A DNA stretch of 55,230 nt from an uncultured bacterium (GTDB lineage: Bacteria > Cyanobacteriota > Vampirovibrionia > Gastranaerophilales > Gastranaerophilaceae), in contig CADBFN010000008.1 of NCBI GenBank assembly GCA_902794035.1, positions 1 through 55,230 on the forward strand. Reading direction: 5' to 3'. Made by a program: the position numbers and the translations under genes. Positions 1-55,230 of this stretch are shown here, piece after piece. The first letter of the stretch is position 1. Each line of letters opens with the position of its first letter. Below the pieces are notes generated by a model. The model did no database searches. It saw nothing but the letters and a program-made list of their open reading frames with translations, and had not been told where the DNA came from.

Positions 1-154
1 GTTCGGCGCAAGCGAGCCAAGTGCGAAGCCTTTTTGCTAGTGGCGAAAGCCACAAAAAGCAAAAAGCGTAGTCACGTCGAAGGCGAGCGCAGCAAGACAA
101 CCTTGTATCGCCCACCATAGAACACCGAACGACTTTTGTAGTTCGGTGTTCTAT
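1..154. repeat. Structured GC-rich repeat (GTGAGC/GCGAAG family), partial at window edge
   Basis: The stretch is GC-rich against its surroundings and holds no credible gene. The core at 12-88 reads GCGAGC, then AGTGCGAAG, a long stem-loop (TTTTTGCT pairing with AGCAAAAA around a GTGGC-GAAA-GCCAC tetraloop hairpin), then GTAGTCAC and AAGGCGAGC. The same order of conserved blocks around an unrelated stem occurs at 21899-21976 and, on the minus strand, at 7348-7408. A second perfect hairpin follows, with a 14-bp stem at 117-130/141-154 and a 10-nt loop. The left end is cut by the window. Confidence 0.6.
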
Positions 155-442
155 TTGTGATGTAAGGATTTGAATATTGTTTGGGTTCAAGCGCAAGCCG
201 AACAGAGGCTGGTGTATTTTGTCGAGTAGTACGGTTTTCTTTTTTTTGATGTTTTTATTTTATAAAGTCAGCTATTTATAGGGATTTTGGCGGTCGGAAG
301 TGCAACTTTACTCCAAAAACCGATTTACTCATATTTACGCATTATTTACTCACGCCGGTTGGCAACTTTCCAATAATAGTAAGAAAATTTTAAAAATTGT
401 TTTTTTTAATTACTAATTGTCAGGCAGTGCCTGACCTACAAG
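155..442. other. Non-coding gap, no gene seen
   Basis: AT-rich sequence between the edge repeat and the first gene. I see no ORF with a ribosome binding site and no clear hairpin. A GC-richer patch around 285-365 has no match that I recognise elsewhere in the window. Confidence 0.5.
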
Positions 443-892
443 CTACAAGCTGAATTTATCTTTTAGTTGCTTGTCTTGTTTTGCAAAAACATCTTTTAAA
501 GTTCGATTAGCCGTTTCTATTGCTCTTTTAATATCTATTTGATACATGTTATGTTCGCGATTTACAATTTCCGTATTGTTTATATTTTCAACCATATTGG
601 TCAACATATTGATAATATTTGTAAATAATGTCTTTGTCTCTTTTTCTTCAGTGTCAACAATAAAACCAGGTTTTACGGCAATTTTTTTACCATTCATATC
701 AATAATACCATCCGCCGTAACAAAACCCTCAACATCATCACACTTATAGTTTATTTTCCATTTACCATAATTCCCAATAACCTTTTTTCCATCTTTACTG
801 TAAGCGATACCGTTCACAGTTTTTTTAAAACAATCATATGAATCTAATAATTTCATATCTAACTTGTTTATTGGGTTTAATTCTATTTTCAT
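443..892 (-). CDS. Hypothetical protein, 149 aa
   Basis: Unrecognised soluble protein. The ATG at 892 is preferred over the in-frame GTG nine bases upstream because an AGGGTGG Shine-Dalgarno sequence lies 5 nt before the ATG. The protein begins MKIELNPINKLDMKLLD, is rich in Lys, Asn and Asp, has no signal peptide or membrane segment, and its last ~50 residues look helical and charged. It stands alone, with 290 bp of non-coding sequence on each side. No function can be assigned from the sequence. Confidence 0.7.
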   Translation of the reverse strand: MKIELNPINKLDMKLLDSYDCFKKTVNGIAYSKDGKKVIGNYGKWKINYKCDDVEGFVTADGIIDMNGKKIAVKPGFIVDTEEKETKTLFTNIINMLTNMVENINNTEIVNREHNMYQIDIKRAIETANRTLKDVFAKQDKQLKDKFSL

Positions 893-1026
893 AAGTACCA
901 CCCTAATATTATATTGTATTACTTGTATTAAAACATATAAAAAATTTTTTTGCTATTGTATATAAAAATATTTAATAATCAATTTCTTTGTTAAAAATCC
1001 TCAAACCGACTGTTATTTTACAGCTG

Positions 1027-1092
1027 GAGCAGATTTTGGCTTTGCCAATAGGCACAAAAGCCAAAATGCGAAATGCTGTTTATTGCGAGCAG
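1027..1092 (+). repeat. Structured repeat, GAGCA-stem-GCGA family, divergent copy
   Basis: Block order is GAGCAG, a stem-loop (ATTTTGGCTTT at 1033-1043 pairing with the AAAGCCAAAAT that ends at 1067, with an inner GCC/GGC pair), then GCGAA, TGC and TTTATTGCGAG. The flanking blocks match those at 27975-28038, 32081-32144 and 54660-54723, whereas the stem sequence is different, so structure rather than sequence appears to be kept. A 70-codon reading frame crossing this copy is not credible as a gene. Confidence 0.5.
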
Positions 1093-1117
1093 GTTAAGAC
1101 GGTTTGCATTCTCCATC

Positions 1118-1155
1118 ATAAAATACCTTGCAATATTTATTGCAAGGTATTTTAT
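1118..1155. terminator. Perfect 17-bp hairpin 3' of the small gene at 1185-1463
   Basis: A perfect 17-bp inverted repeat (1118-1134 and 1139-1155) with an ATTT loop lies 30 bp downstream of the minus-strand gene. The stem outer end is AT-rich, so it contains its own short U/A tracts, but no long T run follows on either strand. It could act as a terminator or an mRNA 3'-end stabiliser. Confidence 0.5.
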
Positions 1156-1184
1156 ATACTGCGAATGAATTGTATATTCTGTAA

Positions 1185-1463
1185 TTATGCGACTGCTTGA
1201 AAATTTTTGCCTGCTTTGTCGCCATATTGTGCAATTAATTGTTCTTCAGTTAAAATTCTTGTAACAGGTTTTGCGCCATATACTGATGGCAGACTTGTAA
1301 TTTTGTAAGTTCCGTCTTTTAAAACTTTTACTTTGGTAGTACTTCCAATCAATTGTCCTGGTAAAGTTAAAACATCTCCGGTGCTGGTAACTACAATATT
1401 TTTTTCTCCGGCTGGTACAACTGTTGCCTTACTGCCAAAACTTACACTTTGTAAACTGTTCAT
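1185..1463 (-). CDS. Small hypothetical protein with N-terminal SFG motif, 92 aa
   Basis: The ATG at 1463 has a GGAGG Shine-Dalgarno sequence 8 nt upstream; the longer frame that starts at a TTG reads through that site and is rejected. The product starts MNSLQSVSFGSK and continues as a beta-rich domain of about 55 residues (two valine-rich strands, then a K-V-K-V-L-K-D-G turn), ending in a short helical tail. The N-terminal motif, a short polar leader followed by S/A/H-F-G/K/T, is shared with the unknown proteins at 7498 and 31038. No family is recognised. Confidence 0.7.
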   Translation of the reverse strand: MNSLQSVSFGSKATVVPAGEKNIVVTSTGDVLTLPGQLIGSTTKVKVLKDGTYKITSLPSVYGAKPVTRILTEEQLIAQYGDKAGKNFQAVA

Positions 1464-1557
1464 AATACACACCTCCAAATTAAGAATAAATTATGCATAT
1501 AGTATAAAACAAGTAACTTGCATTTTTTGCTGATATAAATAACATGGTTAAGAAATG

Positions 1558-2472
1558 TTAAGCTCTTGGATGAGTTTGTTCATAAACATCTTTCATGTGC
1601 TGCATAGAAACGTGTGTGTAAATTTGAGTATTTGAGATACTTGCGTGACCGAGAAGTTCCTGAACCACTCTTAAATCAGCTCCGTTTTCAATTAAATGAG
1701 TTGCAAAACTGTGGCGAAACATATGTGGAGTGACTTTTTTAGGTAATTCAATTTTTTCTACTATGTCATTTATTACATTGCGAACCATTCTTGTTTGTAA
1801 TCTGTAGCCTGTCTTGTTTATAAATACCGGTGATTGATCTGTGACAGGAGGCAGAGTATAGTCTTTTGCAATCAATGGTCTTGCAAAATCAATGTATTTT
1901 TGAAGATATGTTTTAGCTCTGTCTGTAATAAGTATAATTCTTTCTTTTGCACCTTTACCAAATACGGTAATTTCATTGTTTTCAAGATTTAGGTTTTCAA
2001 AATTCAGATTGCTTAGTTCTGATATACGCATTCCGCTAGCCCATAATAGTTCAAGTATTGCTCTGTTACGATATCCTGCCGGAGTTGATATATTTATGTT
2101 GTTGAGAATTTCTTCTACCTCCTCCATTGAGAGGAATTTTGGCAAAGCTTTAGGTCGTTTGGGGGAAATTATATTTAGCGCAGGATTGTTCTCAATTTTT
2201 TTCTCGCGGGCAAGATATTTGTAGAAAGTCCTTATGGATGCTATCTTTCGGGCGATTGTTGTTTTTTTGTAATCAAATTTTTGCATGAAGTGTAAATACT
2301 CACGAATTTTTGAAAAATCTGCATTTTCACAACCCTCATCCCCAAGCCATATCAGATAGCTCAAAATGTCTGAGCAATAGGCTTTTGCGGTATGTTCAGA
2401 AAAATTTTTTTCAACTAAAATATACCCTTTAAAATCTTCTAAATCTTTTTTTGAAATCGAATTTAATGCCAT
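1558..2472 (-). CDS. xerD: Tyrosine recombinase XerD-like
   Basis: Site-specific recombinase expected to resolve chromosome dimers at dif with a partner subunit and FtsK. At 304 aa it has the normal Xer length: an N-terminal SAM-like core-binding domain (about 10-95) and a catalytic domain (about 110-300). All catalytic residues are visible: Arg149 (in ASGMRISEL), Lys173 (in FGKGAKER), His250 and Arg253 (in HMFRHSFATHL), His276 (in LLGHASIS) and the nucleophile Tyr285 (in QIYTHV). The C-terminus HPRA and the GADLRVVQELLGH block fit XerD better than phage integrases. It is divergent from the TPR gene at 2564, with no att-like repeats or cargo nearby, so a housekeeping role is likely. Confidence 0.9.
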   Translation of the reverse strand: MALNSISKKDLEDFKGYILVEKNFSEHTAKAYCSDILSYLIWLGDEGCENADFSKIREYLHFMQKFDYKKTTIARKIASIRTFYKYLAREKKIENNPALNIISPKRPKALPKFLSMEEVEEILNNINISTPAGYRNRAILELLWASGMRISELSNLNFENLNLENNEITVFGKGAKERIILITDRAKTYLQKYIDFARPLIAKDYTLPPVTDQSPVFINKTGYRLQTRMVRNVINDIVEKIELPKKVTPHMFRHSFATHLIENGADLRVVQELLGHASISNTQIYTHVSMQHMKDVYEQTHPRA

Positions 2473-2563
2473 ATTTGTATTCTATTGCTTTTTTCCGATA
2501 ACTATTATACAATACTTTTATAGATTTGGAATAATATTAAGAGATTAAGGTTAGGAGAAAACA

Positions 2564-4366
2564 ATGAATTGTAAAAAATTATTAGTAACTTCAATGATTT
2601 TGACTTCTTGTGTTCTTTTTGCGCCTCAGTCATTTTCTGCAGAACCTCTAAAGGCTCAAATCTCAAAGAATTATGTTGATATAGGCAGAATGATTGAATA
2701 TACTAATTACGCAGAAGCTGATGCAAAGTTGAAAGAGATTTTACAAAAGAACCCTAATGATTTAGAGGCTAAAGCTTTGCAGTTAATGTCTTTTGCAAAA
2801 CAGTGGAAATTAGCCCCTGCTCAGTCAGAATTGGACAAATTATTGGCAAAATACCCTAATAACCCTCAATTTCATTATGCACAGGGTTTGGTATATTTGA
2901 TGAGAGAAACATCATCTGACGTTGAATATATTAAAAATATTACTAACTTATCAAATGCTGCGATTCAGGAATTTGTAAAAGCAGTAGATTTGGATAGTAC
3001 TTATTTTGAAGCATACAATGCAATGGGTGTTGCGACTTTAAAATTAGGCAACAAAAAAGATGCGGCTGACTTATTTAAAGTTGCGTTGAAGATTAACCCT
3101 CAATTTGCTCCTGCCTATGATAATTTGGGTAATATTGCAATGCTTGACGGAGATTTGGATCAGGCAGAAAAATATTATTTGCAATCTATTAAATGCAACT
3201 CTCACAATGCAACTTCAATGTACCATATGGGACAAGTTGAAGCAAAACGCGGTGATTATACAAAAGCATTAACATGGCTGAACCACTCACTGCATATCAA
3301 TCCGCAGTCATCTCCAGGTTGGAATTTGCAGGGTGAATTATATTTAAAACAAGGTAACCAGGCTGCTGCAATCAATTCTTTCAAAAAAGCAAAATATGTA
3401 AAACCTGAAAACTTCAGACCTTATGTAAATCTTGCAGGAGTTTATGAAAGACGTGCAGATCACGAATTTGCAATGGAAGAATTGAAAACTGCAATTATCT
3501 TAAATCCTAATTATAAAGAAGGTATTTACAGAGTTGGTAATATGTCTTTGGAAACTAAGAAATATCAGCAGGCACTTGAATATTATTCAAGATTGTTAGG
3601 AGACCAGACATATAACAATGCCGCAATTGTAGGTCTTGCAAATACATATTATGAAATGGCAAGAGATACAGCGGATTCAAGAGACTTTACAACTAATAAA
3701 GATGTATATTTGGCTTATGATTATGTAAATGAAGCAATTCAAAGAACTCCAAATGATTTGAAACTTCATTTGGCAAAAATTAAGTTAGCTAAATTAACTC
3801 ACCAGGTTGAATTAACTGAAGATAATTTGAATTACATTGTTCAGTCAGCTTCAAACAGTTTAGTTGATACAGTAATTAAAGGTGAAGCTTATTTATCTTT
3901 AGGCAGAGAATCTGATGCAGTTTATACATTTGAAAATGCAATCAATTTTGCAAACAGTGTTGATGATGAATTGTATTTATCAGAAATTCTTGTCCAACAT
4001 AAACAGTTCAGAACTGCAAGAAAAGCTTTGGAAAAAGTCTTGATGACAGATCCTGATAACAGAATTGCATTAAACGGTTTGCACTATATTGATTTGTGTG
4101 AAATGAAATCAAATGAATTCTTTGAAATTGCACTAAGACAGTTTAAAGAAGGAAACTTTGCATCTACAATCGAATATTGTAACAGAGCAATTGATTTCTA
4201 TCACAATGCTCCGTCAATTGCAAAATTAAAAGCTCAGGCTTACGAAGCAGAAAAGAATTACGAAGGTGCAGTTAAATATTATAAACAATATTTATCTTTA
4301 GCTCCAAATGCTTCTGATAAGGCTGCTGTTGAACAAAGAATTCAGGTCTTTACTCAACAGATGTAA
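2564..4366 (+). CDS. Exported tetratricopeptide repeat protein, 600 aa
   Basis: Starts at an ATG 6 nt after AGGAG. Residues 1-26 form a signal peptide (MNCKKLLVT, a hydrophobic core, cleavage likely after SFSA), so the protein is probably periplasmic or on the outside. The rest is almost entirely helical TPR repeats with the usual A-Y-x-N-L-G, A-x-x-x-x-x-A-L and N-P signatures: roughly residues 45-115, a clear run 145-350, and more at 450-590. Such proteins act as assembly scaffolds. It is monocistronic, closed by the terminator at 4389-4420. No enzymatic domain is seen and the partner is unknown. Confidence 0.85.
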   Translation: MNCKKLLVTSMILTSCVLFAPQSFSAEPLKAQISKNYVDIGRMIEYTNYAEADAKLKEILQKNPNDLEAKALQLMSFAKQWKLAPAQSELDKLLAKYPNNPQFHYAQGLVYLMRETSSDVEYIKNITNLSNAAIQEFVKAVDLDSTYFEAYNAMGVATLKLGNKKDAADLFKVALKINPQFAPAYDNLGNIAMLDGDLDQAEKYYLQSIKCNSHNATSMYHMGQVEAKRGDYTKALTWLNHSLHINPQSSPGWNLQGELYLKQGNQAAAINSFKKAKYVKPENFRPYVNLAGVYERRADHEFAMEELKTAIILNPNYKEGIYRVGNMSLETKKYQQALEYYSRLLGDQTYNNAAIVGLANTYYEMARDTADSRDFTTNKDVYLAYDYVNEAIQRTPNDLKLHLAKIKLAKLTHQVELTEDNLNYIVQSASNSLVDTVIKGEAYLSLGRESDAVYTFENAINFANSVDDELYLSEILVQHKQFRTARKALEKVLMTDPDNRIALNGLHYIDLCEMKSNEFFEIALRQFKEGNFASTIEYCNRAIDFYHNAPSIAKLKAQAYEAEKNYEGAVKYYKQYLSLAPNASDKAAVEQRIQVFTQQM

Positions 4367-4388
4367 TTGATATAAAAATTATTTAAAA

Positions 4389-4420
4389 GAAAAAGTTTGT
4401 GTGTGTGCGCAAACTTTTTC
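4389..4420 (+). terminator. Intrinsic terminator after the TPR gene
   Basis: 11-bp stem (GAAAAAGTTTG, 4389-4399, with CAAACTTTTTC, 4410-4420), a 10-nt GT-rich loop and a T-rich tail on the plus strand. Confidence 0.85.
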
Positions 4421-4446
4421 TTTTTATGTTTTAATATCATATAAGT

Positions 4447-4707
4447 ATGATGAAAAAATTTGATATAAGAAAGACATTTGAGACGTTTTTAAAAGAGCCG
4501 CTAAGTGTTTTGACAAACGGTTTGTTTCAGATTGTGAACATCGAAGGTGAAAATTTTTTTGCAAAAGAAAAATCTTTTAATGTAGATTTTGTAAACGGTA
4601 AGACTCAACTAACACTTGTAAATAATCAAAAAATGTATAATTTATTTCAGACAGTTTTGTATAAGAAAAAACTTTTAGAACAAAAAGAGAGAATAAAAAA
4701 GGGGTAA
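4447..4707 (+). CDS. Small hypothetical protein upstream of engB, 86 aa
   Basis: Basic protein that starts MMKKFDIRKTFETF and ends in a Lys/Glu-rich helix. The stop is 12 nt before engB, so the two are probably cotranscribed. There is no Shine-Dalgarno sequence; TATCAT at 4435-4440 lies 6 nt before the ATG, which would make a leaderless message. A second ATG follows directly. The family is not recognised. Confidence 0.6.
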   Translation: MMKKFDIRKTFETFLKEPLSVLTNGLFQIVNIEGENFFAKEKSFNVDFVNGKTQLTLVNNQKMYNLFQTVLYKKKLLEQKERIKKG

Positions 4708-4719
4708 AATAAGTAATTT

Positions 4720-5295
4720 ATGGCAAATTTTATGCAGGCAAAATTTATACAGAGTGCGGAGAAGCTTTCTCAGTGCCCAAATTTTAATCTTCCGGAGTTT
4801 CCGTTATTAGGTCGTTCAAATGTTGGGAAATCGTCTTTTATAAACGGGTTGGCAAATAATAAAAAACTTGCAAAAACCTCTAATACTCCTGGGAAAACAA
4901 GGTTGATAAATTTTTTCAATTTTAGTGATAAATTTATGATTGCGGATTTGCCGGGATATGGTTATGCAAAAGTTTCAAAAGAGGTTCAGAATCGTTGGCA
5001 GAAGAATCTTGAAGAATATTTATTAAAAAGAGAAGATATAAAATATCTTGTCCAACTGATTGACGGAAGGCATGAAATTCAAAAGAACGATTATCAAATG
5101 AGAGAATGGGTAAGTGCATATAATTTACCGATAATTACTGTTATTACGAAAACAGATTGTATATCTTCTCATAATAAAATAGCGCAGGCTATAGCGTATG
5201 TAAAACGTGAATTTGGCGGTGAAGTTTTTCCTTTTAGTGCAAATAATAACCGTTATAATGAAAAAATACTGGATTTTTTTCTTGAAAATGAGTAA
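4720..5295 (+). CDS. engB: Ribosome biogenesis GTPase EngB/YsxC
   Basis: TRAFAC-class GTPase of the YihA/YsxC/EngB family, needed for late assembly of the large ribosomal subunit. At 191 aa it is full length. Visible motifs: P-loop G1 GRSNVGKS (31-38), the conserved TSNTPGKTR switch region (53-61), G3 DLPGYG (76-81) with the family-specific GYGYAKV, and G4 TKTD (143-146). The G5 S-A-N box lies near the C-terminus. The start is ATG 12 nt after the upstream small gene. The Shine-Dalgarno sequence is weak (a GGGG run overlapping the upstream stop), so translation may be coupled. Confidence 0.93.
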   Translation: MANFMQAKFIQSAEKLSQCPNFNLPEFPLLGRSNVGKSSFINGLANNKKLAKTSNTPGKTRLINFFNFSDKFMIADLPGYGYAKVSKEVQNRWQKNLEEYLLKREDIKYLVQLIDGRHEIQKNDYQMREWVSAYNLPIITVITKTDCISSHNKIAQAIAYVKREFGGEVFPFSANNNRYNEKILDFFLENE

Positions 5296-5327
5296 TATTA
5301 TCAAAAATTTTTATAGCAGATAAAACA

Positions 5328-5367
5328 AAAACTCCAAATTTTGAAATACTTTCAATATTGGAGTTTT
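5328..5367. terminator. Bidirectional terminator between engB and thrS
   Basis: 10-bp stem AAAACTCCAA (5328-5337) / TTGGAGTTTT (5358-5367) between two convergent genes. The A/T-rich ends supply a T tract on both strands. Confidence 0.75.
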
Positions 5368-5398
5368 CGTTTCTTTATTTAAGAGATATTCGGTTCAA

Positions 5399-7198
5399 TT
5401 ATTCGTCTTTTTTGGCGAATGATTGATTTGCTCTTGATTTGATTTCAGTTTTGATGTTTTCGATAAATTCATCAACGCTGAATGTTCCGATTTGACCGAT
5501 ACCTCTGGCGCGAACTGCAACAGTACCTTCCTGAGCTTCACGATCACCAACTACACAAACGTAAGGAATTTTCTTATCCTGCAGTGATTCTCTGATTTTG
5601 TAGTTCATTGATTCGGAACGATCGTCTAATGATGCTCTGATACCTGCTTCACGCATTTTTTTATAAACGCTTTCTGCATAATCGGTATGTTTATCATTAG
5701 AAATCGGAACAACATTGACCTGAGTTGGCGCAAGCCATGTCGGGAATGCACCTGCATAATGTTCTATTAAGATACCATGGAATCTTTCCATTGAGCCAAA
5801 GATTACTCTGTGAAGCATTAACGGAGTCTTCAACTGACCGTCTTTGTCTTGGTATTTAATATCAAATCTTGCAGGTAAATTAAAGTCTAACTGAATTGTA
5901 GCGCACTGCCAAGTTCTTCCGATTGCATCTTTAACTTTGAAGTCAATTTTCGGACCATAGAATGCACCGTCACCTTCGTTGATGTCGTATTTCATTCCGC
6001 GTCTTTCCATTGCTTCTTTTAATCCTGCTTCTGCCTTGTTCCAGTTTTCTATTTCACCGACAAAACTTTCAGGACGGGTTGATAATTCAACTTCAAATTC
6101 CATATTGAAGATTGCCATTGTATCTGCAACAAAATCAATTATACCGTTGATTTCATCAACCAATTGTTCAGGTGTACAGAAGATATGAGCATCATCTTGA
6201 GTAAAGCCCTGAACACGAGTTAAGCCTGATAATGCACCTGATTTTTCTTTACGGTAAACAGTTCCTAATTCTGCCATTCTTAATGGTAATGAACGGTATG
6301 AATATCTGTTTGCCTGATAAATCAGGATATGGAACGGACAGTTCATTGGTTTTACAACGTATTGATCATCAGAATCTTCATCTTTCTGAATAAAGAACAT
6401 GTTTTCTTTGTAGTGATCCATGTGTCCTGAGATTTCCCAAAGAGTAGATTTTGCAATTTGAGGGGTATTAACGATTACATAACCTCTTTTGCGGTGTTCT
6501 TCTCTCCAGTAGTTTTCAATTTGTTCACGAACACAAGCCAAATTCGGGTGCCACAAAACTAAACCTCCACCCATTTCTTCACGGGTTGAGAATAAGTCTA
6601 ATTGTTTGCCGAGTTTTCTGTGGTCACGTTTTTCTGCTTCTTCCAAGAAAGTTAAATATGCCTGCAAATCTTCTTTGTTCCAGTATGCAGTTGCATAAAT
6701 TCTTTGAAGCATTTTATTTTTTTCGTTACCGCGCCAGTATGCGCCTGCAACTTTTAATAATTTAAAAGCGTTTGCTTTGATATATGAAGTATTTGGCAAG
6801 TGAGGACCTGCACAAAGATCGTTAAACAAAGCATTTCCGTCTTTGTCTTTTGTAATATACAAAGTCGGATTGTCGTTGCGGTGTTCTTCTAACAATTCTG
6901 CTTTGTAGATTTCGCCCTGAGCCTTGAATTCATCAATCTGCGCCTGAACATCAGGAATTTCGTATCTTTCAAATGTAAGATTTTGTTTAACAATTTCTTT
7001 CATTTTTTCTTCGATTTTGTCTAAATCTTCCTGAGTAAATGCATGACCGTCAGTCAAATCAAAGTCATAATAAAAACCGTCAGCAGTAGATGGTCCGATT
7101 GCCAGCTTTGCATTCGGGAATAAACTTTGAACAGCTTGTGCCATAATGTGAGATGTCGAGTGTCTTAAAATCGACAAAGTTTCGTTGTTCTTTTCCAT
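5399..7198 (-). CDS. thrS: Threonyl-tRNA synthetase lacking the TGS domain
   Basis: Class II synthetase charging tRNA-Thr. The ATG at 7198 (MEKNNETLSILRHS) is chosen because AAGGAAGG lies upstream and the family's second domain begins here. The longer in-frame extension to 7288 runs through structured leader DNA. At 599 aa the protein is about 40 residues short of the usual ~640: it starts directly in the N2 editing domain (HSTSHIMAQAV) and lacks the N-terminal ~60-residue TGS domain. The catalytic core is intact, with MNCPFHILIY carrying the zinc Cys, the motif 2 region (RVQGFTQDDAHIF) and motif 3 (LHRVIFGSMERF). The C-terminal anticodon domain is present. The 240-bp leader is GC-rich and structured. 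Confidence 0.93.
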   Translation of the reverse strand: MEKNNETLSILRHSTSHIMAQAVQSLFPNAKLAIGPSTADGFYYDFDLTDGHAFTQEDLDKIEEKMKEIVKQNLTFERYEIPDVQAQIDEFKAQGEIYKAELLEEHRNDNPTLYITKDKDGNALFNDLCAGPHLPNTSYIKANAFKLLKVAGAYWRGNEKNKMLQRIYATAYWNKEDLQAYLTFLEEAEKRDHRKLGKQLDLFSTREEMGGGLVLWHPNLACVREQIENYWREEHRKRGYVIVNTPQIAKSTLWEISGHMDHYKENMFFIQKDEDSDDQYVVKPMNCPFHILIYQANRYSYRSLPLRMAELGTVYRKEKSGALSGLTRVQGFTQDDAHIFCTPEQLVDEINGIIDFVADTMAIFNMEFEVELSTRPESFVGEIENWNKAEAGLKEAMERRGMKYDINEGDGAFYGPKIDFKVKDAIGRTWQCATIQLDFNLPARFDIKYQDKDGQLKTPLMLHRVIFGSMERFHGILIEHYAGAFPTWLAPTQVNVVPISNDKHTDYAESVYKKMREAGIRASLDDRSESMNYKIRESLQDKKIPYVCVVGDREAQEGTVAVRARGIGQIGTFSVDEFIENIKTEIKSRANQSFAKKDE

Positions 7199-7204
7199 AT
7201 TCAA

Positions 7205-7447
7205 TTTTTCCTTCCTTATCCTTTTTGCATTGCCGAATATTTGTGCGACAACATTTACACAAATATTTATCTTTTTCCGCCTGTGCAATCAAAGATTGCT
7301 TCGTTCCATTCACTCCCGTTTCAGTCACAACGGCGGTCATATAATGTTTCGTGCCCTGTTCGTCTCGTTATTTAACGAGACGACTCCGGCACTTCACACC
7401 GGCTCACGCATGGGGTGGATCCCCCTAACAAGTACTTTTATATTATA
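7205..7447 (-). promoter_or_regulatory. Structured thrS leader with dispersed-repeat hairpin
   Basis: Reading toward thrS: a TATAAT box (plus-strand 7442-7447), a GGGG-ATCCA-CCCC hairpin, then a copy of the GTGAGC/GCGAAG repeat. In that copy an outer stem (GTGCC 7351-7355 with GGCAC 7388-7392) encloses a perfect 9-bp hairpin (7361-7369/7374-7382, 4-nt loop). CCGCC/GGCGG and GCAATC/GATTGC pairings follow closer to the gene. The T-box consensus is absent. Whether the leader regulates thrS or is only a repeat landing site cannot be told from sequence. Confidence 0.55.
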
Positions 7448-7497
7448 GCGCAAAAAATATTTTTAGGAGCGTTAATACAAAAAAAGGAGTATAAATC

Positions 7498-7902
7498 ATG
7501 CAAACAAATTTAAGTGTAAACAATCAACCTGCTTTTAAAGCTTCGGTATCAGATAATTTTGTAAAAGCGGCACACAATTATTTTAAAGGAGTAGAATACA
7601 GACCATGGAGAGCTGAAGTTTTTGATAAAAAAGTAGCAAAAGTATTTAACGAATTCGGATATGATGAGTTTGTAATTAACTATAGCAAAGTCAAAAAAGA
7701 CGGAAAAACATTACACAAACTGTCTGCCGATAGAGAAGGACTTTCTGTTCCTTTGACAGAAAAAGATCAGTTTAGAAAAGTTCTTGAAAAGTTTCAAAGA
7801 ATGACAAAAGGTGAATTATACGTAAAAATCAAACAATTTCGCCATGAGCATCCTGAATTAAGACCGCTGAATGCAAATGTTGAAATGCCGGAATTAAAAT
7901 AA
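7498..7902 (+). CDS. Hypothetical protein with N-terminal AFKA motif, 134 aa
   Basis: The ATG follows AAGGAG with 8-nt spacing. The product begins MQTNLSVNNQPAFKAS, a short polar leader ending in an aromatic motif like those at 1463 (SFGS) and 31038 (HFTG). The body (about 20-134) is a charged mix of helix and strand, rich in Lys, Phe and Glu, with no membrane segment. It is monocistronic, with a strong terminator at 7925-7960. Probably a lineage-specific family; function unknown. Confidence 0.75.
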   Translation: MQTNLSVNNQPAFKASVSDNFVKAAHNYFKGVEYRPWRAEVFDKKVAKVFNEFGYDEFVINYSKVKKDGKTLHKLSADREGLSVPLTEKDQFRKVLEKFQRMTKGELYVKIKQFRHEHPELRPLNANVEMPELK

Positions 7903-7924
7903 AAAATTGTGTAATATATTGATA

Positions 7925-7960
7925 AAAGATTGTCATATACCGTAGCAAATGACAATCTTT
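7925..7960 (+). terminator. Intrinsic terminator
   Basis: Perfect 12-bp stem AAAGATTGTCAT (7925-7936) / ATGACAATCTTT (7949-7960), 12-nt loop, T-rich tail on the plus strand. Confidence 0.9.
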
Positions 7961-8068
7961 TTATTTATTGAACATAACAGAAATTGTTACAAACTATTCA
8001 CGAATTTAACGTGATAATACATTCTCAATATTTATGTATTATCATGTTAGAACGAGTGAGGAAATAGC

Positions 8069-9460
8069 ATGCCACCTGTTAAAACAAAAAAGAAAGAAAT
8101 TGACGAAAATTTAATACCACAAAATATAGAGGCAGAAGAAGCCATTTTAGGAGCTGTATTAGTTAATCCTTCCAGTCTTGCCAAGGTTTCTGATTCTCTT
8201 GATGCGGGTTGTTTCTATAAACCTGCACACAGATATATTTATGAAGCTATGATTGAGTTGTTTAATAATAATGACAATATAGATATAGTTTCGGTTTCGG
8301 ATGTTTTGAGTTATAACGGAAAACTTGACGCTGTTGGTGGTCGTGCATATATTAATGATTTAGCTGAAAATACGATTACGACAACAAATGTTGCGTATTA
8401 TGCAAAGATTATTAAGGAAAAAGCAATCAAACGTGCGTTGATTAGTGCAGGTGCAGAAATAGTAAGCAAAGGTTACGATCTTGAACCGAGCGATGCGTCA
8501 ATTGAACAGGCAGAAAAACTTATATATGACATAAGTTCAAATAAAACAACTTCTGATTTGATTCCTGTCAAAGATTTGGTTTTGACTGCTTATGACAAAA
8601 TTGAATATCGCTACAACCATAAAGATGAACTCTCAGGAGTTCGCACAGGGTTTGATAAGCTTGATATGACCTTGAACGGTTTAAATAAGTCGGATTTAAT
8701 AATTCTCGCAGCTCGACCTGCAATGGGAAAAACTGCGTTGGCTCTGAATATTGCGCAAAATGTTGCAATTAATGAAAAAGTTCCTGTTTGTATATTTTCT
8801 CTTGAAATGTCAGCGGGGCAGCTTGTTCAGAGAATGTTATGTTCGTATGCGGAAGTCGATTCACAAAGAATAAAAACAGGTCAGATGCAGCAAAAAGACT
8901 GGGAAAAACTTACTATGGCAATGGATGATTTTTCTCAGGCAAAAATTTATATTGATGATTCAGGCGGATGCACTCTGACTGATGTTCGTACAAAATTACG
9001 CCGTTTAAAATCTCAGGAAAAAGATTTGGGATTAGTTGTAATTGATTATCTTCAACTTATGGAAAGTTCGGGCAAAGAGGACAGATTACAACAAATTTCA
9101 GCAATATCGAGAGGTCTGAAAATTTTAGCAAAAGAATTAGATGTACCTGTAATTGCTTTATCGCAATTATCCCGTCAGGTTGAAAGCAGAAACGACAAAC
9201 GCCCTATGCTTTCAGACTTGAGAGAATCAGGCTCAATTGAACAAGATGCTGATATTGTAATGTTTATTTATCGTGCGGATTATTATGCAAAAGCCGAAGA
9301 ATCAGAGGAAGAAGAAGCAATCAAAGCAAATTCAAAGGGTTTATCCGAAGTTATTATTGCAAAACACAGAAACGGGCCAGTTGATACAATAAAATTATTG
9401 TTCCAGTCAAATATTACAAAATTCAAAAACCCGCTCAATGACTCGTTTGATGCGTTTTAA
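8069..9460 (+). CDS. dnaB: Replicative DNA helicase DnaB
   Basis: Hexameric 5'-3' helicase of the replication fork. At 463 aa it is the normal length with no intein. The N-terminal domain (about 15-120) contains the IPQNIEAEEAILGAVL signature. The RecA-like domain carries Walker A ARPAMGKT (215-222), the SLEMS block (244-248), Walker B with VVIDYLQLM (323-331), ALSQLSR and the arginine-finger region RESGSIEQDADIV. The ATG is 7 nt after GAGG. It is transcribed alone, with the next plus-strand terminator at 9688-9720. Confidence 0.96.
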   Translation: MPPVKTKKKEIDENLIPQNIEAEEAILGAVLVNPSSLAKVSDSLDAGCFYKPAHRYIYEAMIELFNNNDNIDIVSVSDVLSYNGKLDAVGGRAYINDLAENTITTTNVAYYAKIIKEKAIKRALISAGAEIVSKGYDLEPSDASIEQAEKLIYDISSNKTTSDLIPVKDLVLTAYDKIEYRYNHKDELSGVRTGFDKLDMTLNGLNKSDLIILAARPAMGKTALALNIAQNVAINEKVPVCIFSLEMSAGQLVQRMLCSYAEVDSQRIKTGQMQQKDWEKLTMAMDDFSQAKIYIDDSGGCTLTDVRTKLRRLKSQEKDLGLVVIDYLQLMESSGKEDRLQQISAISRGLKILAKELDVPVIALSQLSRQVESRNDKRPMLSDLRESGSIEQDADIVMFIYRADYYAKAEESEEEEAIKANSKGLSEVIIAKHRNGPVDTIKLLFQSNITKFKNPLNDSFDAF

Positions 9461-9754
9461 TTAATATTTCTTAATATTTTAAAATAATATGGCAATTTTT
9501 TATAATAAAAATTGTTTATATAAATGTAAGGGATATTAAGTCAAAAGATTTTGGGAAAAATAAAAAACTAAACTCAATTCAAATGAGTAAACAATGAGTC
9601 AAAGTTTTGGGGAAAATAAGACTCACCAACAGGGAAAAATTTAGGGGAAAATTAAAATCGAATCATCCATCATAATCAATCTTCTTGGGTGCTGAATATT
9701 TTTCAGTGCCTTTTTTCTTTGTTTAAAATTAAATACAAATCTATATTTTTTAAA
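9461..9754. other. dnaB-yifB gap with three TTTTGGGGAAAA-like motifs
   Basis: AT-rich gap. Three related motifs, TTTTGGGAAAA (9549-9559), TTTTGGGGAAAA (9605-9616) and TTAGGGGAAAA (9641-9651), are spaced about 56 and 35 bp apart. The first two follow a TCAAA block. They look like repeated protein-binding sites or decayed repeats. No gene is visible. Confidence 0.4.
9688..9720 (+). terminator. Probable terminator downstream of dnaB
   Basis: 8-bp stem GGTGCTGA (9688-9695) / TCAGTGCC (9703-9710), including two G-T wobble pairs, followed by TTTTTTCTTT. Confidence 0.65.
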
Positions 9755-11299
9755 TTATCTGTTAGAAAATTCTTCCATTTTAAACATTCTAAATTGTAAT
9801 GCGTGAGTCAAATGAATTGAAGTGATATTTTCGCTTCCGTCTAAATCTGCGATTGTTCTTGCCAGTTTTAATATTCTGTCGTAACGTCTGCCTGAAAGCT
9901 GATATTTTATTATTGCCGCTTTTAAAATTTCTTTTGACTGTTCATCAAGAACACAATATTTTTTAATCAATTTGGAAGTTAATTCTGAATTTGTAAAAAT
10001 ATTTTCGTTTTTATAGCGTTCTGACTGGATTTGACGAGCTTTTATAACTCTTTTTCTGATATCTTCGGAACTTTCTTTTGCAGGTTCAGCTTTCAAAAGT
10101 TCTTCAGGAGTTAATCTTGGGACTTCTATTTGTAAATCTATTCTGTCTAACAATGGTCCTGATAATTTTGATAAATATCTGCTTATCTGAAAATCCGAGC
10201 AGGTGCATTGTTTTTCTTTATCACCTAAAAATCCGCAAGGACAAGGGTTCATTGCACCTAAAAGTATGAATTTTGCAGGATATTTTACAGAATGTGATGC
10301 ACGCGAAATTACAATTTCACCATCTTCTAACGGTTGTCTTAAAACCTCAAGAACCTGTCTTGGGAATTCAACCATTTCGTCTAAAAATAAAACCCCTCTA
10401 TGAGCAAGAGTTATTTCTCCTGGTTTTGGGTTGCTTCCGCCACCGATTATGCCGTTAGCAGATGCGGTGTGATGGACACTGCGGAAAGGTCTTTTTACCA
10501 CAAGCGGTTCATCAGCCGACAAAAGTCCTGACACACTGTATATTTTGGTCAATTCAAGTGCTTCATCAAGTTCTAACGGCGGAAGAATTGATGGAAAACA
10601 TTTTGCCATCATAGTTTTGCCGGCTCCGGGGGAACCGGTCATAAGTACATTATGTCCGCCGGCGGCTGCTATTTCAAGTGCTTTTTTGGCTTTTTGCTGA
10701 CCTTTTACATCTCTGAAATCAAATAAATATTCTTCACTTGATTTCTGAACAAGATAATCTCTCGTGTTTACAATCGTTTTTGATATTGGATTTTCCGTAA
10801 AATGTCCTACAACATCTCCTAGACAGTATGCACCATATACATTAATACCTTCTATCAAAGCGGCCTCTTTTGCATTATCTTTTGGAACTATAATATTTTT
10901 TATTCCCTGTTCTTTTAATCCCAATACTAATGGCAAAACTCCATTAACAGAGCGTATCAGACCATCAAGAGCCAATTCGCCGATAAAAGCGTATTCTTCG
11001 ACTTTATCAGCGGTTAAAACTTCTTCTTCTATTAAAATCCCTATTGCTATCGGCAAATCAAAGCCTGTACCGTTTTTTTTGACATCAGCCGGAGCAAGAT
11101 TTACCACAACTTTTTTTGACGGAAAAGTATATCCTGAATTTTTTATGGCAGATTTTACTCTGTCACGAGCTTCATTAACAGCAGCATCAGGCAAACCTAC
11201 CACCGACATTGCCGGCAGAGAATTTATTACATCAGTTTCAACCCACACTCTGTATGAATTTAAACCTATTAACGTTCCTGAATTAACCCTGTTTACCAT
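9755..11299 (-). CDS. comM: YifB/ComM family Mg-chelatase-like AAA+ ATPase
   Basis: 514 aa, full length for the ComM/YifB family, AAA+ helicases that in competent bacteria promote branch migration during uptake of DNA. Here the role is inferred from family only. The N-terminal Lon-like fold (1-170) contains GLPDAAVNEARDRV. Walker A is GSPGAGKT (222-229), Walker B is VLFLDEM (303-309), and the zinc-like cysteine motif is NPCPCGF (351-357) with CTC at 365-367. No Shine-Dalgarno sequence is present; an extended -10 (TGC-TATACT, plus-strand 11306-11314) ends 6 nt before the ATG, so the mRNA may be leaderless. No competence genes lie next to it. Confidence 0.92.
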   Translation of the reverse strand: MVNRVNSGTLIGLNSYRVWVETDVINSLPAMSVVGLPDAAVNEARDRVKSAIKNSGYTFPSKKVVVNLAPADVKKNGTGFDLPIAIGILIEEEVLTADKVEEYAFIGELALDGLIRSVNGVLPLVLGLKEQGIKNIIVPKDNAKEAALIEGINVYGAYCLGDVVGHFTENPISKTIVNTRDYLVQKSSEEYLFDFRDVKGQQKAKKALEIAAAGGHNVLMTGSPGAGKTMMAKCFPSILPPLELDEALELTKIYSVSGLLSADEPLVVKRPFRSVHHTASANGIIGGGSNPKPGEITLAHRGVLFLDEMVEFPRQVLEVLRQPLEDGEIVISRASHSVKYPAKFILLGAMNPCPCGFLGDKEKQCTCSDFQISRYLSKLSGPLLDRIDLQIEVPRLTPEELLKAEPAKESSEDIRKRVIKARQIQSERYKNENIFTNSELTSKLIKKYCVLDEQSKEILKAAIIKYQLSGRRYDRILKLARTIADLDGSENITSIHLTHALQFRMFKMEEFSNR

Positions 11300-11305
11300 A
11301 GGTTC

Positions 11306-11314
11306 AGTATAGCA
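11306..11314 (-). promoter_or_regulatory. Extended -10 promoter adjoining the comM start codon
   Basis: On the minus strand TGC-TATACT is followed by GAACCT and the ATG. No clear -35 is seen, but the TG extension can replace it. The predicted start of transcription falls at or next to the start codon. Confidence 0.55.
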
Positions 11315-11379
11315 TAAATATTACGGAATTTGTTTTTTACATACGATTATGATAAACTCATACTATAAGAGAGGCAATT

Positions 11380-12597
11380 ATGACTGAAGTTTCAAAATTA
11401 CAAAATGACGTTCAATTTATATATAAGCAAAACAAAAATACCCCAAGAATGGCTTTATGTTTGAATTTTTCAATAAATCAGCCTGAAGAAATTCCGGGGA
11501 TTTATACTCTTATGGCAAGGTTGTTACTTCAGGGAACAAAAAAATATAATTCCGAACAACTTGCCAATGAATTTGAAAAATATGCAATAGATTTTGCCAG
11601 TGAGCTTTTCCCAAATTATCTGAGGGTAAAATTTGTTTGTTTAAATGAAGATTTTTCAAAAGCTCTTGAATTAATGGATGACATTTTGAAAAATTCAACT
11701 TTTGAAGAATTTGAAAAAGAAAGAATAAAATTAATCGGTGAAATTTCGGCAGAGCTTGACTCTCCGCGAACTACCGCAATGGATGCGTATTATCGCGAAT
11801 TGTTCGAAAATCATTATTACGGAAATTCATTAGTAAGAATTTTGGATAATATTGGAAAAGTGTCAAAAGAAGATGTTATAAACGCATTCAAATATATTTT
11901 AAATAACAGCAAAAAAAGTCTTGCCGTCGTTGGTACTCTTGATAAAGAGAAGATATTTGATGAAATAAATCAAACTCTCGGAAAGCTTCCTGTTTCTACT
12001 GCAGGGAATTTTATGATTCAAAAACCTGTATTAGAAACTGTCAAAACTGCGGAAAATAAAAAATCTGATTTGAATCAGGCTCATATTATAAAGGGTTGGT
12101 TATTGCCTACATATGGCGAAGTTGATTATCCTGCCATAGTTCTTTTAAATATAATTTTGGGTTCCTGCGGTTTAAGTTCAAGACTGTTTTTGGAGCTTCG
12201 TGATAAAAAAGGGCTTGCTTATGTTGTTCGCAGTTCTTACGAAACATATAAACTTGCAGGCAATTTTATGATTTATATTGCCACTGCTCCGACAAATATT
12301 GATACATGTTTAAAAGGTTTTGATGAGGAAATAAGAAAGATTAAAACAGAACCTGTGACAGAAGAAGAACTTGAAAATGCAAAAACAAATATTGTCGGGA
12401 AATATGAATTTTTAGCTGAAACTAATATTCAGCAGGCATGTTCTTATGCAAAATTTGATGTTTTAGGCTTAGGATATAATTATTCCGAAAACATAAAACA
12501 ACAGGTACAATCTGTTACCGCTAATGAAATTTTAAAATGCGCCCAGAAATATTTTTCTGATGATAAATATGTTTTGTCAGTTATTAAACCTGAATAA
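11380..12597 (+). CDS. M16 family peptidase homologue, zinc site lost
   Basis: 405 aa with the two-half fold of M16 (pitrilysin/MPP) proteins. In active members residues near 45 read H-x-x-E-H; here the matching segment is GIYTLMARLLLQG, with neither His nor Glu, so zinc cannot be held. The C-terminal half keeps the substrate-binding R/Y signature (SSRLFLELRDKKGLAYVV). This matches the non-catalytic subunit of two-chain M16 enzymes. The expected catalytic partner is not in the window. The ATG follows GAGG by 5-6 nt. No signal peptide is seen. Confidence 0.82.
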   Translation: MTEVSKLQNDVQFIYKQNKNTPRMALCLNFSINQPEEIPGIYTLMARLLLQGTKKYNSEQLANEFEKYAIDFASELFPNYLRVKFVCLNEDFSKALELMDDILKNSTFEEFEKERIKLIGEISAELDSPRTTAMDAYYRELFENHYYGNSLVRILDNIGKVSKEDVINAFKYILNNSKKSLAVVGTLDKEKIFDEINQTLGKLPVSTAGNFMIQKPVLETVKTAENKKSDLNQAHIIKGWLLPTYGEVDYPAIVLLNIILGSCGLSSRLFLELRDKKGLAYVVRSSYETYKLAGNFMIYIATAPTNIDTCLKGFDEEIRKIKTEPVTEEELENAKTNIVGKYEFLAETNIQQACSYAKFDVLGLGYNYSENIKQQVQSVTANEILKCAQKYFSDDKYVLSVIKPE

Positions 12598-12692
12598 TTA
12601 TTTAGTTTTGTAAACATTATTTATAAATTAATCAATTCACAACATTGAGCTTTCTTGTAAACATTGAAACAGTAAAAGAAAGTAGGTTCAAA

Positions 12693-12839
12693 ATGTGTAC
12701 AGATAATCTTTTAATGCCTGAAAATGAATTTAGTCAAGATGTTATAGCCAAATACAACAACGAAATTCAGCAAAAAAGAATTGAATTAGCCACTATGGAA
12801 ATCGTTGAAAATTTGGAAAAATTATATCTTGAAGTATAG
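12693..12839 (+). CDS. Small hypothetical protein, 48 aa
   Basis: The frame is open from a TTG at 12645, but the ATG at 12693 (MCTDNLLMPENEF) has an AGTAGG motif 7 nt upstream and is preferred. The product is acidic and mostly helical, with a likely coiled-coil stretch in the second half. It lies in a run of three tiny genes ending with the HTH regulator at 13210. Function unknown. Confidence 0.45.
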   Translation: MCTDNLLMPENEFSQDVIAKYNNEIQQKRIELATMEIVENLEKLYLEV

Positions 12840-12843
12840 TTAT

Positions 12844-12875
12844 TTGACAGATAAACAGATTTAATTTTTTATAAT
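12844..12875 (+). promoter_or_regulatory. Possible promoter upstream of the gene at 12926
   Basis: TTGACA (12844-12849) and TATAAT (12870-12875) are both perfect boxes, but the spacer is 20 bp, longer than the 17 bp optimum. Confidence 0.45.
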
Positions 12876-12925
12876 TCAATAACAATTTTGCTATGTAAAA
12901 ATACTTTATATAACAAAGGGGCAAA

Positions 12926-13129
12926 ATGTTTTTTCTACCAATAAGAGTAAAACTGGTATCAGATATTATACACAATCGCAAATTTTTAAAATTTGCCAAT
13001 GAATCTTGTCACAAATGTTTAGGTTCTGGAATAAAAGATACACTCAATAAGCATCCTAACATTAAACAAGCAGGACAGAAAATAAAAAACATTTGGGATT
13101 ATTTTGATTTACTAACAGAATTATCTTAA
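12926..13129 (+). CDS. Small basic hypothetical protein, 67 aa
   Basis: ATG preceded by AAAGGGGC with short spacing. The product has a C-H-K-C pair in the middle, many Lys/Asn residues and a predicted helical C-terminus. No family is recognised. The -35/-10 pair at 12844-12875 may drive it. Confidence 0.5.
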   Translation: MFFLPIRVKLVSDIIHNRKFLKFANESCHKCLGSGIKDTLNKHPNIKQAGQKIKNIWDYFDLLTELS

Positions 13130-13161
13130 ATAATTTTTTTCATATTCTCGCCTTTATATAT

Positions 13162-13203
13162 GGAATGACATTCCTGTTAATTAATAGAATGATATTCCAT
13201 AAT
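13162..13203 (+). promoter_or_regulatory. Twin palindromic operator and -10 of the HTH gene
   Basis: Two related inverted repeats lie just before the HTH gene: GGAAT-GAC-ATTCC (13162-13174) and GAAT-GAT-ATTC (13187-13197), with centres 24 bp apart. CATAAT (13198-13203) follows and sits 6 nt before the ATG. The arrangement suits autorepression by the XRE-type product. Confidence 0.6.
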
Positions 13204-13209
13204 TGGTCT

Positions 13210-13419
13210 ATGAGTCAATTAGCCAGAAAGATAATATCAGATAATATTAAAAAATTCAGAGAGAAATCCGGATTAAAAAGAGAAGAACTTTCATTAAAAT
13301 TGGGGGGCGACAATTCATATATTTCAAAACTTGAAAGATACAAAGTAAATATCCCTATTGATCGGATTGAGGAAATTGCAAATATTTTAGGTATAAATTT
13401 TATTGATTTATTTAAATAA
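13210..13419 (+). CDS. XRE-family HTH transcriptional regulator, 69 aa
   Basis: A single Cro/CI helix-turn-helix domain: SGLKREELSLKLGGDNSYIS forms the first helices and recognition helix, followed by KLERYKVNIPIDRI and ILGINFIDLF. The ATG at 13210 is preferred because the longer frame (from 13165) would translate the twin operator. No Shine-Dalgarno sequence is seen; the -10-like CATAAT ends 6 nt upstream. Short regulators of this type often control a neighbouring toxin, plasmid or stress gene, but no such partner can be named here. Confidence 0.8.
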   Translation: MSQLARKIISDNIKKFREKSGLKREELSLKLGGDNSYISKLERYKVNIPIDRIEEIANILGINFIDLFK

Positions 13420-13443
13420 AATGCAATATGTTGGTTACAATTA

Positions 13444-13488
13444 ATACTTGTCCAACAAAATCGTAAGTTGGGCATACTTGTCCAACAA
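13444..13488. repeat. 15-bp direct repeat 3' of accC
   Basis: ATACTTGTCCAACAA occurs at 13444-13458 and 13474-13488 (period 30). The GTTGGGC between the two can pair with the upstream GTCCAAC, forming a 7-bp hairpin with one wobble. It lies just past the accC stop and might help end that transcript, although there is no T run. Confidence 0.5.
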
Positions 13489-13499
13489 TACTTTTACCC

Positions 13500-14849
13500 C
13501 TATAATCCTTTTCTTTTATAGAAATCTTCAATGAATCCGGTATTAAAATTACCACTTATAAACACTTCATCTTCAATAATAGCCTGATGGAACGGGATTG
13601 TTGTTTCAACACCTGTTACAACATATTCTTTCAATGCACGATACATTCTTCTGCGGGCTTCGTTTCTGTTTTTACCCCAGCAAATGAGTTTTCCTATCAT
13701 TGAATCGTAATAAGGCGGAATTGCATAATCCTGATAAACATGGGAATCAACTCTTATACCAAAACCACCCGGAGCTAAATAACCTGAAATTACGCCAGGA
13801 TTAGGCATAAAATCTTTTCTTGGGTCTTCAGCATTAATACGGCATTCGATTGCGTGACCTTTTAACTGTATATCATCTTGTGTATATTGCAATTTTTCGC
13901 CTGATGCAACATAAATCTGTTCTTTTACAATATCAACATTAGAAATCATTTCAGTAACACAGTGTTCAACCTGAACTCTTGTGTTCATTTCCATAAAATA
14001 CCAGCTTCCGTCATGGTCAAGCAAAAATTCACAGGTTCCTGCCCCTTCATAATTGATAGCTTTTGCTGCTCGAACTGCGGCAGCACCCATTTGCGCTCTT
14101 GTTTCTTCATCAATTGCAGGAGATGGAGCTTCTTCGAGTAACTTTTGATGACGTCTTTGAATTGAACAATCTCTTTCACCTAAATGAACAACATTACCAA
14201 AACTGTCACCTAATATCTGAACTTCAATGTGGCGAGGATTTTCAAGATACTTTTCGGCATAAACGTCAGGGTTGCCAAAGAAATTTTTCGCTTCAGATTG
14301 ACAAAGTTCCATATTAATTTCAACTTCTTCATCACTGCGGCAAATTCTCATACCTTTACCACCACCGCCGGCAGTAGCTTTTAGGATTATAGGATAACCT
14401 ACTCTGTTTGCAAATTCCTGAACTTCCTGAGGTGTTTTAACAATTCCTGTTCCGGGAGTAACAGGGACATCATTTTCAATCATTGTTTTACGGGCTGTAG
14501 CTTTATCACCCATTTTGCGCATCGCTTCAGAAGAAGGACCAATGAATTTTATTCCCTGTTTTTCACAAATTTCCGCAAAATCGGCACGTTCAGACATAAA
14601 ACCATATCCCGGATGGATTGCATCTGCGCCTGAAACCATAGCCGCCGACATGATAGACGGAATATTTAAATAACTTTCGGAACTCTTTGCAGGTCCGACA
14701 CAATATGCTTCGGTTGCAAGACGCACATGCAATGAATTTGCATCTGCCTGTGAGTATATTGCTACCGTAGGTATTCCGATTTCTCTGCACGCTCTTATAA
14801 TTCTTACTGCGATTTCGCCTCTGTTTGCGATTAAAACTTTTCTAAACAT
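13500..14849 (-). CDS. accC: Acetyl-CoA carboxylase, biotin carboxylase subunit
   Basis: ATP-grasp enzyme that carboxylates the biotin on AccB, the first half-reaction of fatty-acid synthesis. At 449 aa it is full length: N-terminal pre-ATP-grasp domain (1-115), ATP lid glycine loop GGGGKGM (161-167), the E-M-N-T-R-V-Q-V-E-H catalytic block (287-296), and the C-terminal domain ending IEDFYKRKGL. The ATG follows AGAGGAAC. It lies third in an efp-accB-accC run; the accB-accC pairing with efp is typical of cyanobacterial relatives. A 199-bp spacer with inverted repeats separates it from accB. Confidence 0.96.
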   Translation of the reverse strand: MFRKVLIANRGEIAVRIIRACREIGIPTVAIYSQADANSLHVRLATEAYCVGPAKSSESYLNIPSIMSAAMVSGADAIHPGYGFMSERADFAEICEKQGIKFIGPSSEAMRKMGDKATARKTMIENDVPVTPGTGIVKTPQEVQEFANRVGYPIILKATAGGGGKGMRICRSDEEVEINMELCQSEAKNFFGNPDVYAEKYLENPRHIEVQILGDSFGNVVHLGERDCSIQRRHQKLLEEAPSPAIDEETRAQMGAAAVRAAKAINYEGAGTCEFLLDHDGSWYFMEMNTRVQVEHCVTEMISNVDIVKEQIYVASGEKLQYTQDDIQLKGHAIECRINAEDPRKDFMPNPGVISGYLAPGGFGIRVDSHVYQDYAIPPYYDSMIGKLICWGKNRNEARRRMYRALKEYVVTGVETTIPFHQAIIEDEVFISGNFNTGFIEDFYKRKGL

Positions 14850-14913
14850 TTTTGTTCCTCTTTGTTATTTATAATGGCGGGGCAGGTACCCCTCCCTATT
14901 ATTCTATTTTTTT

Positions 14914-15015
14914 GTGAATCGTGAGTTGTGAATTGACCTTTACAGATTCGATGACCGTAAAATGTGCGATAGCAACGATAACGACTGTTCACAACTCACA
15001 TCTCACAATTCACAA
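14914..15015. repeat. GTGAATCGTGAG inverted-repeat element between accB and accC
   Basis: GTGAATCGTGAGTTGTGAAT (from 14914) is imperfectly complementary to the run of CACAACTCACA / CTCACAATTCAC motifs ending at 15015, giving a long imperfect hairpin in the accB-accC spacer. The same GTGAATCGTGAGT-GTGAAT core recurs at 47134 in another intergenic region. No gene is visible in the 199-bp spacer. Confidence 0.55.
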
Positions 15016-15048
15016 ATAGCATGATAAGAACTTAATGTCTTACTGCCT

Positions 15049-15519
15049 TTATTCCACATACATCAAAACTTGACCGTATTCAACAGGTTGTCCGTCTTCT
15101 ACGCAAATTTCAACAACTTTACCTGCAACTTCAGCCTTAATTTCATTCATCATTTTCATAGCTTCAATGATACATACAACATCGCCTTGTTTTACACTCC
15201 CGCCAACTGTAACAAACGGAGCTGAATCAGGAGAAGGAGCCATATAAAACGTTCCTACCATTGGAGATGTAATTGGAGTGCCTGATTTCTTTTCTTCCTT
15301 AGCTTCAACAGCCGGTGCAGGAGCTGATGCTGCAGGGACACTTGCAGATACTTGTGATACTGCAGGTGCAGCCGTAACAACAGCAGGTGAAGAAGATACA
15401 ATAACATCTTTTCTTAATGTAATTGCCTGTTCCCCATCTTCTAAAGATATTTCGGTTAAATCTTGTTCTTTAATTATTTTTGCTAACTTTTCTATATAAT
15501 CTGTTTCAAATTTCATCAT
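15049..15519 (-). CDS. accB: Acetyl-CoA carboxylase, biotin carboxyl carrier protein
   Basis: Carries the biotin that shuttles carboxyl groups from AccC to the carboxyltransferase. 156 aa: an N-terminal helical region (1-40), a flexible Ala/Pro/Val hinge (about 44-73), then the biotinyl domain (80-156) with the attachment motif E-A-M-K-M, biotin on Lys122. GAGG lies just before the ATG pair. It is cotranscribed with the upstream efp (63-bp gap) and downstream accC. Confidence 0.95.
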
Positions 15520-15582
15520 ATTACCTCTTTATTATATTTAATGGCGGGATATTATCCCGCCTAAAAATAATTTTTATAATAT

Positions 15583-16140
15583 TTAAACTCTGTCTAAATA
15601 TTCATTAGTTCTTGTATCAACTCTGATAATATCACCGTTTGCAACAAAGAACGGAACGTTTACAACCGCACCTGTTTCTAATGTTGCAGGTTTAGTACCG
15701 CCTTGAGAAGTATTACCTTTTTCTGACGGAGGAGTATCAACAACTTCAAGTTCAACGTGAGCAGGAATATCTACTCCGATAACTTTGCCTTCATGCAATA
15801 AAATCATTACATTCATATTTTCTTTAAGATATTTTTTGCCGTCACCAACCTGAACTTCTGATACATGTAATTGATCATATGTTTCATTATCCATCATTAC
15901 ATAATCAGAACCTTCTTTATATAAGTACTGCATTTCACGTCTGTCCAAAGTTGCTTTGGCAACTTTTTCACCGGCTCTGAATGTTTTTTCAACAACCTGA
16001 CCTGTCATAACGTTTTTAAGTTTTGAACGTACAAATGCAGAACCTTTACCCGGTTTAACGTGCAAAAATTCTACAACTGACCATAAGCCGTTATCTAATT
16101 CTATTGTTAAACCTGTTTTAAAATCGTTTACTGAAATCAT
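15583..16140 (-). CDS. efp: Translation elongation factor P
   Basis: 185 aa with the three beta-barrel EF-P domains. It relieves ribosome stalling at polyproline stretches. The loop that carries the modified lysine reads [10 protein letters not shown], with Lys32 at the tip. The C-terminal signature (V-D-T-P-P and later [10 protein letters not shown]) is intact. AAAGGGG lies 8 nt before the ATG. First gene of the efp-accB-accC run and divergent from rimP-nusA. Confidence 0.96.
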
Positions 16141-16313
16141 ATATTTTTCCCCTTTTTAAAAGTAAAATCCTTCTTTGTGAATAAATAATATCATAAAGTG
16201 TATTTTTTTTCAAAAAATTGAATAATCTTGTTACAAATCAGCAACTCAAATTATATTAAAAAAGTGTGGCAATCTTTATATTTATTTACAACTACTTTAC
16301 AATTTGGGTGAGC
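16141..16313. other. efp-rimP divergent intergenic region, upstream part
   Basis: AT-rich region between divergent operons. I see no gene; it should hold the efp promoter on the minus strand, but no convincing -35/-10 pair stands out. Confidence 0.4.
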
Positions 16314-16384
16314 TATAATAGAATACAAGTATAGAAAGCAGTATTGCTCATGAAAAAAAAGAACGGTGTCCCCGTTCTTTTTTT
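16314..16384 (+). promoter_or_regulatory. -10 box and leader terminator/attenuator of rimP-nusA
   Basis: TATAAT at 16314-16319 opens a short leader. A strong hairpin follows: AAGAACGG (16359-16366) pairs with CCGTTCTT (16372-16379), extended by an A-run on the left and T-run to 16384 on the right. It is an intrinsic terminator placed before the first gene of the operon. The -35 is not clear. Attenuation by NusA itself is a plausible reading, since NusA strengthens such terminators. Confidence 0.65.
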
Positions 16385-16410
16385 CACTAATAATGAAAGG
16401 TCGGTAAAAG

Positions 16411-16893
16411 ATGAGAACAGAAATAAACAGATTGGAAATTTTGGCTAAAATTACACCATTAATTGAAAATACTGCTATGCGTTATAATCTGGTACCGATT
16501 GAAATTGATTTTTCCAAAGAAAATCATCGTTGGTTTTTAAGAATATTTTTGTATTCAAAAGAACGCGATATAACTCTTGATGATTGTGAAAAAGTAACAA
16601 GAAGTCTTGAAGATTTTCTTGATGAATTGATTCCTGTCAAATATTATCTTGAGGTTTCTTCTCCGGGATTAGAACGTAAATTCAAATCAGAAAAAGAATT
16701 TATTATATTTAAAGGTAAAAGAATCAGTTTAAAACTGAAAGAGCCTTTAGAAGGTGAAACCGAAAAAATATTTAAAGGCGAACTTGTCGATTATGACACG
16801 AGCGAAGGTTTGACTTTTTTCAGGTTTGATGATGGCAAAGAACTGCACATTCCCAAAGATAACATTGCATCAGCAAAATTGTATATTGATTAA
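16411..16893 (+). CDS. rimP: Ribosome maturation factor RimP
   Basis: 160 aa, full length for the RimP/YhbC family that helps 30S subunit maturation. The N-terminal alpha/beta domain contains the family block DDCEKVTRSLEDFLD and the PVKYYLEVSSPGLER signature. The C-terminal SH3-like barrel ends IPKDNIASAKL. It is immediately upstream of nusA, the usual arrangement. An AAAGG motif lies about 12 nt before the ATG. Confidence 0.93.
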   Translation: MRTEINRLEILAKITPLIENTAMRYNLVPIEIDFSKENHRWFLRIFLYSKERDITLDDCEKVTRSLEDFLDELIPVKYYLEVSSPGLERKFKSEKEFIIFKGKRISLKLKEPLEGETEKIFKGELVDYDTSEGLTFFRFDDGKELHIPKDNIASAKLYID

Positions 16894-16958
16894 AGTTTGT
16901 ATGGAGATAAGTAGTTAATAACTAACAGAAAATATAAAACAAAAAGGAGAATACACAC

Positions 16959-18215
16959 ATGATTAAAATCGGAGCAGGGAACTTAAATGAAGTTTTCGAA
17001 GAATTAGAAAGAGAAAAAGGTATATCAAGAGAAGTAATCGTTTCATCACTTTGTGATGCTATGGTTGCAGCTTATAAAAAACACCTTAGAGTAAAGGAAA
17101 TTGAAAATGTTGAAGCTATTCTTGATGAACAAGGTGGTGAAATCGGAATTTTTAAAGGCAAAACCGTTGTAGAAAATGTCGAAGATCCTGATAACGAGAT
17201 TTCATTAACAGATGCAAAAGAAATTGATGAAGATGTAGAATTAGGTGACGAAGTAAAATTGGAAGTAACACCTGATCAATTTGGCAGAATTGCTGCGCAG
17301 GCTGCAAATCAGGTTTTAACTCAAAGAATTCGTGAAGCTGAAAGAAATTTGGTTTTAAATGAATTTTTGGACAAAAAAGGAACATTGATTACAGGTATTA
17401 TCCAAAAAGTTGATGAAAGAAGAAATGTAATAGTTAATATCGGTAAAATTGATGCAATTATGCCAAGAAAAGAACAAATTCCGGGTGAATTTTACAAACC
17501 TGGTAACAGAATCAGAGTATTTGTTCTAAACGTAAAAGAAACAACAAGATTACCACAGGTTATAGTATCTCATGCTCACCCTGAAATCGTAAGAGAATTA
17601 TTTGAACTTGAAGTTCCTGAAATTGAAGATGGTATTGTTGAAATCAAATCAATTTCACGTGAGGCAGGATACAGAACAAAAATTGCTGTTTGGTCAAACG
17701 ATCCGGAAGTTGATTCTGTTGGTGCTTGTATAGGCCCTAGAGGAACAAGAATTCAAACTATTGTAAGTGAATTAAAGAATGAAAAAATCGATATAGTAAG
17801 ATATTCCCTTGATCCTGTTGAATATATTGTAAATTCTTTATCTCCTGCAAGAGTTGTATCAGTTGATATTATGGCAGATGATGAAGACGCTCATGAAGCA
17901 TTGGTTGTTGTTCCTGATGATCAGTTATCATTAGCAATCGGTCGTGAAGGTCAGAATGTCAGACTTGCTCACAAATTAACTAACTGGAAAATAGATATTA
18001 AATCTGTTTCTCAAATGGAAAGAGCTGAAGCAGAAACTCAAAATTATTCTGAAGAATTTGAATATTCTGAAGAAGAAAACGAAATTGAAGACATAATGAA
18101 TTCTGAAGAACTTCAACAGGAAATTGAAGAAGAAATGAATCAAAATGTCGTTGATGAAGAAGATTTTGCTTCTGAAGATGAACCGGCAGGCGAAACTGAA
18201 GAATCAGAAGAATAA
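16959..18215 (+). CDS. nusA: Transcription termination/antitermination factor NusA
   Basis: 418 aa. The N-terminal RNA-polymerase-binding domain covers about 1-130. The S1 domain (about 138-205) starts GTLITGIIQKV. Two KH domains follow, with GxxG loops GPRG (259-262) and GREG (328-331). The last ~65 residues are a very acidic Glu/Asp tail in place of the C-terminal repeats of proteobacteria. AAGGAG lies 9 nt before the ATG. Cotranscribed with rimP and closed by the terminator at 18240-18274. Confidence 0.95.
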   Translation: MIKIGAGNLNEVFEELEREKGISREVIVSSLCDAMVAAYKKHLRVKEIENVEAILDEQGGEIGIFKGKTVVENVEDPDNEISLTDAKEIDEDVELGDEVKLEVTPDQFGRIAAQAANQVLTQRIREAERNLVLNEFLDKKGTLITGIIQKVDERRNVIVNIGKIDAIMPRKEQIPGEFYKPGNRIRVFVLNVKETTRLPQVIVSHAHPEIVRELFELEVPEIEDGIVEIKSISREAGYRTKIAVWSNDPEVDSVGACIGPRGTRIQTIVSELKNEKIDIVRYSLDPVEYIVNSLSPARVVSVDIMADDEDAHEALVVVPDDQLSLAIGREGQNVRLAHKLTNWKIDIKSVSQMERAEAETQNYSEEFEYSEEENEIEDIMNSEELQQEIEEEMNQNVVDEEDFASEDEPAGETEESEE

Positions 18216-18239
18216 TAATCAAAAATTGTACATATTTAA

Positions 18240-18274
18240 AAACAGGCGTCAAATTATATGTTCGACGTCTGTTT
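18240..18274 (+). terminator. Intrinsic terminator after nusA
   Basis: 11-bp stem AAACAGGCGTC (18240-18250) / GACGTCTGTTT (18264-18274) with one G-T pair, then a T-rich tail. Confidence 0.85.
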
Positions 18275-18388
18275 TTATTTTATTGTAAACTTTTATATTA
18301 ATTCTTTGGTATTAGACTTTAAATTTAGAAAAACATGTTACATAATATATATTGAGGATATATTTACCCGAGGGAAATGGAGTTGATT

Positions 18389-18709
18389 ATGGAAAAACGC
18401 TGGTATGAAGTGTCACCTGATGTATGCCTGTTGCTTGGAAAAATCGAATCGGCATTGGGTGATGACAGGATTAAGTATGCAGGAAAGATTTTGTTAGAGT
18501 TGAAAAAAGCCGGTTACTCATTTAATCCGCACAAATTTGATGCAAAATTAAAAGAATACTCAATGAAAAGATGGTATGATTACAACAAAACAGTCTTTTA
18601 TGCTTTTGAATGCCTAAAAGATGCTGACAGAACAGTTCAGGGTTTTGTTGCAAGAAATGTTCATGATTACATTATGCAATCTAAACAAGCCCTTCCTTCA
18701 GTGCCTTAA
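18389..18709 (+). CDS. Hypothetical protein, 106 aa
   Basis: The ATG at 18389 has GGAG 6 nt upstream and is preferred to the ATG at 18377, whose GAGGG is only 2 nt away. The protein starts MEKRWYEVSPDVCLLLGKIE, is helical throughout and has Trp/Tyr-rich segments (KRWYDYNKTVFYAFECL). No membrane segment. Its 3' end overlaps the convergent response-regulator gene by 29 bp. No family is recognised. Confidence 0.7.
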   Translation: MEKRWYEVSPDVCLLLGKIESALGDDRIKYAGKILLELKKAGYSFNPHKFDAKLKEYSMKRWYDYNKTVFYAFECLKDADRTVQGFVARNVHDYIMQSKQALPSVP

Positions 18710-19349
18710 CTGCTGCCTGAGTTCTGTCATCTACAAGTAATTTTTGTATGATATTGCAAACATGAGCTTTTGCAGTGTGGGATGATATTGTCAATTCCTG
18801 AGCAATTTCGTTGTTTGATTTACCATCAACTATAAGTTTTAAAACTTCATATTCTCTTTGGGTCAGGTCTGCGTGCTGATTGCGAAACATCGCACGCGAC
18901 ATTTTTCTTTGAGGAATGAGTCCGCTGTTTTTATCACGCAATATCGGCACTGCAAGCGGATCAATCCACATTGCTCCATCTTTTATGGTTTTAATTATCA
19001 TTTTTAATACATCTGTATTTATGTCCTTCATTACATAGGCTCTTGCCCCTGATTCAAGTGAATCAATAACTTCTTTTTCGCTCAAATGAGATGTTAAAAT
19101 TATAACCTTTGCATTTGTATTTAATTCAAGAATTTGTTTTGTTGCTTCTATTCCGTCAATATCAGGAAGTCCAATGTCCATAAGAGTCACATCAGGATGA
19201 GTTGTACGGAATTTTTCAACAGCGTCTTTGCCTGTTTGTGCTTCAGAAGTAACTTCAAGTCCGTCTTTTGGCTCAAAAAGAGATTTTAAACCAACTCTCA
19301 TCAGTTTATGGTCTTCGACAAGTAATAATTTTATGGGTGTATTTATCAT
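18681..19349 (-). CDS. NarL/FixJ-type response regulator
   Basis: 222 aa DNA-binding two-component regulator. The receiver domain (6-120) has the acidic pair at Glu12/Asp13, phosphoacceptor Asp58 (in VTLMDIGLPD), Thr86 and Lys108. The LuxR-type HTH (about 160-218) contains LTQREYEVLKLIVDGKSNNE and a recognition helix with SSHTAKAHV. No histidine kinase is next to it. The 165-bp upstream region is AT-rich without a recognisable operator. Confidence 0.9.
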   Translation of the reverse strand: MINTPIKLLLVEDHKLMRVGLKSLFEPKDGLEVTSEAQTGKDAVEKFRTTHPDVTLMDIGLPDIDGIEATKQILELNTNAKVIILTSHLSEKEVIDSLESGARAYVMKDINTDVLKMIIKTIKDGAMWIDPLAVPILRDKNSGLIPQRKMSRAMFRNQHADLTQREYEVLKLIVDGKSNNEIAQELTISSHTAKAHVCNIIQKLLVDDRTQAAVKALKEGLV

Positions 19350-19501
19350 AAAAAGCTCCTTTTTCTAATAATATTCGGATGTAAAGGACTAAACACAAAC
19401 CTACTTTTGGTAAAAAATAAAACTATTATTTTGAGCAGTTATCTTTGGATTTTTATTTTAATAAAAATTTAATGGATAATATGAAACTTTTGATGTAACA
19501 T

Positions 19502-19507
19502 TATAAC
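19502..19507 (+). promoter_or_regulatory. -10 box abutting the nadB start
   Basis: TATAAC lies 7 nt before the nadB ATG and no Shine-Dalgarno sequence intervenes, so the transcript may begin at the start codon. No convincing -35 is seen. Confidence 0.4.
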
Positions 19508-19514
19508 ATCAGTT

Positions 19515-21077
19515 ATGAAACAATCGAAATATAAAGCAGTTATAGTAGGGAGCGGAATTTCAGGATTATATACCGCATTGAAATTAGAGCAAAATTGTTC
19601 AGGTGAAAGAATTTTGCTTATAACAAAATCAAAATTTGGTGAAAGTAATTCTTATTATGCTCAGGGCGGAATGGTTGCTGTGTTAAAAAACAATCAAAAT
19701 GATTCTGTCACTTCGCATATTGAGGATACACTAAAGGCAGGTGCAGGTTTAAATGACCGAAATACCGTTCAGTTTATAAGTGAAAATTCAGATAAAGTAG
19801 TGCGGGATTTGCTCAAATTCGGAGTTGATTTTGACAGAGATGAAAACGGAGATTTCAAATTAACAAAAGAGGCTGCTCACAGTGTTCGCAGAATACTTCA
19901 TTCAGGCGGTGATGCAACAGGCAGAGAAATGGAAATAGCTTTAATTAAAGCTGTTAAAGAAAATAAAAATATTGAAATCAGAGAAAATACTACAGTTGTT
20001 GATTTAATTGCAGAAAATAATATCTGCAAAGGGTTAATTACATTTGATAATAAAGATTATGAACTAATAATTTCAGATGTGACAATACTTGCAACAGGTG
20101 GTTTAGGACAAATATACAAGTACACAACGAATCCGCTTTGTGCGACAGGTGATGGTTTTGCACTTGCATACAGAGCAGGAGCAGTTTTAAGAGATATGGA
20201 ATTTGTTCAGTTTCATCCGACAGCACTTGCGATAGATGATTTTGAAAACCACAACAGATTTTTAATCAGCGAAGCAGTCAGAGGTGAAGGTGCAAAACTT
20301 TTTGATATAAATAATCATCAGTATATGAGGGATTATGATGAACGCGAAGAACTCGCACCAAGAGATATTGTAGCAAGAGCTAATTTTAATCAAATGAAAA
20401 AAACAAATTCAGATTGTGTTTATTTAGATGCAACTCAAATTGATAATCTGTCAAAAAGATTTCCGACAATTACCAAAAAATGCGCTCAATACGGTATCGA
20501 TATTACAAAGGATAAAATACCTGTAGCTCCGGCTTCGCATTATTTTATGGGAGGAATTGAAACAGATATCAATGGTGAAACTTCTGTAAAAAATCTTTTT
20601 GCAGTAGGTGAGGTTTCTTCAACAGGTTTGCATGGCGCAAACAGACTTGCAAGTAATTCGCTTTTGGAATGTGTTGTCTGTGCATATAAAACAGCTCAAT
20701 ATATACATGATAATAATAATTTTGTTATCAACGATGATAATATCAATGATGTAATTACCGAAAAATCAGAGAGTGTATGCAAAAATACAAAAGAATTGAA
20801 AACAAAATTACAAAATACTATGTGGCAAAATGTCGGCATTTACAGAAATGAAAATTCTTTACAAAAAGCGTTAAATGATATTGAAAATATTGAAAAAGAA
20901 TTTGACAGGCCAAATTATTGTGCCAATATTGAGGAATATGAATTGCGAAATATGATTATAACATCAAAACTGATTATCCAATCTGCCATGAACAGAAAAG
21001 AATCAAGAGGTGCGCATTACAGAACCGATTATCCGCATACTGATAAAGTCGCAAAGCATAGCGAAATGAAAATCTAG
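19515..21077 (+). CDS. nadB: L-aspartate oxidase
   Basis: FAD enzyme oxidising L-aspartate to iminoaspartate, first step of NAD synthesis. 520 aa. Rossmann FAD motif VGSGISGLYT (11-20), SYYAQGGM (46-53), the AAHSVRRILHSGGDATG block (120-136), RDMEFVQFHPT, ISEAVRGEGA, and the C-terminal HGANRLASNSLLE signature. All are typical of NadB rather than succinate dehydrogenase. nadC lies 1.3 kb downstream on the same strand, separated by an HTH gene and a hairpin cluster. nadA is not in the window. Confidence 0.93.
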   Translation: MKQSKYKAVIVGSGISGLYTALKLEQNCSGERILLITKSKFGESNSYYAQGGMVAVLKNNQNDSVTSHIEDTLKAGAGLNDRNTVQFISENSDKVVRDLLKFGVDFDRDENGDFKLTKEAAHSVRRILHSGGDATGREMEIALIKAVKENKNIEIRENTTVVDLIAENNICKGLITFDNKDYELIISDVTILATGGLGQIYKYTTNPLCATGDGFALAYRAGAVLRDMEFVQFHPTALAIDDFENHNRFLISEAVRGEGAKLFDINNHQYMRDYDEREELAPRDIVARANFNQMKKTNSDCVYLDATQIDNLSKRFPTITKKCAQYGIDITKDKIPVAPASHYFMGGIETDINGETSVKNLFAVGEVSSTGLHGANRLASNSLLECVVCAYKTAQYIHDNNNFVINDDNINDVITEKSESVCKNTKELKTKLQNTMWQNVGIYRNENSLQKALNDIENIEKEFDRPNYCANIEEYELRNMIITSKLIIQSAMNRKESRGAHYRTDYPHTDKVAKHSEMKI

Positions 21078-21286
21078 GTTGAATATAATTTTATCTTTGC
21101 TCGGAAAAATTATTTTGGTAACTATAAAAAATAAGTTAAAATCAGCACCCACCCCTACCTTCCCTCGTGAAGGAGGGAGAAATTTCAAATTGAACAGAAT
21201 GTGAAATTTAGAAATTTTTGATGGTGATTACCCGTTAGGGATAACCGTTTTGCAAAAATTTTGTGGTAAATAATATATAATTGCCA

Positions 21287-21604
21287 TTATTTTTTAATAA
21301 TATCAATTATTTCGTTAATTTTTGCCAACTGCTCAACGGAACAAGTTTTTAGCTTTTTGTTAATAACTGTAATAACAGAAATTTCATCATCTGACTGTTG
21401 TTCAATCAACAAATCAAAGGGCGAAATGTGGAATGTATTACATATCTTGTCTATAGTGTCCGCCGTAGGTTGATATTTACCCTGCTCAATATTTCTTAAT
21501 CCTTGGATGCTCATATCAATTTTTGATGAAAATTCATCTTGAGTAAGTCCTAATGAGTTTCTTAATCTTTTAATTCCTTTAGAAATCAAATATAGATAGT
21601 TCAT
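21287..21604 (-). CDS. XRE-family HTH regulator, 105 aa
   Basis: Cro/CI-type HTH at about 8-62 (NSLGLTQDEFSSKIDMSIQG, then NIEQGKYQPTADTIDKIC and FHISPFDLL), followed by a short helical tail of about 40 residues. No Shine-Dalgarno sequence is seen. A perfect 7-bp inverted repeat at 21645-21669, 40 bp upstream of the start, is a likely autoregulatory operator. It interrupts the nadB-nadC pair on the opposite strand; whether it regulates them is unknown. Confidence 0.82.
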   Translation of the reverse strand: MNYLYLISKGIKRLRNSLGLTQDEFSSKIDMSIQGLRNIEQGKYQPTADTIDKICNTFHISPFDLLIEQQSDDEISVITVINKKLKTCSVEQLAKINEIIDIIKK

Positions 21605-21644
21605 TTCTATAAATTAAACTATTTCAAGAAAGATTAAAACTAAT

Positions 21645-21669
21645 TATGTAGGGTATAAACTACTACATA
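21645..21669. promoter_or_regulatory. Candidate operator of the XRE gene
   Basis: Perfect inverted repeat TATGTAG (21645-21651) / CTACATA (21663-21669) around an 11-bp centre, in the promoter region of the minus-strand HTH gene. A CA/CAA-rich low-complexity run follows at about 21685-21708. Confidence 0.5.
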
Positions 21670-21860
21670 TACTACCCTCTACCCCCACACACACACAACA
21701 ACAACACGTCCCTACGTTGTATTATAACAGATGTTTTTCAGATTTCCTTAATAATATTTCCATATAATGAAAATTTTACTAATCTTAACAATTTAAGACT
21801 TTCTAAAATTTACATAAAACATATTATCGGAATGTGTTTGAGCTATATTTCTTTATGCTA

Positions 21861-21997
21861 GCCGTCTTTTCTTTTTGATTGCGATGCAAAAGCGGATTGT
21901 GAGCTGAGTGCGAAGTGCCGGTGTTGGCTTGCGATAAGCAAGACAAGCAGGGCACGAAGTCACATTAAAGGCGAACAACCAAGAAAGAAAAGACGGC
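21861..21997. repeat. MITE-like structured element with 14-bp terminal inverted repeats
   Basis: The 137-bp unit is bounded by GCCGTCTTTTCTTT and its exact complement AAAGAAAAGACGGC. Inside (21899-21976) lies a copy of the GTGAGC / AGTGCGAAG / stem / ACGAAGTCAC / GGCGAAC pattern, with GTGCC pairing with GGCAC around a CTTGC-GATAA-GCAAG hairpin. No transposase and no target-site duplication are evident. Confidence 0.6.
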
Positions 21998-22022
21998 GGA
22001 AAAGAAAAACACGCTATCTCAC

Positions 22023-22260
22023 AGCAATGCCTAAAGGCATTGCACCGCTCATAAGATATAAGTGCAAATAGTACTTACGTTTTTGTCCTTACGGACAAAA
22101 ATCTCTAAGCACTGCTAAAGACAACGCAGCGCATTTGCCCCTCTCCCCACCCCTCTCCCGATGGGAGAGGGCGCAGTTCTTGAAATTTTAATTTCATAGA
22201 AATGCGGGTGAGGGTTTCTTTCTGACCGCTTTCTTTGACCACCCAAAGAAAGCGGTCATG
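22023..22260. repeat. Cluster of four hairpins, no gene
   Basis: Four inverted repeats in series: CAATGCC-taaa-GGCATTG (about 22025-22042); TTTTTGTCC/GGACAAAAA (about 22080-22101); CCCTCTCCC with GGGAGAGGG (about 22150-22171); and a 13-bp stem GACCGCTTTCTTT/AAAGAAAGCGGTC (about 22224-22258). Most of the ~740 bp between the XRE gene and nadC is repetitive DNA without reading frames of note. Confidence 0.55.
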
Positions 22261-22381
22261 ACAATTTGGATAAGTAAATTCTACCTGTAATATGTTTTAT
22301 GTAAAATATTGTTTTATAATGTTTTATAGCATGTTAATATATAAATGGTATTAAACTATAAGAATAAAAAGGGAATAATAT

Positions 22382-23212
22382 ATGTTAAATAATTTTTATA
22401 TTGAAGATCATGTAAAAAAAGCATTACAGGAAGATATAGGTTTTGGTGATGTTACAACAGAAAGCATTATCGGAAATGATTTGATTTATAATGCAAAATT
22501 AACCTCCAGAGTTGAAGGTATTGTTTGCGGTCTGGAAGTATTTAAAACAGTATTTAAAGTTTTATCTGATAAAGTAGAAGTTAAACTTTTATTTAAAGAT
22601 GGGGACAAAATTCAAAAAGGTGATGTTTTGGCAGAAATTAAAGGTCCTGCAAAATATATTCTTTTGGGAGAAAGAGTTTCGCTAAACTATATTCAGAGAA
22701 TGAGCGGGATAGCAACAGAAACCCGTAAATATCAGGATGCAATAGGTGAATTGCCATGCAAAATTGTTGATACAAGAAAAACTACCCCGAATTTCAGAGC
22801 ATTTGAAAAATATTCCGTAAAATGCGGCGGCGGAGCTTTACACAGATTCAATTTATCAGATTGTGCAATGATTAAGGATAATCATATTCAGGTTGCAGGC
22901 GGAGTTACAAATGCGGTAAAAGCCGTAAAAGCAAATCTTTCTCATGCACATAAAATTGAACTAGAATGTGACACATTAGATCAGGTAAAAGAGGCTTTGC
23001 CATTGGGCGTTGATATTATTATGCTTGATAATATGAGTTTTGAACAAATGAAAGAAGCCGTTTCACTAATAAATCACAGGGCAATTGTTGAAGCAAGCGG
23101 GAACGTAAATTTAGATACGGTCAGACAAATTGCACAATGCGGAGTGGATATAATATCATCAAGTGCTATCGTTGCAAAAGCACCTGCTCTTGATTTGGGC
23201 TTGGATATGTAG
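22382..23212 (+). CDS. nadC: Nicotinate-nucleotide pyrophosphorylase (quinolinate phosphoribosyltransferase)
   Basis: Converts quinolinate and PRPP to nicotinate mononucleotide, third step of NAD synthesis, so it works with NadB. 276 aa, full length. Signature blocks: EDIGFGDVTTE (17-27), RMSGIAT (106-112), DTRKTTP (130-136), HRFNLSD (154-160) and IKDNH (164-168), which hold substrate and phosphoribosyl groups. AAGGG lies 9 nt before the ATG. Its stop is 17 bp from the convergent trkH stop. Confidence 0.95.
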   Translation: MLNNFYIEDHVKKALQEDIGFGDVTTESIIGNDLIYNAKLTSRVEGIVCGLEVFKTVFKVLSDKVEVKLLFKDGDKIQKGDVLAEIKGPAKYILLGERVSLNYIQRMSGIATETRKYQDAIGELPCKIVDTRKTTPNFRAFEKYSVKCGGGALHRFNLSDCAMIKDNHIQVAGGVTNAVKAVKANLSHAHKIELECDTLDQVKEALPLGVDIIMLDNMSFEQMKEAVSLINHRAIVEASGNVNLDTVRQIAQCGVDIISSSAIVAKAPALDLGLDM

Positions 23213-23229
23213 TCTTAAGATGCAAAAAT

Positions 23230-24693
23230 TTATTTTACCTTCCATGATTCTTTTCTGAACAGTACCAAGAAAGGAATAATTTCAAGACGTCCGACAAGCA
23301 TATTAAATATAAATATTATTTTTGTCCAGAATGATAAAGATGAATAATTCCCCATTGGCCCGATAACATGTCCCAATGCCGGTCCAACGTCACCTAATGA
23401 TGCAATGGCAGAGGTTACACCGATTACAATATTTCCTTCTATCGCAATTACAAGCAAAGCACTTACAATAAATATCAGGAAAAATCCTAACATAAAGAAT
23501 ATAGTTTGTTTTATGACATTATTTGGTACAACAATTTTATCAATTTTAATGCTTAAAACAGCATTAGGATGGAGTATTCTGTAAATTTCATTTTTCATAT
23601 ATTTACAAATCAAAAGCCATCTTGTCATTTTGACACCGCCGCCTGCAGAACCTGAACAGGATGATAAAAACATAGAAATAAATAATATTAATTTTGCATT
23701 CAAACTCCATAACTGATAATCTTCACTTGAACATCCTGTTGAAGTAGCCAGTGATAAAACCTGAAAAAATGATGCCCCAAATGAATGTAATATTGAAAAA
23801 TGGTTTTCAAAATATAAAATCAGCGCCAAAATAGTCGAAATTGTTATGATAATTTTTGTATAAAATCTAAATTCTTCACTTTCCCAAAATAATCTCGGAT
23901 CCATTTTAGTCAAGACTTTTGACTGAACAACAAAACTTGCTCCTGCAATAAACATAAATAAAAATACGATACTTGTTATAATATTTGAATGATAACCGCC
24001 AATGCTTGCAGGGTTAGGTGAAAAACCGCCCGCAGATAATGTTGACATCGCATTACATATACAATCAAACGGATTCATTCCTGCAAAATATAAACAAACG
24101 GCACAAAGCACTGTAAGAACTGAGTAAACAAGCCATAATGCAGATGCAGTATTTTTAATTCTCGGAGTAAATTTTTCTTCCGTAGGTCCCGGTGCTTCGG
24201 CAAAAAACATTTGTCTGCCTGCCACTGCAAACTGAGGCATTATGGCGATAAATAAAACTATAATTCCCATACCGCCTAACCATTGCATAAATGAACGCCA
24301 GAATAACAAAGATTTTGGGATATCAAATGAAGTTAAAATAGTTGCACCTGTAGTTGTTATTCCTGAAACAGATTCAAAAAAAGCATCTATAAAGCTAAAA
24401 CCGTTAAACAAAAACGGAATACTTGCAATTAAACCAAACAAAACCCATGCCAAAGATGCAACAATCAGGGCTTCTGTACGTTTTATATCATTTAGTGCAT
24501 CATCATCTTTTTTATGCTTTTCAATTCTGCGTAAAAAATCCCCTATAGCAAGTGAAGAAATTGCTGCAGCAAAAAAGGCAACCGCACAATTCCATTCTCC
24601 AAAAATCATAGCAACAAGCAATGGTATAAATATCATAAAACCGATATCCACCATCAATAATCCGATTGCATTTGCTATATAATTAAATCTCAT
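23230..24693 (-). CDS. trkH: Trk-type potassium transporter membrane subunit
   Basis: 487 aa integral membrane protein with the four-fold M1-P-M2 layout of TrkH/KtrB. The four selectivity-filter loops are visible: TTTG at 113-116, then SAGG, TSTG and GDVG further along, each with its conserved glycine. Two additional N-terminal helices are present. The start ATG directly abuts the trkA stop codon, so the two are translationally coupled. Last gene of the mtnP-YggT-trkA-trkH run. Confidence 0.94.
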   Translation of the reverse strand: MRFNYIANAIGLLMVDIGFMIFIPLLVAMIFGEWNCAVAFFAAAISSLAIGDFLRRIEKHKKDDDALNDIKRTEALIVASLAWVLFGLIASIPFLFNGFSFIDAFFESVSGITTTGATILTSFDIPKSLLFWRSFMQWLGGMGIIVLFIAIMPQFAVAGRQMFFAEAPGPTEEKFTPRIKNTASALWLVYSVLTVLCAVCLYFAGMNPFDCICNAMSTLSAGGFSPNPASIGGYHSNIITSIVFLFMFIAGASFVVQSKVLTKMDPRLFWESEEFRFYTKIIITISTILALILYFENHFSILHSFGASFFQVLSLATSTGCSSEDYQLWSLNAKLILFISMFLSSCSGSAGGGVKMTRWLLICKYMKNEIYRILHPNAVLSIKIDKIVVPNNVIKQTIFFMLGFFLIFIVSALLVIAIEGNIVIGVTSAIASLGDVGPALGHVIGPMGNYSSLSFWTKIIFIFNMLVGRLEIIPFLVLFRKESWKVK

Positions 24694-26034
24694 TTATACT
24701 ACCTTGAAGTGTTCTTTAATTTTTTGTGCATCTTCCGCCTTTGTAAACACAATAAGTATGTCTTTCATTTTTATTTGTGTATCACCTTTTGGAATAATAA
24801 TATGGCTTCTGCGCTGAACAACACCTATAATTGCAGGAGCAGGAAATCTTATATCTTTAATAAATTGTCCGTTAAATTCATTTTTAACAGGAATTTCCAA
24901 AACTTCTGCCTCTCCCTGTTCAACTGTTGCCAAAATATCAACATCAGCTTCATCCAAATCATTGCGGACTTCGTTTATCGCAGATGTTTTTGAAGATACG
25001 GCAATATCTATTCCGACACGTTCAAACAACGGAATATTTACAACTTTCGAAACTCTTGCAATGACACGTTTTACGCCTAACTGTTTTACAAGCAGTGAAC
25101 AAAGCAGATTTCGTTCATCGTTATTTGTAACGGATATTACAACATCACAACTGCCGATTTCTTCCTCATCAAGCAATTTTAAATCAGTGCCATCACCATT
25201 AATTACAAGAGTGGAATTGAGTTCCTGAGCCAAAAATTCACATCTTTCATAATTTTTTTCTATGATTTTTGATTTTATTTTCATTATTTCAAGATTTTTG
25301 GCAAGCATATAACCAACATTTCCGCCACCAATAATTGCAACAGATTTTACACGCTCTTTTTCATGGAAGAATGTTCCTGCCAATATATCTAATGATCTTG
25401 ATGTTCCCATAAATATCAATTTATCATCAGCATTTATTTCGGTTAAACCGTTTGGAATAAATAACAAATCATTTCTTTTAATACCGACTATAATTGTATC
25501 TTTGGTAAAACCGCAGTCTTTAACCATTTTCCCGACAATAGATGATGTCGGTTTAACTTTATATTCCAGTAATCTTGCTTTGCCGTCTGCAAAATTTTCG
25601 ACATCTAAAGCGTGAGCAACGGTAACTATTCTGAAAAGCTCTTGTGTCAATAATTCTTCAGGCCATACAATATTATCAATGAAGAAATCGCCGAGATACT
25701 CATTGGATTTATCCTGAGCCATAGCGTTTTGATATTCTTTCTTTGATACAAAACAAATAGTTTTAATTCCGCTTATTTTTTTAGCAGTAAGACATGCAAC
25801 AATATTAGCTTCATCTAATCCTGAGCAGGCGATAAATACATCAGAACCCATAATATCAGCTTTTTTTAATACGTTTATATCTGTTGCACTGCCCTGAACA
25901 AAACTTATATCGAGTTTGTCAAATTCCTCGCTGCGGTTTTCTTCTTTATCAATAACCGTAATATCGCAGTCCTCGAAAAATTCTGTTGCAAGTAAACATC
26001 CTATTTCAGTTGCACCGTATATTATTATTTGCAT
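24694..26034 (-). CDS. trkA: Trk potassium uptake regulator TrkA
   Basis: Cytoplasmic NAD(H)/nucleotide-binding gating ring for TrkH. 446 aa with the duplicated RCK layout: Rossmann fold 1 starting YGATEIG (6-12), TrkA_C domain about 135-215, Rossmann fold 2 starting IIGGGNVG (234-241), and a second TrkA_C at about 370-446. The first glycine loop is degenerate (GATEIG rather than GxGxxG). AGGTAGGTG lies before the ATG. It sits 7 bp after the YggT gene. Confidence 0.94.
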   Translation of the reverse strand: MQIIIYGATEIGCLLATEFFEDCDITVIDKEENRSEEFDKLDISFVQGSATDINVLKKADIMGSDVFIACSGLDEANIVACLTAKKISGIKTICFVSKKEYQNAMAQDKSNEYLGDFFIDNIVWPEELLTQELFRIVTVAHALDVENFADGKARLLEYKVKPTSSIVGKMVKDCGFTKDTIIVGIKRNDLLFIPNGLTEINADDKLIFMGTSRSLDILAGTFFHEKERVKSVAIIGGGNVGYMLAKNLEIMKIKSKIIEKNYERCEFLAQELNSTLVINGDGTDLKLLDEEEIGSCDVVISVTNNDERNLLCSLLVKQLGVKRVIARVSKVVNIPLFERVGIDIAVSSKTSAINEVRNDLDEADVDILATVEQGEAEVLEIPVKNEFNGQFIKDIRFPAPAIIGVVQRRSHIIIPKGDTQIKMKDILIVFTKAEDAQKIKEHFKVV

Positions 26035-26041
26035 AAATCAC

Positions 26042-26344
26042 CTACCTGATTAATCCTAAAGCCGAAAAAATCATTATAGCTCCAAAACGTATTATAAACT
26101 GAATAAAGAATAATGCGATAACGGCAACTATTGGTGAAAAATCAAATGGTCCCAATGGAGGAATGAATTTTCTGAATAAATTCAGGTACAAATCAACTGA
26201 TGATTTCAGCGCATTCAGAATTGGATTTCTATCCCAATCCAAATTTGGAATCCATGTTAATAAACATCTTACACAAATCATCCAGAAATATATCTGGAAA
26301 CACATATTTATTGCCCATAATATTTTATTTACAATGTCAATCAT
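26042..26344 (-). CDS. YggT family membrane protein
   Basis: 100 aa with two membrane helices (about 10-30 and 70-95) joined by the family signature region (IPNLDWDRNPILN, then FIPPLGPFDFSPIVAVI). YggT relatives in cyanobacteria and chloroplasts (CCB3) help haem attachment to cytochrome b6; others are linked to cell shape or osmotic stress, so the exact role is open. Its start overlaps the previous gene by 4 bp. The placement next to trkA-trkH suits a membrane or ionic role. Confidence 0.85.
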   Translation of the reverse strand: MIDIVNKILWAINMCFQIYFWMICVRCLLTWIPNLDWDRNPILNALKSSVDLYLNLFRKFIPPLGPFDFSPIVAVIALFFIQFIIRFGAIMIFSALGLIR

Positions 26345-26751
26345 TCTTCTTTATCCTCACTTTCGGATTTTTCATTGTCGCTTTTTGTTTCAAATTCCTC
26401 TTTTACGTCGGAAACAACTTTATCAATATATGCGCGTTCATTTTTTTTGATTTGTTCAATAAATTGTTCCGGAGTCATAACAAGAACTTTAGGTTCTTTT
26501 GGCGCATAATATTTTTTATAAATTTTTCCTAACCCCATCATTATAAGAGCTGATGCTATCATTACAAGCATAGGTGAAACAACAAATCCAAAAATCGGCG
26601 GTATTATATAAAACCCTGCAATTTTGAATATGTAATTAAACAATGGAAAATTAGGATTTATATTTGGTACCAGAGCTAAAAAACAAGCCATAACAACAAA
26701 ATATAAATAATAATTAACTAATCTGTATAAAAAAATTATAAATTTAGCCAT
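26341..26751 (-). CDS. YggT-like membrane protein with charged C-terminal tail
   Basis: 136 aa. The first ~75 residues contain two to three hydrophobic segments and a diverged YggT pattern: VPNINPNFPLFN then YIIPPIFGFVVSPMLVMI, paralleling PN-x-P-x-x-N and IPP-x-x-F-x-x-SP in the next gene. Residues 80-136 form a highly charged Lys/Glu tail ending SESEDKEE. Probably a tandem duplicate of the YggT gene that gained a cytoplasmic tail. It starts 7 bp after mtnP and overlaps the next gene by 4 bp. Confidence 0.7.
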   Translation of the reverse strand: MAKFIIFLYRLVNYYLYFVVMACFLALVPNINPNFPLFNYIFKIAGFYIIPPIFGFVVSPMLVMIASALIMMGLGKIYKKYYAPKEPKVLVMTPEQFIEQIKKNERAYIDKVVSDVKEEFETKSDNEKSESEDKEE

Positions 26752-26758
26752 AACAAAC

Positions 26759-27559
26759 CTAGAAATCTATTTTGGTAGAATTTTTACATTCACAATTATC
26801 ATTTTCAGCAGGAATTTTTTCAATCATACTGAATAACAATGATTTTAGATTTTCAACATTACTGTTAAATACTTCCAAAACCGCTTCGTGAGATACAGGC
26901 GGAACATCTCCGACCAAACCTGCATCATAATCCGTGATGAGAGAAATATTCAAAGGACACATATTCAATTCTTTAACCAAATAAGCTTCAGGAAAAGCCG
27001 TCATATTGATAACCTGCCAACCTTGCCTTGTAAAGAAAGCAGATTCAGCTTTTGTTGAAAAACGAGGTCCGTTTACGACAACAACTGTTCCTCCGTCATG
27101 AACTTTTATCCCAAGTTCTTTAGCCGTTTCAACAGCAAGTTTTCTCAATTCAGGACAATAAGTATCAGCTGCAGAAGGGTGCTGAACAACAGGTCCTTCG
27201 AAGAAAGTTGATTTTCTGCCGTCAGTCCAATCTACAAACTGATCGCAAATAACAAAACTTCCCGGTTCAACTTCTTTTTGTAAACTTCCTGCGGCACAAG
27301 GTGAGATAACTCTTTTACAACCTAAATGTTTCATTGCCCAAACATTTGCTCTGAAATTTACCAAATGAGGCGGAATTGAGTGATTTCTTCCATGACGCGG
27401 CATAAATGCAACTTTGTGTTCTCCTATCTTACCGATAAAAACACTGTCACTTGTCGGTCCGTAAGGAGTATCAACTTTAACTTCTTCTATATCACTTAAA
27501 AAACTGTAAAAGCCTGATCCGCCAAAAACACCAATATCAGCTTTGTTTAAAATTTCCAT
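26759..27559 (-). CDS. mtnP: S-methyl-5'-thioadenosine phosphorylase family protein
   Basis: 266 aa trimeric purine nucleoside phosphorylase fold. It begins IGVFGGSGFY and has the phosphate-binding PRHGRNH block, NFRANVWAMKHLGC, and the substrate motif VNGPRFSTKAES; the INMTAFPEAYL segment contains the Met-Thr pair found in MTA-type enzymes. It should release adenine from methylthioadenosine in methionine salvage, although purine specificity among these homologues varies. AAAGGAG lies 7 nt before the ATG. First gene of the run leading to trkH. Confidence 0.92.
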   Translation of the reverse strand: MEILNKADIGVFGGSGFYSFLSDIEEVKVDTPYGPTSDSVFIGKIGEHKVAFMPRHGRNHSIPPHLVNFRANVWAMKHLGCKRVISPCAAGSLQKEVEPGSFVICDQFVDWTDGRKSTFFEGPVVQHPSAADTYCPELRKLAVETAKELGIKVHDGGTVVVVNGPRFSTKAESAFFTRQGWQVINMTAFPEAYLVKELNMCPLNISLITDYDAGLVGDVPPVSHEAVLEVFNSNVENLKSLLFSMIEKIPAENDNCECKNSTKIDF

Positions 27560-27797
27560 ATTAATACTCCTTTAAATTAACAAATTATTCTTATTCTACT
27601 ATCTAATATTTATTTTTATGTGCATATTTTACTATACAAAATATAAATATTCAAATTTGTTAATACAAACAGAATTAGAACAGTACGACAATATGAATCA
27701 TTATATAAATTAACCAACAGACTAATTTAAAGCAAGATATTTTTTTCATTTAATATAAATAATCTTTTTCATACTTCCAGCTATTCTTAATTCCAAT
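27560..27797. other. AT-rich gap before repeat copy A
   Basis: Upstream region of mtnP. No frame with a ribosome binding site is seen. A plus-strand transcript ending at the 27798-27821 hairpin is possible but no promoter is clear. Confidence 0.4.
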
Positions 27798-27821
27798 GAG
27801 GGCATTTGCCCTCTTTTTTTT
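27798..27821 (+). terminator. Terminator-like hairpin joined to repeat copy A
   Basis: GAGGGC (27798-27803), ATTT loop, GCCCTC (27808-27813), then eight T, directly followed by repeat copy A. No plus-strand gene lies upstream. A hairpin of the same form but different sequence precedes copy B at 31902. Confidence 0.7.
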
Positions 27822-28040
27822 GCGAATTTTGTGTCAGGGTGATGCGAACGCAGTGAGCAAACCCGCGGAAGTGAGGACAAAAGTGAATGGCAACGAAGTG
27901 AAATGAACAATTGTCCGAACTTTAACAAAATTAAAGACAAGCCCCGAGCAGAGGCAGGAGCGATAGCGACAGCAGAGCAATTGTGGCAGTAATGAATATT
28001 CTGCCAAATTGCGAACGTTGCCATTTATTGCGAGGGCGTA
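27822..28040 (+). repeat. 219-bp dispersed repeat, copy A
   Basis: Starts GCGAATTTTGTGTCAG and is followed by a second start of the same sequence (28041-28056, first base changed). It differs from copy B (31928-32146) at about five positions. The 3' half contains the GAGCA-stem-GCGA module (27975-28038): AATT-G-TGGCAG pairs with CTGCCA-AATT around an 11-nt loop with one bulged base. An open frame on the minus strand is not credible, because most of the base changes between copies alter the protein and the rRNA-leader copy does not keep the frame. Confidence 0.85.
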
Positions 28041-28085
28041 TCGAATTTTGTGTCAGTACGATGCGAACGAAGTAATTAAATATTA

Positions 28086-28346
28086 CTAATCATCAAATAT
28101 CATAAAATTCTCAGGTAAATCTTTCTCAAGTTCAATCATAAATTGAGATATAGTCATATTAAAGGAACCTGCTAATTTAAACAGTGTTGTTAATTGAGGA
28201 TCTTTCAATCCTCTTTCCAACTCACTCAGTACAGATGATGGAATATCATATTCTCCGCCCAAAAGATATTGACTTTTTGTGCCTCTCAGTCTTTTAACCG
28301 TAGATGCTATAGCATTAAGTATAATGTCTTTTTTCTCTTTTTGCAT
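28086..28346 (-). CDS. XRE-like HTH regulator, 86 aa
   Basis: Small DNA-binding protein: helices at LNAIASTVKRLRG and the HTH around IPSSVLSELERGLKDPQL, followed by FKLAGSFNMTISQFMIEL and a short acidic tail. It is divergently transcribed from the 62-aa LuxR-type gene at 28486, with a perfect 16-bp palindrome at 28380-28395 between them, which suggests that it controls itself and perhaps the neighbour. No Shine-Dalgarno sequence stands out. Confidence 0.75.
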   Translation of the reverse strand: MQKEKKDIILNAIASTVKRLRGTKSQYLLGGEYDIPSSVLSELERGLKDPQLTTLFKLAGSFNMTISQFMIELEKDLPENFMIFDD

Positions 28347-28379
28347 ACTTACATTTTTTATGTATTAATTAAAACATGC

Positions 28380-28395
28380 TATCGCGTACGCGATA
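28380..28395. promoter_or_regulatory. Perfect 16-bp palindrome between divergent regulators
   Basis: TATCGCGTACGCGATA is a GC-rich perfect palindrome in very AT-rich DNA, 34 bp upstream of the HTH start. A likely operator. Confidence 0.6.
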
Positions 28396-28485
28396 ATATA
28401 TTGTACAAATCTTTAAAATAAAGAATATTAATACATTGAATTATTATTAAGTTTTGATATAATTAATAAAAAAAAGGAGAAAATC

Positions 28486-28674
28486 ATGGATAAAAATTTA
28501 TCACCAAGAGAACATGAAGTAGTTCAATATATGTGTAAAGGATTAACCAATGACGAGATAGCAAAAGAAATTAATATAAAAACTTCGACTGTAAAAGCAC
28601 ATCTTAAGTCAGTATATAAAAAGTTAAATGTAAAAAATCGTGTAGAAGCAATATTATATTTCATAAAAAAATAG
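28486..28674 (+). CDS. Stand-alone LuxR/GerE-type HTH protein, 62 aa
   Basis: The entire protein is one LuxR-family DNA-binding domain: LSPREHEVVQYMCKGLTNDE, a recognition helix with IKTSTVKAHLKSVYKKL and a final helix. It has no receiver or ligand domain, as in GerE of sporulating bacteria, so it is not gated by phosphorylation on its own chain. AAAGGAG lies 7 nt before the ATG. The stop codon lies within the downstream terminator stem. Confidence 0.85.
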   Translation: MDKNLSPREHEVVQYMCKGLTNDEIAKEINIKTSTVKAHLKSVYKKLNVKNRVEAILYFIKK

Positions 28675-28703
28675 TGCCTGCATATTGTAAGCACTATTTT
28701 TTT
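28665..28703. terminator. Bidirectional terminator between convergent genes
   Basis: ATAGTGC (28671-28677) pairs with GCACTAT (28691-28697), extended by an A run on the left and T run on the right. It can serve the LuxR-type gene and, on the other strand, the membrane-protein gene ending at 28721. Confidence 0.8.
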
Positions 28704-28720
28704 ATATTTTAGATTTTATA

Positions 28721-29485
28721 TTATTTCATATTTTTTTTGTAAATATCTAACAGATTAGTTGTTTCATCTTCTGCTTCATTGGCTGCAACTGCAACTTTTG
28801 CATCTGTTGTTTTATCATTACCTTTCATTGAAGGTTCAAAAGCATCAGGAGCTTTTTCTTGTTCAGAAATTTCACCGTTTTTCATTTTTTCACGTTTATC
28901 CAGCCATTTTTCAACTTTACTTGCAAATGGAGTTGCAATCAGCGGAACGATTACACGTTTACCGATAATGGTTGCTGCTGCAGTATCTAATACAAACTTG
29001 AATACATCTAATGCACCTTTTTGTACTTTTTCATCAAATACTTTTTCCAAACCGAGTTTTTTCAATACAGGTTCACCTTTTTTAGAAGCCCACATACGCA
29101 TTCTTGATATAGTATTTGATTTTGCTAACGGATTAAATGATTTACTTAACAATTTATTAAATATTTTTCCTGAGTATTTTCTCATTGCAAGGAACATACC
29201 GATCTGAGCAACAATCATTAATAAACCGTTTGTCAAATCTAACGCCGCAACAAATTTACGTTTTTTATCAGGAATTTTTTTGTTATTCATACTCTGAGTA
29301 ACATACATTGCACAACCAATACCATCTTTTGCAATAATTGAACCAACTGTTGCCATTGCCAATGCATCTTCAAGATTCAGGTTAAATTTATCGCCTAACC
29401 ATCTTGCAGGTTTTGCATTAGTTGCTTTTGCAATCCCTTTACCAATTCCTTTTAAAGTACTTGTAGTGACAGATCCGATATTCAT
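28721..29485 (-). CDS. Unknown membrane protein B of a two-gene pair, 254 aa
   Basis: Starts 1 nt inside the stop of the upstream gene (TAATG overlap) behind a strong GGGAGGTGA site, so it is translationally coupled. The N-terminus MNIGSVTTSTLKGIGKGIAK is polar. Hydrophobic or small-residue-rich segments lie at about 40-65, 82-102 and 158-190. A Lys/Glu/Asp-rich tail of about 55 residues ends the protein. Many residues are basic. No enzymatic motif or known family is recognised; with its partner it may form a lineage-specific membrane complex. Confidence 0.75.
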   Translation of the reverse strand: MNIGSVTTSTLKGIGKGIAKATNAKPARWLGDKFNLNLEDALAMATVGSIIAKDGIGCAMYVTQSMNNKKIPDKKRKFVAALDLTNGLLMIVAQIGMFLAMRKYSGKIFNKLLSKSFNPLAKSNTISRMRMWASKKGEPVLKKLGLEKVFDEKVQKGALDVFKFVLDTAAATIIGKRVIVPLIATPFASKVEKWLDKREKMKNGEISEQEKAPDAFEPSMKGNDKTTDAKVAVAANEAEDETTNLLDIYKKNMK

Positions 29486-31038
29486 TATTTGTCACCTCCC
29501 TGTTGTACATTTTGAGGTGCTTTATCCTTTTTTATTCCTGCAAGTTTAGGGAAGAATAATTCCATAAATCTCGGATATACCCAGTTAAGCGCTGTACAAG
29601 TAATAGGTAAGGTAATTAAGACACCAACTCCGATTTTTGTTATTTGATTCCAGCTCTTGTAGTTATTATCTACAAGTTTTTTATATGCTTTTGCTACATC
29701 TTTAAATACTTTTTTGCTCAATTTTTCAACTGTGCTGCTGCTGAATGTGTTTGTGTTTTCCAAAATTGGTTCCATAATTTTGTCACCGCGTTTGAATTTA
29801 CAAGCTTCAGCAACTTTATTTATTGCAGCTTTTATAACATTTTCATCTGCCGCACCAGGAGATTTTATTCTTGCTTCTTTTAGCTGAACTATACGTTTTT
29901 CGAGGTTTTTATTTCTTTCGTGCAATGCATCTTCATAATTTTCTACTGTAAAGCCGTCTGCATAAGATTTACACATTTTTTTGATAGATTCTATACGTTG
30001 TAAAGTTCTTTCAATTCTGTTTGCGCGTAAATCTTCAGGTTTGTCCATGATTTCCTGTAAAATTACTCTTACTTTTGGATTTGTTTCTTTATCAAGAAGT
30101 TCCTGAACAGATTTTCCAACTTGTTCATATAAACCTTTCAGCTCAGTTTCATCCATAGTTTTTCTGACTTTTTCAAGAGGAATATCTTTAAATAATTCTT
30201 TCAGATAGTCTTCATTTTCCATAAGAGTTTGAGCTCTGTCTTTATAGAATACAATTTGATCCTGAGTTTTCTTTAATTTTTTAGCATCGTTAATATATTT
30301 TTGAATTTCTTTATTTACAAGCTCTGCAGTTGTTTTATGATCAAGATTTCTTTCGCCTATAATAATTTTGCCTGTTTCTTCAAGACCATCTGCAACTTTT
30401 TGAATCTGAGAGTCTTTGATTGCATCGACTTTGTTATCAAATGCTTCAGTATATGCATCTCTTCTTGCTTTTGCATCTTTGCTGAACCAAGATGCAACAA
30501 GAGAAGGTTTCTTCATACCTTGTGCATCCATTTCTTTTTTAACATTTGCTTTGATATATGAATCAGTATTTATAACCTGTTGATCCAAATTTAGTCTTGC
30601 ATATTTAGACAATTCAGGGTTATTAAATACTGCATCAAGTCCTTTATCAATATACTTTTGAACTCCTGCCTGGAATAAAATTGCTAAAGCAGCTGAAACA
30701 GGTTGGCGCATAGCAGTATATTGTTTTGTATTTTTAACATCTTCCTTTTCTTCCGGAGTTGCATTTTTTGGAGCATGCACAAATGGGTTATAACCGATAA
30801 ATATCGGAGCTACTAACCCTGTCCCCAAAGCTGTCAGTAAAATACCGCCAATTTCACCTTTTAACCATTCAAAAGATTTCATGACCTCAATTACTTTTTT
30901 ATGATGTAATAAGTTCATCATTTCTTTTTCGGTTTTTGACATACCGGTAAAATGAGGAGTCTTTTTAACACTGCCGGCTTTTAAATTTGGCACATAACCC
31001 CTTGCCTGAGAATTCTGATTAACAATATCTACTTTCAT
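29485..31038 (-). CDS. Unknown membrane/coiled-coil protein A of a two-gene pair, 517 aa
   Basis: Start ATG behind AGGTAGT. Residues 1-35 are a polar leader with the motif KTPHFTGMSK, like the SFGS and AFKA motifs of two other unknown proteins here. Hydrophobic stretches lie at about 64-82 and 115-130 and again near 470-495 (ITKIGVGVLITLPITCTALN). Between them are about 330 residues of charged helix, probably coiled coil. The shape suggests a protein anchored at both ends with a long soluble middle. No homologous family is recognised. A 250-bp AT-rich upstream region with no gene separates it from the next one. Confidence 0.75.
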   Translation of the reverse strand: MKVDIVNQNSQARGYVPNLKAGSVKKTPHFTGMSKTEKEMMNLLHHKKVIEVMKSFEWLKGEIGGILLTALGTGLVAPIFIGYNPFVHAPKNATPEEKEDVKNTKQYTAMRQPVSAALAILFQAGVQKYIDKGLDAVFNNPELSKYARLNLDQQVINTDSYIKANVKKEMDAQGMKKPSLVASWFSKDAKARRDAYTEAFDNKVDAIKDSQIQKVADGLEETGKIIIGERNLDHKTTAELVNKEIQKYINDAKKLKKTQDQIVFYKDRAQTLMENEDYLKELFKDIPLEKVRKTMDETELKGLYEQVGKSVQELLDKETNPKVRVILQEIMDKPEDLRANRIERTLQRIESIKKMCKSYADGFTVENYEDALHERNKNLEKRIVQLKEARIKSPGAADENVIKAAINKVAEACKFKRGDKIMEPILENTNTFSSSTVEKLSKKVFKDVAKAYKKLVDNNYKSWNQITKIGVGVLITLPITCTALNWVYPRFMELFFPKLAGIKKDKAPQNVQQGGDK

Positions 31039-31290
31039 ACTACCTATAAACCTTCCATATATATAGAACCTTCGACAAAGAAAAAATTGCTATCATGCTC
31101 GTCAAATATTAACAAATATTAAGAGCAATATTTTTTTGTTACTAGGAACATATATATCCCGAAACTACTTATTTACTATACACACCCCGATTATTCATAA
31201 GCAGAAACAATTACATTATACATAATAAAAAATAAAAATAAAGATGTATAAAAAAAATTATTTTTTTCTTAACAATATAAATAAATATAT
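31039..31290. other. AT-rich gap upstream of the membrane-protein pair
   Basis: About 250 bp with long A/T runs, probably the promoter region of the minus-strand pair. No gene or strong hairpin is visible. Confidence 0.4.
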
Positions 31291-31722
31291 TTAAAATCTT
31301 ACAATTTTTTTGTTTTGTTTTTTTTCTAATTTTTTCATGACATCTTTAAATGGGATTATCGGTTCCATTTTAAAACCGCAATTTTCGGAAAGAGTACCAC
31401 CCATCGCAAAAAGTTCTTCTTGCGGGTATCTTCGGCAGATTGGAGGACGCCAAAAATGTATTTTACATTTTTTTGTTTCGGTATCAAGATGTTTGCATTC
31501 AAAAATCAAGCCTAACTCATCTTTACCTATAATTTTTAAGCCTGAATAAAAGCTGAATAATCCCTGTAATTTTTCAAATTCTTTTTCATCTTTTAAAACA
31601 TGTCTGAAATGTTTTACATAAATATGAGTACAGCATTGACCGCAACCTTTGCATTTCCCTGTGCGCCAGTAGTGTTTTCTGAATATATGAGCCCATATAA
31701 ATTTTTTCAATTTTTCAAACAT
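31291..31722 (-). CDS. CxxCxxCC (YkgJ-like) metal-binding protein
   Basis: About 143 aa from the ATG at 31722; a GTG two codons upstream is also possible and neither has a Shine-Dalgarno sequence. The cluster C-K-G-C-G-Q-C-C and a later ECKHLDTETKKCKIHFWRPP-I-C-R-R-Y-P block define the zinc/iron-chelating CxxCxxCC family, small proteins thought to bind a metal ion or an Fe-S cluster; their role is not settled. The tail is basic. The gene stands alone. Confidence 0.8.
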   Translation of the reverse strand: MFEKLKKFIWAHIFRKHYWRTGKCKGCGQCCTHIYVKHFRHVLKDEKEFEKLQGLFSFYSGLKIIGKDELGLIFECKHLDTETKKCKIHFWRPPICRRYPQEELFAMGGTLSENCGFKMEPIIPFKDVMKKLEKKQNKKIVRF

Positions 31723-31901
31723 AAACACATGATAGTATCAAAAGCGAATGAGTATTGTTAATTTTTGTAAATTTATATAAGAAAAAAGGCAAAATTATAT
31801 CTTTAGGGTAATTAAGAAATTTGGAAAAAGACATAAATAATTAACCTATATACAGTTTTTAACTGACATAATACTATAACATAACCAAAAATAACCAACC
31901 T

Positions 31902-31927
31902 GACCTCGAAAAGAGGTCTTTTTTTTT
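31902..31927 (+). terminator. Terminator-like hairpin joined to repeat copy B
   Basis: GACCTC (31902-31907), GAAAA loop, GAGGTC (31913-31918), then nine T running directly into repeat copy B. The stem differs from that at copy A but the geometry is the same. Confidence 0.7.
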
Positions 31928-32215
31928 GCGAATTTTGTGTCAGGGAGATGCGAACGCAGTGAGCAAACCCGCGGAAGTGAGGACAAAGGTGAATGGCAAC
32001 GAAGTGAAATGAACAATTGTCCGAACTTTAACAAAATTAAAGACAAGCCTCGAGCAGAGGCAGGAGCGATAGCGACAGTTGAGCAATTGTGGCAGTAATG
32101 AATATTCTGCCAAATTGCGAACGTTGCCATTTATTGCGAGGGCGTAGCGAATTTTGTGTCAGGGTGATGCGAACGCAGTGAGCAAACCCGCGGAAGTGAG
32201 GACGAAGGTGAATGG
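31928..32215 (+). repeat. 219-bp dispersed repeat, copy B, plus a partial tandem copy
   Basis: Full unit 31928-32146, then a second copy of its first ~69 bp (32147-32215), which breaks off at GAATGG. It matches copy A almost exactly. The structured module lies at 32081-32144. The 665-bp gap between the CxxCxxCC gene and aroQ contains nothing else that looks like a gene; 32216-32357 is unique sequence. Confidence 0.85.
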
Positions 32216-32357
32216 TCAAAAAAGAGCGAAAAAAAAAGTCACACTTGATGCGACTTTGAACAATAATCTTGGGAGGAGATTTTGGGATAGTTTGTACATG
32301 CATGATATACCAACATGTCAAGTTTGTAACAAATATAAACAAATATTGTAACAAATC

Positions 32358-32386
32358 TTTACATACAAAATATTTTATGTTATAAT
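32358..32386 (+). promoter_or_regulatory. Near-consensus promoter of aroQ; leaderless
   Basis: -35 TTTACA (32358-32363), 17-bp spacer, -10 TATAAT (32381-32386). The ATG is at 32394, 7 nt after the -10, so transcription should begin at the start codon or one base before it. There is no Shine-Dalgarno site. Confidence 0.8.
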
Positions 32387-32393
32387 TTGATTT

Positions 32394-32849
32394 ATGGAGA
32401 AAGATTTAAACATACTTATCATTAATGGTCCTAATATTAATATGCTTGGTGTAAGAGAGCCTGAGCAGTATGGTTCAAAATCATACAAAGATATTGAAAT
32501 GGAGCTTCATGAATATTCATTTGAGCTTGGTGTTAATATTGAAATTTATCAAAGTAATTGCGAAGGAGAAATTGTTGATAAAATTCAGTATGCGCTTGGG
32601 AATTTTGACGGTATAGTAATAAATGCGGGAGCATATACTCATACCAGTGTCGCTATCAGAGATGCTCTTTTGGCGGTAAAAATTCCAACTGTAGAAATTC
32701 ATATTTCTAACATTTACAGACGCGAAGAATTCAGACATGAATCAATGTTTGCAGATGTTTGTGTAGGGCAAATTTGCGGATTTAAAATCGACAGTTACAA
32801 ACTTGGACTGCAGGGGCTTGTTAATTTCTTAACAAGTGCTAACGACTAA
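32394..32849 (+). CDS. aroQ: 3-dehydroquinate dehydratase, type II
   Basis: Third step of the shikimate pathway. 151 aa, the usual type II size. Starts [19 protein letters not shown], close to the family N-terminus, so the start is secure. The active-site Tyr26 lies in [16 protein letters not shown] (77-86) is the anion/phosphate-contacting strand; the catalytic His103 is in HISN (103-106) with Arg110. Predicted leaderless (see promoter). lemA follows 22 bp downstream and may be cotranscribed. Confidence 0.95.
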
Positions 32850-32871
32850 TTCCGAATAAGGATAATTAATT

Positions 32872-33420
32872 ATGAATAGTACAGTTTTGGCAGTAGTTGC
32901 CATAGTTTTGGTTTTGTTTGTTATAGTTGTTTATAACAGGCTTGTAACTTTGCGTAATTATGTAAAAGAAGCTTTTTCTACAATGGATGTTTACCTTAAA
33001 AAGCGTTGGGATTTAGTTCCAAATCTTATTGAAATTGTCAAAGCTTATGCAGGACATGAAAAAAGTTTACTGGACGATGTTGCAAAACTTCGTTCGGGCA
33101 ATTATTCCGATATGTCTGATAATGATAAAATAGATACAAATAAAAAACTTGGTGAAAGTTTGTCTCAAATTATTGCCGTTGTTGAAAATTATCCTGATTT
33201 AAAGGCAAATGAACACTATGCAAAGCTGATGGAAGAATTAACATCTATAGAAAATGATATTGCTAATTCAAGGAAGTATTATAACGGTTGTGTTCGTATT
33301 TTGAATAATACGGCAGAAATATTTCCAACAAGTCTGATTGCGGGGGTGTTTGGAATTAAAAGTGCAAAAATGTTTGAAATAACGGAAGGTGAAAGACAAA
33401 ATATAAAAACGGAGTTCTAA
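32872..33420 (+). CDS. lemA: LemA family protein
   Basis: 182 aa. One N-terminal membrane helix (4-24) followed by a helical-bundle domain with the family pattern YNRLVTLRNYVKEAFSTMDV, LKKRWDLVPNLIE and the NSRKYYNGCVRILNN block. The C-terminal third is short but complete. AAGGAT lies before the ATG. It directly abuts the DUF2207 gene (no gap), a pairing seen in many bacteria. Function unknown; probably a membrane-anchored partner of DUF2207. Confidence 0.92.
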   Translation: MNSTVLAVVAIVLVLFVIVVYNRLVTLRNYVKEAFSTMDVYLKKRWDLVPNLIEIVKAYAGHEKSLLDDVAKLRSGNYSDMSDNDKIDTNKKLGESLSQIIAVVENYPDLKANEHYAKLMEELTSIENDIANSRKYYNGCVRILNNTAEIFPTSLIAGVFGIKSAKMFEITEGERQNIKTEF

Positions 33421-35178
33421 ATGAAAAAGATTTTTGGTTTAATTTTTGGTCTATTAATTTACATTTTTGTTTCAATACCTGCATTTGCGGAGAATTTTTA
33501 TATCACAAATTATGATGTAAATATTAATGTTGATAAAAACAAAACAGCACATGTCACAGAAGAAATTGATGTGAATTTTACGGTTTCTTCTCACGGAATT
33601 TACCGTACAATACCGCTGAAAGGAAATACTATTTCAAATATTCGCATTTATCCTGCCAAATATAGTGAAAGTATAGATGGAAATAATCAAAAAATTAAAA
33701 TAGGGGATCCTGATGTATATGTAAGTGGTCCTAAACATTATCGAATATCTTATGATTACAATTTTTTAGATAATAAAAACGAATTTTATTTCAATATAAT
33801 CGGTACACAATGGGAAACGGAAATCCAAAAAGCAAGTTTCAGTGTAACAATGCCTGAAAAATTTGATTCAAATAAAGCAGGACTTTCTATAGGTAGAGAG
33901 GGAACGGCAGGTTTTAACGGCGGAGCGCAGTTTTTTGTAAATGATAAAACTTTATCAGGATATACAACCCAATCTTTGCCTGCTTATAACGGTATAACAT
34001 TAAGAGTTGAAGTGCCAAAGGGTTATTTTAATCATAAAACAAATTATGTTCCGATGATTGTTATATCAATAATGCTTGCATTAACGGTAATCAGTTGGTT
34101 TATATGGTTTACTTACGGAAAAGATAAGCCTGTAATTCCGGTTGTAACATTTTATCCGCCCAAAAATTATAACAGTGCGGAAGTTGAATTGATGTATAAA
34201 GGTAAAGCGAGTGAAAAAAGTCTTGTATCTTTGATTTTTTACCTTGCGAATAAAGGTTATTTAAAAATTTCTGATAGTATGTTTGGATTTGAAATTGAAA
34301 AGTTAAAGAATTATAATGGTAAAAATCATATTGAAAAAGCATTTATGGACGCGTTATTACCAAGTGTCAAAATTTCGCAGATAGATTTAGAAAAATCAAG
34401 GACATTTTATAGTAAATGTCAAACTATAATAGACAGCATAAATAAAGCGCGTAATAAAATATTTGTTAGAAATTCTATAAGTTATAAAACTATAATTCCT
34501 GCTGCATTATGCCTGTTAGGTTTAATTTTTCTGACTATATTTTCACTATTTAATTTTAATTTACAACAAATACAATCATTAGGTATAGTATTATTATTTC
34601 CGGTTATAGCAATTGCAGTATTTATAAGCAGTTTTAAGACTTCAATTTCTAATCGTATATTTTTAATATTATGGTCATTGGGTTTTGGTGGAATACCACT
34701 GACAATAATTTTACCAAATATAACTATTAATTATTTAAACTTACCATCAATTATAGCCGGATTTATCGGAATTATTATATCAACAATATGTTTATATAAT
34801 CTTCCTCAGAGAAATGAATTTGGAAACAGAATGCTTGGAGAAGTTCTTGGTTTTAAAAAGTTCATTGAAGTTGCGGAAAAACACAGACTGGAAGCGTTGT
34901 TAAAAGAAAATCCGTCTTATGTATATGATGTTTTGCCTTATGCTTATGTGTTAGATGTTTCTGACAAATGGATAAAGCAATTTGAAAGCATTATGACGCT
35001 AAAACCTGATTGGTATTGCGGTAATGTTATTAATACTCATTCATTTAATACTTTTTCACATAATTTTGCATCAGTTACTGTCCCTACAAGATCTAATGGC
35101 GGGGTATCATCTTCAAGCCGTGGCGGAGGCGGTTTTTCCGGCGGCGGTGGAGGCGGTGGGGGCGGAGGCTCCTGGTAA
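33421..35178 (+). CDS. DUF2207 membrane protein with glycine-rich tail
   Basis: 585 aa: signal peptide (1-23, cut after PAFA), extracytoplasmic beta-rich domain (about 25-195) with V-T-E-E-I-D-V-N-F and GIYRTIPL, a membrane helix (about 213-230), a cytoplasmic part, two to four further helices (about 355-465), and a C-terminal helical domain containing NEFGNRMLGEVLGFK. It ends with SSSRGGGGFSGGGGG and further glycines to the terminal SW, typical of this family. Pairs with lemA. Confidence 0.9.
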   Translation: MKKIFGLIFGLLIYIFVSIPAFAENFYITNYDVNINVDKNKTAHVTEEIDVNFTVSSHGIYRTIPLKGNTISNIRIYPAKYSESIDGNNQKIKIGDPDVYVSGPKHYRISYDYNFLDNKNEFYFNIIGTQWETEIQKASFSVTMPEKFDSNKAGLSIGREGTAGFNGGAQFFVNDKTLSGYTTQSLPAYNGITLRVEVPKGYFNHKTNYVPMIVISIMLALTVISWFIWFTYGKDKPVIPVVTFYPPKNYNSAEVELMYKGKASEKSLVSLIFYLANKGYLKISDSMFGFEIEKLKNYNGKNHIEKAFMDALLPSVKISQIDLEKSRTFYSKCQTIIDSINKARNKIFVRNSISYKTIIPAALCLLGLIFLTIFSLFNFNLQQIQSLGIVLLFPVIAIAVFISSFKTSISNRIFLILWSLGFGGIPLTIILPNITINYLNLPSIIAGFIGIIISTICLYNLPQRNEFGNRMLGEVLGFKKFIEVAEKHRLEALLKENPSYVYDVLPYAYVLDVSDKWIKQFESIMTLKPDWYCGNVINTHSFNTFSHNFASVTVPTRSNGGVSSSSRGGGGFSGGGGGGGGGGSW

Positions 35179-35234
35179 AATTTTAAAAATTGATTTGAAG
35201 TTTATTTGATTCCTTAATAAATTTCCATTAAATC

Positions 35235-35263
35235 TTGACTATTATTAAACAAAGGTTTAACAT
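35235..35263 (+). promoter_or_regulatory. Promoter of the CDF gene with palindrome in its spacer
   Basis: TTGACT (35235-35240), 17-bp spacer, TAACAT (35258-35263). The palindrome TTAAAC-AAAG-GTTTAA (35245-35260) fills most of the spacer and overlaps the -10. A metal-responsive regulator could bind here. Confidence 0.5.
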
Positions 35264-35284
35264 TAGGTCAAAGGAAGTTCCGCT

Positions 35285-35959
35285 ATGGATAATAAAATTT
35301 TGCGCAAACGTACTATAAGCGTTATTATAGTTACAGTCTTAATGATGATAGCTGAAATTTATTATGGTATAACAAGTCATTCTATGGCTTTAACAGCTGA
35401 CGGATTTCATATGGGTACACATGTGCTGGCATTTACAATAACTTTAATTGTTTGCCTTGTTGCAGTTAAATATGAAGACAAAACAACGAAACTAAATGCT
35501 CTTGGGGGATATACAAGTGCAATTCTTCTGGGTTTTACATCTGTCGGAATTATATGGGAATCAACAGAAAGGTTTTTTAAACCCTTGTCAATAGGTTTTT
35601 CAGATGCGATTTTGGTTGCGGTTATAGGTCTTATTATAAATTTACTTTGTATATTAATTATGGGTGGTGAAAATCCTTTGCATAATCATAACCATTCGCA
35701 TTGCAATTGCGGTCAGTGTGATGATAATCATGAAGTTCATAATTATGAGCATACAGAAAATTTGAATTACAAGGCTGCATATCTTCATATTGTTGCAGAT
35801 GCAATGACTTCAGTTCTTGCAATATTTGCTTTGCTTCTTGGAAAATACTTCGGACTAATAATTTTAGATCCATTAATAGGCATTTTTGGCGGTTTGGTTA
35901 TTGCAAAATGGTCATTTGATTTGTTAAAATCATCTTTTAAAATATTATTGGATTTTTAA
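35285..35959 (+). CDS. CDF-family metal exporter, short form without C-terminal domain
   Basis: 224 aa with six membrane helices. TM2 carries ADGFHMGTH and TM5 carries YLHIVADAMTSVLA, the two metal-site segments; the cytosolic loop between TM4 and TM5 is rich in His and Cys (HNHNHSHCNCGQC). This is the DmeF-like branch, usually ascribed to Co/Ni efflux, by proton antiport. The chain stops right after TM6 (SFKILLDF), so the usual cytoplasmic metal-sensing domain of about 80 residues is missing. Its stop is 2 bp from the convergent cyclase gene. AAAGGA lies about 10 nt before the ATG. Confidence 0.88.
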   Translation: MDNKILRKRTISVIIVTVLMMIAEIYYGITSHSMALTADGFHMGTHVLAFTITLIVCLVAVKYEDKTTKLNALGGYTSAILLGFTSVGIIWESTERFFKPLSIGFSDAILVAVIGLIINLLCILIMGGENPLHNHNHSHCNCGQCDDNHEVHNYEHTENLNYKAAYLHIVADAMTSVLAIFALLLGKYFGLIILDPLIGIFGGLVIAKWSFDLLKSSFKILLDF

Positions 35960-35960
35960 T

Positions 35961-37961
35961 TTATTTATCAACATCAATTCTTAAAACTTCGTAAATATCC
36001 ATTTTTTTGGATTTCCCGCGAATTTGAACGTCTTTAATTTTTATAACATCAGCACAATCAGAGATGTAATTATATGTTGTTGAACTTATCAGCAAATTTG
36101 TTTTATAGACTTTGTTATAACCTTCAATTCTGCTTGCAAGGTTTACACTGTCGCCAATAACTGTGTATTCCATACGATTTTCTGTTCCGATATTACCTAT
36201 AAATACTTCTCCGGTATTTATACCTACTCCTATCTCAAAACGCGGACGACCTTCTTCAAGCCATTTTTCACGAAGATAATTTACTTTTTTCAGCATCTCA
36301 TAGGCACATTTTACCGCATTTTTAGGGTGATTTATATCTTGTATAGGTTCTCCGAAAATTACCATAATTGCGTCCCCTATAAATTTATTAATAACCCCGT
36401 TATATTTGCGGATTATCGGCTCCATTTCAGCAAAATATTCGTTGAGGATTTTAGAAACATCTTCGGCACTCATTTTTTCGCTCATGCTTGTAAAACCTCT
36501 TATGTCTGAAAAAAGAACTGTTACAACTGCCCTTTTTCCGCCTAAACCGAGATTTTCTATATCTTTAACGACATTTTTCATGACGTCTTGTGATAAATAT
36601 TTTCCCATTGCATTTTTGATTTGTTCTTTATTTCTGCTTTCATTTAAGAATTTGAAAGAATAAGCAAATATCATTGTAACGAATTGGCAAACCAGCGGTG
36701 TAGAATAATTAAATACATATCCGCTTATGGCTAATACTATTATAAAAAGCAGATATATTAAATCTGTTCCGATTATAGCAAGTAATCCCCGTATAAAAGA
36801 AGATCTGAGAATTACAATAAATGCAAAAACACACAATAGCATGTAGAAAAATGCGCTGACTCCGACTCCAATATTGTTCAAGTGTGAATCAGTGTATAAA
36901 TTATCAAATGTTGTTGCCTGAATATCAACTCCCGGATGATGATTATTTACCGGTGTCAGCAATACATCATCTGATGGCCCTGAAATATTCCCACCGATAA
37001 AAATAACTTTATCTTTAAAAAGTGCAGGATTTATTAAATCAAAACTTTCAGGATTGTAGCGTTGGGGGTGAGTTTGAGGGGTAATCCCCTGATTGAGTGC
37101 TTCATAAGTTTTCAAAACCTGCATTGCCTGAACTGAAATATGTGTATAATCAGATTTTGAATCTTTTGTATTAAATGGGGAGTGGTAAAATTTTATAGGA
37201 ACATTAAAACAACCATTTTTGTATTCATATTCTAATTTTAAGCCTGTTTTTGGTACTGTAATATATTTTTTATCAATTATAATATCATTGGTTTTATGCA
37301 TTAAAAGATACATTTTTAACGGCAAAGAAGGATAGTAGTTATCTCCTATTTTTACAATATGCGGTGAATCAAAAATAAAATTTGAATTTTCTCCTGCTTT
37401 AATCAGAACAGAACCGTAATTTTTTGTGCTATCCCGCAGGATTTGTGAACTGCTTACTATACTGTTAAACTCCGTATTTTTTGGAATTTTGGTTTTTAAT
37501 GTAACATTGAGTGAATGATTTTTGGAGAAAGATTTTAGTAATTTTTCATCACTGTCATTATATGCCGCTGCAGGAGCAAATGCAGAAACAAGATTATCCA
37601 TTTTTGAAATTTGGTTTATAAAATTTGTGGATTCTTTGGCTAATTCATCATTAAATGAAATGAAATTAACATCTAATCCTACAACTTTTGGTTTTGCATA
37701 TGTATGGAAAAAATCAAGTAAATCTGCCGTTACTTCATTTTTATCATCACTTGTCCAGTGATATTTTTGATTTGTCTGATCATCTATAATTACTTCTATA
37801 ATATCTGTTGATATATTGCGGTTTGATGCAAAATGAGAAATCAAAAAAACATCTGATAATGGTTTTATAAATCTGTTTGCCAAAAAAGTGAAAACTAATA
37901 TCAGCAAGAGATAAAACAGTAATGAATAAATATAAAACAGTTTATTCTTTAATTTTTTCAT
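35961..37961 (-). CDS. CHASE2-domain class III adenylate cyclase
   Basis: 666 aa. Helix at 12-28, extracytoplasmic CHASE2 sensor (about 35-360), three membrane helices (about 366-435), then the cyclase domain (about 475-640). Metal-binding Asp486 (FSDIRGF) and Asp530 (KFIGD); adenine-specifying Lys526 and Thr600; transition-state Asn607 and Arg611 (VNLASRIE). All key residues are present, so cAMP production is expected. This domain order is common in cyanobacteria. No cAMP receptor is in the window. AAAGGG lies upstream of the ATG. Confidence 0.93.
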   Translation of the reverse strand: MKKLKNKLFYIYSLLFYLLLILVFTFLANRFIKPLSDVFLISHFASNRNISTDIIEVIIDDQTNQKYHWTSDDKNEVTADLLDFFHTYAKPKVVGLDVNFISFNDELAKESTNFINQISKMDNLVSAFAPAAAYNDSDEKLLKSFSKNHSLNVTLKTKIPKNTEFNSIVSSSQILRDSTKNYGSVLIKAGENSNFIFDSPHIVKIGDNYYPSLPLKMYLLMHKTNDIIIDKKYITVPKTGLKLEYEYKNGCFNVPIKFYHSPFNTKDSKSDYTHISVQAMQVLKTYEALNQGITPQTHPQRYNPESFDLINPALFKDKVIFIGGNISGPSDDVLLTPVNNHHPGVDIQATTFDNLYTDSHLNNIGVGVSAFFYMLLCVFAFIVILRSSFIRGLLAIIGTDLIYLLFIIVLAISGYVFNYSTPLVCQFVTMIFAYSFKFLNESRNKEQIKNAMGKYLSQDVMKNVVKDIENLGLGGKRAVVTVLFSDIRGFTSMSEKMSAEDVSKILNEYFAEMEPIIRKYNGVINKFIGDAIMVIFGEPIQDINHPKNAVKCAYEMLKKVNYLREKWLEEGRPRFEIGVGINTGEVFIGNIGTENRMEYTVIGDSVNLASRIEGYNKVYKTNLLISSTTYNYISDCADVIKIKDVQIRGKSKKMDIYEVLRIDVDK

Positions 37962-38019
37962 ACTTTAAAACCCTTTGTACTATTTTATGATATAATAAAT
38001 TTTGAAAAAAGGATAGACT

Positions 38020-38625
38020 ATGGGCATAAATTTAATAGATGAATTGAAAAAAAATAAAATATTCCCGATTATCAGAAGTAAAAATTCTGATGAAATCATT
38101 AAAACTACAAAGGCAATAATAGAAGGCGGTTTAAATATTGTAGAAATAAATGTCGGAAATTCAAAAGTTTTTAATGCAATAGAAAATTTGTCAAAGAATG
38201 CAATAGTATGTGCAGGCGGAATAATTACATCTGTTCAGGCGCAGATTGCTATTGATTGCGGGGCAAAAATTATTTCATCGCCGGTATTTTCAACAAGTAT
38301 CGTTAAAATTTCAAAAGACAGACATGTTCCGTTTATTGCAGGTACATCAACGGCAAATGAGGCATACAGAGCCTGGCAGGCAAGAATTCCTGTTGTAAAG
38401 GTATTTCCGGCAACTGCCTTAGGCGGGGTTGAATATATTGAAAATATTTTAAGACCAATGCCTTTTTTGAATGTTATACCTCAGGGTAATGTTAAATTAA
38501 ATGAAGTTAAAGCATATTTGAATGCAGGTGCGCTTGCGGTAGGTATCGGACGAGATCTGACTGCCGGTTTTAGTCCCGAAGAAATTACGCAAAGAACAAA
38601 ACAACTTTTGGATAGTCTGAAATAA
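38020..38625 (+). CDS. eda: KDPG/KHG aldolase
   Basis: 201 aa class I aldolase splitting 2-keto-3-deoxy-6-phosphogluconate (Entner-Doudoroff or uronate breakdown). The Schiff-base Lys127 lies in VVKVFPA and the general base Glu42 in VEINV; AGTSTANEA and the C-terminal AVGIGRDLT phosphate site are also present. AAAGGA lies before the ATG and an extended -10 (TGA-TATAAT, ending 37996) drives it. No edd gene is nearby. Overlaps csaB by 1 nt (TAATG). Confidence 0.9.
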   Translation: MGINLIDELKKNKIFPIIRSKNSDEIIKTTKAIIEGGLNIVEINVGNSKVFNAIENLSKNAIVCAGGIITSVQAQIAIDCGAKIISSPVFSTSIVKISKDRHVPFIAGTSTANEAYRAWQARIPVVKVFPATALGGVEYIENILRPMPFLNVIPQGNVKLNEVKAYLNAGALAVGIGRDLTAGFSPEEITQRTKQLLDSLK

Positions 38626-39638
38626 TGAAAAAAAGATTTGTATTATCAGGATATTTTGGATTTAAAAATTTTGGGGACGAGGCTATTTTATCTGTCCTTG
38701 TGAATAAATTACAGGCTGACAGAAGCAGAATTACAATAATATCATCTGATCCTGAATATACGAAATCACTTTATAAGCATATAAGATGCGTTAAAACATT
38801 TGATTTTCAAAATATAATTGCATCTGTATATAAATCAGATTTTTTGATTTCAGGAGGCGGAAGTTTGCTTCAGGATGTAACAAGTCTAAAAAGTTTGTTA
38901 TACTATCTTATAATCATTTTTATTGCGCTTTTTCTTAGAAAAAAAGTTATAATTTTTGCACAGGGTATTGGTCCGATAAATTCCGCAGCAGGACAATTTT
39001 TAACTAAAATACTGTTAAAAAACTGTTATTATGTGAGTGTCAGGGACAAAAAAAGTTCTGAACTTCTGCATAATTGGGGCATAAATGCAGATTTGCTTTG
39101 CGATCCTATATTTTCTGTAAAAATACCTGAAACAGAAAAAAATAAAACTTTGGCAATACAATTAAGAAATTGCAAAAATATGAATAATGATTTTTTAGAC
39201 AGGCTTGCTGATTGTGTGTGCAGAAATTTTCCGGATTATAAAATTGAAATATATTCTTTTCAGGATTCAATTGATTATGAAATTTGCAAAACATTTGAGC
39301 AAAATATCAAAATGCTTAATTCGGAGATGCAAACCGTTATATATAATAATCTGACGAATTCTGAAATTGTTGAACATTTGTCAAAAGCACAATATCTTAT
39401 TTCAATGCGTTTCCATGCAATTATTATCGGATTGCTCTCAGGTGTTAAAACTTTGGCAATAAATTATGATATAAAAGTTGAAAAAATTGCAAAAGAATTT
39501 GAAATCCCTTTCATTAATATGAAAGGAGAATTCGGTGATAATTTTTCACTGTTAAAAAATCAAGACCTTGACAAAATTAATAAAAAAGTATCTGCCATTA
39601 ATTTTGACTGGAGTGGTTTTGAAAATGCTGTAAAATAG
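38625..39638 (+). CDS. csaB: Polysaccharide pyruvyl transferase CsaB-like
   Basis: 337 aa with a two-Rossmann, GT-B-like layout. The N-terminal SGYFGFKNFGDEAIL, the SGGGSLLQDVTS and AQGIGPI blocks, and the late ISMRFHAIIIGL match CsaB, which adds pyruvate ketal to cell-wall polysaccharide so that SLH-domain proteins can bind. SLH-bearing outer-membrane proteins are common in the cyanobacterial lineage, which fits. Translation is coupled to eda. Confidence 0.88.
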   Translation: MKKRFVLSGYFGFKNFGDEAILSVLVNKLQADRSRITIISSDPEYTKSLYKHIRCVKTFDFQNIIASVYKSDFLISGGGSLLQDVTSLKSLLYYLIIIFIALFLRKKVIIFAQGIGPINSAAGQFLTKILLKNCYYVSVRDKKSSELLHNWGINADLLCDPIFSVKIPETEKNKTLAIQLRNCKNMNNDFLDRLADCVCRNFPDYKIEIYSFQDSIDYEICKTFEQNIKMLNSEMQTVIYNNLTNSEIVEHLSKAQYLISMRFHAIIIGLLSGVKTLAINYDIKVEKIAKEFEIPFINMKGEFGDNFSLLKNQDLDKINKKVSAINFDWSGFENAVK

Positions 39639-39648
39639 TAAAAATTAT

Positions 39649-39816
39649 TTAAAACATTGCATCAGTCTGATTTAATTCGCCAATATAATCCAAAGGTTTG
39701 TTTATTGGCATATTTTCAAACATTTTCTCCAGCATATTTTCAACATTTGTAATCTTAAAATTTGCAACCAAATCCGATAATCTGGTATCTATCCCGTAGT
39801 TTAAAGCAGCATCCAT
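39649..39816 (-). CDS. Small hypothetical protein, 55 aa
   Basis: A short frame hidden in the gap between csaB and the next gene, on the opposite strand. It starts MDAALNYGIDTRLSDL and ends GELNQTDAMF. A GAGG site lies 8 nt before the ATG. The sequence is balanced and helical (VENMLEKMFENMPINKP), unlike random AT-rich translation. It is convergent with csaB, with 10 bp between the stops. Function unknown. Confidence 0.55.
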   Translation of the reverse strand: MDAALNYGIDTRLSDLVANFKITNVENMLEKMFENMPINKPLDYIGELNQTDAMF

Positions 39817-39917
39817 ATTTTCATCCTCAAAAAAATAATGTATATTTATATATTTACTAATCCCGCAATAAAAATAATAATAACATTTATAAAGAAATAT
39901 TAAATATGCGACTTTTA

Positions 39918-39926
39918 TGCTATAAT
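39918..39926 (+). promoter_or_regulatory. Extended -10 promoter directly before the gene at 39934
   Basis: TGC-TATAAT ends 7 nt before the ATG, with no Shine-Dalgarno sequence. Probable leaderless start. Confidence 0.6.
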
Positions 39927-39933
39927 ACTTTGT

Positions 39934-40833
39934 ATGAAGAAGATACTACTTATTTTAACTTTGGTTATATTAGCAATAAATTGCATAAATACTAATGTTC
40001 AGGCATCATTGGTTTCTACAAGAGCCTACAGGCAAGAGCAAAACAAAATTAACAAGGCTGAAATAAAACAAATTAAAAAACTTTTTGCTTTGCATTCACA
40101 GTTTGCAAATAAACATGATATTACAGGGTTGAAAACTTTATATTATGACAATTATATAAATAGTGACGGGTTTAACAAAGAAGCATATTTTAAAAGTATT
40201 GAAGAAACATGGGATGAATGTAAAGATTTAGCTTATACAACAAAAATCCGTTCAATTGATATAAACGGCAATAATGCTTCTGTTACCGTTGAAGAATCTG
40301 CGATTGGCACTATATATGATAAATTGGATACATTATCTATAACCGGAGAAATTCATGCAAAATCAGCAAGTATATACCAACTTGTAAAAATCAATGACAA
40401 ATGGTTCATATCCGGAGAAATTATGCTGACAGATGAGTCTTCATTATTATATGGTGATGCAAGATTTATGAATATAGAACTGATAGCACCAAATCAGGTT
40501 GGCGCAGGGGAAGAATACACAATCACCGCAAAGGCAGAGGCGGATAAAAATACTGTTATTGTTGGTTCAATAGAACATGATCCCGTTGTATATCCGTCCA
40601 AAATTCCTGAAGGACCATTAAGAACAATGCCTAAAACAAATGTTTTGGAAAGATTTATAAAAGCTAATACCGATAACATTAATGAATATGCTGTGGTATC
40701 TCTTGCAATTTCTAAAGCCGTTTCAGACAGTTTTAACGGTACAAAGATATATGTTGCAGGTGTTGCTTGTTTAATGAAAAGAGTAAATGTAATTCCAAAG
40801 AATAATTTTGTTAAATTAGAGGTTAAAGAGTAA
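39934..40833 (+). CDS. Exported protein with NTF2-like domain, 299 aa
   Basis: Signal peptide 1-24 (cut near VQA-S). Residues about 45-165 look like an NTF2/SnoaL-type fold (an N-terminal helix pair, then SIDINGNNASVTVEES and QLVKINDKWFISGEIML). Residues about 178-295 look like an Ig-type beta domain. The function is unknown. Predicted leaderless (extended -10 seven nt upstream). The stop overlaps the lspA start by 1 nt, so the two are coupled. Confidence 0.75.
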   Translation: MKKILLILTLVILAINCINTNVQASLVSTRAYRQEQNKINKAEIKQIKKLFALHSQFANKHDITGLKTLYYDNYINSDGFNKEAYFKSIEETWDECKDLAYTTKIRSIDINGNNASVTVEESAIGTIYDKLDTLSITGEIHAKSASIYQLVKINDKWFISGEIMLTDESSLLYGDARFMNIELIAPNQVGAGEEYTITAKAEADKNTVIVGSIEHDPVVYPSKIPEGPLRTMPKTNVLERFIKANTDNINEYAVVSLAISKAVSDSFNGTKIYVAGVACLMKRVNVIPKNNFVKLEVKE

Positions 40834-41291
40834 TGAGAGAATCGGTTGGTAAATATTTTTTCCTGATAGGAAGTTTTATATTCTGGATATTTTTGGCTTT
40901 ATTTTCTTCAAAGTTAATAGTAGATAATGTTACTTCAGGACATCATTATTCAAATGCCGTATTTAGTCTTACATATTTAAAAAACAGCGGAGCTGCATTT
41001 AGTTTGCTGGAAAATGCCAGAGAATTTTTTATAATAACGGCAATTGTTGCAACAACTTTATTATGGGGTTATGTTCATCATAATAAAAGTATTCATCTGA
41101 TATCTGTTTCTTTCATTGGGCTTTTATCAGCAGGAATTATGGCAAATTGCCACGAAAGGATAGTTCTTGGCTATGTCAGAGATTATATTCACTTGAATTT
41201 TATGAATTTTCCGGTATTTAATGTCGCAGATATTTTTATTACTATTGGCGCAATTGCTTTAATTGCAATTTTACTTATTTATAAAAAATAA
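40833..41291 (+). CDS. lspA: Lipoprotein signal peptidase (signal peptidase II), divergent
   Basis: 152 aa, four membrane helices. The NSGAAFS motif (51-57) and the two catalytic aspartates, Asp117 (GYVRDYI) and Asp133 (FNVADIF), are in place. The usual G-N-x-x-D-R loop is changed to ANCHER (104-109), so the Asn is shifted and Asp becomes Glu. Activity is likely but not certain. Removes the signal peptide from lipoproteins made by Lgt, whose gene lies at 47902. Confidence 0.88.
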   Translation: MRESVGKYFFLIGSFIFWIFLALFSSKLIVDNVTSGHHYSNAVFSLTYLKNSGAAFSLLENAREFFIITAIVATTLLWGYVHHNKSIHLISVSFIGLLSAGIMANCHERIVLGYVRDYIHLNFMNFPVFNVADIFITIGAIALIAILLIYKK

Positions 41292-41298
41292 AAGGCAA

Positions 41299-41829
41299 TT
41301 ATTCTTTGTATCCGATATATGGTAAATTTCTGTAATAACCGTCATAATCAAGACCATAACCTACAACAAATTTATCATCTACATCAAAGCAGTAATAATC
41401 CGGTTCAATATCAACTTTTCTTGTAATTTTTTTATCTAAAAGCGAACAGAATTTTAACGTTTTGACGTGAAAATTCATATGAATAAAATCAACCAAAAAT
41501 TTTGCAGTTAATCCTGTATCGACGATATCTTCAATAATTAAAACATTTTTCCCGTTCAAATCAGGAAGTTTTATATCAACAGCATTAACTTTTCCTGATG
41601 TTGTGGTTGAAGACCCATAACTTGATAATCTTATAAATTCAATTTTTAAAGGCATATCAAGATGTCTTACTAAATCAGTTGCAAATACAACAGCTCCTTT
41701 TAAAACACATATTGCAATGACTTCTTCGCCATTATAAAAATTATTTAATTCTTTTGAAACCTCTGCTATTCTTGTTTGTAACTGTTCTGAACTATACAGA
41801 ATTTTTAAGTCTTCTAATTTAATTTCCAT
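41299..41829 (-). CDS. hpt: Hypoxanthine phosphoribosyltransferase
   Basis: 176 aa purine salvage enzyme making IMP/GMP from hypoxanthine or guanine and PRPP. The PRPP motif VLIIEDIVDTG (96-106) with the acidic pair Glu100-Asp101 and Asp104 is intact; the flexible loop with SSYGSSTTTSG (69-79) and the C-terminal VVGYGLDYDGYYRNLP block are typical. Overlaps tilS by 11 bp, the frequent tilS-hpt pairing. Last gene of the seven-gene run. Confidence 0.95.
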   Translation of the reverse strand: MEIKLEDLKILYSSEQLQTRIAEVSKELNNFYNGEEVIAICVLKGAVVFATDLVRHLDMPLKIEFIRLSSYGSSTTTSGKVNAVDIKLPDLNGKNVLIIEDIVDTGLTAKFLVDFIHMNFHVKTLKFCSLLDKKITRKVDIEPDYYCFDVDDKFVVGYGLDYDGYYRNLPYIGYKE

Positions 41830-43159
41830 CTGTTTTAACCTCTATCTTATGTGTAGGATTTTTTGTTACTTTTATTTTATCACTTAAACCTATATTCGGA
41901 GCCCACAAAATTTCTTTACCCTGAGTTAAAAAAAGTAATTCGTCTTTTATATGGTTTGGAATTTTCTTTGAATTTAGATATTTTTTTAATTTTTGGTGTC
42001 CTTTCATTCCGTATGGTTGGATAATATCCCCGTCTTGCCTGTTTCTAAACTCAAAATTGAAATCTATTGAGGAGAAATCCACATAAACAACCCTGCCAGA
42101 ATGTTTATCAGTTTTGTCAGGCATGCTATCACATTCGCAAATATTGACAGTAATTCTTCCATTTTTATATTCTCCGGTTTTATCTATTTTTATATTTATA
42201 TTTTCGTTATTTTTTTTCTCTATAAGTTCAAAATATTTTTCGCATACATATAAATCATATCCTGTTGTAACAGAACAAATTTTACCCGATTTTGAAGTGT
42301 TATTTTCAACTATAAATTTCAAAAGAGTTTGTATTCTTTGTTTGTCATAATCCTGCGGTACCAAAGGAATGACTAAATCATAAATAATTCGCATCTGTAT
42401 CGGATTGGACAAATTCAGAAAATCTTTTGTATTAAACTTATTATTTTTTAGTATTTTGTTTTTGATTTGATCAATGTACTCACATACAATTTCTTCTTCA
42501 TCTTTCGCATTTTGAATTAAAGAAGTCAAAGCATTAATTGTATTAGGATTAATTTCCTGAAATAAAGGTAAAATATCGCTTCTTATTAAATTTCTTTTGT
42601 GTATAGTATCTTTATTTGAACTGTCATTATTTGGTTTAAGATTATTTTTTTTGCAATATTTTTCTATTGTATTTCTGTCAATATTCAAAAGTGGTCTGTA
42701 GAAAATATCTCTGTGGGAAGAAATTCCGCATAAACCTGAGATGCCTGTACCTTTAGCGATTCTGTAAATCAAAGTTTCGGCATTGTCATTTTTATTATGT
42801 GCGGTGAATATAATATTTGAATGAAATTTTTTCGCACATCTGTCAAAAAAATCATACCTTGCGTTTCGGGCATCTGTTTCAGTGTGTGCAATATCAGATG
42901 GCAACTTTTCGCTGTAAAACTCTATTGAATTTTTCTGGCAAAATTCTTTACAGTTTTTTTCTTCCGTATCACTTTCTTCTCCTCGCCAGTTGTGATTTAA
43001 GTGAATTGCAATAATTTTGTTTTCGCAAATATTTTTCAGGCAATTGAGCAGGCACATTGAATCATAACCGCCGGAAAATGCAACAAGAAATATATTTTCA
43101 GGCTTATTAATATTATAATTTTTTAAAAATTTTTTGATAGTTTGTTCAATTATATTCAT
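41819..43159 (-). CDS. tilS: tRNA(Ile)-lysidine synthase
   Basis: 446 aa N-type ATP pyrophosphatase that adds lysine to C34 of tRNA-Ile(CAU). PP-loop SGGYDS (29-34); the family blocks HLNHNWRGEESDTE and FTAHNKNDNAET (with D-N-A-E-T) and the RPLLNI segment follow; the C-terminal TilS domain covers about 360-440 (RNRQDGDIIQPYG). It starts 16 bp after the Clp_N protein and overlaps hpt. Confidence 0.94.
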   Translation of the reverse strand: MNIIEQTIKKFLKNYNINKPENIFLVAFSGGYDSMCLLNCLKNICENKIIAIHLNHNWRGEESDTEEKNCKEFCQKNSIEFYSEKLPSDIAHTETDARNARYDFFDRCAKKFHSNIIFTAHNKNDNAETLIYRIAKGTGISGLCGISSHRDIFYRPLLNIDRNTIEKYCKKNNLKPNNDSSNKDTIHKRNLIRSDILPLFQEINPNTINALTSLIQNAKDEEEIVCEYIDQIKNKILKNNKFNTKDFLNLSNPIQMRIIYDLVIPLVPQDYDKQRIQTLLKFIVENNTSKSGKICSVTTGYDLYVCEKYFELIEKKNNENINIKIDKTGEYKNGRITVNICECDSMPDKTDKHSGRVVYVDFSSIDFNFEFRNRQDGDIIQPYGMKGHQKLKKYLNSKKIPNHIKDELLFLTQGKEILWAPNIGLSDKIKVTKNPTHKIEVKTDGN

Positions 43160-43175
43160 TATTCAAAGGAATTTA

Positions 43176-44534
43176 TTATGAATTCAAATGTTTTTTTATA
43201 CCTTCACGAATTTCCAAAACATCTGTTCCGAGTTGTTCTAATGCCTGCATAGCTGTAGATTCAGGTTCTGTGGTAATTGCCCATAACAAATCAGAAGATT
43301 CAATTTTTGTTTTATTTGCTTTTTTGGCAATTTCCCACGCAGTTTCCAGAACACGTTTTGCACGTTTTGTAAACATGATTTCTTTATCTGAATAATCACT
43401 GCCCACTCCAACCATTTGTTCTACAATTTTTCTGGCGTCTTTTATGGTAATTTCAAGTTCATTGAGAACAACGGCACCTATACCTGTTGCTTCACCAATA
43501 ATACCAAGCATAAACATTTCGGTTCCGACAACGCATTTGCCCATACGTCTTGCTTCCTGCTTTGCCAGACGAAGGATTGTTAATGTTTCAGGCATTTCTT
43601 TTTCAATAGGTTTGATAATTGTATGAGCCAAATCATCATCATTAATCTTAAATTCTTTAAGAATATTATAAGCTACACCTTTTTTGGATTTTAATAAACC
43701 TAAAATCATATGTTCAGGCAGCACTTCGGATGAACCGAGCTCTTTTGCCGTTTGTTGAGCTAATGTCATTGCGACAAAAGCGTTTGGTGTGAATACAATT
43801 TGACGTCCTTCATATTCAGCACTTCTTGACTGAACTTTTGACAGTTTATCTTCAAACGCGCTGTCGGTAATGCCAAATTGTGCAAGTATTTTGGTCAAAT
43901 TTGATTCTTTATCTTCCAAAATAGATGAAATAATTTGTTCTGTTCCGAGAATTTCAAATCCTGAAGTTGAAAGTTTCGAAACTGCACGCTCAAGAACTTT
44001 TGAAGCTTCCAAATTATCAAATAAAGTATCTGTTTCTTTTGTCAAATCAATTTCCGGTTCTTTATTTTCTTCAATTTCAGGGTGAAAATCTTTTTTTACT
44101 TTCCTCTGAACCAGTTTTTCTATAAGCGGTCTTGATTTATCAATATCAAAACCAAGTGTTTCCAAATATGTTGATATTTTGGAATGTTTATCATTTATTA
44201 CTGCTAAGACAAGGTGTTCATAATGAACAGTTGAGTTACCGGATTCATTTACCAAATCCATTGTCTTTTGTAATATACGTTTAAAATCATCACTGAACGG
44301 AATTGAAGAATTCATATCTGCTTCTTCTATATTAAGGCTCATATATATTTCTTGCGCTAAATTCTCATATGTAATATCGTAGGAATTAAAAATCCTTGCA
44401 CAAAATCCTTTTGCGTTTTTAACAACTGCAAGCAGCAAATGTTCTGACAATACTTTATCAGAGTGGTCATAAATTGCAATGTTTTGTGCTTCTACAATTA
44501 CATTAAGAGCTTTTTCAGTGAATTTTTCAAACAT
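43176..44534 (-). CDS. Triple Clp_N domain protein without ATPase, 452 aa
   Basis: Built from three Clp N-terminal double repeats: about 1-150 (MFEKFTEKALNVIVEAQNIA, later HYEHLVLAVI), about 170-300 (TEQIISSIL, then PEHMILGLLKSKKG) and about 305-452 (LAKQEARRMGKCVVGTEMFM, then FTKRAKRVLETAWEIAKKAN). The third is closest to the ClpC N-domain. No Walker A/B or AAA+ sequence is present and no ClpP-binding loop. In ClpC/ClpA this domain docks substrates and adaptors, so a role as adaptor or decoy for a Clp machine is inferred. The start is 2 nt after the DUF1292 stop and has no site of its own, so it is coupled. Confidence 0.85.
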   Translation of the reverse strand: MFEKFTEKALNVIVEAQNIAIYDHSDKVLSEHLLLAVVKNAKGFCARIFNSYDITYENLAQEIYMSLNIEEADMNSSIPFSDDFKRILQKTMDLVNESGNSTVHYEHLVLAVINDKHSKISTYLETLGFDIDKSRPLIEKLVQRKVKKDFHPEIEENKEPEIDLTKETDTLFDNLEASKVLERAVSKLSTSGFEILGTEQIISSILEDKESNLTKILAQFGITDSAFEDKLSKVQSRSAEYEGRQIVFTPNAFVAMTLAQQTAKELGSSEVLPEHMILGLLKSKKGVAYNILKEFKINDDDLAHTIIKPIEKEMPETLTILRLAKQEARRMGKCVVGTEMFMLGIIGEATGIGAVVLNELEITIKDARKIVEQMVGVGSDYSDKEIMFTKRAKRVLETAWEIAKKANKTKIESSDLLWAITTEPESTAMQALEQLGTDVLEIREGIKKHLNS

Positions 44535-44536
44535 AA

Positions 44537-44824
44537 CTATTCGTCTTCTTCGTCTTCCAAATCTTCTTCATCAAGTATTTTATCTACATATTCTGAAACT
44601 CTGTCAAATTCTTCATCATCTTCAATTGTTTCAAAATAGCTTGTGCCGTCTTCTTCGGTATATGTTACGATAATTGTGTCATACATATCATCTTCAGAAT
44701 GGGACATATCTGCAAGAATTGCATATTGTTTCCCTTCAAAATCTATTATATCGTATAGTGCACATTTGATAACATTACCATCTTCATCTGTAAGTTCGAT
44801 TAAGTTGTTTTCTTCTTCTGCCAT
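44537..44824 (-). CDS. DUF1292 family acidic protein
   Basis: 95 aa, very acidic. Pattern IELTDEDGNVIKCALYDIID, F-E-G-K-Q-Y-A-I-L and the late E-D-D-E-E-F fit the DUF1292 (YrzB) family. In Firmicutes this family also lies next to ruvX, which is the arrangement here (29 bp after ruvX). AAAGGAG lies before the ATG. Function unknown. Confidence 0.85.
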   Translation of the reverse strand: MAEEENNLIELTDEDGNVIKCALYDIIDFEGKQYAILADMSHSEDDMYDTIIVTYTEEDGTSYFETIEDDEEFDRVSEYVDKILDEEDLEDEEDE

Positions 44825-44853
44825 TTTTTTGCTCCTTTATTTTTGTAAATTGT

Positions 44854-45258
44854 TTAATTTATTCTCGAAAGGTATTGCTCCAGTATAATACAAGCACTTT
44901 CAATATCAACCAATCCTTTGTCTTTTCTGAAATCAATTTTTTTATTGCGAAGATTTTCTTCTGCACTGTCTGAGGTTAGTCTTTCGTCTTCAAATATTAC
45001 CTCATAACCTTTTATTTTTGAAACAAATTTTTCGCAATTTTCTGCCTGAAATCCTTTTGTTCCGTCCATGTTTATTGGTAATCCGGCAACTATTTTTTCT
45101 ACATGATTGTCTTTAGCGATTTTATGTATTGTTTCAATAGCTTTGTCTTCCGGTTCTCTTGGGATGTATGAATGACCTTGAGCAGTAACTAAAAGAAAAT
45201 CGCTCAGGGCTATTCCTATTCGTTTAGTTCCGATATCAAGAGCCATTATTTTATACAT
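44854..45258 (-). CDS. ruvX: Holliday-junction resolvase-like RuvX (YqgF)
   Basis: 134 aa (130 if the second Met is used) with an RNase H-like fold. ALDIGTKRIGIALSD holds the first catalytic Asp8; GLPINMDGT, EDERLTS and the C-terminal D-I-E-S-A-C-I-I-L segment supply the others. Homologues process pre-16S rRNA or junction DNA. It overlaps the upstream gene by 8 bp. Confidence 0.92.
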   Translation of the reverse strand: MYKIMALDIGTKRIGIALSDFLLVTAQGHSYIPREPEDKAIETIHKIAKDNHVEKIVAGLPINMDGTKGFQAENCEKFVSKIKGYEVIFEDERLTSDSAEENLRNKKIDFRKDKGLVDIESACIILEQYLSRIN

Positions 45259-46849
45259 CAGATTTTACCCAATTTGTTTCTATATATGTTATTTTATCCG
45301 AAATATTTTCATCTGTAAACATTTCAGTATTCAAATCTTTATTATATTTTATAAGAACTAAATATTCATAAATGCTGCGTTTTAGTATCTCTGTTAATAA
45401 CTGCTCAAAAGCGTCATTATTATATGCGATATTATATATCTTCTGAGCTTCATCATTTTTGTCTATTGAATATTTAATATATGCACAGAAAATAAGTTTA
45501 TTTTTCCATGAAACTTTTTCTTCTGTATAAAATACTTTATCTTTATAATTTCTAATCAACTCATCTAAATTTTTGGTATTTTTTAATTCTTTTAACAGTT
45601 CTTCAAATTCGTCGCTGTAATCAGCATCTAAAAACCAATGAGAAGATATTTTCATTTCATCAAGACTTTTTATTATATTAATATTGGTTTTATCGGGTAT
45701 AAATTCATTTTTTATAATCTCATCGATATATTTTTCATCACAATCTATATCTATTAACAAATTTCTCCAGCAAATGTATTCATACGGAAGTTCCCAATCC
45801 GAATCGGATTTTTTAATAGTTGTAATTTCAGCATTAAACAGAATATTTTTAAAGATTTCAGGTTTTACTGATACGACTTTTTCATCTTTTAAAAATTTCT
45901 CTAAAATTTTGTTGCATTCAAATTGTGAAATATCATAGAATCCAAAGCAATCTTTAATGCCTGTTTCAATGTTTATAACAATTGATATAAAACGAATTCT
46001 TTTTTCTTCGGTTATTCTTGTGCAAATCATTGCAACATCACCATGACCGTCAGGATATGTCACATAAAATTTGTCAGGTTTTGTATTTATGAGAAGTTTT
46101 TTATACAATTCTTTTGTATTATCCGTTCTCATACCTGACATTTTTAATGTTGCAAGGCTTTTTCTTATTCTTTGATTAAGCTCTCCTGTTGTGTATTTAT
46201 TCATTCTTTCAAGCAAATTCAGAGCAAGCTGGGATTTTGTATTGCCAAGTAATTTCAGAGCTTCTTTCCCTTCAGGACTGTCAGGATTAGATTCAAAAAC
46301 GGGTATAAGAATGTTTGCCAGAGCATCAGATTCAAAATCATGCTCAAATGAATTCAGTAATGTTATTTTATCTTCAGTTTTGATTGATGCAAGAAAATCC
46401 ATAAAATCAATCTGAACTTCCGGATTTATAATTGCATTTTTTAATAACTGTTTTGTGTTTTCGTCAAGAATTTCATCAGCATCTTCAACATACTCTGAGC
46501 AATTATCATAAGACCAGTCTGCATCAAGCTCTCTGAGCATATTAAGTACCATTACTCTTATATCTGTTGAAAGATTTTTATTTTTCATCATTTCCCACAA
46601 GCCGGAAATTAAATCATTTTTACTGACAAAATGTTCTAACAAAAAGCATATTACAGGAATTTTTTCTTTTGAGGCATTGGATAATTCTTTGAATAATAAC
46701 TTTGATAATAACGATTTATCTTCCTGTGAATCAAGTAAATCTATATCATCAAGACAATTTCTTATATCTTCTACCGAATTTATTTTACAAAGTAGCTTTG
46801 TTAAAGTTGATTTTATTTCAAACGGATTAAGTTGTTTTGAGACGCTCAA
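45251..46849 (-). CDS. Hypothetical helical-repeat protein, 532 aa
   Basis: Begins at a TTG (MSVSKQLNPFE) 1 nt after the zinc-domain gene, with AAAGG 9 nt upstream; no in-frame ATG lies nearby. The first ~240 residues are short helix pairs of HEAT-like character (KSLLSKLLFKELSNASKEKI, ALKLLGNTKSQLALNLLERM). A central mixed region (about 250-350) contains YVTYPDGHGDVAMICTRI, resembling a small beta domain. The C-terminal part is helical and acidic. No family is recognised. It sits between the two Clp-type domain genes and could be a partner. Confidence 0.75.
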   Translation of the reverse strand: MSVSKQLNPFEIKSTLTKLLCKINSVEDIRNCLDDIDLLDSQEDKSLLSKLLFKELSNASKEKIPVICFLLEHFVSKNDLISGLWEMMKNKNLSTDIRVMVLNMLRELDADWSYDNCSEYVEDADEILDENTKQLLKNAIINPEVQIDFMDFLASIKTEDKITLLNSFEHDFESDALANILIPVFESNPDSPEGKEALKLLGNTKSQLALNLLERMNKYTTGELNQRIRKSLATLKMSGMRTDNTKELYKKLLINTKPDKFYVTYPDGHGDVAMICTRITEEKRIRFISIVINIETGIKDCFGFYDISQFECNKILEKFLKDEKVVSVKPEIFKNILFNAEITTIKKSDSDWELPYEYICWRNLLIDIDCDEKYIDEIIKNEFIPDKTNINIIKSLDEMKISSHWFLDADYSDEFEELLKELKNTKNLDELIRNYKDKVFYTEEKVSWKNKLIFCAYIKYSIDKNDEAQKIYNIAYNNDAFEQLLTEILKRSIYEYLVLIKYNKDLNTEMFTDENISDKITYIETNWVKSDV

Positions 46850-46850
46850 T

Positions 46851-47114
46851 TTATTTTGCCTTTCCCCAGAATGCTTTTAAAATTTGTTGTGCTTCGGCAC
46901 AAGGGATTCTGTCCTCAAGAACAAAATATTGCAATGCTATCATAGTGCATTCCGAACAAATATTTACCCCCGGACCTTCAATCATCTTTATCACCTGTGT
47001 ATTAGGTCGTCCGCAGAAACTACAATAAACAAGTTCTTGTTTTTGTTCTTCTTCTTTATGTTCTTTAGATTTATTCTTTTTTGAACCCAGGCTTACAACT
47101 TTATCGTCTGACAT
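46851..47114 (-). CDS. Stand-alone ClpX-type zinc-binding domain protein, 87 aa
   Basis: Residues 28-65 reproduce the N-terminal zinc domain of ClpX: C31-S-F-C34-G-R-P, KMIEGPGVNIC53-S-E-C56. The ClpX AAA+ domain is absent; the protein stops after a short helix. The first 27 residues are a Lys/Glu-rich leader. In ClpX this domain dimerises and binds adaptors such as SspB and substrates. Standing alone, it could bridge to adaptors or compete with ClpX. AAGGAG lies 6 nt before the ATG. First gene of the run to hpt. Confidence 0.88.
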   Translation of the reverse strand: MSDDKVVSLGSKKNKSKEHKEEEQKQELVYCSFCGRPNTQVIKMIEGPGVNICSECTMIALQYFVLEDRIPCAEAQQILKAFWGKAK

Positions 47115-47133
47115 TTTAAACTCCTTATTATGA

Positions 47134-47223
47134 GTGAATCGTGAGTCGTGAATGGTGAATTGTTTTTTACAACAAATAAATATAAGTTATTATGAAACGG
47201 TCAATTCACGATTCACATTTCAC
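47134..47223. repeat. GTGAATCGTGAG inverted-repeat element, second copy
   Basis: GTGAATCGTGAGTCGTGAAT (from 47134) with an imperfect complementary arm CAATTCACGATTCAC (from 47202) ending at 47223. The left arm matches that at 14914. It lies between the divergent zinc-domain gene and the TPR lipoprotein gene and could be an operator or a mobile palindromic repeat. The rest of this 201-bp gap is AT-rich. Confidence 0.55.
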
Positions 47224-47315
47224 TTTTTTATTGTAACTTAAATTAATGAAATTTGCCATATATTTATTATTAAATTATAATAAATTAACAACCTTATTTT
47301 TTTAAGAGGAGATAT

Positions 47316-47897
47316 ATGAAAAAGACATTACTTATAGTCAGTGTTCTAATTGTAGCTGTTGTATCAACGGCTTGTATAAATAATTTTGCGGTGAGAGATC
47401 TGAATAACAAAGCCCAGATGTATATGCAAAAAGGTGATTATGCTCAGGCAATAGAAAGACTTAAATCAAGTATTGACTTAGATCCTTCTATATATGAAAC
47501 ACATTATAATCTTGCAATTGCATACACTCAGGCTGAAGATTATCTGAATGCATCTGATGAATATCAGAAAGCTTTGGAAATTAAACCAAATGAAGCGGAT
47601 GTATTCTATTCTCTTGCAACATCACAAAATAATCTTGCAATTGATATTGAACAGGGTCGTGTAAGATTGAATTCTGAAGGTGAACTTTATAAGCCGAAAG
47701 CTGATGAAATTGATTTCAGTGAAGAATATAAAATGAGCGAAAAAGAACAGAATTATGTTGCTCAATATAAAGATGCTGCGATTAAGAATTACAGTAAATA
47801 TCTGGAACTAAAGCCAAAAGCTTCTGACAGAGAAGAAGTTGAAAAACAAATAGAATCTTTGGAAGGGAAAAGTTCAAATCCCGCAAATGAGGAGTAA
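47316..47897 (+). CDS. TPR lipoprotein, 193 aa
   Basis: Signal peptide with a lipobox-like VSTAC, lipidation expected at Cys20. Two to three TPR units cover about 30-130 (NKAQMYMQKGDYAQAIERLK, THYNLAIAYTQAEDYLNASD, VFYSLATSQNNLA) and another lies near 145-185. AGAGGAG lies before the ATG. The next gene, 4 bp downstream, is lgt, which would attach the lipid to this protein. Confidence 0.85.
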   Translation: MKKTLLIVSVLIVAVVSTACINNFAVRDLNNKAQMYMQKGDYAQAIERLKSSIDLDPSIYETHYNLAIAYTQAEDYLNASDEYQKALEIKPNEADVFYSLATSQNNLAIDIEQGRVRLNSEGELYKPKADEIDFSEEYKMSEKEQNYVAQYKDAAIKNYSKYLELKPKASDREEVEKQIESLEGKSSNPANEE

Positions 47898-47901
47898 ATG
47901 A

Positions 47902-48696
47902 TTGATTATACCCGCTCAAAATGATATTGCATTTAATTTTTTGGGGATATCAATTTATTATTACGGGATAATTCTGGCCAGTGCGATATTTTTTGCACTG
48001 ATATTTGCAAATAAATTATTTAATTATTCACATCCTGATTTAAAAAAAGATATAATTCTTGAATTTGCCCCTGTAATTATAATTACGGGAATATTGTTTG
48101 CCCGTTTATATTTTTGTATTCTGAATCCTCATTATTATTTTAGCCATCCTATTGAAATTTTTGATATCCGCGAAGGCGGTTTATCTATTCATGGTGGTAT
48201 AATTGGCGGAATTGTCAGCACATTGTTTATGATGAAAAAATATCGGTTGAATTTTTTTACAATAATAGATCCAATTGCATGCTCTACATTTTTGGGTCAG
48301 GCGATAGGCAGATGGGGAAATTATTTTAATTCCGAAGCTTACGGTTTACCTGTAGCATCTCAAAATTGGGGTTTATATGTACCGCTTGGCAGAAGGATTT
48401 CAGGTTATAGTCAATATGAACTGTTTCATCCGACATTTTTGTATGAAAGTATTTTAGATTTTATTTCTTTTCTGTTTTTATTTTTTATATACAAAAAATT
48501 CGGTAAACAATATAAAGGATTGGTATTTTTTTCATATTTGATTTTGTATTCACTGATAAGGTTTTTTATTGAACAAATAAGAATTGACAGTGTATTGAAT
48601 ATAGGCTCGGTACCATTTGCACAGATAATTTCTGTCATTTTGTTTATAACCGGTATATGCGGAATATTATTTGTTTTTAAAACAAAAACGAATTAA
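47902..48696 (+). CDS. lgt: Prolipoprotein diacylglyceryl transferase
   Basis: 264 aa, seven membrane helices. Transfers diacylglycerol to the lipobox cysteine. HGGIIGG (97-103) holds the essential His region and GRWGNYFNSE (136-145) is the Lgt signature. Starts at TTG, 7 nt after GGAG; an out-of-frame ATG four bases upstream is not the start. Coupled to the TPR lipoprotein gene. LspA (40833) acts next in the same pathway. Confidence 0.93.
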   Translation: MIIPAQNDIAFNFLGISIYYYGIILASAIFFALIFANKLFNYSHPDLKKDIILEFAPVIIITGILFARLYFCILNPHYYFSHPIEIFDIREGGLSIHGGIIGGIVSTLFMMKKYRLNFFTIIDPIACSTFLGQAIGRWGNYFNSEAYGLPVASQNWGLYVPLGRRISGYSQYELFHPTFLYESILDFISFLFLFFIYKKFGKQYKGLVFFSYLILYSLIRFFIEQIRIDSVLNIGSVPFAQIISVILFITGICGILFVFKTKTN

Positions 48697-48725
48697 TTTT
48701 TATAAGTAGGCAATTTAATTGCAAA

Positions 48726-48759
48726 AAAATAAAGGTACGAAATTTCGCACCTTTATTTT
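48726..48759. terminator. Bidirectional terminator between lgt and ileS
   Basis: AAAATAAAGGT (48726-48736) pairs with ACCTTTATTTT (48749-48759), with an inner CGAAA/TTTCG pairing, between two convergent genes. A/T tracts on both sides. Confidence 0.85.
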
Positions 48760-48774
48760 CTGTTTTATATTTAA

Positions 48775-51591
48775 TTATTCTCCTACTGCTTCTGCACAAT
48801 CAGTACAAATGCCGTTTGAGTTAAGCTCACGATATTTCCAGCAGCGTGAACATTTTTCGCCTTTTGCTTTTACAACCCAAACACTGTAACCTTCTTCGCT
48901 ATATTCATTTAAGATTTCTTCTGAAGGTTTTTCATCTGTTAATTGAGCCTGAGAAACAATATATATATCAGCCAGATCAGATTCATTTGCTTTAAGAATT
49001 TCTGCATTCTCAGCTTTTATATATACTCCAACTTCCAGAGAGCTTCCAACTTTTTTATCAGCTCTTAATGGCTCGATGGCTCTTGTAACAACTTCTCTTG
49101 ATTTTAAAATTTGAGAGAATTGTTCTTCAAGTTCAGGTTTATTCCATTTTTCATTTACAACAGGGAAATCAGCAAGTAAAATACTTATCAATCCGCCTTT
49201 TTGAACTTCAGGAACACTTTGCCAAATATCTTCTGCCTGATGAGGCATTACAGGAGTAAGAATTCTGACTAATGCCATAAGATTTTCAAACAAAACTGTC
49301 TGACAAGCACGACGGGAGAGTGATTTTTTGCCTGCCGTATATAATCTGTCTTTTACGATATCAAGATAGAATGAACTCAAATCAACCGCAGCAAAATTTT
49401 GTAAGCATTGGAAATATTTGTAGAATTCATAACTTTCAAAACTTTGAGTTACTTCTTCAATCAATTTATTCAGTTTGTGAAGTGCAAATTTATCAATTAA
49501 TTTTAAATCGTCATATTTTACATAATCATTTGCAGGGTCAAAGTCAAACAAATTACCGATTAAAAAACGTGCGGTATTTCTTGTCTTTTTAAATATTTCA
49601 GTAAGTTGTCCGACAATGTTATTACCGATTTTTATATCATTTTTGTAATCAACAGAAGCAGCCCAGAGTCTTAAAATATCTGCACCATAGTTTTTGATAA
49701 TATCATCAGGGCGGATGTAATTGCCTAAAGATTTAGACATTTTTCTTCCGTCTTCTCCGAAAACAAAACCGTGAGTCAAAACCTGTTTATATGGAGCTTT
49801 ATCCTGAGTTGCTATCGAGGTTAATAATGAAGACTGGAACCATCCTCTGTGCTGGTCTGAACCTTCCAAATACATATCAACCGGAGTATGTCCGAGTTCG
49901 TCTGCTCTTGCTTCTACAACAGCACTCCACGATACTCCTGAATCAAACCAAACATCCATAATATCTTTTTCTTTGCGGAAGTGAGTTTTACCGCATTTAG
50001 GACATACAAAACCGGATGGTAAAAGTTCTTCTGCGCTGTGATTAACCCATGCATCAGAACTTTCTTTTTCAAATATTTTAGCAACATTTTCTATTGTCTG
50101 GTCGTTGCAAATAACTTCACCACAGTCTTCGCAATAGAAGATTGGAATTGGAACCCCCCATGCTCTCTGACGTGAAATACACCAGTCAGTACGGCTTGCA
50201 ACCATGTTACCAATACGACTCTCCCCGCTTGCAGGAATCCATTTGACACCATGAATTGCCTCCATTGCTTTTTGTCTGAATTTATCAACTTTTACAAACC
50301 ATTGAGGAGTTGCACGATAAATTACAGGATGCTTGCATCTCCAGCAATGAGGATAACTGTGATTTATTTCATTTTGATATACAAGAGCTTTTGTGTTTTC
50401 AAGCATATCAATTACCATGTCATTCCCTTTATAATATGGTACTCCGACAAGTTCAGGAATTCCGACTTCTTCTTTCCAGCATCCTGTTGCATCTAAAGGT
50501 GAAAATACTTCAACACCGTATTTTACGCCGACTTCATAGTCTTCAAGACCATGCCCCGGAGCCGTATGAACCAAACCTGTACCCGCATCAAGCGTAACAT
50601 GTTCGCCTAAAATTATTTTTGATTTTCTATCAACAAGCGGATGTTTTGTATTCATTAGTTCAAAATCTTGTCCGATTGCAGTACCGATAACTTTTATATC
50701 GCCTTTTTCCCAGCCTACATCAGCCAAAAATGTCCCAAGTAAATCGGTTGCCGTTACATAAATATCGCCCTTATAATCAAATAATGTATATTCAAATCTC
50801 GGGTGCATTGAAATGGCAACGTTTGAAGGAATTGTCCAAGGAGTAGTTGTCCAGATAATTGCATAGACTTTCTTTCCTTGCGTATTAATCATATTTTTAA
50901 TTTTAAGCATAGATTCTTCATCAAATTCAAATCTTACATATATTGATTTTGATGAAATATCAGCGTATTCAACTTCTGCTTCTGCCAATGCTGTTTCGCA
51001 GGATGCACACCAGTAAACAGGTTTTAAACCTTTTTCAATGTAACCTTTTTTATACATTTCACCAAATACACGAACTTGTTGCGCTTCGTATTCAGGTTTA
51101 ATTGTAAGATAAGGATTTTCCCAGTTGCCTAAAACGCCCAAACGGCGAAATTCACTTTCCTGACCTTTCAGGTTTTTATGAGCAAATTCTCTGCACTTTT
51201 GTCTTAATTCACCTTCCGTTATTGAATGACGACCACCTTTAAGGGTTTTGACTACTGCATTTTCAATAGGCAAACCGTGTCCGTCATACCCCGGAACCAT
51301 TGGAGCATAAAATCCTTTCATAGTTTTATATTTAATAAGAATATCTTTCAAAATTTTATTTAATGCCGTTCCAACGTGAATTTTTTCCGAACTTAAATAC
51401 GGAGGCCCGTCGTGTAAAACAAAAGAATTTGATTTATCACGATTTTCAAGCATTTTTTCATAAATATTATTTTCTTCCCAAAATTTTTGAATTTGCGGTT
51501 CTCTTTGGGTTGCATTTGCTCTCATTGCCAATGTTGTCTGAGGCAAATTCAGGGTGTCTTTATACTGTTTTTGTTCTGTTGTTTCAGTCAT
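48775..51591 (-). CDS. ileS: Isoleucyl-tRNA synthetase
   Basis: 938 aa class I synthetase. HIGH-type motif HVGT (72-75) follows GPPYLSSEK; KMSKSLGN lies in the catalytic domain at about residue 620; the CP1 editing domain is present (TTTPWTIPSNVA). The C-terminal zinc finger has Cys914, Cys917, Cys929 and Cys932. These features match the bacterial type. GAGGAT lies 8 nt before the ATG. The start directly abuts the stop of the symporter gene, so the two are cotranscribed. Confidence 0.96.
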   Translation of the reverse strand: MTETTEQKQYKDTLNLPQTTLAMRANATQREPQIQKFWEENNIYEKMLENRDKSNSFVLHDGPPYLSSEKIHVGTALNKILKDILIKYKTMKGFYAPMVPGYDGHGLPIENAVVKTLKGGRHSITEGELRQKCREFAHKNLKGQESEFRRLGVLGNWENPYLTIKPEYEAQQVRVFGEMYKKGYIEKGLKPVYWCASCETALAEAEVEYADISSKSIYVRFEFDEESMLKIKNMINTQGKKVYAIIWTTTPWTIPSNVAISMHPRFEYTLFDYKGDIYVTATDLLGTFLADVGWEKGDIKVIGTAIGQDFELMNTKHPLVDRKSKIILGEHVTLDAGTGLVHTAPGHGLEDYEVGVKYGVEVFSPLDATGCWKEEVGIPELVGVPYYKGNDMVIDMLENTKALVYQNEINHSYPHCWRCKHPVIYRATPQWFVKVDKFRQKAMEAIHGVKWIPASGESRIGNMVASRTDWCISRQRAWGVPIPIFYCEDCGEVICNDQTIENVAKIFEKESSDAWVNHSAEELLPSGFVCPKCGKTHFRKEKDIMDVWFDSGVSWSAVVEARADELGHTPVDMYLEGSDQHRGWFQSSLLTSIATQDKAPYKQVLTHGFVFGEDGRKMSKSLGNYIRPDDIIKNYGADILRLWAASVDYKNDIKIGNNIVGQLTEIFKKTRNTARFLIGNLFDFDPANDYVKYDDLKLIDKFALHKLNKLIEEVTQSFESYEFYKYFQCLQNFAAVDLSSFYLDIVKDRLYTAGKKSLSRRACQTVLFENLMALVRILTPVMPHQAEDIWQSVPEVQKGGLISILLADFPVVNEKWNKPELEEQFSQILKSREVVTRAIEPLRADKKVGSSLEVGVYIKAENAEILKANESDLADIYIVSQAQLTDEKPSEEILNEYSEEGYSVWVVKAKGEKCSRCWKYRELNSNGICTDCAEAVGE

Positions 51592-52920
51592 TTATTTATC
51601 CTCTATTTTTTCTGTAACTTCTACTGTTTTAGCCAAAGGCTTAGGGGCAATCAAACTCCAAAATCCGCCTTCTTTATCGCATTCTTGTATATAATTATTC
51701 ATTTTATCGTAATCAAAACAATTTTCCCATCTCGCAATAACAACTGTTGCAACGCAGTTTCCTACAAGATTCACCGTAGTTCTTCCCATATCAAGGATTT
51801 GGTCTATCCCAAGCAGAATAGCAACTCCTATAAGCGGAATGTTAAAGCTTGCAAGAGTTCCTGCAAGTACAACAAGAGCAACTCTTGGAACGCCTGCAAT
51901 ACCTTTGCTTGTCAGCATTAAAGCAAGCATTATAATTAATTGCTGAGTTAATCCTAATTCAATTCCATTTATCTGTGCGCAGAAAATAACTGCCATTGCA
52001 AGATATAATGTGCTTCCGTCAAGATTGAAAGTATAACCTGTAGGCATTACAAAACTAACAATATTTTGCGGGACTCCAAATCTTTCCATCAAATCAATTG
52101 CTTTAGGAAAAGCAGCTTCAGAGCTTGCAGTTGTAAATGCCAATACTGCGGGCTCCTGTATAACTCTTAATAAATTTCTCAAAGATATTTTTGCATATTT
52201 GCAGGCAATGAACAGTACCAAAAATACAAATACTATTAACGCTGCATATAAAGAAAAAATTACTTTAAAATAATTTTTCAGTATAGATAAACCGTTTAAT
52301 CCTACTGTGGATGCAATTGCACCAAATATACCCAGCGGAGCAAAATACATTACATATTCCGTAAATTTAAACATAACCTGAGATACGGATTCCAATAATG
52401 TCATTACAGGTTTTGCTTTTTCTCCGACCGCACAAATAGCGATTGCGAAAAATATAGAAAATACAACTATTTGAAGTAAATTTCCTTCAGACATAGCCTG
52501 AACAATGCTTGTAGGGAAAATATTATAAACTATTTCAGAAACTGAGGTCATAGGTGCAGTTACAGCCATCAAACCGGCCTCTTTTAACAACTGAGGGTTT
52601 GCAGCTGCCGTACCAAAACCATGCCCCGGATTAAATATATTTCCCATAAATAATCCGATAATCAATGCCAGAGTAGTCACAATTTCAAAGTAAATAATAG
52701 TTTTTAATCCAACTTTGCCAAGTTTTTTAACATCTCCATGACTTGCCAAACCTCTGACTAACGTTGCAAATAACAAAGGAGCAATAATCATTTTTACCAT
52801 TCGTAAAAATATAACGGCTAAGGTTTTCATCTTAACCGCATAATGCGGGCAAAAATGACCAAAAACAACACCCAAAATAAGTGCTGCAAATATCATCCAT
52901 GTCAATTTTGAATGTTTCAA
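51592..52920 (-). CDS. Dicarboxylate/amino acid:cation symporter (SDF/DAACS family)
   Basis: 442 aa, eight membrane helices with two re-entrant loops: the serine-rich hairpin (TTASSEAAFPKAI), the MPTGYTFNLDGSTLY unwound helix and the GRTTVNLVGN segment that bind substrate and Na+/H+. Substrate could be glutamate, aspartate or a C4-dicarboxylate. Start codon is TTG (MKHSKLTWM), 8 nt after AGAGG, and a TATAAT lies just upstream. No gap to ileS. Confidence 0.9.
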   Translation of the reverse strand: MKHSKLTWMIFAALILGVVFGHFCPHYAVKMKTLAVIFLRMVKMIIAPLLFATLVRGLASHGDVKKLGKVGLKTIIYFEIVTTLALIIGLFMGNIFNPGHGFGTAAANPQLLKEAGLMAVTAPMTSVSEIVYNIFPTSIVQAMSEGNLLQIVVFSIFFAIAICAVGEKAKPVMTLLESVSQVMFKFTEYVMYFAPLGIFGAIASTVGLNGLSILKNYFKVIFSLYAALIVFVFLVLFIACKYAKISLRNLLRVIQEPAVLAFTTASSEAAFPKAIDLMERFGVPQNIVSFVMPTGYTFNLDGSTLYLAMAVIFCAQINGIELGLTQQLIIMLALMLTSKGIAGVPRVALVVLAGTLASFNIPLIGVAILLGIDQILDMGRTTVNLVGNCVATVVIARWENCFDYDKMNNYIQECDKEGGFWSLIAPKPLAKTVEVTEKIEDK

Positions 52921-53011
52921 AGTATATACCTCTATACAGATTATAGGACAAACATGGTTTAATATAAAGATATAGTTAATTTTGTAAATAATGTGTAATA
53001 AATTAAATTAA

Positions 53012-54304
53012 TTAATCCAAAAATCTTTCGTAAATATTATTTATATTATTTAAAAATTCTTTAGGATTAAAAACATCTTCAATTTCTTCTTTATTTAAGT
53101 ATTTTAAAACATTTTTGTCAGCTAATAAATTTTGTTTAAAATTGCCATGATTTTCAAATGCGTCAAGAGCATTCTTTTGTACAATTTTGTATGCTTCTTC
53201 TCTTGAAAGTCCTTTTGCAACGAGTGATAAAAGCATTTTTTGGGAGTAAACAATTCCGCCAAATTCTTCACTGTGAGAAAGCATGTTGTCTTTGTGAACA
53301 ACAATATTTTCCATTATGTTGTTAAATCTGTTTAACATAAAATCAACTAAAGTCAGACTGTCAGGGAAAATAATCCTTTCTGCAGAACTGTGAGAGATAT
53401 CTCTTTCGTGCCATAAAGCAACATTTTCCATTGCTGCAACAGAATTAGACCGCACAACTCTTGAAAGTCCGCATAAATTTTCGCTTAAAACCGGATTTTT
53501 TTTATGAGGCATGGCTGAAGATCCTTTCTGCCCTTTAGAAAATCCTTCTTCAAGTTCCAAAACTTCTGTTCTTTGCAAATGCCTGATTTCTGTTGCAAAC
53601 TGTTCAATTACGGTTGCAATGAGAGCTAATGACTGCATAAAATGCGCGTGGTAATCTCTTGCAATAATTTGAGTTGATATTCTGGCAGGTTTTAGCCCAA
53701 GATTTTTACAAGTAATTTTTTCAATTTCCGGAGAAATATTGCTATAAGTTCCGACAGGTCCTGAAATCTGACCGACTCTGATTTGCTCTGTGGCATGCTC
53801 AAAGTTTTCTTTTTGTCTTTCTAAAATATCAATCCAGTTGCAAAGTTTTACTCCAAAAGTCATGACTTCAGCATGAATCCCATGACTTCTTCCGATGCAG
53901 ATAGTATTTCTGTGTTCGTTGGCAAGTTTTTTTAATGTATTTATGACAGTATCAAGGTCTTTTAGTATAATTTTTGCACTATCCTGAATTTGCAACGCAA
54001 AAGCTGTGTCAATAACATCTGAGCTTGTCATGCCGACATGTACATATCGGCCCAAATCTCCAAGACTTTCATTTACGCATGTTAAAAATGCAATAACGTC
54101 ATGCTTTACTTCCCGTTCAATTTCATCAATCCTTTTAATATTAAAGCATGCTTTTTGGCGAATTTCCTGCGCAATTTCTTTTGAAATTGTCCCAACTTGT
54201 GCATACGCATCGCAAACTGCAAGTTCAACATTGAGATAATAAGTAAATTTGGACTCCAAAGTCCAAATATCCGCCATTTCTTTTCTTGAATATCTTTCTA
54301 TCAT
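53012..54304 (-). CDS. purB: Adenylosuccinate lyase
   Basis: 430 aa fumarase/aspartase-superfamily enzyme acting twice in purine synthesis, making AICAR and AMP. TSSD (93-96), the catalytic His141 region GRSHGIHAEV and the signature loop GSSAMPHKKNP (261-271) are intact. No Shine-Dalgarno sequence is obvious; an extended -10 (TGC-TAAAAT) lies 9 nt before the ATG, giving a very short leader. Monocistronic, divergent from the rRNA operon. Confidence 0.94.
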   Translation of the reverse strand: MIERYSRKEMADIWTLESKFTYYLNVELAVCDAYAQVGTISKEIAQEIRQKACFNIKRIDEIEREVKHDVIAFLTCVNESLGDLGRYVHVGMTSSDVIDTAFALQIQDSAKIILKDLDTVINTLKKLANEHRNTICIGRSHGIHAEVMTFGVKLCNWIDILERQKENFEHATEQIRVGQISGPVGTYSNISPEIEKITCKNLGLKPARISTQIIARDYHAHFMQSLALIATVIEQFATEIRHLQRTEVLELEEGFSKGQKGSSAMPHKKNPVLSENLCGLSRVVRSNSVAAMENVALWHERDISHSSAERIIFPDSLTLVDFMLNRFNNIMENIVVHKDNMLSHSEEFGGIVYSQKMLLSLVAKGLSREEAYKIVQKNALDAFENHGNFKQNLLADKNVLKYLNKEEIEDVFNPKEFLNNINNIYERFLD

Positions 54305-54365
54305 AACGTGATTATTTTAGCATAAATATAATATAAATATTATTTAATAAAATTAAAAAAATCTA

Positions 54366-54394
54366 TTGACTTTAAAAATTTTTAAGTTTATAAT
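54366..54394 (+). promoter_or_regulatory. rRNA promoter P1
   Basis: TTGACT (54366-54371), 17-bp spacer, TATAAT (54389-54394), a near-perfect sigma70 promoter about 520 bp before 16S. Confidence 0.85.
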
Positions 54395-54472
54395 GGTAAA
54401 TGTGCATTGGCATGGAATAAATTTTGAAAATATAAATAGCAAAATTATTTAAAATTTATTTTGAAAAACTAC

Positions 54473-54500
54473 TTGACAATAAAAATTCTTGTAGTACGAT
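54473..54500 (+). promoter_or_regulatory. rRNA promoter P2
   Basis: TTGACA (54473-54478), 16-bp spacer, TACGAT (54495-54500), about 105 bp after P1. Tandem promoters are usual for rRNA operons. Confidence 0.75.
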
Positions 54501-54847
54501 AAGAAAACCGAGATATGAATGCTTGGTTTTGTTTGCCCCAAACACTAATAACTATAGATAGTTAAGTCTGGTGTGTTGGAGGAACCCAAAAACAGAACAT
54601 TGAAAACAGAATAGCTGAAAACGAACGCCCGAGCAGAGGCATTAGCGTAAGCGAAAGACGAGCAATTATAACCGTAATGAATATTCGGTTTAATTGCGAG
54701 CGTTGCCGTTTAATGCGAGGGCGACATAAATTGAATTTATGTGACAAATATACTTGTTAATTTCGTTAAAAAATGATTCACAAAGGACAGAACACGCAAG
54801 TGTTCAAAAAAAATGAGTCAAACCTATCATATAGATAGGATGGACAT
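54501..54847 (+). other. rRNA leader with palindromes and processing signals
   Basis: Transcribed spacer before 16S. It holds a perfect 16-bp palindrome TAACTATAGATAGTTA (54549-54564), the repeat module at 54629-54742, and a GAACAC-GCAA-GTGTTC tetraloop hairpin (54790-54805) close to 16S. A consensus boxA antiterminator is not evident. No gene is present. Confidence 0.6.
54629..54742 (+). repeat. Dispersed structured repeat inside the rRNA leader
   Basis: Aligns with the 3' half of the 219-bp repeats (CCGAGCAGAGGC at the start, GCGAGGGCG near the end). The stem is changed in a compensating way: TGGCAG/CTGCCA in copies A and B is AACCG/CGGTT here, while the 11-nt loop TAATGAATATT and a single bulged base are kept. 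Confidence 0.75.
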
Positions 54848-54963
54848 AACTTTCTGACAATGGAGAGTTTGATCCTGGCTCAGGACGAACGCTGGCGGCG
54901 TGCTTAACTTTCTGACAATGGAGAGTTTGATCCTGGCTCAGGACGAACGCTGGCGGCGTGCTT
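54848..54963 (+). repeat. 58-bp tandem duplication of the 16S 5' end
   Basis: 54848-54905 and 54906-54963 are identical, running from AACTTTCTGACAATGG through GCGGCGTGCTT. Each copy contains the first ~49 nt of 16S rRNA. Only the second copy continues into the rest of 16S. May be real or an assembly artefact. Confidence 0.95.
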
Positions 54964-55230
54964 CATACATGCAAGTCGAACGAGAAATTCACTTCGGTGG
55001 ATGGAAAGTGGCGGACGGGTGAGTAATGTGTAGAGAATCTGCCCTGGAGTGGGGGACAACAGAGGGAAACTCCTGCTAATACCCCATATGCGCGTAGTTG
55101 CGATACTATTCGTGAAAGATTTATTGCTCCAGGATGAGTCTGCATCTGATTAGCTAGTTGGGGGTGTAATGGACCACCAAGGCGACGATCAGTAGCTGGT
55201 TTGAGAGGATGATCAGCCACAATGGGACTG
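54915..55230 (+). rRNA. rrs: 16S ribosomal RNA, 5' part (runs off the window)
   Basis: Conserved 5' region: GAGTTTGATCCTGGCTCAG (54923-54941), GACGAACGCTGGCGGCGTG, then ATGCAAGTCGAACG, GGCGGACGGGTGAGTAA and TGGGACTG at the window end. The mature 5' end is set at about 54915 by alignment of memory with E. coli position 1. The first 316 nt are present. Confidence 0.95.

Follow-up and report, generated by a model that had tools for sequence, protein, structure and literature searches.

Separately conserved Clp-type recognition-domain proteins without motors in Gastranaerophilales

Introduction

In the 55,230-nucleotide stretch of DNA analyzed here (the window), a single run of minus-strand genes encodes two proteins that resemble the recognition parts of Clp proteases without their motors: a lone ClpX-type zinc domain (ZF) and a protein built of three Clp_N double domains (CLPN3). 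The first-pass annotation proposed that they belong to a single dedicated system acting as adaptor, anti-adaptor or decoy; the question raised by the locus is whether they do so or serve separately. We find that ZF and CLPN3 alike derive from Clp recognition domains, lack the motor, are strongly constrained and occur almost throughout the order (Gastranaerophilales, as deduced from the named relatives), whereas the proposal of a single dedicated system is not borne out, the two genes being linked in only part of one family. The gut bacteria in question are relatives of cyanobacteria that carry two well-conserved motor-less Clp-type proteins. Among the matches listed, our literature search, in which subscription papers lay mostly outside the scope, returned no paper that deals with free-standing ClpX zinc-domain proteins, with proteins of the triple Clp_N type or with the Clp proteases of Gastranaerophilales.

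Results

Organization of the locus

The coordinates, strands and lengths originally assigned to the genes are correct (Table 1), and Pfam backs the identities of both ruvX and the DUF1292 gene between ZF and CLPN3. The run also includes tilS and hpt, which the earlier text did not name. As judged from the named relatives' loci, the unit conserved across Gastranaerophilales is ZF-HEL-ruvX-DUF1292. Pairing of ruvX with DUF1292 is known outside this order, for example as the Firmicute yrrK-yrzB pair, and the window likewise has ruvX followed by DUF1292; the difference from the Firmicute pair is that ZF-HEL lies upstream here.

Table 1. Genes of the minus-strand run, in order of position in the window.
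Feature	Position	Strand	Basis and remarks
hpt	41299..41829	-	NCBIfam HGPRTase; closing gene of the run; clpP or clpP-clpX comes next in some relatives
tilS	41819..43159	-	Pfam and NCBIfam; downstream in the same run
CLPN3, 452 aa, three Clp_N double domains	43176..44534	-	Pfam, AF2, Foldseek
DUF1292 protein	44537..44824	-	Pfam DUF1292, 55.7 bits
ruvX (yqgF)	44854..45258	-	Pfam RuvX, 123 bits
HEL, 532 aa, HEAT-like	45251..46849	-	AF2 model; adjoins ZF; listed start TTG at 46849
ZF, 87 aa, lone ClpX-type C4 zinc domain	46851..47114	-	Pfam zf-C4_ClpX

ZF and its neighbor HEL

The identification of ZF as a ClpX zinc domain alone is confirmed by Pfam: zf-C4_ClpX matches residues 30-60, scoring 51 bits (cut-off 27; E 1.3e-13), no AAA+ family matches anywhere in the 87 aa, and the full-length ClpX models of NCBIfam cover just the zinc domain, with scores far under their cut-off. 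An alignment of 32 of the 41 sequences from the window and the relatives' loci (a divergent one from G059 and eight from the genus were omitted) shows C31/C34/C53/C56 unchanged in 32/32, together with an N-terminal KVVSL motif that is also conserved and a C-terminal tail peculiar to ZF. ZF retains 13 positions in the core of the ClpX zinc domain, including the four cysteines; eleven substitutions relative to that domain, three of them conservative, are near-fixed, and the last helix carries hydrophobic residues where the ClpX domain has charged or polar ones. Hydrophobic residues of this helix include M58, I59, Y63 and I/V65. Comparison with three genus relatives gave a dN of 0.02-0.05; dS was saturated in two of the three pairs, and the remaining pair gave a dN/dS of 0.015. 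ZF is a ClpX-type zinc domain whose surface may have been re-specialized, and because this surface is consistently unlike that of the zinc domain of ClpX, a plain ClpX decoy role is less likely for it.

ZF adjoins HEL in all 19 ZF loci of other families and in 62/62 same-family genomes among the matches listed, with gaps of -4 to 42 bases; in one genus outside that 62-genome sample, HEL lacks a neighboring ZF in five of eight loci. HEL was first described as a helical-repeat protein of no known family, and it indeed has zero Pfam matches over cut-off, while HEAT_2 is matched by 11 of 39 members of its family at E <= 0.01. In the AF2 model (pLDDT 85.7) residues 1-240 resemble HEAT-type solenoids; the predicted layout is a HEAT-like N-terminal half, an alpha/beta module at about residues 255-330 and a helical C-terminus, and structure comparison of this model gave no close fold match. 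HEL was found in 132 of 292 genomes of the phylum, 131 of them within the order and one a weak match in another class. No genome of the order seems to lack it, absences being judged from 20 of the 160 unmatched genomes, in rows that were sorted by kinship and in which the unmatched ones started at class level.

CLPN3

Pfam likewise upholds the description of CLPN3 as three Clp_N double domains: it finds six Clp_N stretches at 148 bits (E 6e-44), and no AAA+ family matches in the 452 aa. Full-length ClpA/ClpB models (NCBIfam) score far under cut-off on it, and a Foldseek comparison of its AF2 model gives matches to structures of ClpC N-domains. A frameshift remnant is excluded by its full length of about 450 aa in 46 of 47 same-family non-genus genomes among the matches listed, the 47 being a subset of the roughly 113 non-genus genomes that match HEL; the search set also took in G094 and five genomes of the sister family f9. 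Two genus assemblies, G012 and G017, have CLPN3 split in two pieces on a single contig. Against three genus relatives dN was 0.06-0.07 and dN/dS 0.044-0.056, the latter being rough because dS exceeds 1, and the alignments show that the ends of CLPN3, like those of ZF, are similar throughout the order. Identity to the ClpC N-domain of the same genome is 40% for domain 3, 29% for domain 1 and 25% for domain 2, and CLPN3 most likely descended from ClpC N-terminal domains.

The phospho-arginine pockets of ClpC include T7, E32 and E106, as given in the accessible part of PMC12583610. CLPN3 keeps most residues at the corresponding sites. In an alignment of 37 CLPN3 sequences, the positions aligned to the pockets are T6 (37/37), E31 (35/37) and E106 (36/37) in the first domain, E199 (34/37), T249 (37/37) and E274 (37/37) in the second, and E339 (37/37) and T389 (35/37) in the third. 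Of the alignments made besides that of ZF, one omits a locus at a contig end (L083) and another omits four G059 proteins. The second domain lacks the first pocket threonine, and the third has lost the second pocket glutamate in the window's genus, with E at this position in 15/37 overall.

Clp machinery of the order

The same genome separately encodes ClpX, ClpC, ClpB and two ClpP. Neither ClpS nor MecA was detected in six genomes of the order (0/6 each), whereas the positive controls matched; a search of the cyanobacterium G061 likewise gave no MecA, which, to our knowledge, is not to be expected outside Firmicutes. That CLPN3 exists because ClpS was lost is a weakened proposition: in the sister family f9, the single genome examined also lacks ClpS, and no HEL, separate CLPN3 or ZF was found in that family among the matches listed, so ClpS loss does not track the three genes. 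In 10 of 19 genomes of the genus a clpP gene lies within the 20-kb stretch, and five of eight genomes of another genus have clpP-clpX downstream of hpt. In the window, in the other families' loci and in 18 loci from further linked genera, neither clpP nor clpX was found near ZF-HEL or CLPN3. The occurrences in two genera hint weakly at a connection with Clp.

Linkage of ZF and CLPN3

ZF and CLPN3 were each counted by hand in 56 of 59 genomes of the order among the matches listed. CLPN3 lies within the ZF operon at 20/20 genus loci, and the two share a same-strand run in 80/80 of the best named loci, a figure biased to near relatives because these are the best 80 of 330. Among the 46 same-family non-genus genomes with a full CLPN3, the gene is linked to the ZF operon in 28 (hand count) and unlinked in 18, both among the matches listed. 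CLPN3 is beside ZF in none of 19 loci of other families, three of which are truncated by contig ends, and is absent from all 12 HEL loci taken from unlinked same-family genomes; one genus has CLPN3 without an adjacent ZF in five of eight loci, and the 99% complete genome G042 has ZF with no CLPN3 among the matches listed. CLPN3 is order-wide but, outside part of one family, mostly located elsewhere. The co-occurrence expected of ZF and CLPN3 in relatives therefore stands for presence in the same genome and fails for gene order.

Discussion

Because each of ZF and CLPN3 is conserved in its own right and a shared operon is confined to some of these bacteria, we regard them as probably two distinct regulators and not a single system. 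Our preferred reading, put forward tentatively, is that both are Clp-derived, with CLPN3 as a receptor for ClpC ligands and ZF-HEL as an adaptor-like pair. CLPN3 would be a trans-acting multivalent receptor or sponge, comparable to mycobacterial ClpC2 with cyclomarin. Its domains would bind what the ClpC N-domain binds, either substrates or adaptors and perhaps also inhibitory peptides or marks of the phospho-arginine kind, and would hold, concentrate or titrate these ligands relative to the ClpC-ClpP protease. ZF would work jointly with HEL: a client would be bound by HEL as the scaffold, and ZF would provide the docking, in the simplest case to ClpX itself or to one of its partners.

Possible, though doubtful in our judgement, is that ZF is a reused zinc finger of ClpX type that plays no part in Clp function and together with HEL and ruvX serves ribosome or nucleic-acid work, CLPN3 being an unrelated neighbor. 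RuvX has also been described as a pre-16S rRNA nuclease, and the order-wide ZF-HEL-ruvX-DUF1292 unit contains no Clp genes; the ruvX-DUF1292 neighborhood says little about ZF, however, since the same pairing occurs elsewhere. The eleven near-fixed differences from ClpX agree with such a reuse, as does the description, in the accessible text of PMC11119718, of cyanobacterial sigma factors that carry zf-C4_ClpX as an accessory domain. Against it stand the 13 retained core positions and the proximity of clpP or clpP-clpX to the operon in two genera, which keeps a Clp role alive.

A more far-reaching version of the preferred reading, which we think unlikely, is that the order steers its Clp proteases by adaptors made out of pieces of these machines, which would stand in for ClpS: the soluble triple ClpC N-domain would gather substrates for ClpC-ClpP, and ZF-HEL would dock clients onto ClpX by pairing with its zinc domain. 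By analogy with ClpC2 and cyclomarin, CLPN3 might instead serve chiefly as a sponge for inhibitors, of peptide or phage origin, that target the N-domain of ClpC, but we know of no inhibitor of this kind for Gastranaerophilales. The shared motor-less domain type, the match of CLPN3 to ClpC2 structures and the mycobacterial precedent (PMC10030653, accessible part) speak for such a role and the three double domains of CLPN3 against it; we consider it quite unlikely.

The single dedicated system first proposed, in which co-produced ZF and CLPN3 would titrate the ligands of ClpX and ClpC, respectively, draws on their joint run in every genus locus and best named locus and on their near-universal presence, but the confinement of linkage to part of one family, the genome with ZF and no listed CLPN3 and the five loci in which CLPN3 lacks a neighboring ZF make it distinctly improbable. 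That both proteins are functionless degenerate remnants of ClpX and ClpC, as the missing motors and the split CLPN3 of two assemblies could suggest, is hardly credible and is refuted by conservation, given the low dN/dS values, the similar protein ends and the existence of ClpX and ClpC besides.

ZF, HEL and CLPN3 are order-specific gene families kept almost universally. If CLPN3 and ZF-HEL do act on ClpC and ClpX, the gut bacteria of a whole order, most of them uncultured, regulate proteolysis with detached copies of recognition domains, which would widen the ClpC2/ClpT theme and provide separable, ready-made modules for steering Clp proteases.

Comparison with known systems

ZF shares the C4 zinc site and a core motif with the ClpX zinc-binding domain (PDB 1ovx, 2ds5); in ClpX this domain is followed by AAA+, whereas ZF has none and carries a distinct tail instead. 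The plastid proteins ClpT1 and ClpT2 (PDB 4y0b, 4y0c) are, like CLPN3, motor-less Clp_N folds, from the cyanobacterial/plastid lineage, but CLPN3 matches ClpT far more weakly than ClpC (E 0.0015 versus 1e-26). Mycobacterial ClpC2 (PDB 8ad9, 9p2p) resembles CLPN3 in sequence and fold matches and in being a Clp_N-type protein without AAA+ beside a complete ClpC. According to the accessible part of PMC10030653, ClpC2 is a sponge for a ClpC1 ligand and consists of an N-terminal dimerizing domain and a C-terminal cyclomarin-binding domain, whereas a single CLPN3 chain comprises three double domains. ClpC2 is also reported to bind DNA, to repress itself and to bind cyclomarin; the likeness of CLPN3 to it is one of sequence and fold.

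Operon and domain content

The seven genes of the minus-strand run (Table) include two that encode Clp recognition domains. ZF, an 87-aa protein, matches zf-C4_ClpX alone (51 bits against a cut-off of 27), its PDB matches being ClpX zinc domains; CLPN3, of 452 aa, scores 148 bits to Clp_N over six stretches, and its top PDB matches are ClpC N-domains, followed by entries for the motor-less ClpC2 and ClpT. The domain search found no AAA+ sequence in either protein, which bears out the first-pass annotation of a stand-alone ClpX zinc domain and a triple Clp_N protein, both without a motor. The second zf-C4_ClpX match of the same genome is ClpX itself, in a 430-aa frame directly after a clpP; ClpC (853-aa frame) and ClpB (867-aa frame) are on other contigs, and there are two ClpP.

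Coordinates of the operon and of related features
Feature	Location	Position	Strand	Content
Operon	Window	47114-41299	-	Tightly packed: ZF, HEL, RuvX, DUF1292 protein, CLPN3, TilS, Hpt
ZF	Window	46851-47114	-	Lone ClpX-type zinc domain
Divergent spacer upstream of ZF	Window	47134-47216		Four copies of a GTGAATCGTGAAT-like 13-mer (at most one mismatch)
Fifth 13-mer copy	Window	14914		Window total five against 0.12 expected
CLPN3 relative of G305	L269	2113-2544		Closed 143-aa single-domain protein
clp genes around a g30 operon	L310	15952-16560		clpP1-clpX downstream of hpt; clpP2 about 5 kb upstream of HEL

Gene order in relatives

ZF and CLPN3 had also been read as one dedicated adaptor, anti-adaptor or decoy system. 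In families f2-f7 of the order Gastranaerophilales, ZF is followed by HEL, the 532-aa HEAT-like protein, at all 19 ZF loci, with ruvX next at 18 and DUF1292 at 16, the rest being cut by contig ends; CLPN3 is at none of the 19, three of which end before its place. Among the matches listed, ZF and HEL are -4 to 42 bases apart in all 62 sampled genomes (62 of 62) from the window's own family; genus g30 falls outside this sample. Within the window's genus CLPN3 follows at 20 of 20 loci and the full seven-gene set is present at 19, the remaining locus having no tilS or hpt match within the fetched stretch. Outside the genus, 47 of about 113 same-family genomes with a HEL match were sampled, and full-length CLPN3 was counted by hand in 46 of them among the matches listed, 28 linked to HEL and 18 on another contig (hand count); it was absent from 12 HEL loci fetched from unlinked genomes of the family. 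The exception is G305, a 1.5-Mb genome (Table). The neighbours of unlinked CLPN3 vary: one family has, for example, RNase Y, YmdB and a PHP protein there, another a Mur ligase and NIF3. In g30, no ZF adjoins HEL at five of eight loci (L309, L310, L318, L320 and L323), which carry HEL-ruvX-DUF1292-CLPN3 runs. Since ZF-HEL linkage is near order-wide and CLPN3 linkage patchy, ZF-HEL and CLPN3 are two units, joined within part of one family; the first-pass interpretation is thus borne out in part: the reading as motor-less Clp recognition domains stands, and that of one joint system is not supported, given the CLPN3-free f2-f7 loci and the 18 unlinked genomes.

Other proteins also recur at these loci. 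One cluster (342-388 aa; L073, L080, L081, L094, L099), whose L080 member has SLH domains, adjoins DUF1292 in one family and CLPN3 in another. Upstream of ZF, several families of the order encode a distinct protein of ~285 aa (L074, L075, L079, L085, L087, L088), with HEAT repeats in the L075 member, and five of these six loci have a further-upstream protein, in L075 a sensor histidine kinase.

Of the 19 genus genomes examined, 10 carry a second clpP inside the 20-kb stretch (eight downstream of hpt and on its strand, one downstream on the opposite strand, one upstream); in three of the nine others the contig stops about 2 kb or less after hpt. Five of eight g30 genomes have clpP1-clpX after hpt on the same strand. 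The 18 loci from other linked genera have no clpP or clpX nearby, nor do the other-family loci, the unlinked loci examined or the window. By our own estimate, which takes two clp loci per ~1.9-Mb genome and 16 linked genera, two such genera would arise by chance with a probability of roughly 5%; the clp neighbourhood of the operon is a weak hint of a Clp link and falls short of proof.

Occurrence

The nearest named relatives (best 80 of 330 loci) are MAGs whose titles read Candidatus Gastranaerophilales, Melainabacteria, Cyanobacteria or 'bacterium', Zag_111 included; three of the 80 bear names from elsewhere (Muribaculaceae, Clostridiaceae, Brachyspira) and are taken for mislabels. On these titles the genome probably belongs to Gastranaerophilales. 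By hand count, short-frame ZF occurs in 56 of 59 order genomes, as does CLPN3 among the matches listed, in pieces in G007, G012, G017 and G028. The three genomes without ZF are 80, 84 and 66% complete, and in G017 and G026, where it was not found, a contig end falls between CLPN3 and its place; G042 (99% complete, 8 contigs), one of three without CLPN3, has ZF. HEL matched in 132 of 292 genomes of the phylum, 131 from the order and one, weakly, from another class, and the unmatched genomes among those listed start at class level. In f9, a family of the same class, none of five genomes listed has HEL; ZF profile matches fall in ClpX-sized frames only (three genomes), and Clp_N, among the matches listed, in ClpC- or ClpB-sized frames (five genomes).

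The weak HEL relative of G094, from another class (L266, L267, L268), is a 528-aa frame, and this genome has Clp_N proteins of 372 aa, with two Clp_N double domains, and of 477 aa. G059, a class-level relative (L070, L106-L109), encodes a stand-alone zinc protein of ClpX type (145 aa) in a different context and four Clp_N proteins of 248-482 aa; a further Clp_N match falls in an 829-aa frame.

ClpS was found in none of six order genomes nor in one f9 genome tested, with five controls positive; the cyanobacterium G061 gave two. Since f9 lacks ClpS and, among the matches listed, also ZF, HEL and a separate CLPN3, ClpS loss does not go with these genes. MecA was absent from all eight genomes tested (two controls positive), as expected of a Firmicute adaptor. 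Adaptors described for cyanobacteria include ClpS1/ClpS2 and NblA (PMC7966870).

CLPN3, ZF and HEL

The AF2 model of CLPN3 (mean pLDDT 83.0, pTM 0.59) matches the fold of ClpC N-domains (TM to target up to 0.92), and identity to the genome's own ClpC N-domain is 40% for domain 3, 29% for domain 1 and 25% for domain 2. For the phospho-arginine (pArg) sites of ClpC, T7, E32 and E106 are discussed in PMC12583610. Domain 1 retains most of the aligned residues (T6 in 37/37, E31 in 35/37, E106 in 36/37, with T81 replaced by S in 36/37) and domain 2 some of them (E199 in 34/37, T249 and E274 in 37/37), the first threonine being absent there; domain 3 has E339 in 37/37 and T389 in 35/37, its second glutamate being E in 15/37 and S414 in the window. 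Judged from the alignment, these pocket residues may be retained for structure and, because structural reasons could suffice, are not proof of pArg binding.

Comparison of residues 28-70 in 32 ZF sequences with 30 ClpX zinc domains of the order (90% threshold) gave 13 common positions, including the four cysteines, and 11 differing ones (R36, P37, N38, M44, G49, N51, S54, M58, I59, Q62 and Y63), three of them conservative (R/K, M/L, I/L). In the last ClpX helix charged or polar residues have turned hydrophobic in ZF (E to M58, N to L/V61, D to I/V65, E to L66), which suggests that a partner, in the simplest case HEL, covers this face. A KVVSL motif at the ZF N-terminus is nearly invariant in the alignment. 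In the AF2 model of HEL (39 sequences, pLDDT 85.7, pTM 0.73), helical repeats run to ~240, an alpha/beta module in which a DCFGF motif is conserved spans ~255-330, and the C-terminus is helical; HEAT_2 matches 11 and DUF7401 six of the 39 members, and fold searches gave general HEAT-type similarity and nothing beyond.

Proposed roles and known systems

We tentatively propose, at somewhat less than even confidence, two independent motor-less regulators, in which CLPN3 would act in trans by binding the ligands of ClpC, and ZF-HEL would serve as an adaptor-like pair. ZF might pair with the ClpX zinc domain or with that domain's partners; both are conceivable since a lone ClpX zinc domain can dimerise and has a role in substrate and adaptor recognition (PMC9035409). 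The chief alternative is that ZF no longer takes part in Clp functions, in keeping with the zf-C4_ClpX domain also reported in some cyanobacterial sigma factors (PMC11119718). For the proposed action of CLPN3 on ClpC ligands, the nearest precedent is ClpC2, which sequesters cyclomarin from ClpC1 and is a possible competitor for substrates (PMC10030653). Clp recognition domains that stand alone are already known; the architecture of three Clp_N double domains and the pairing of ZF with HEL, of which no description was found in the literature searched, are variants of them.
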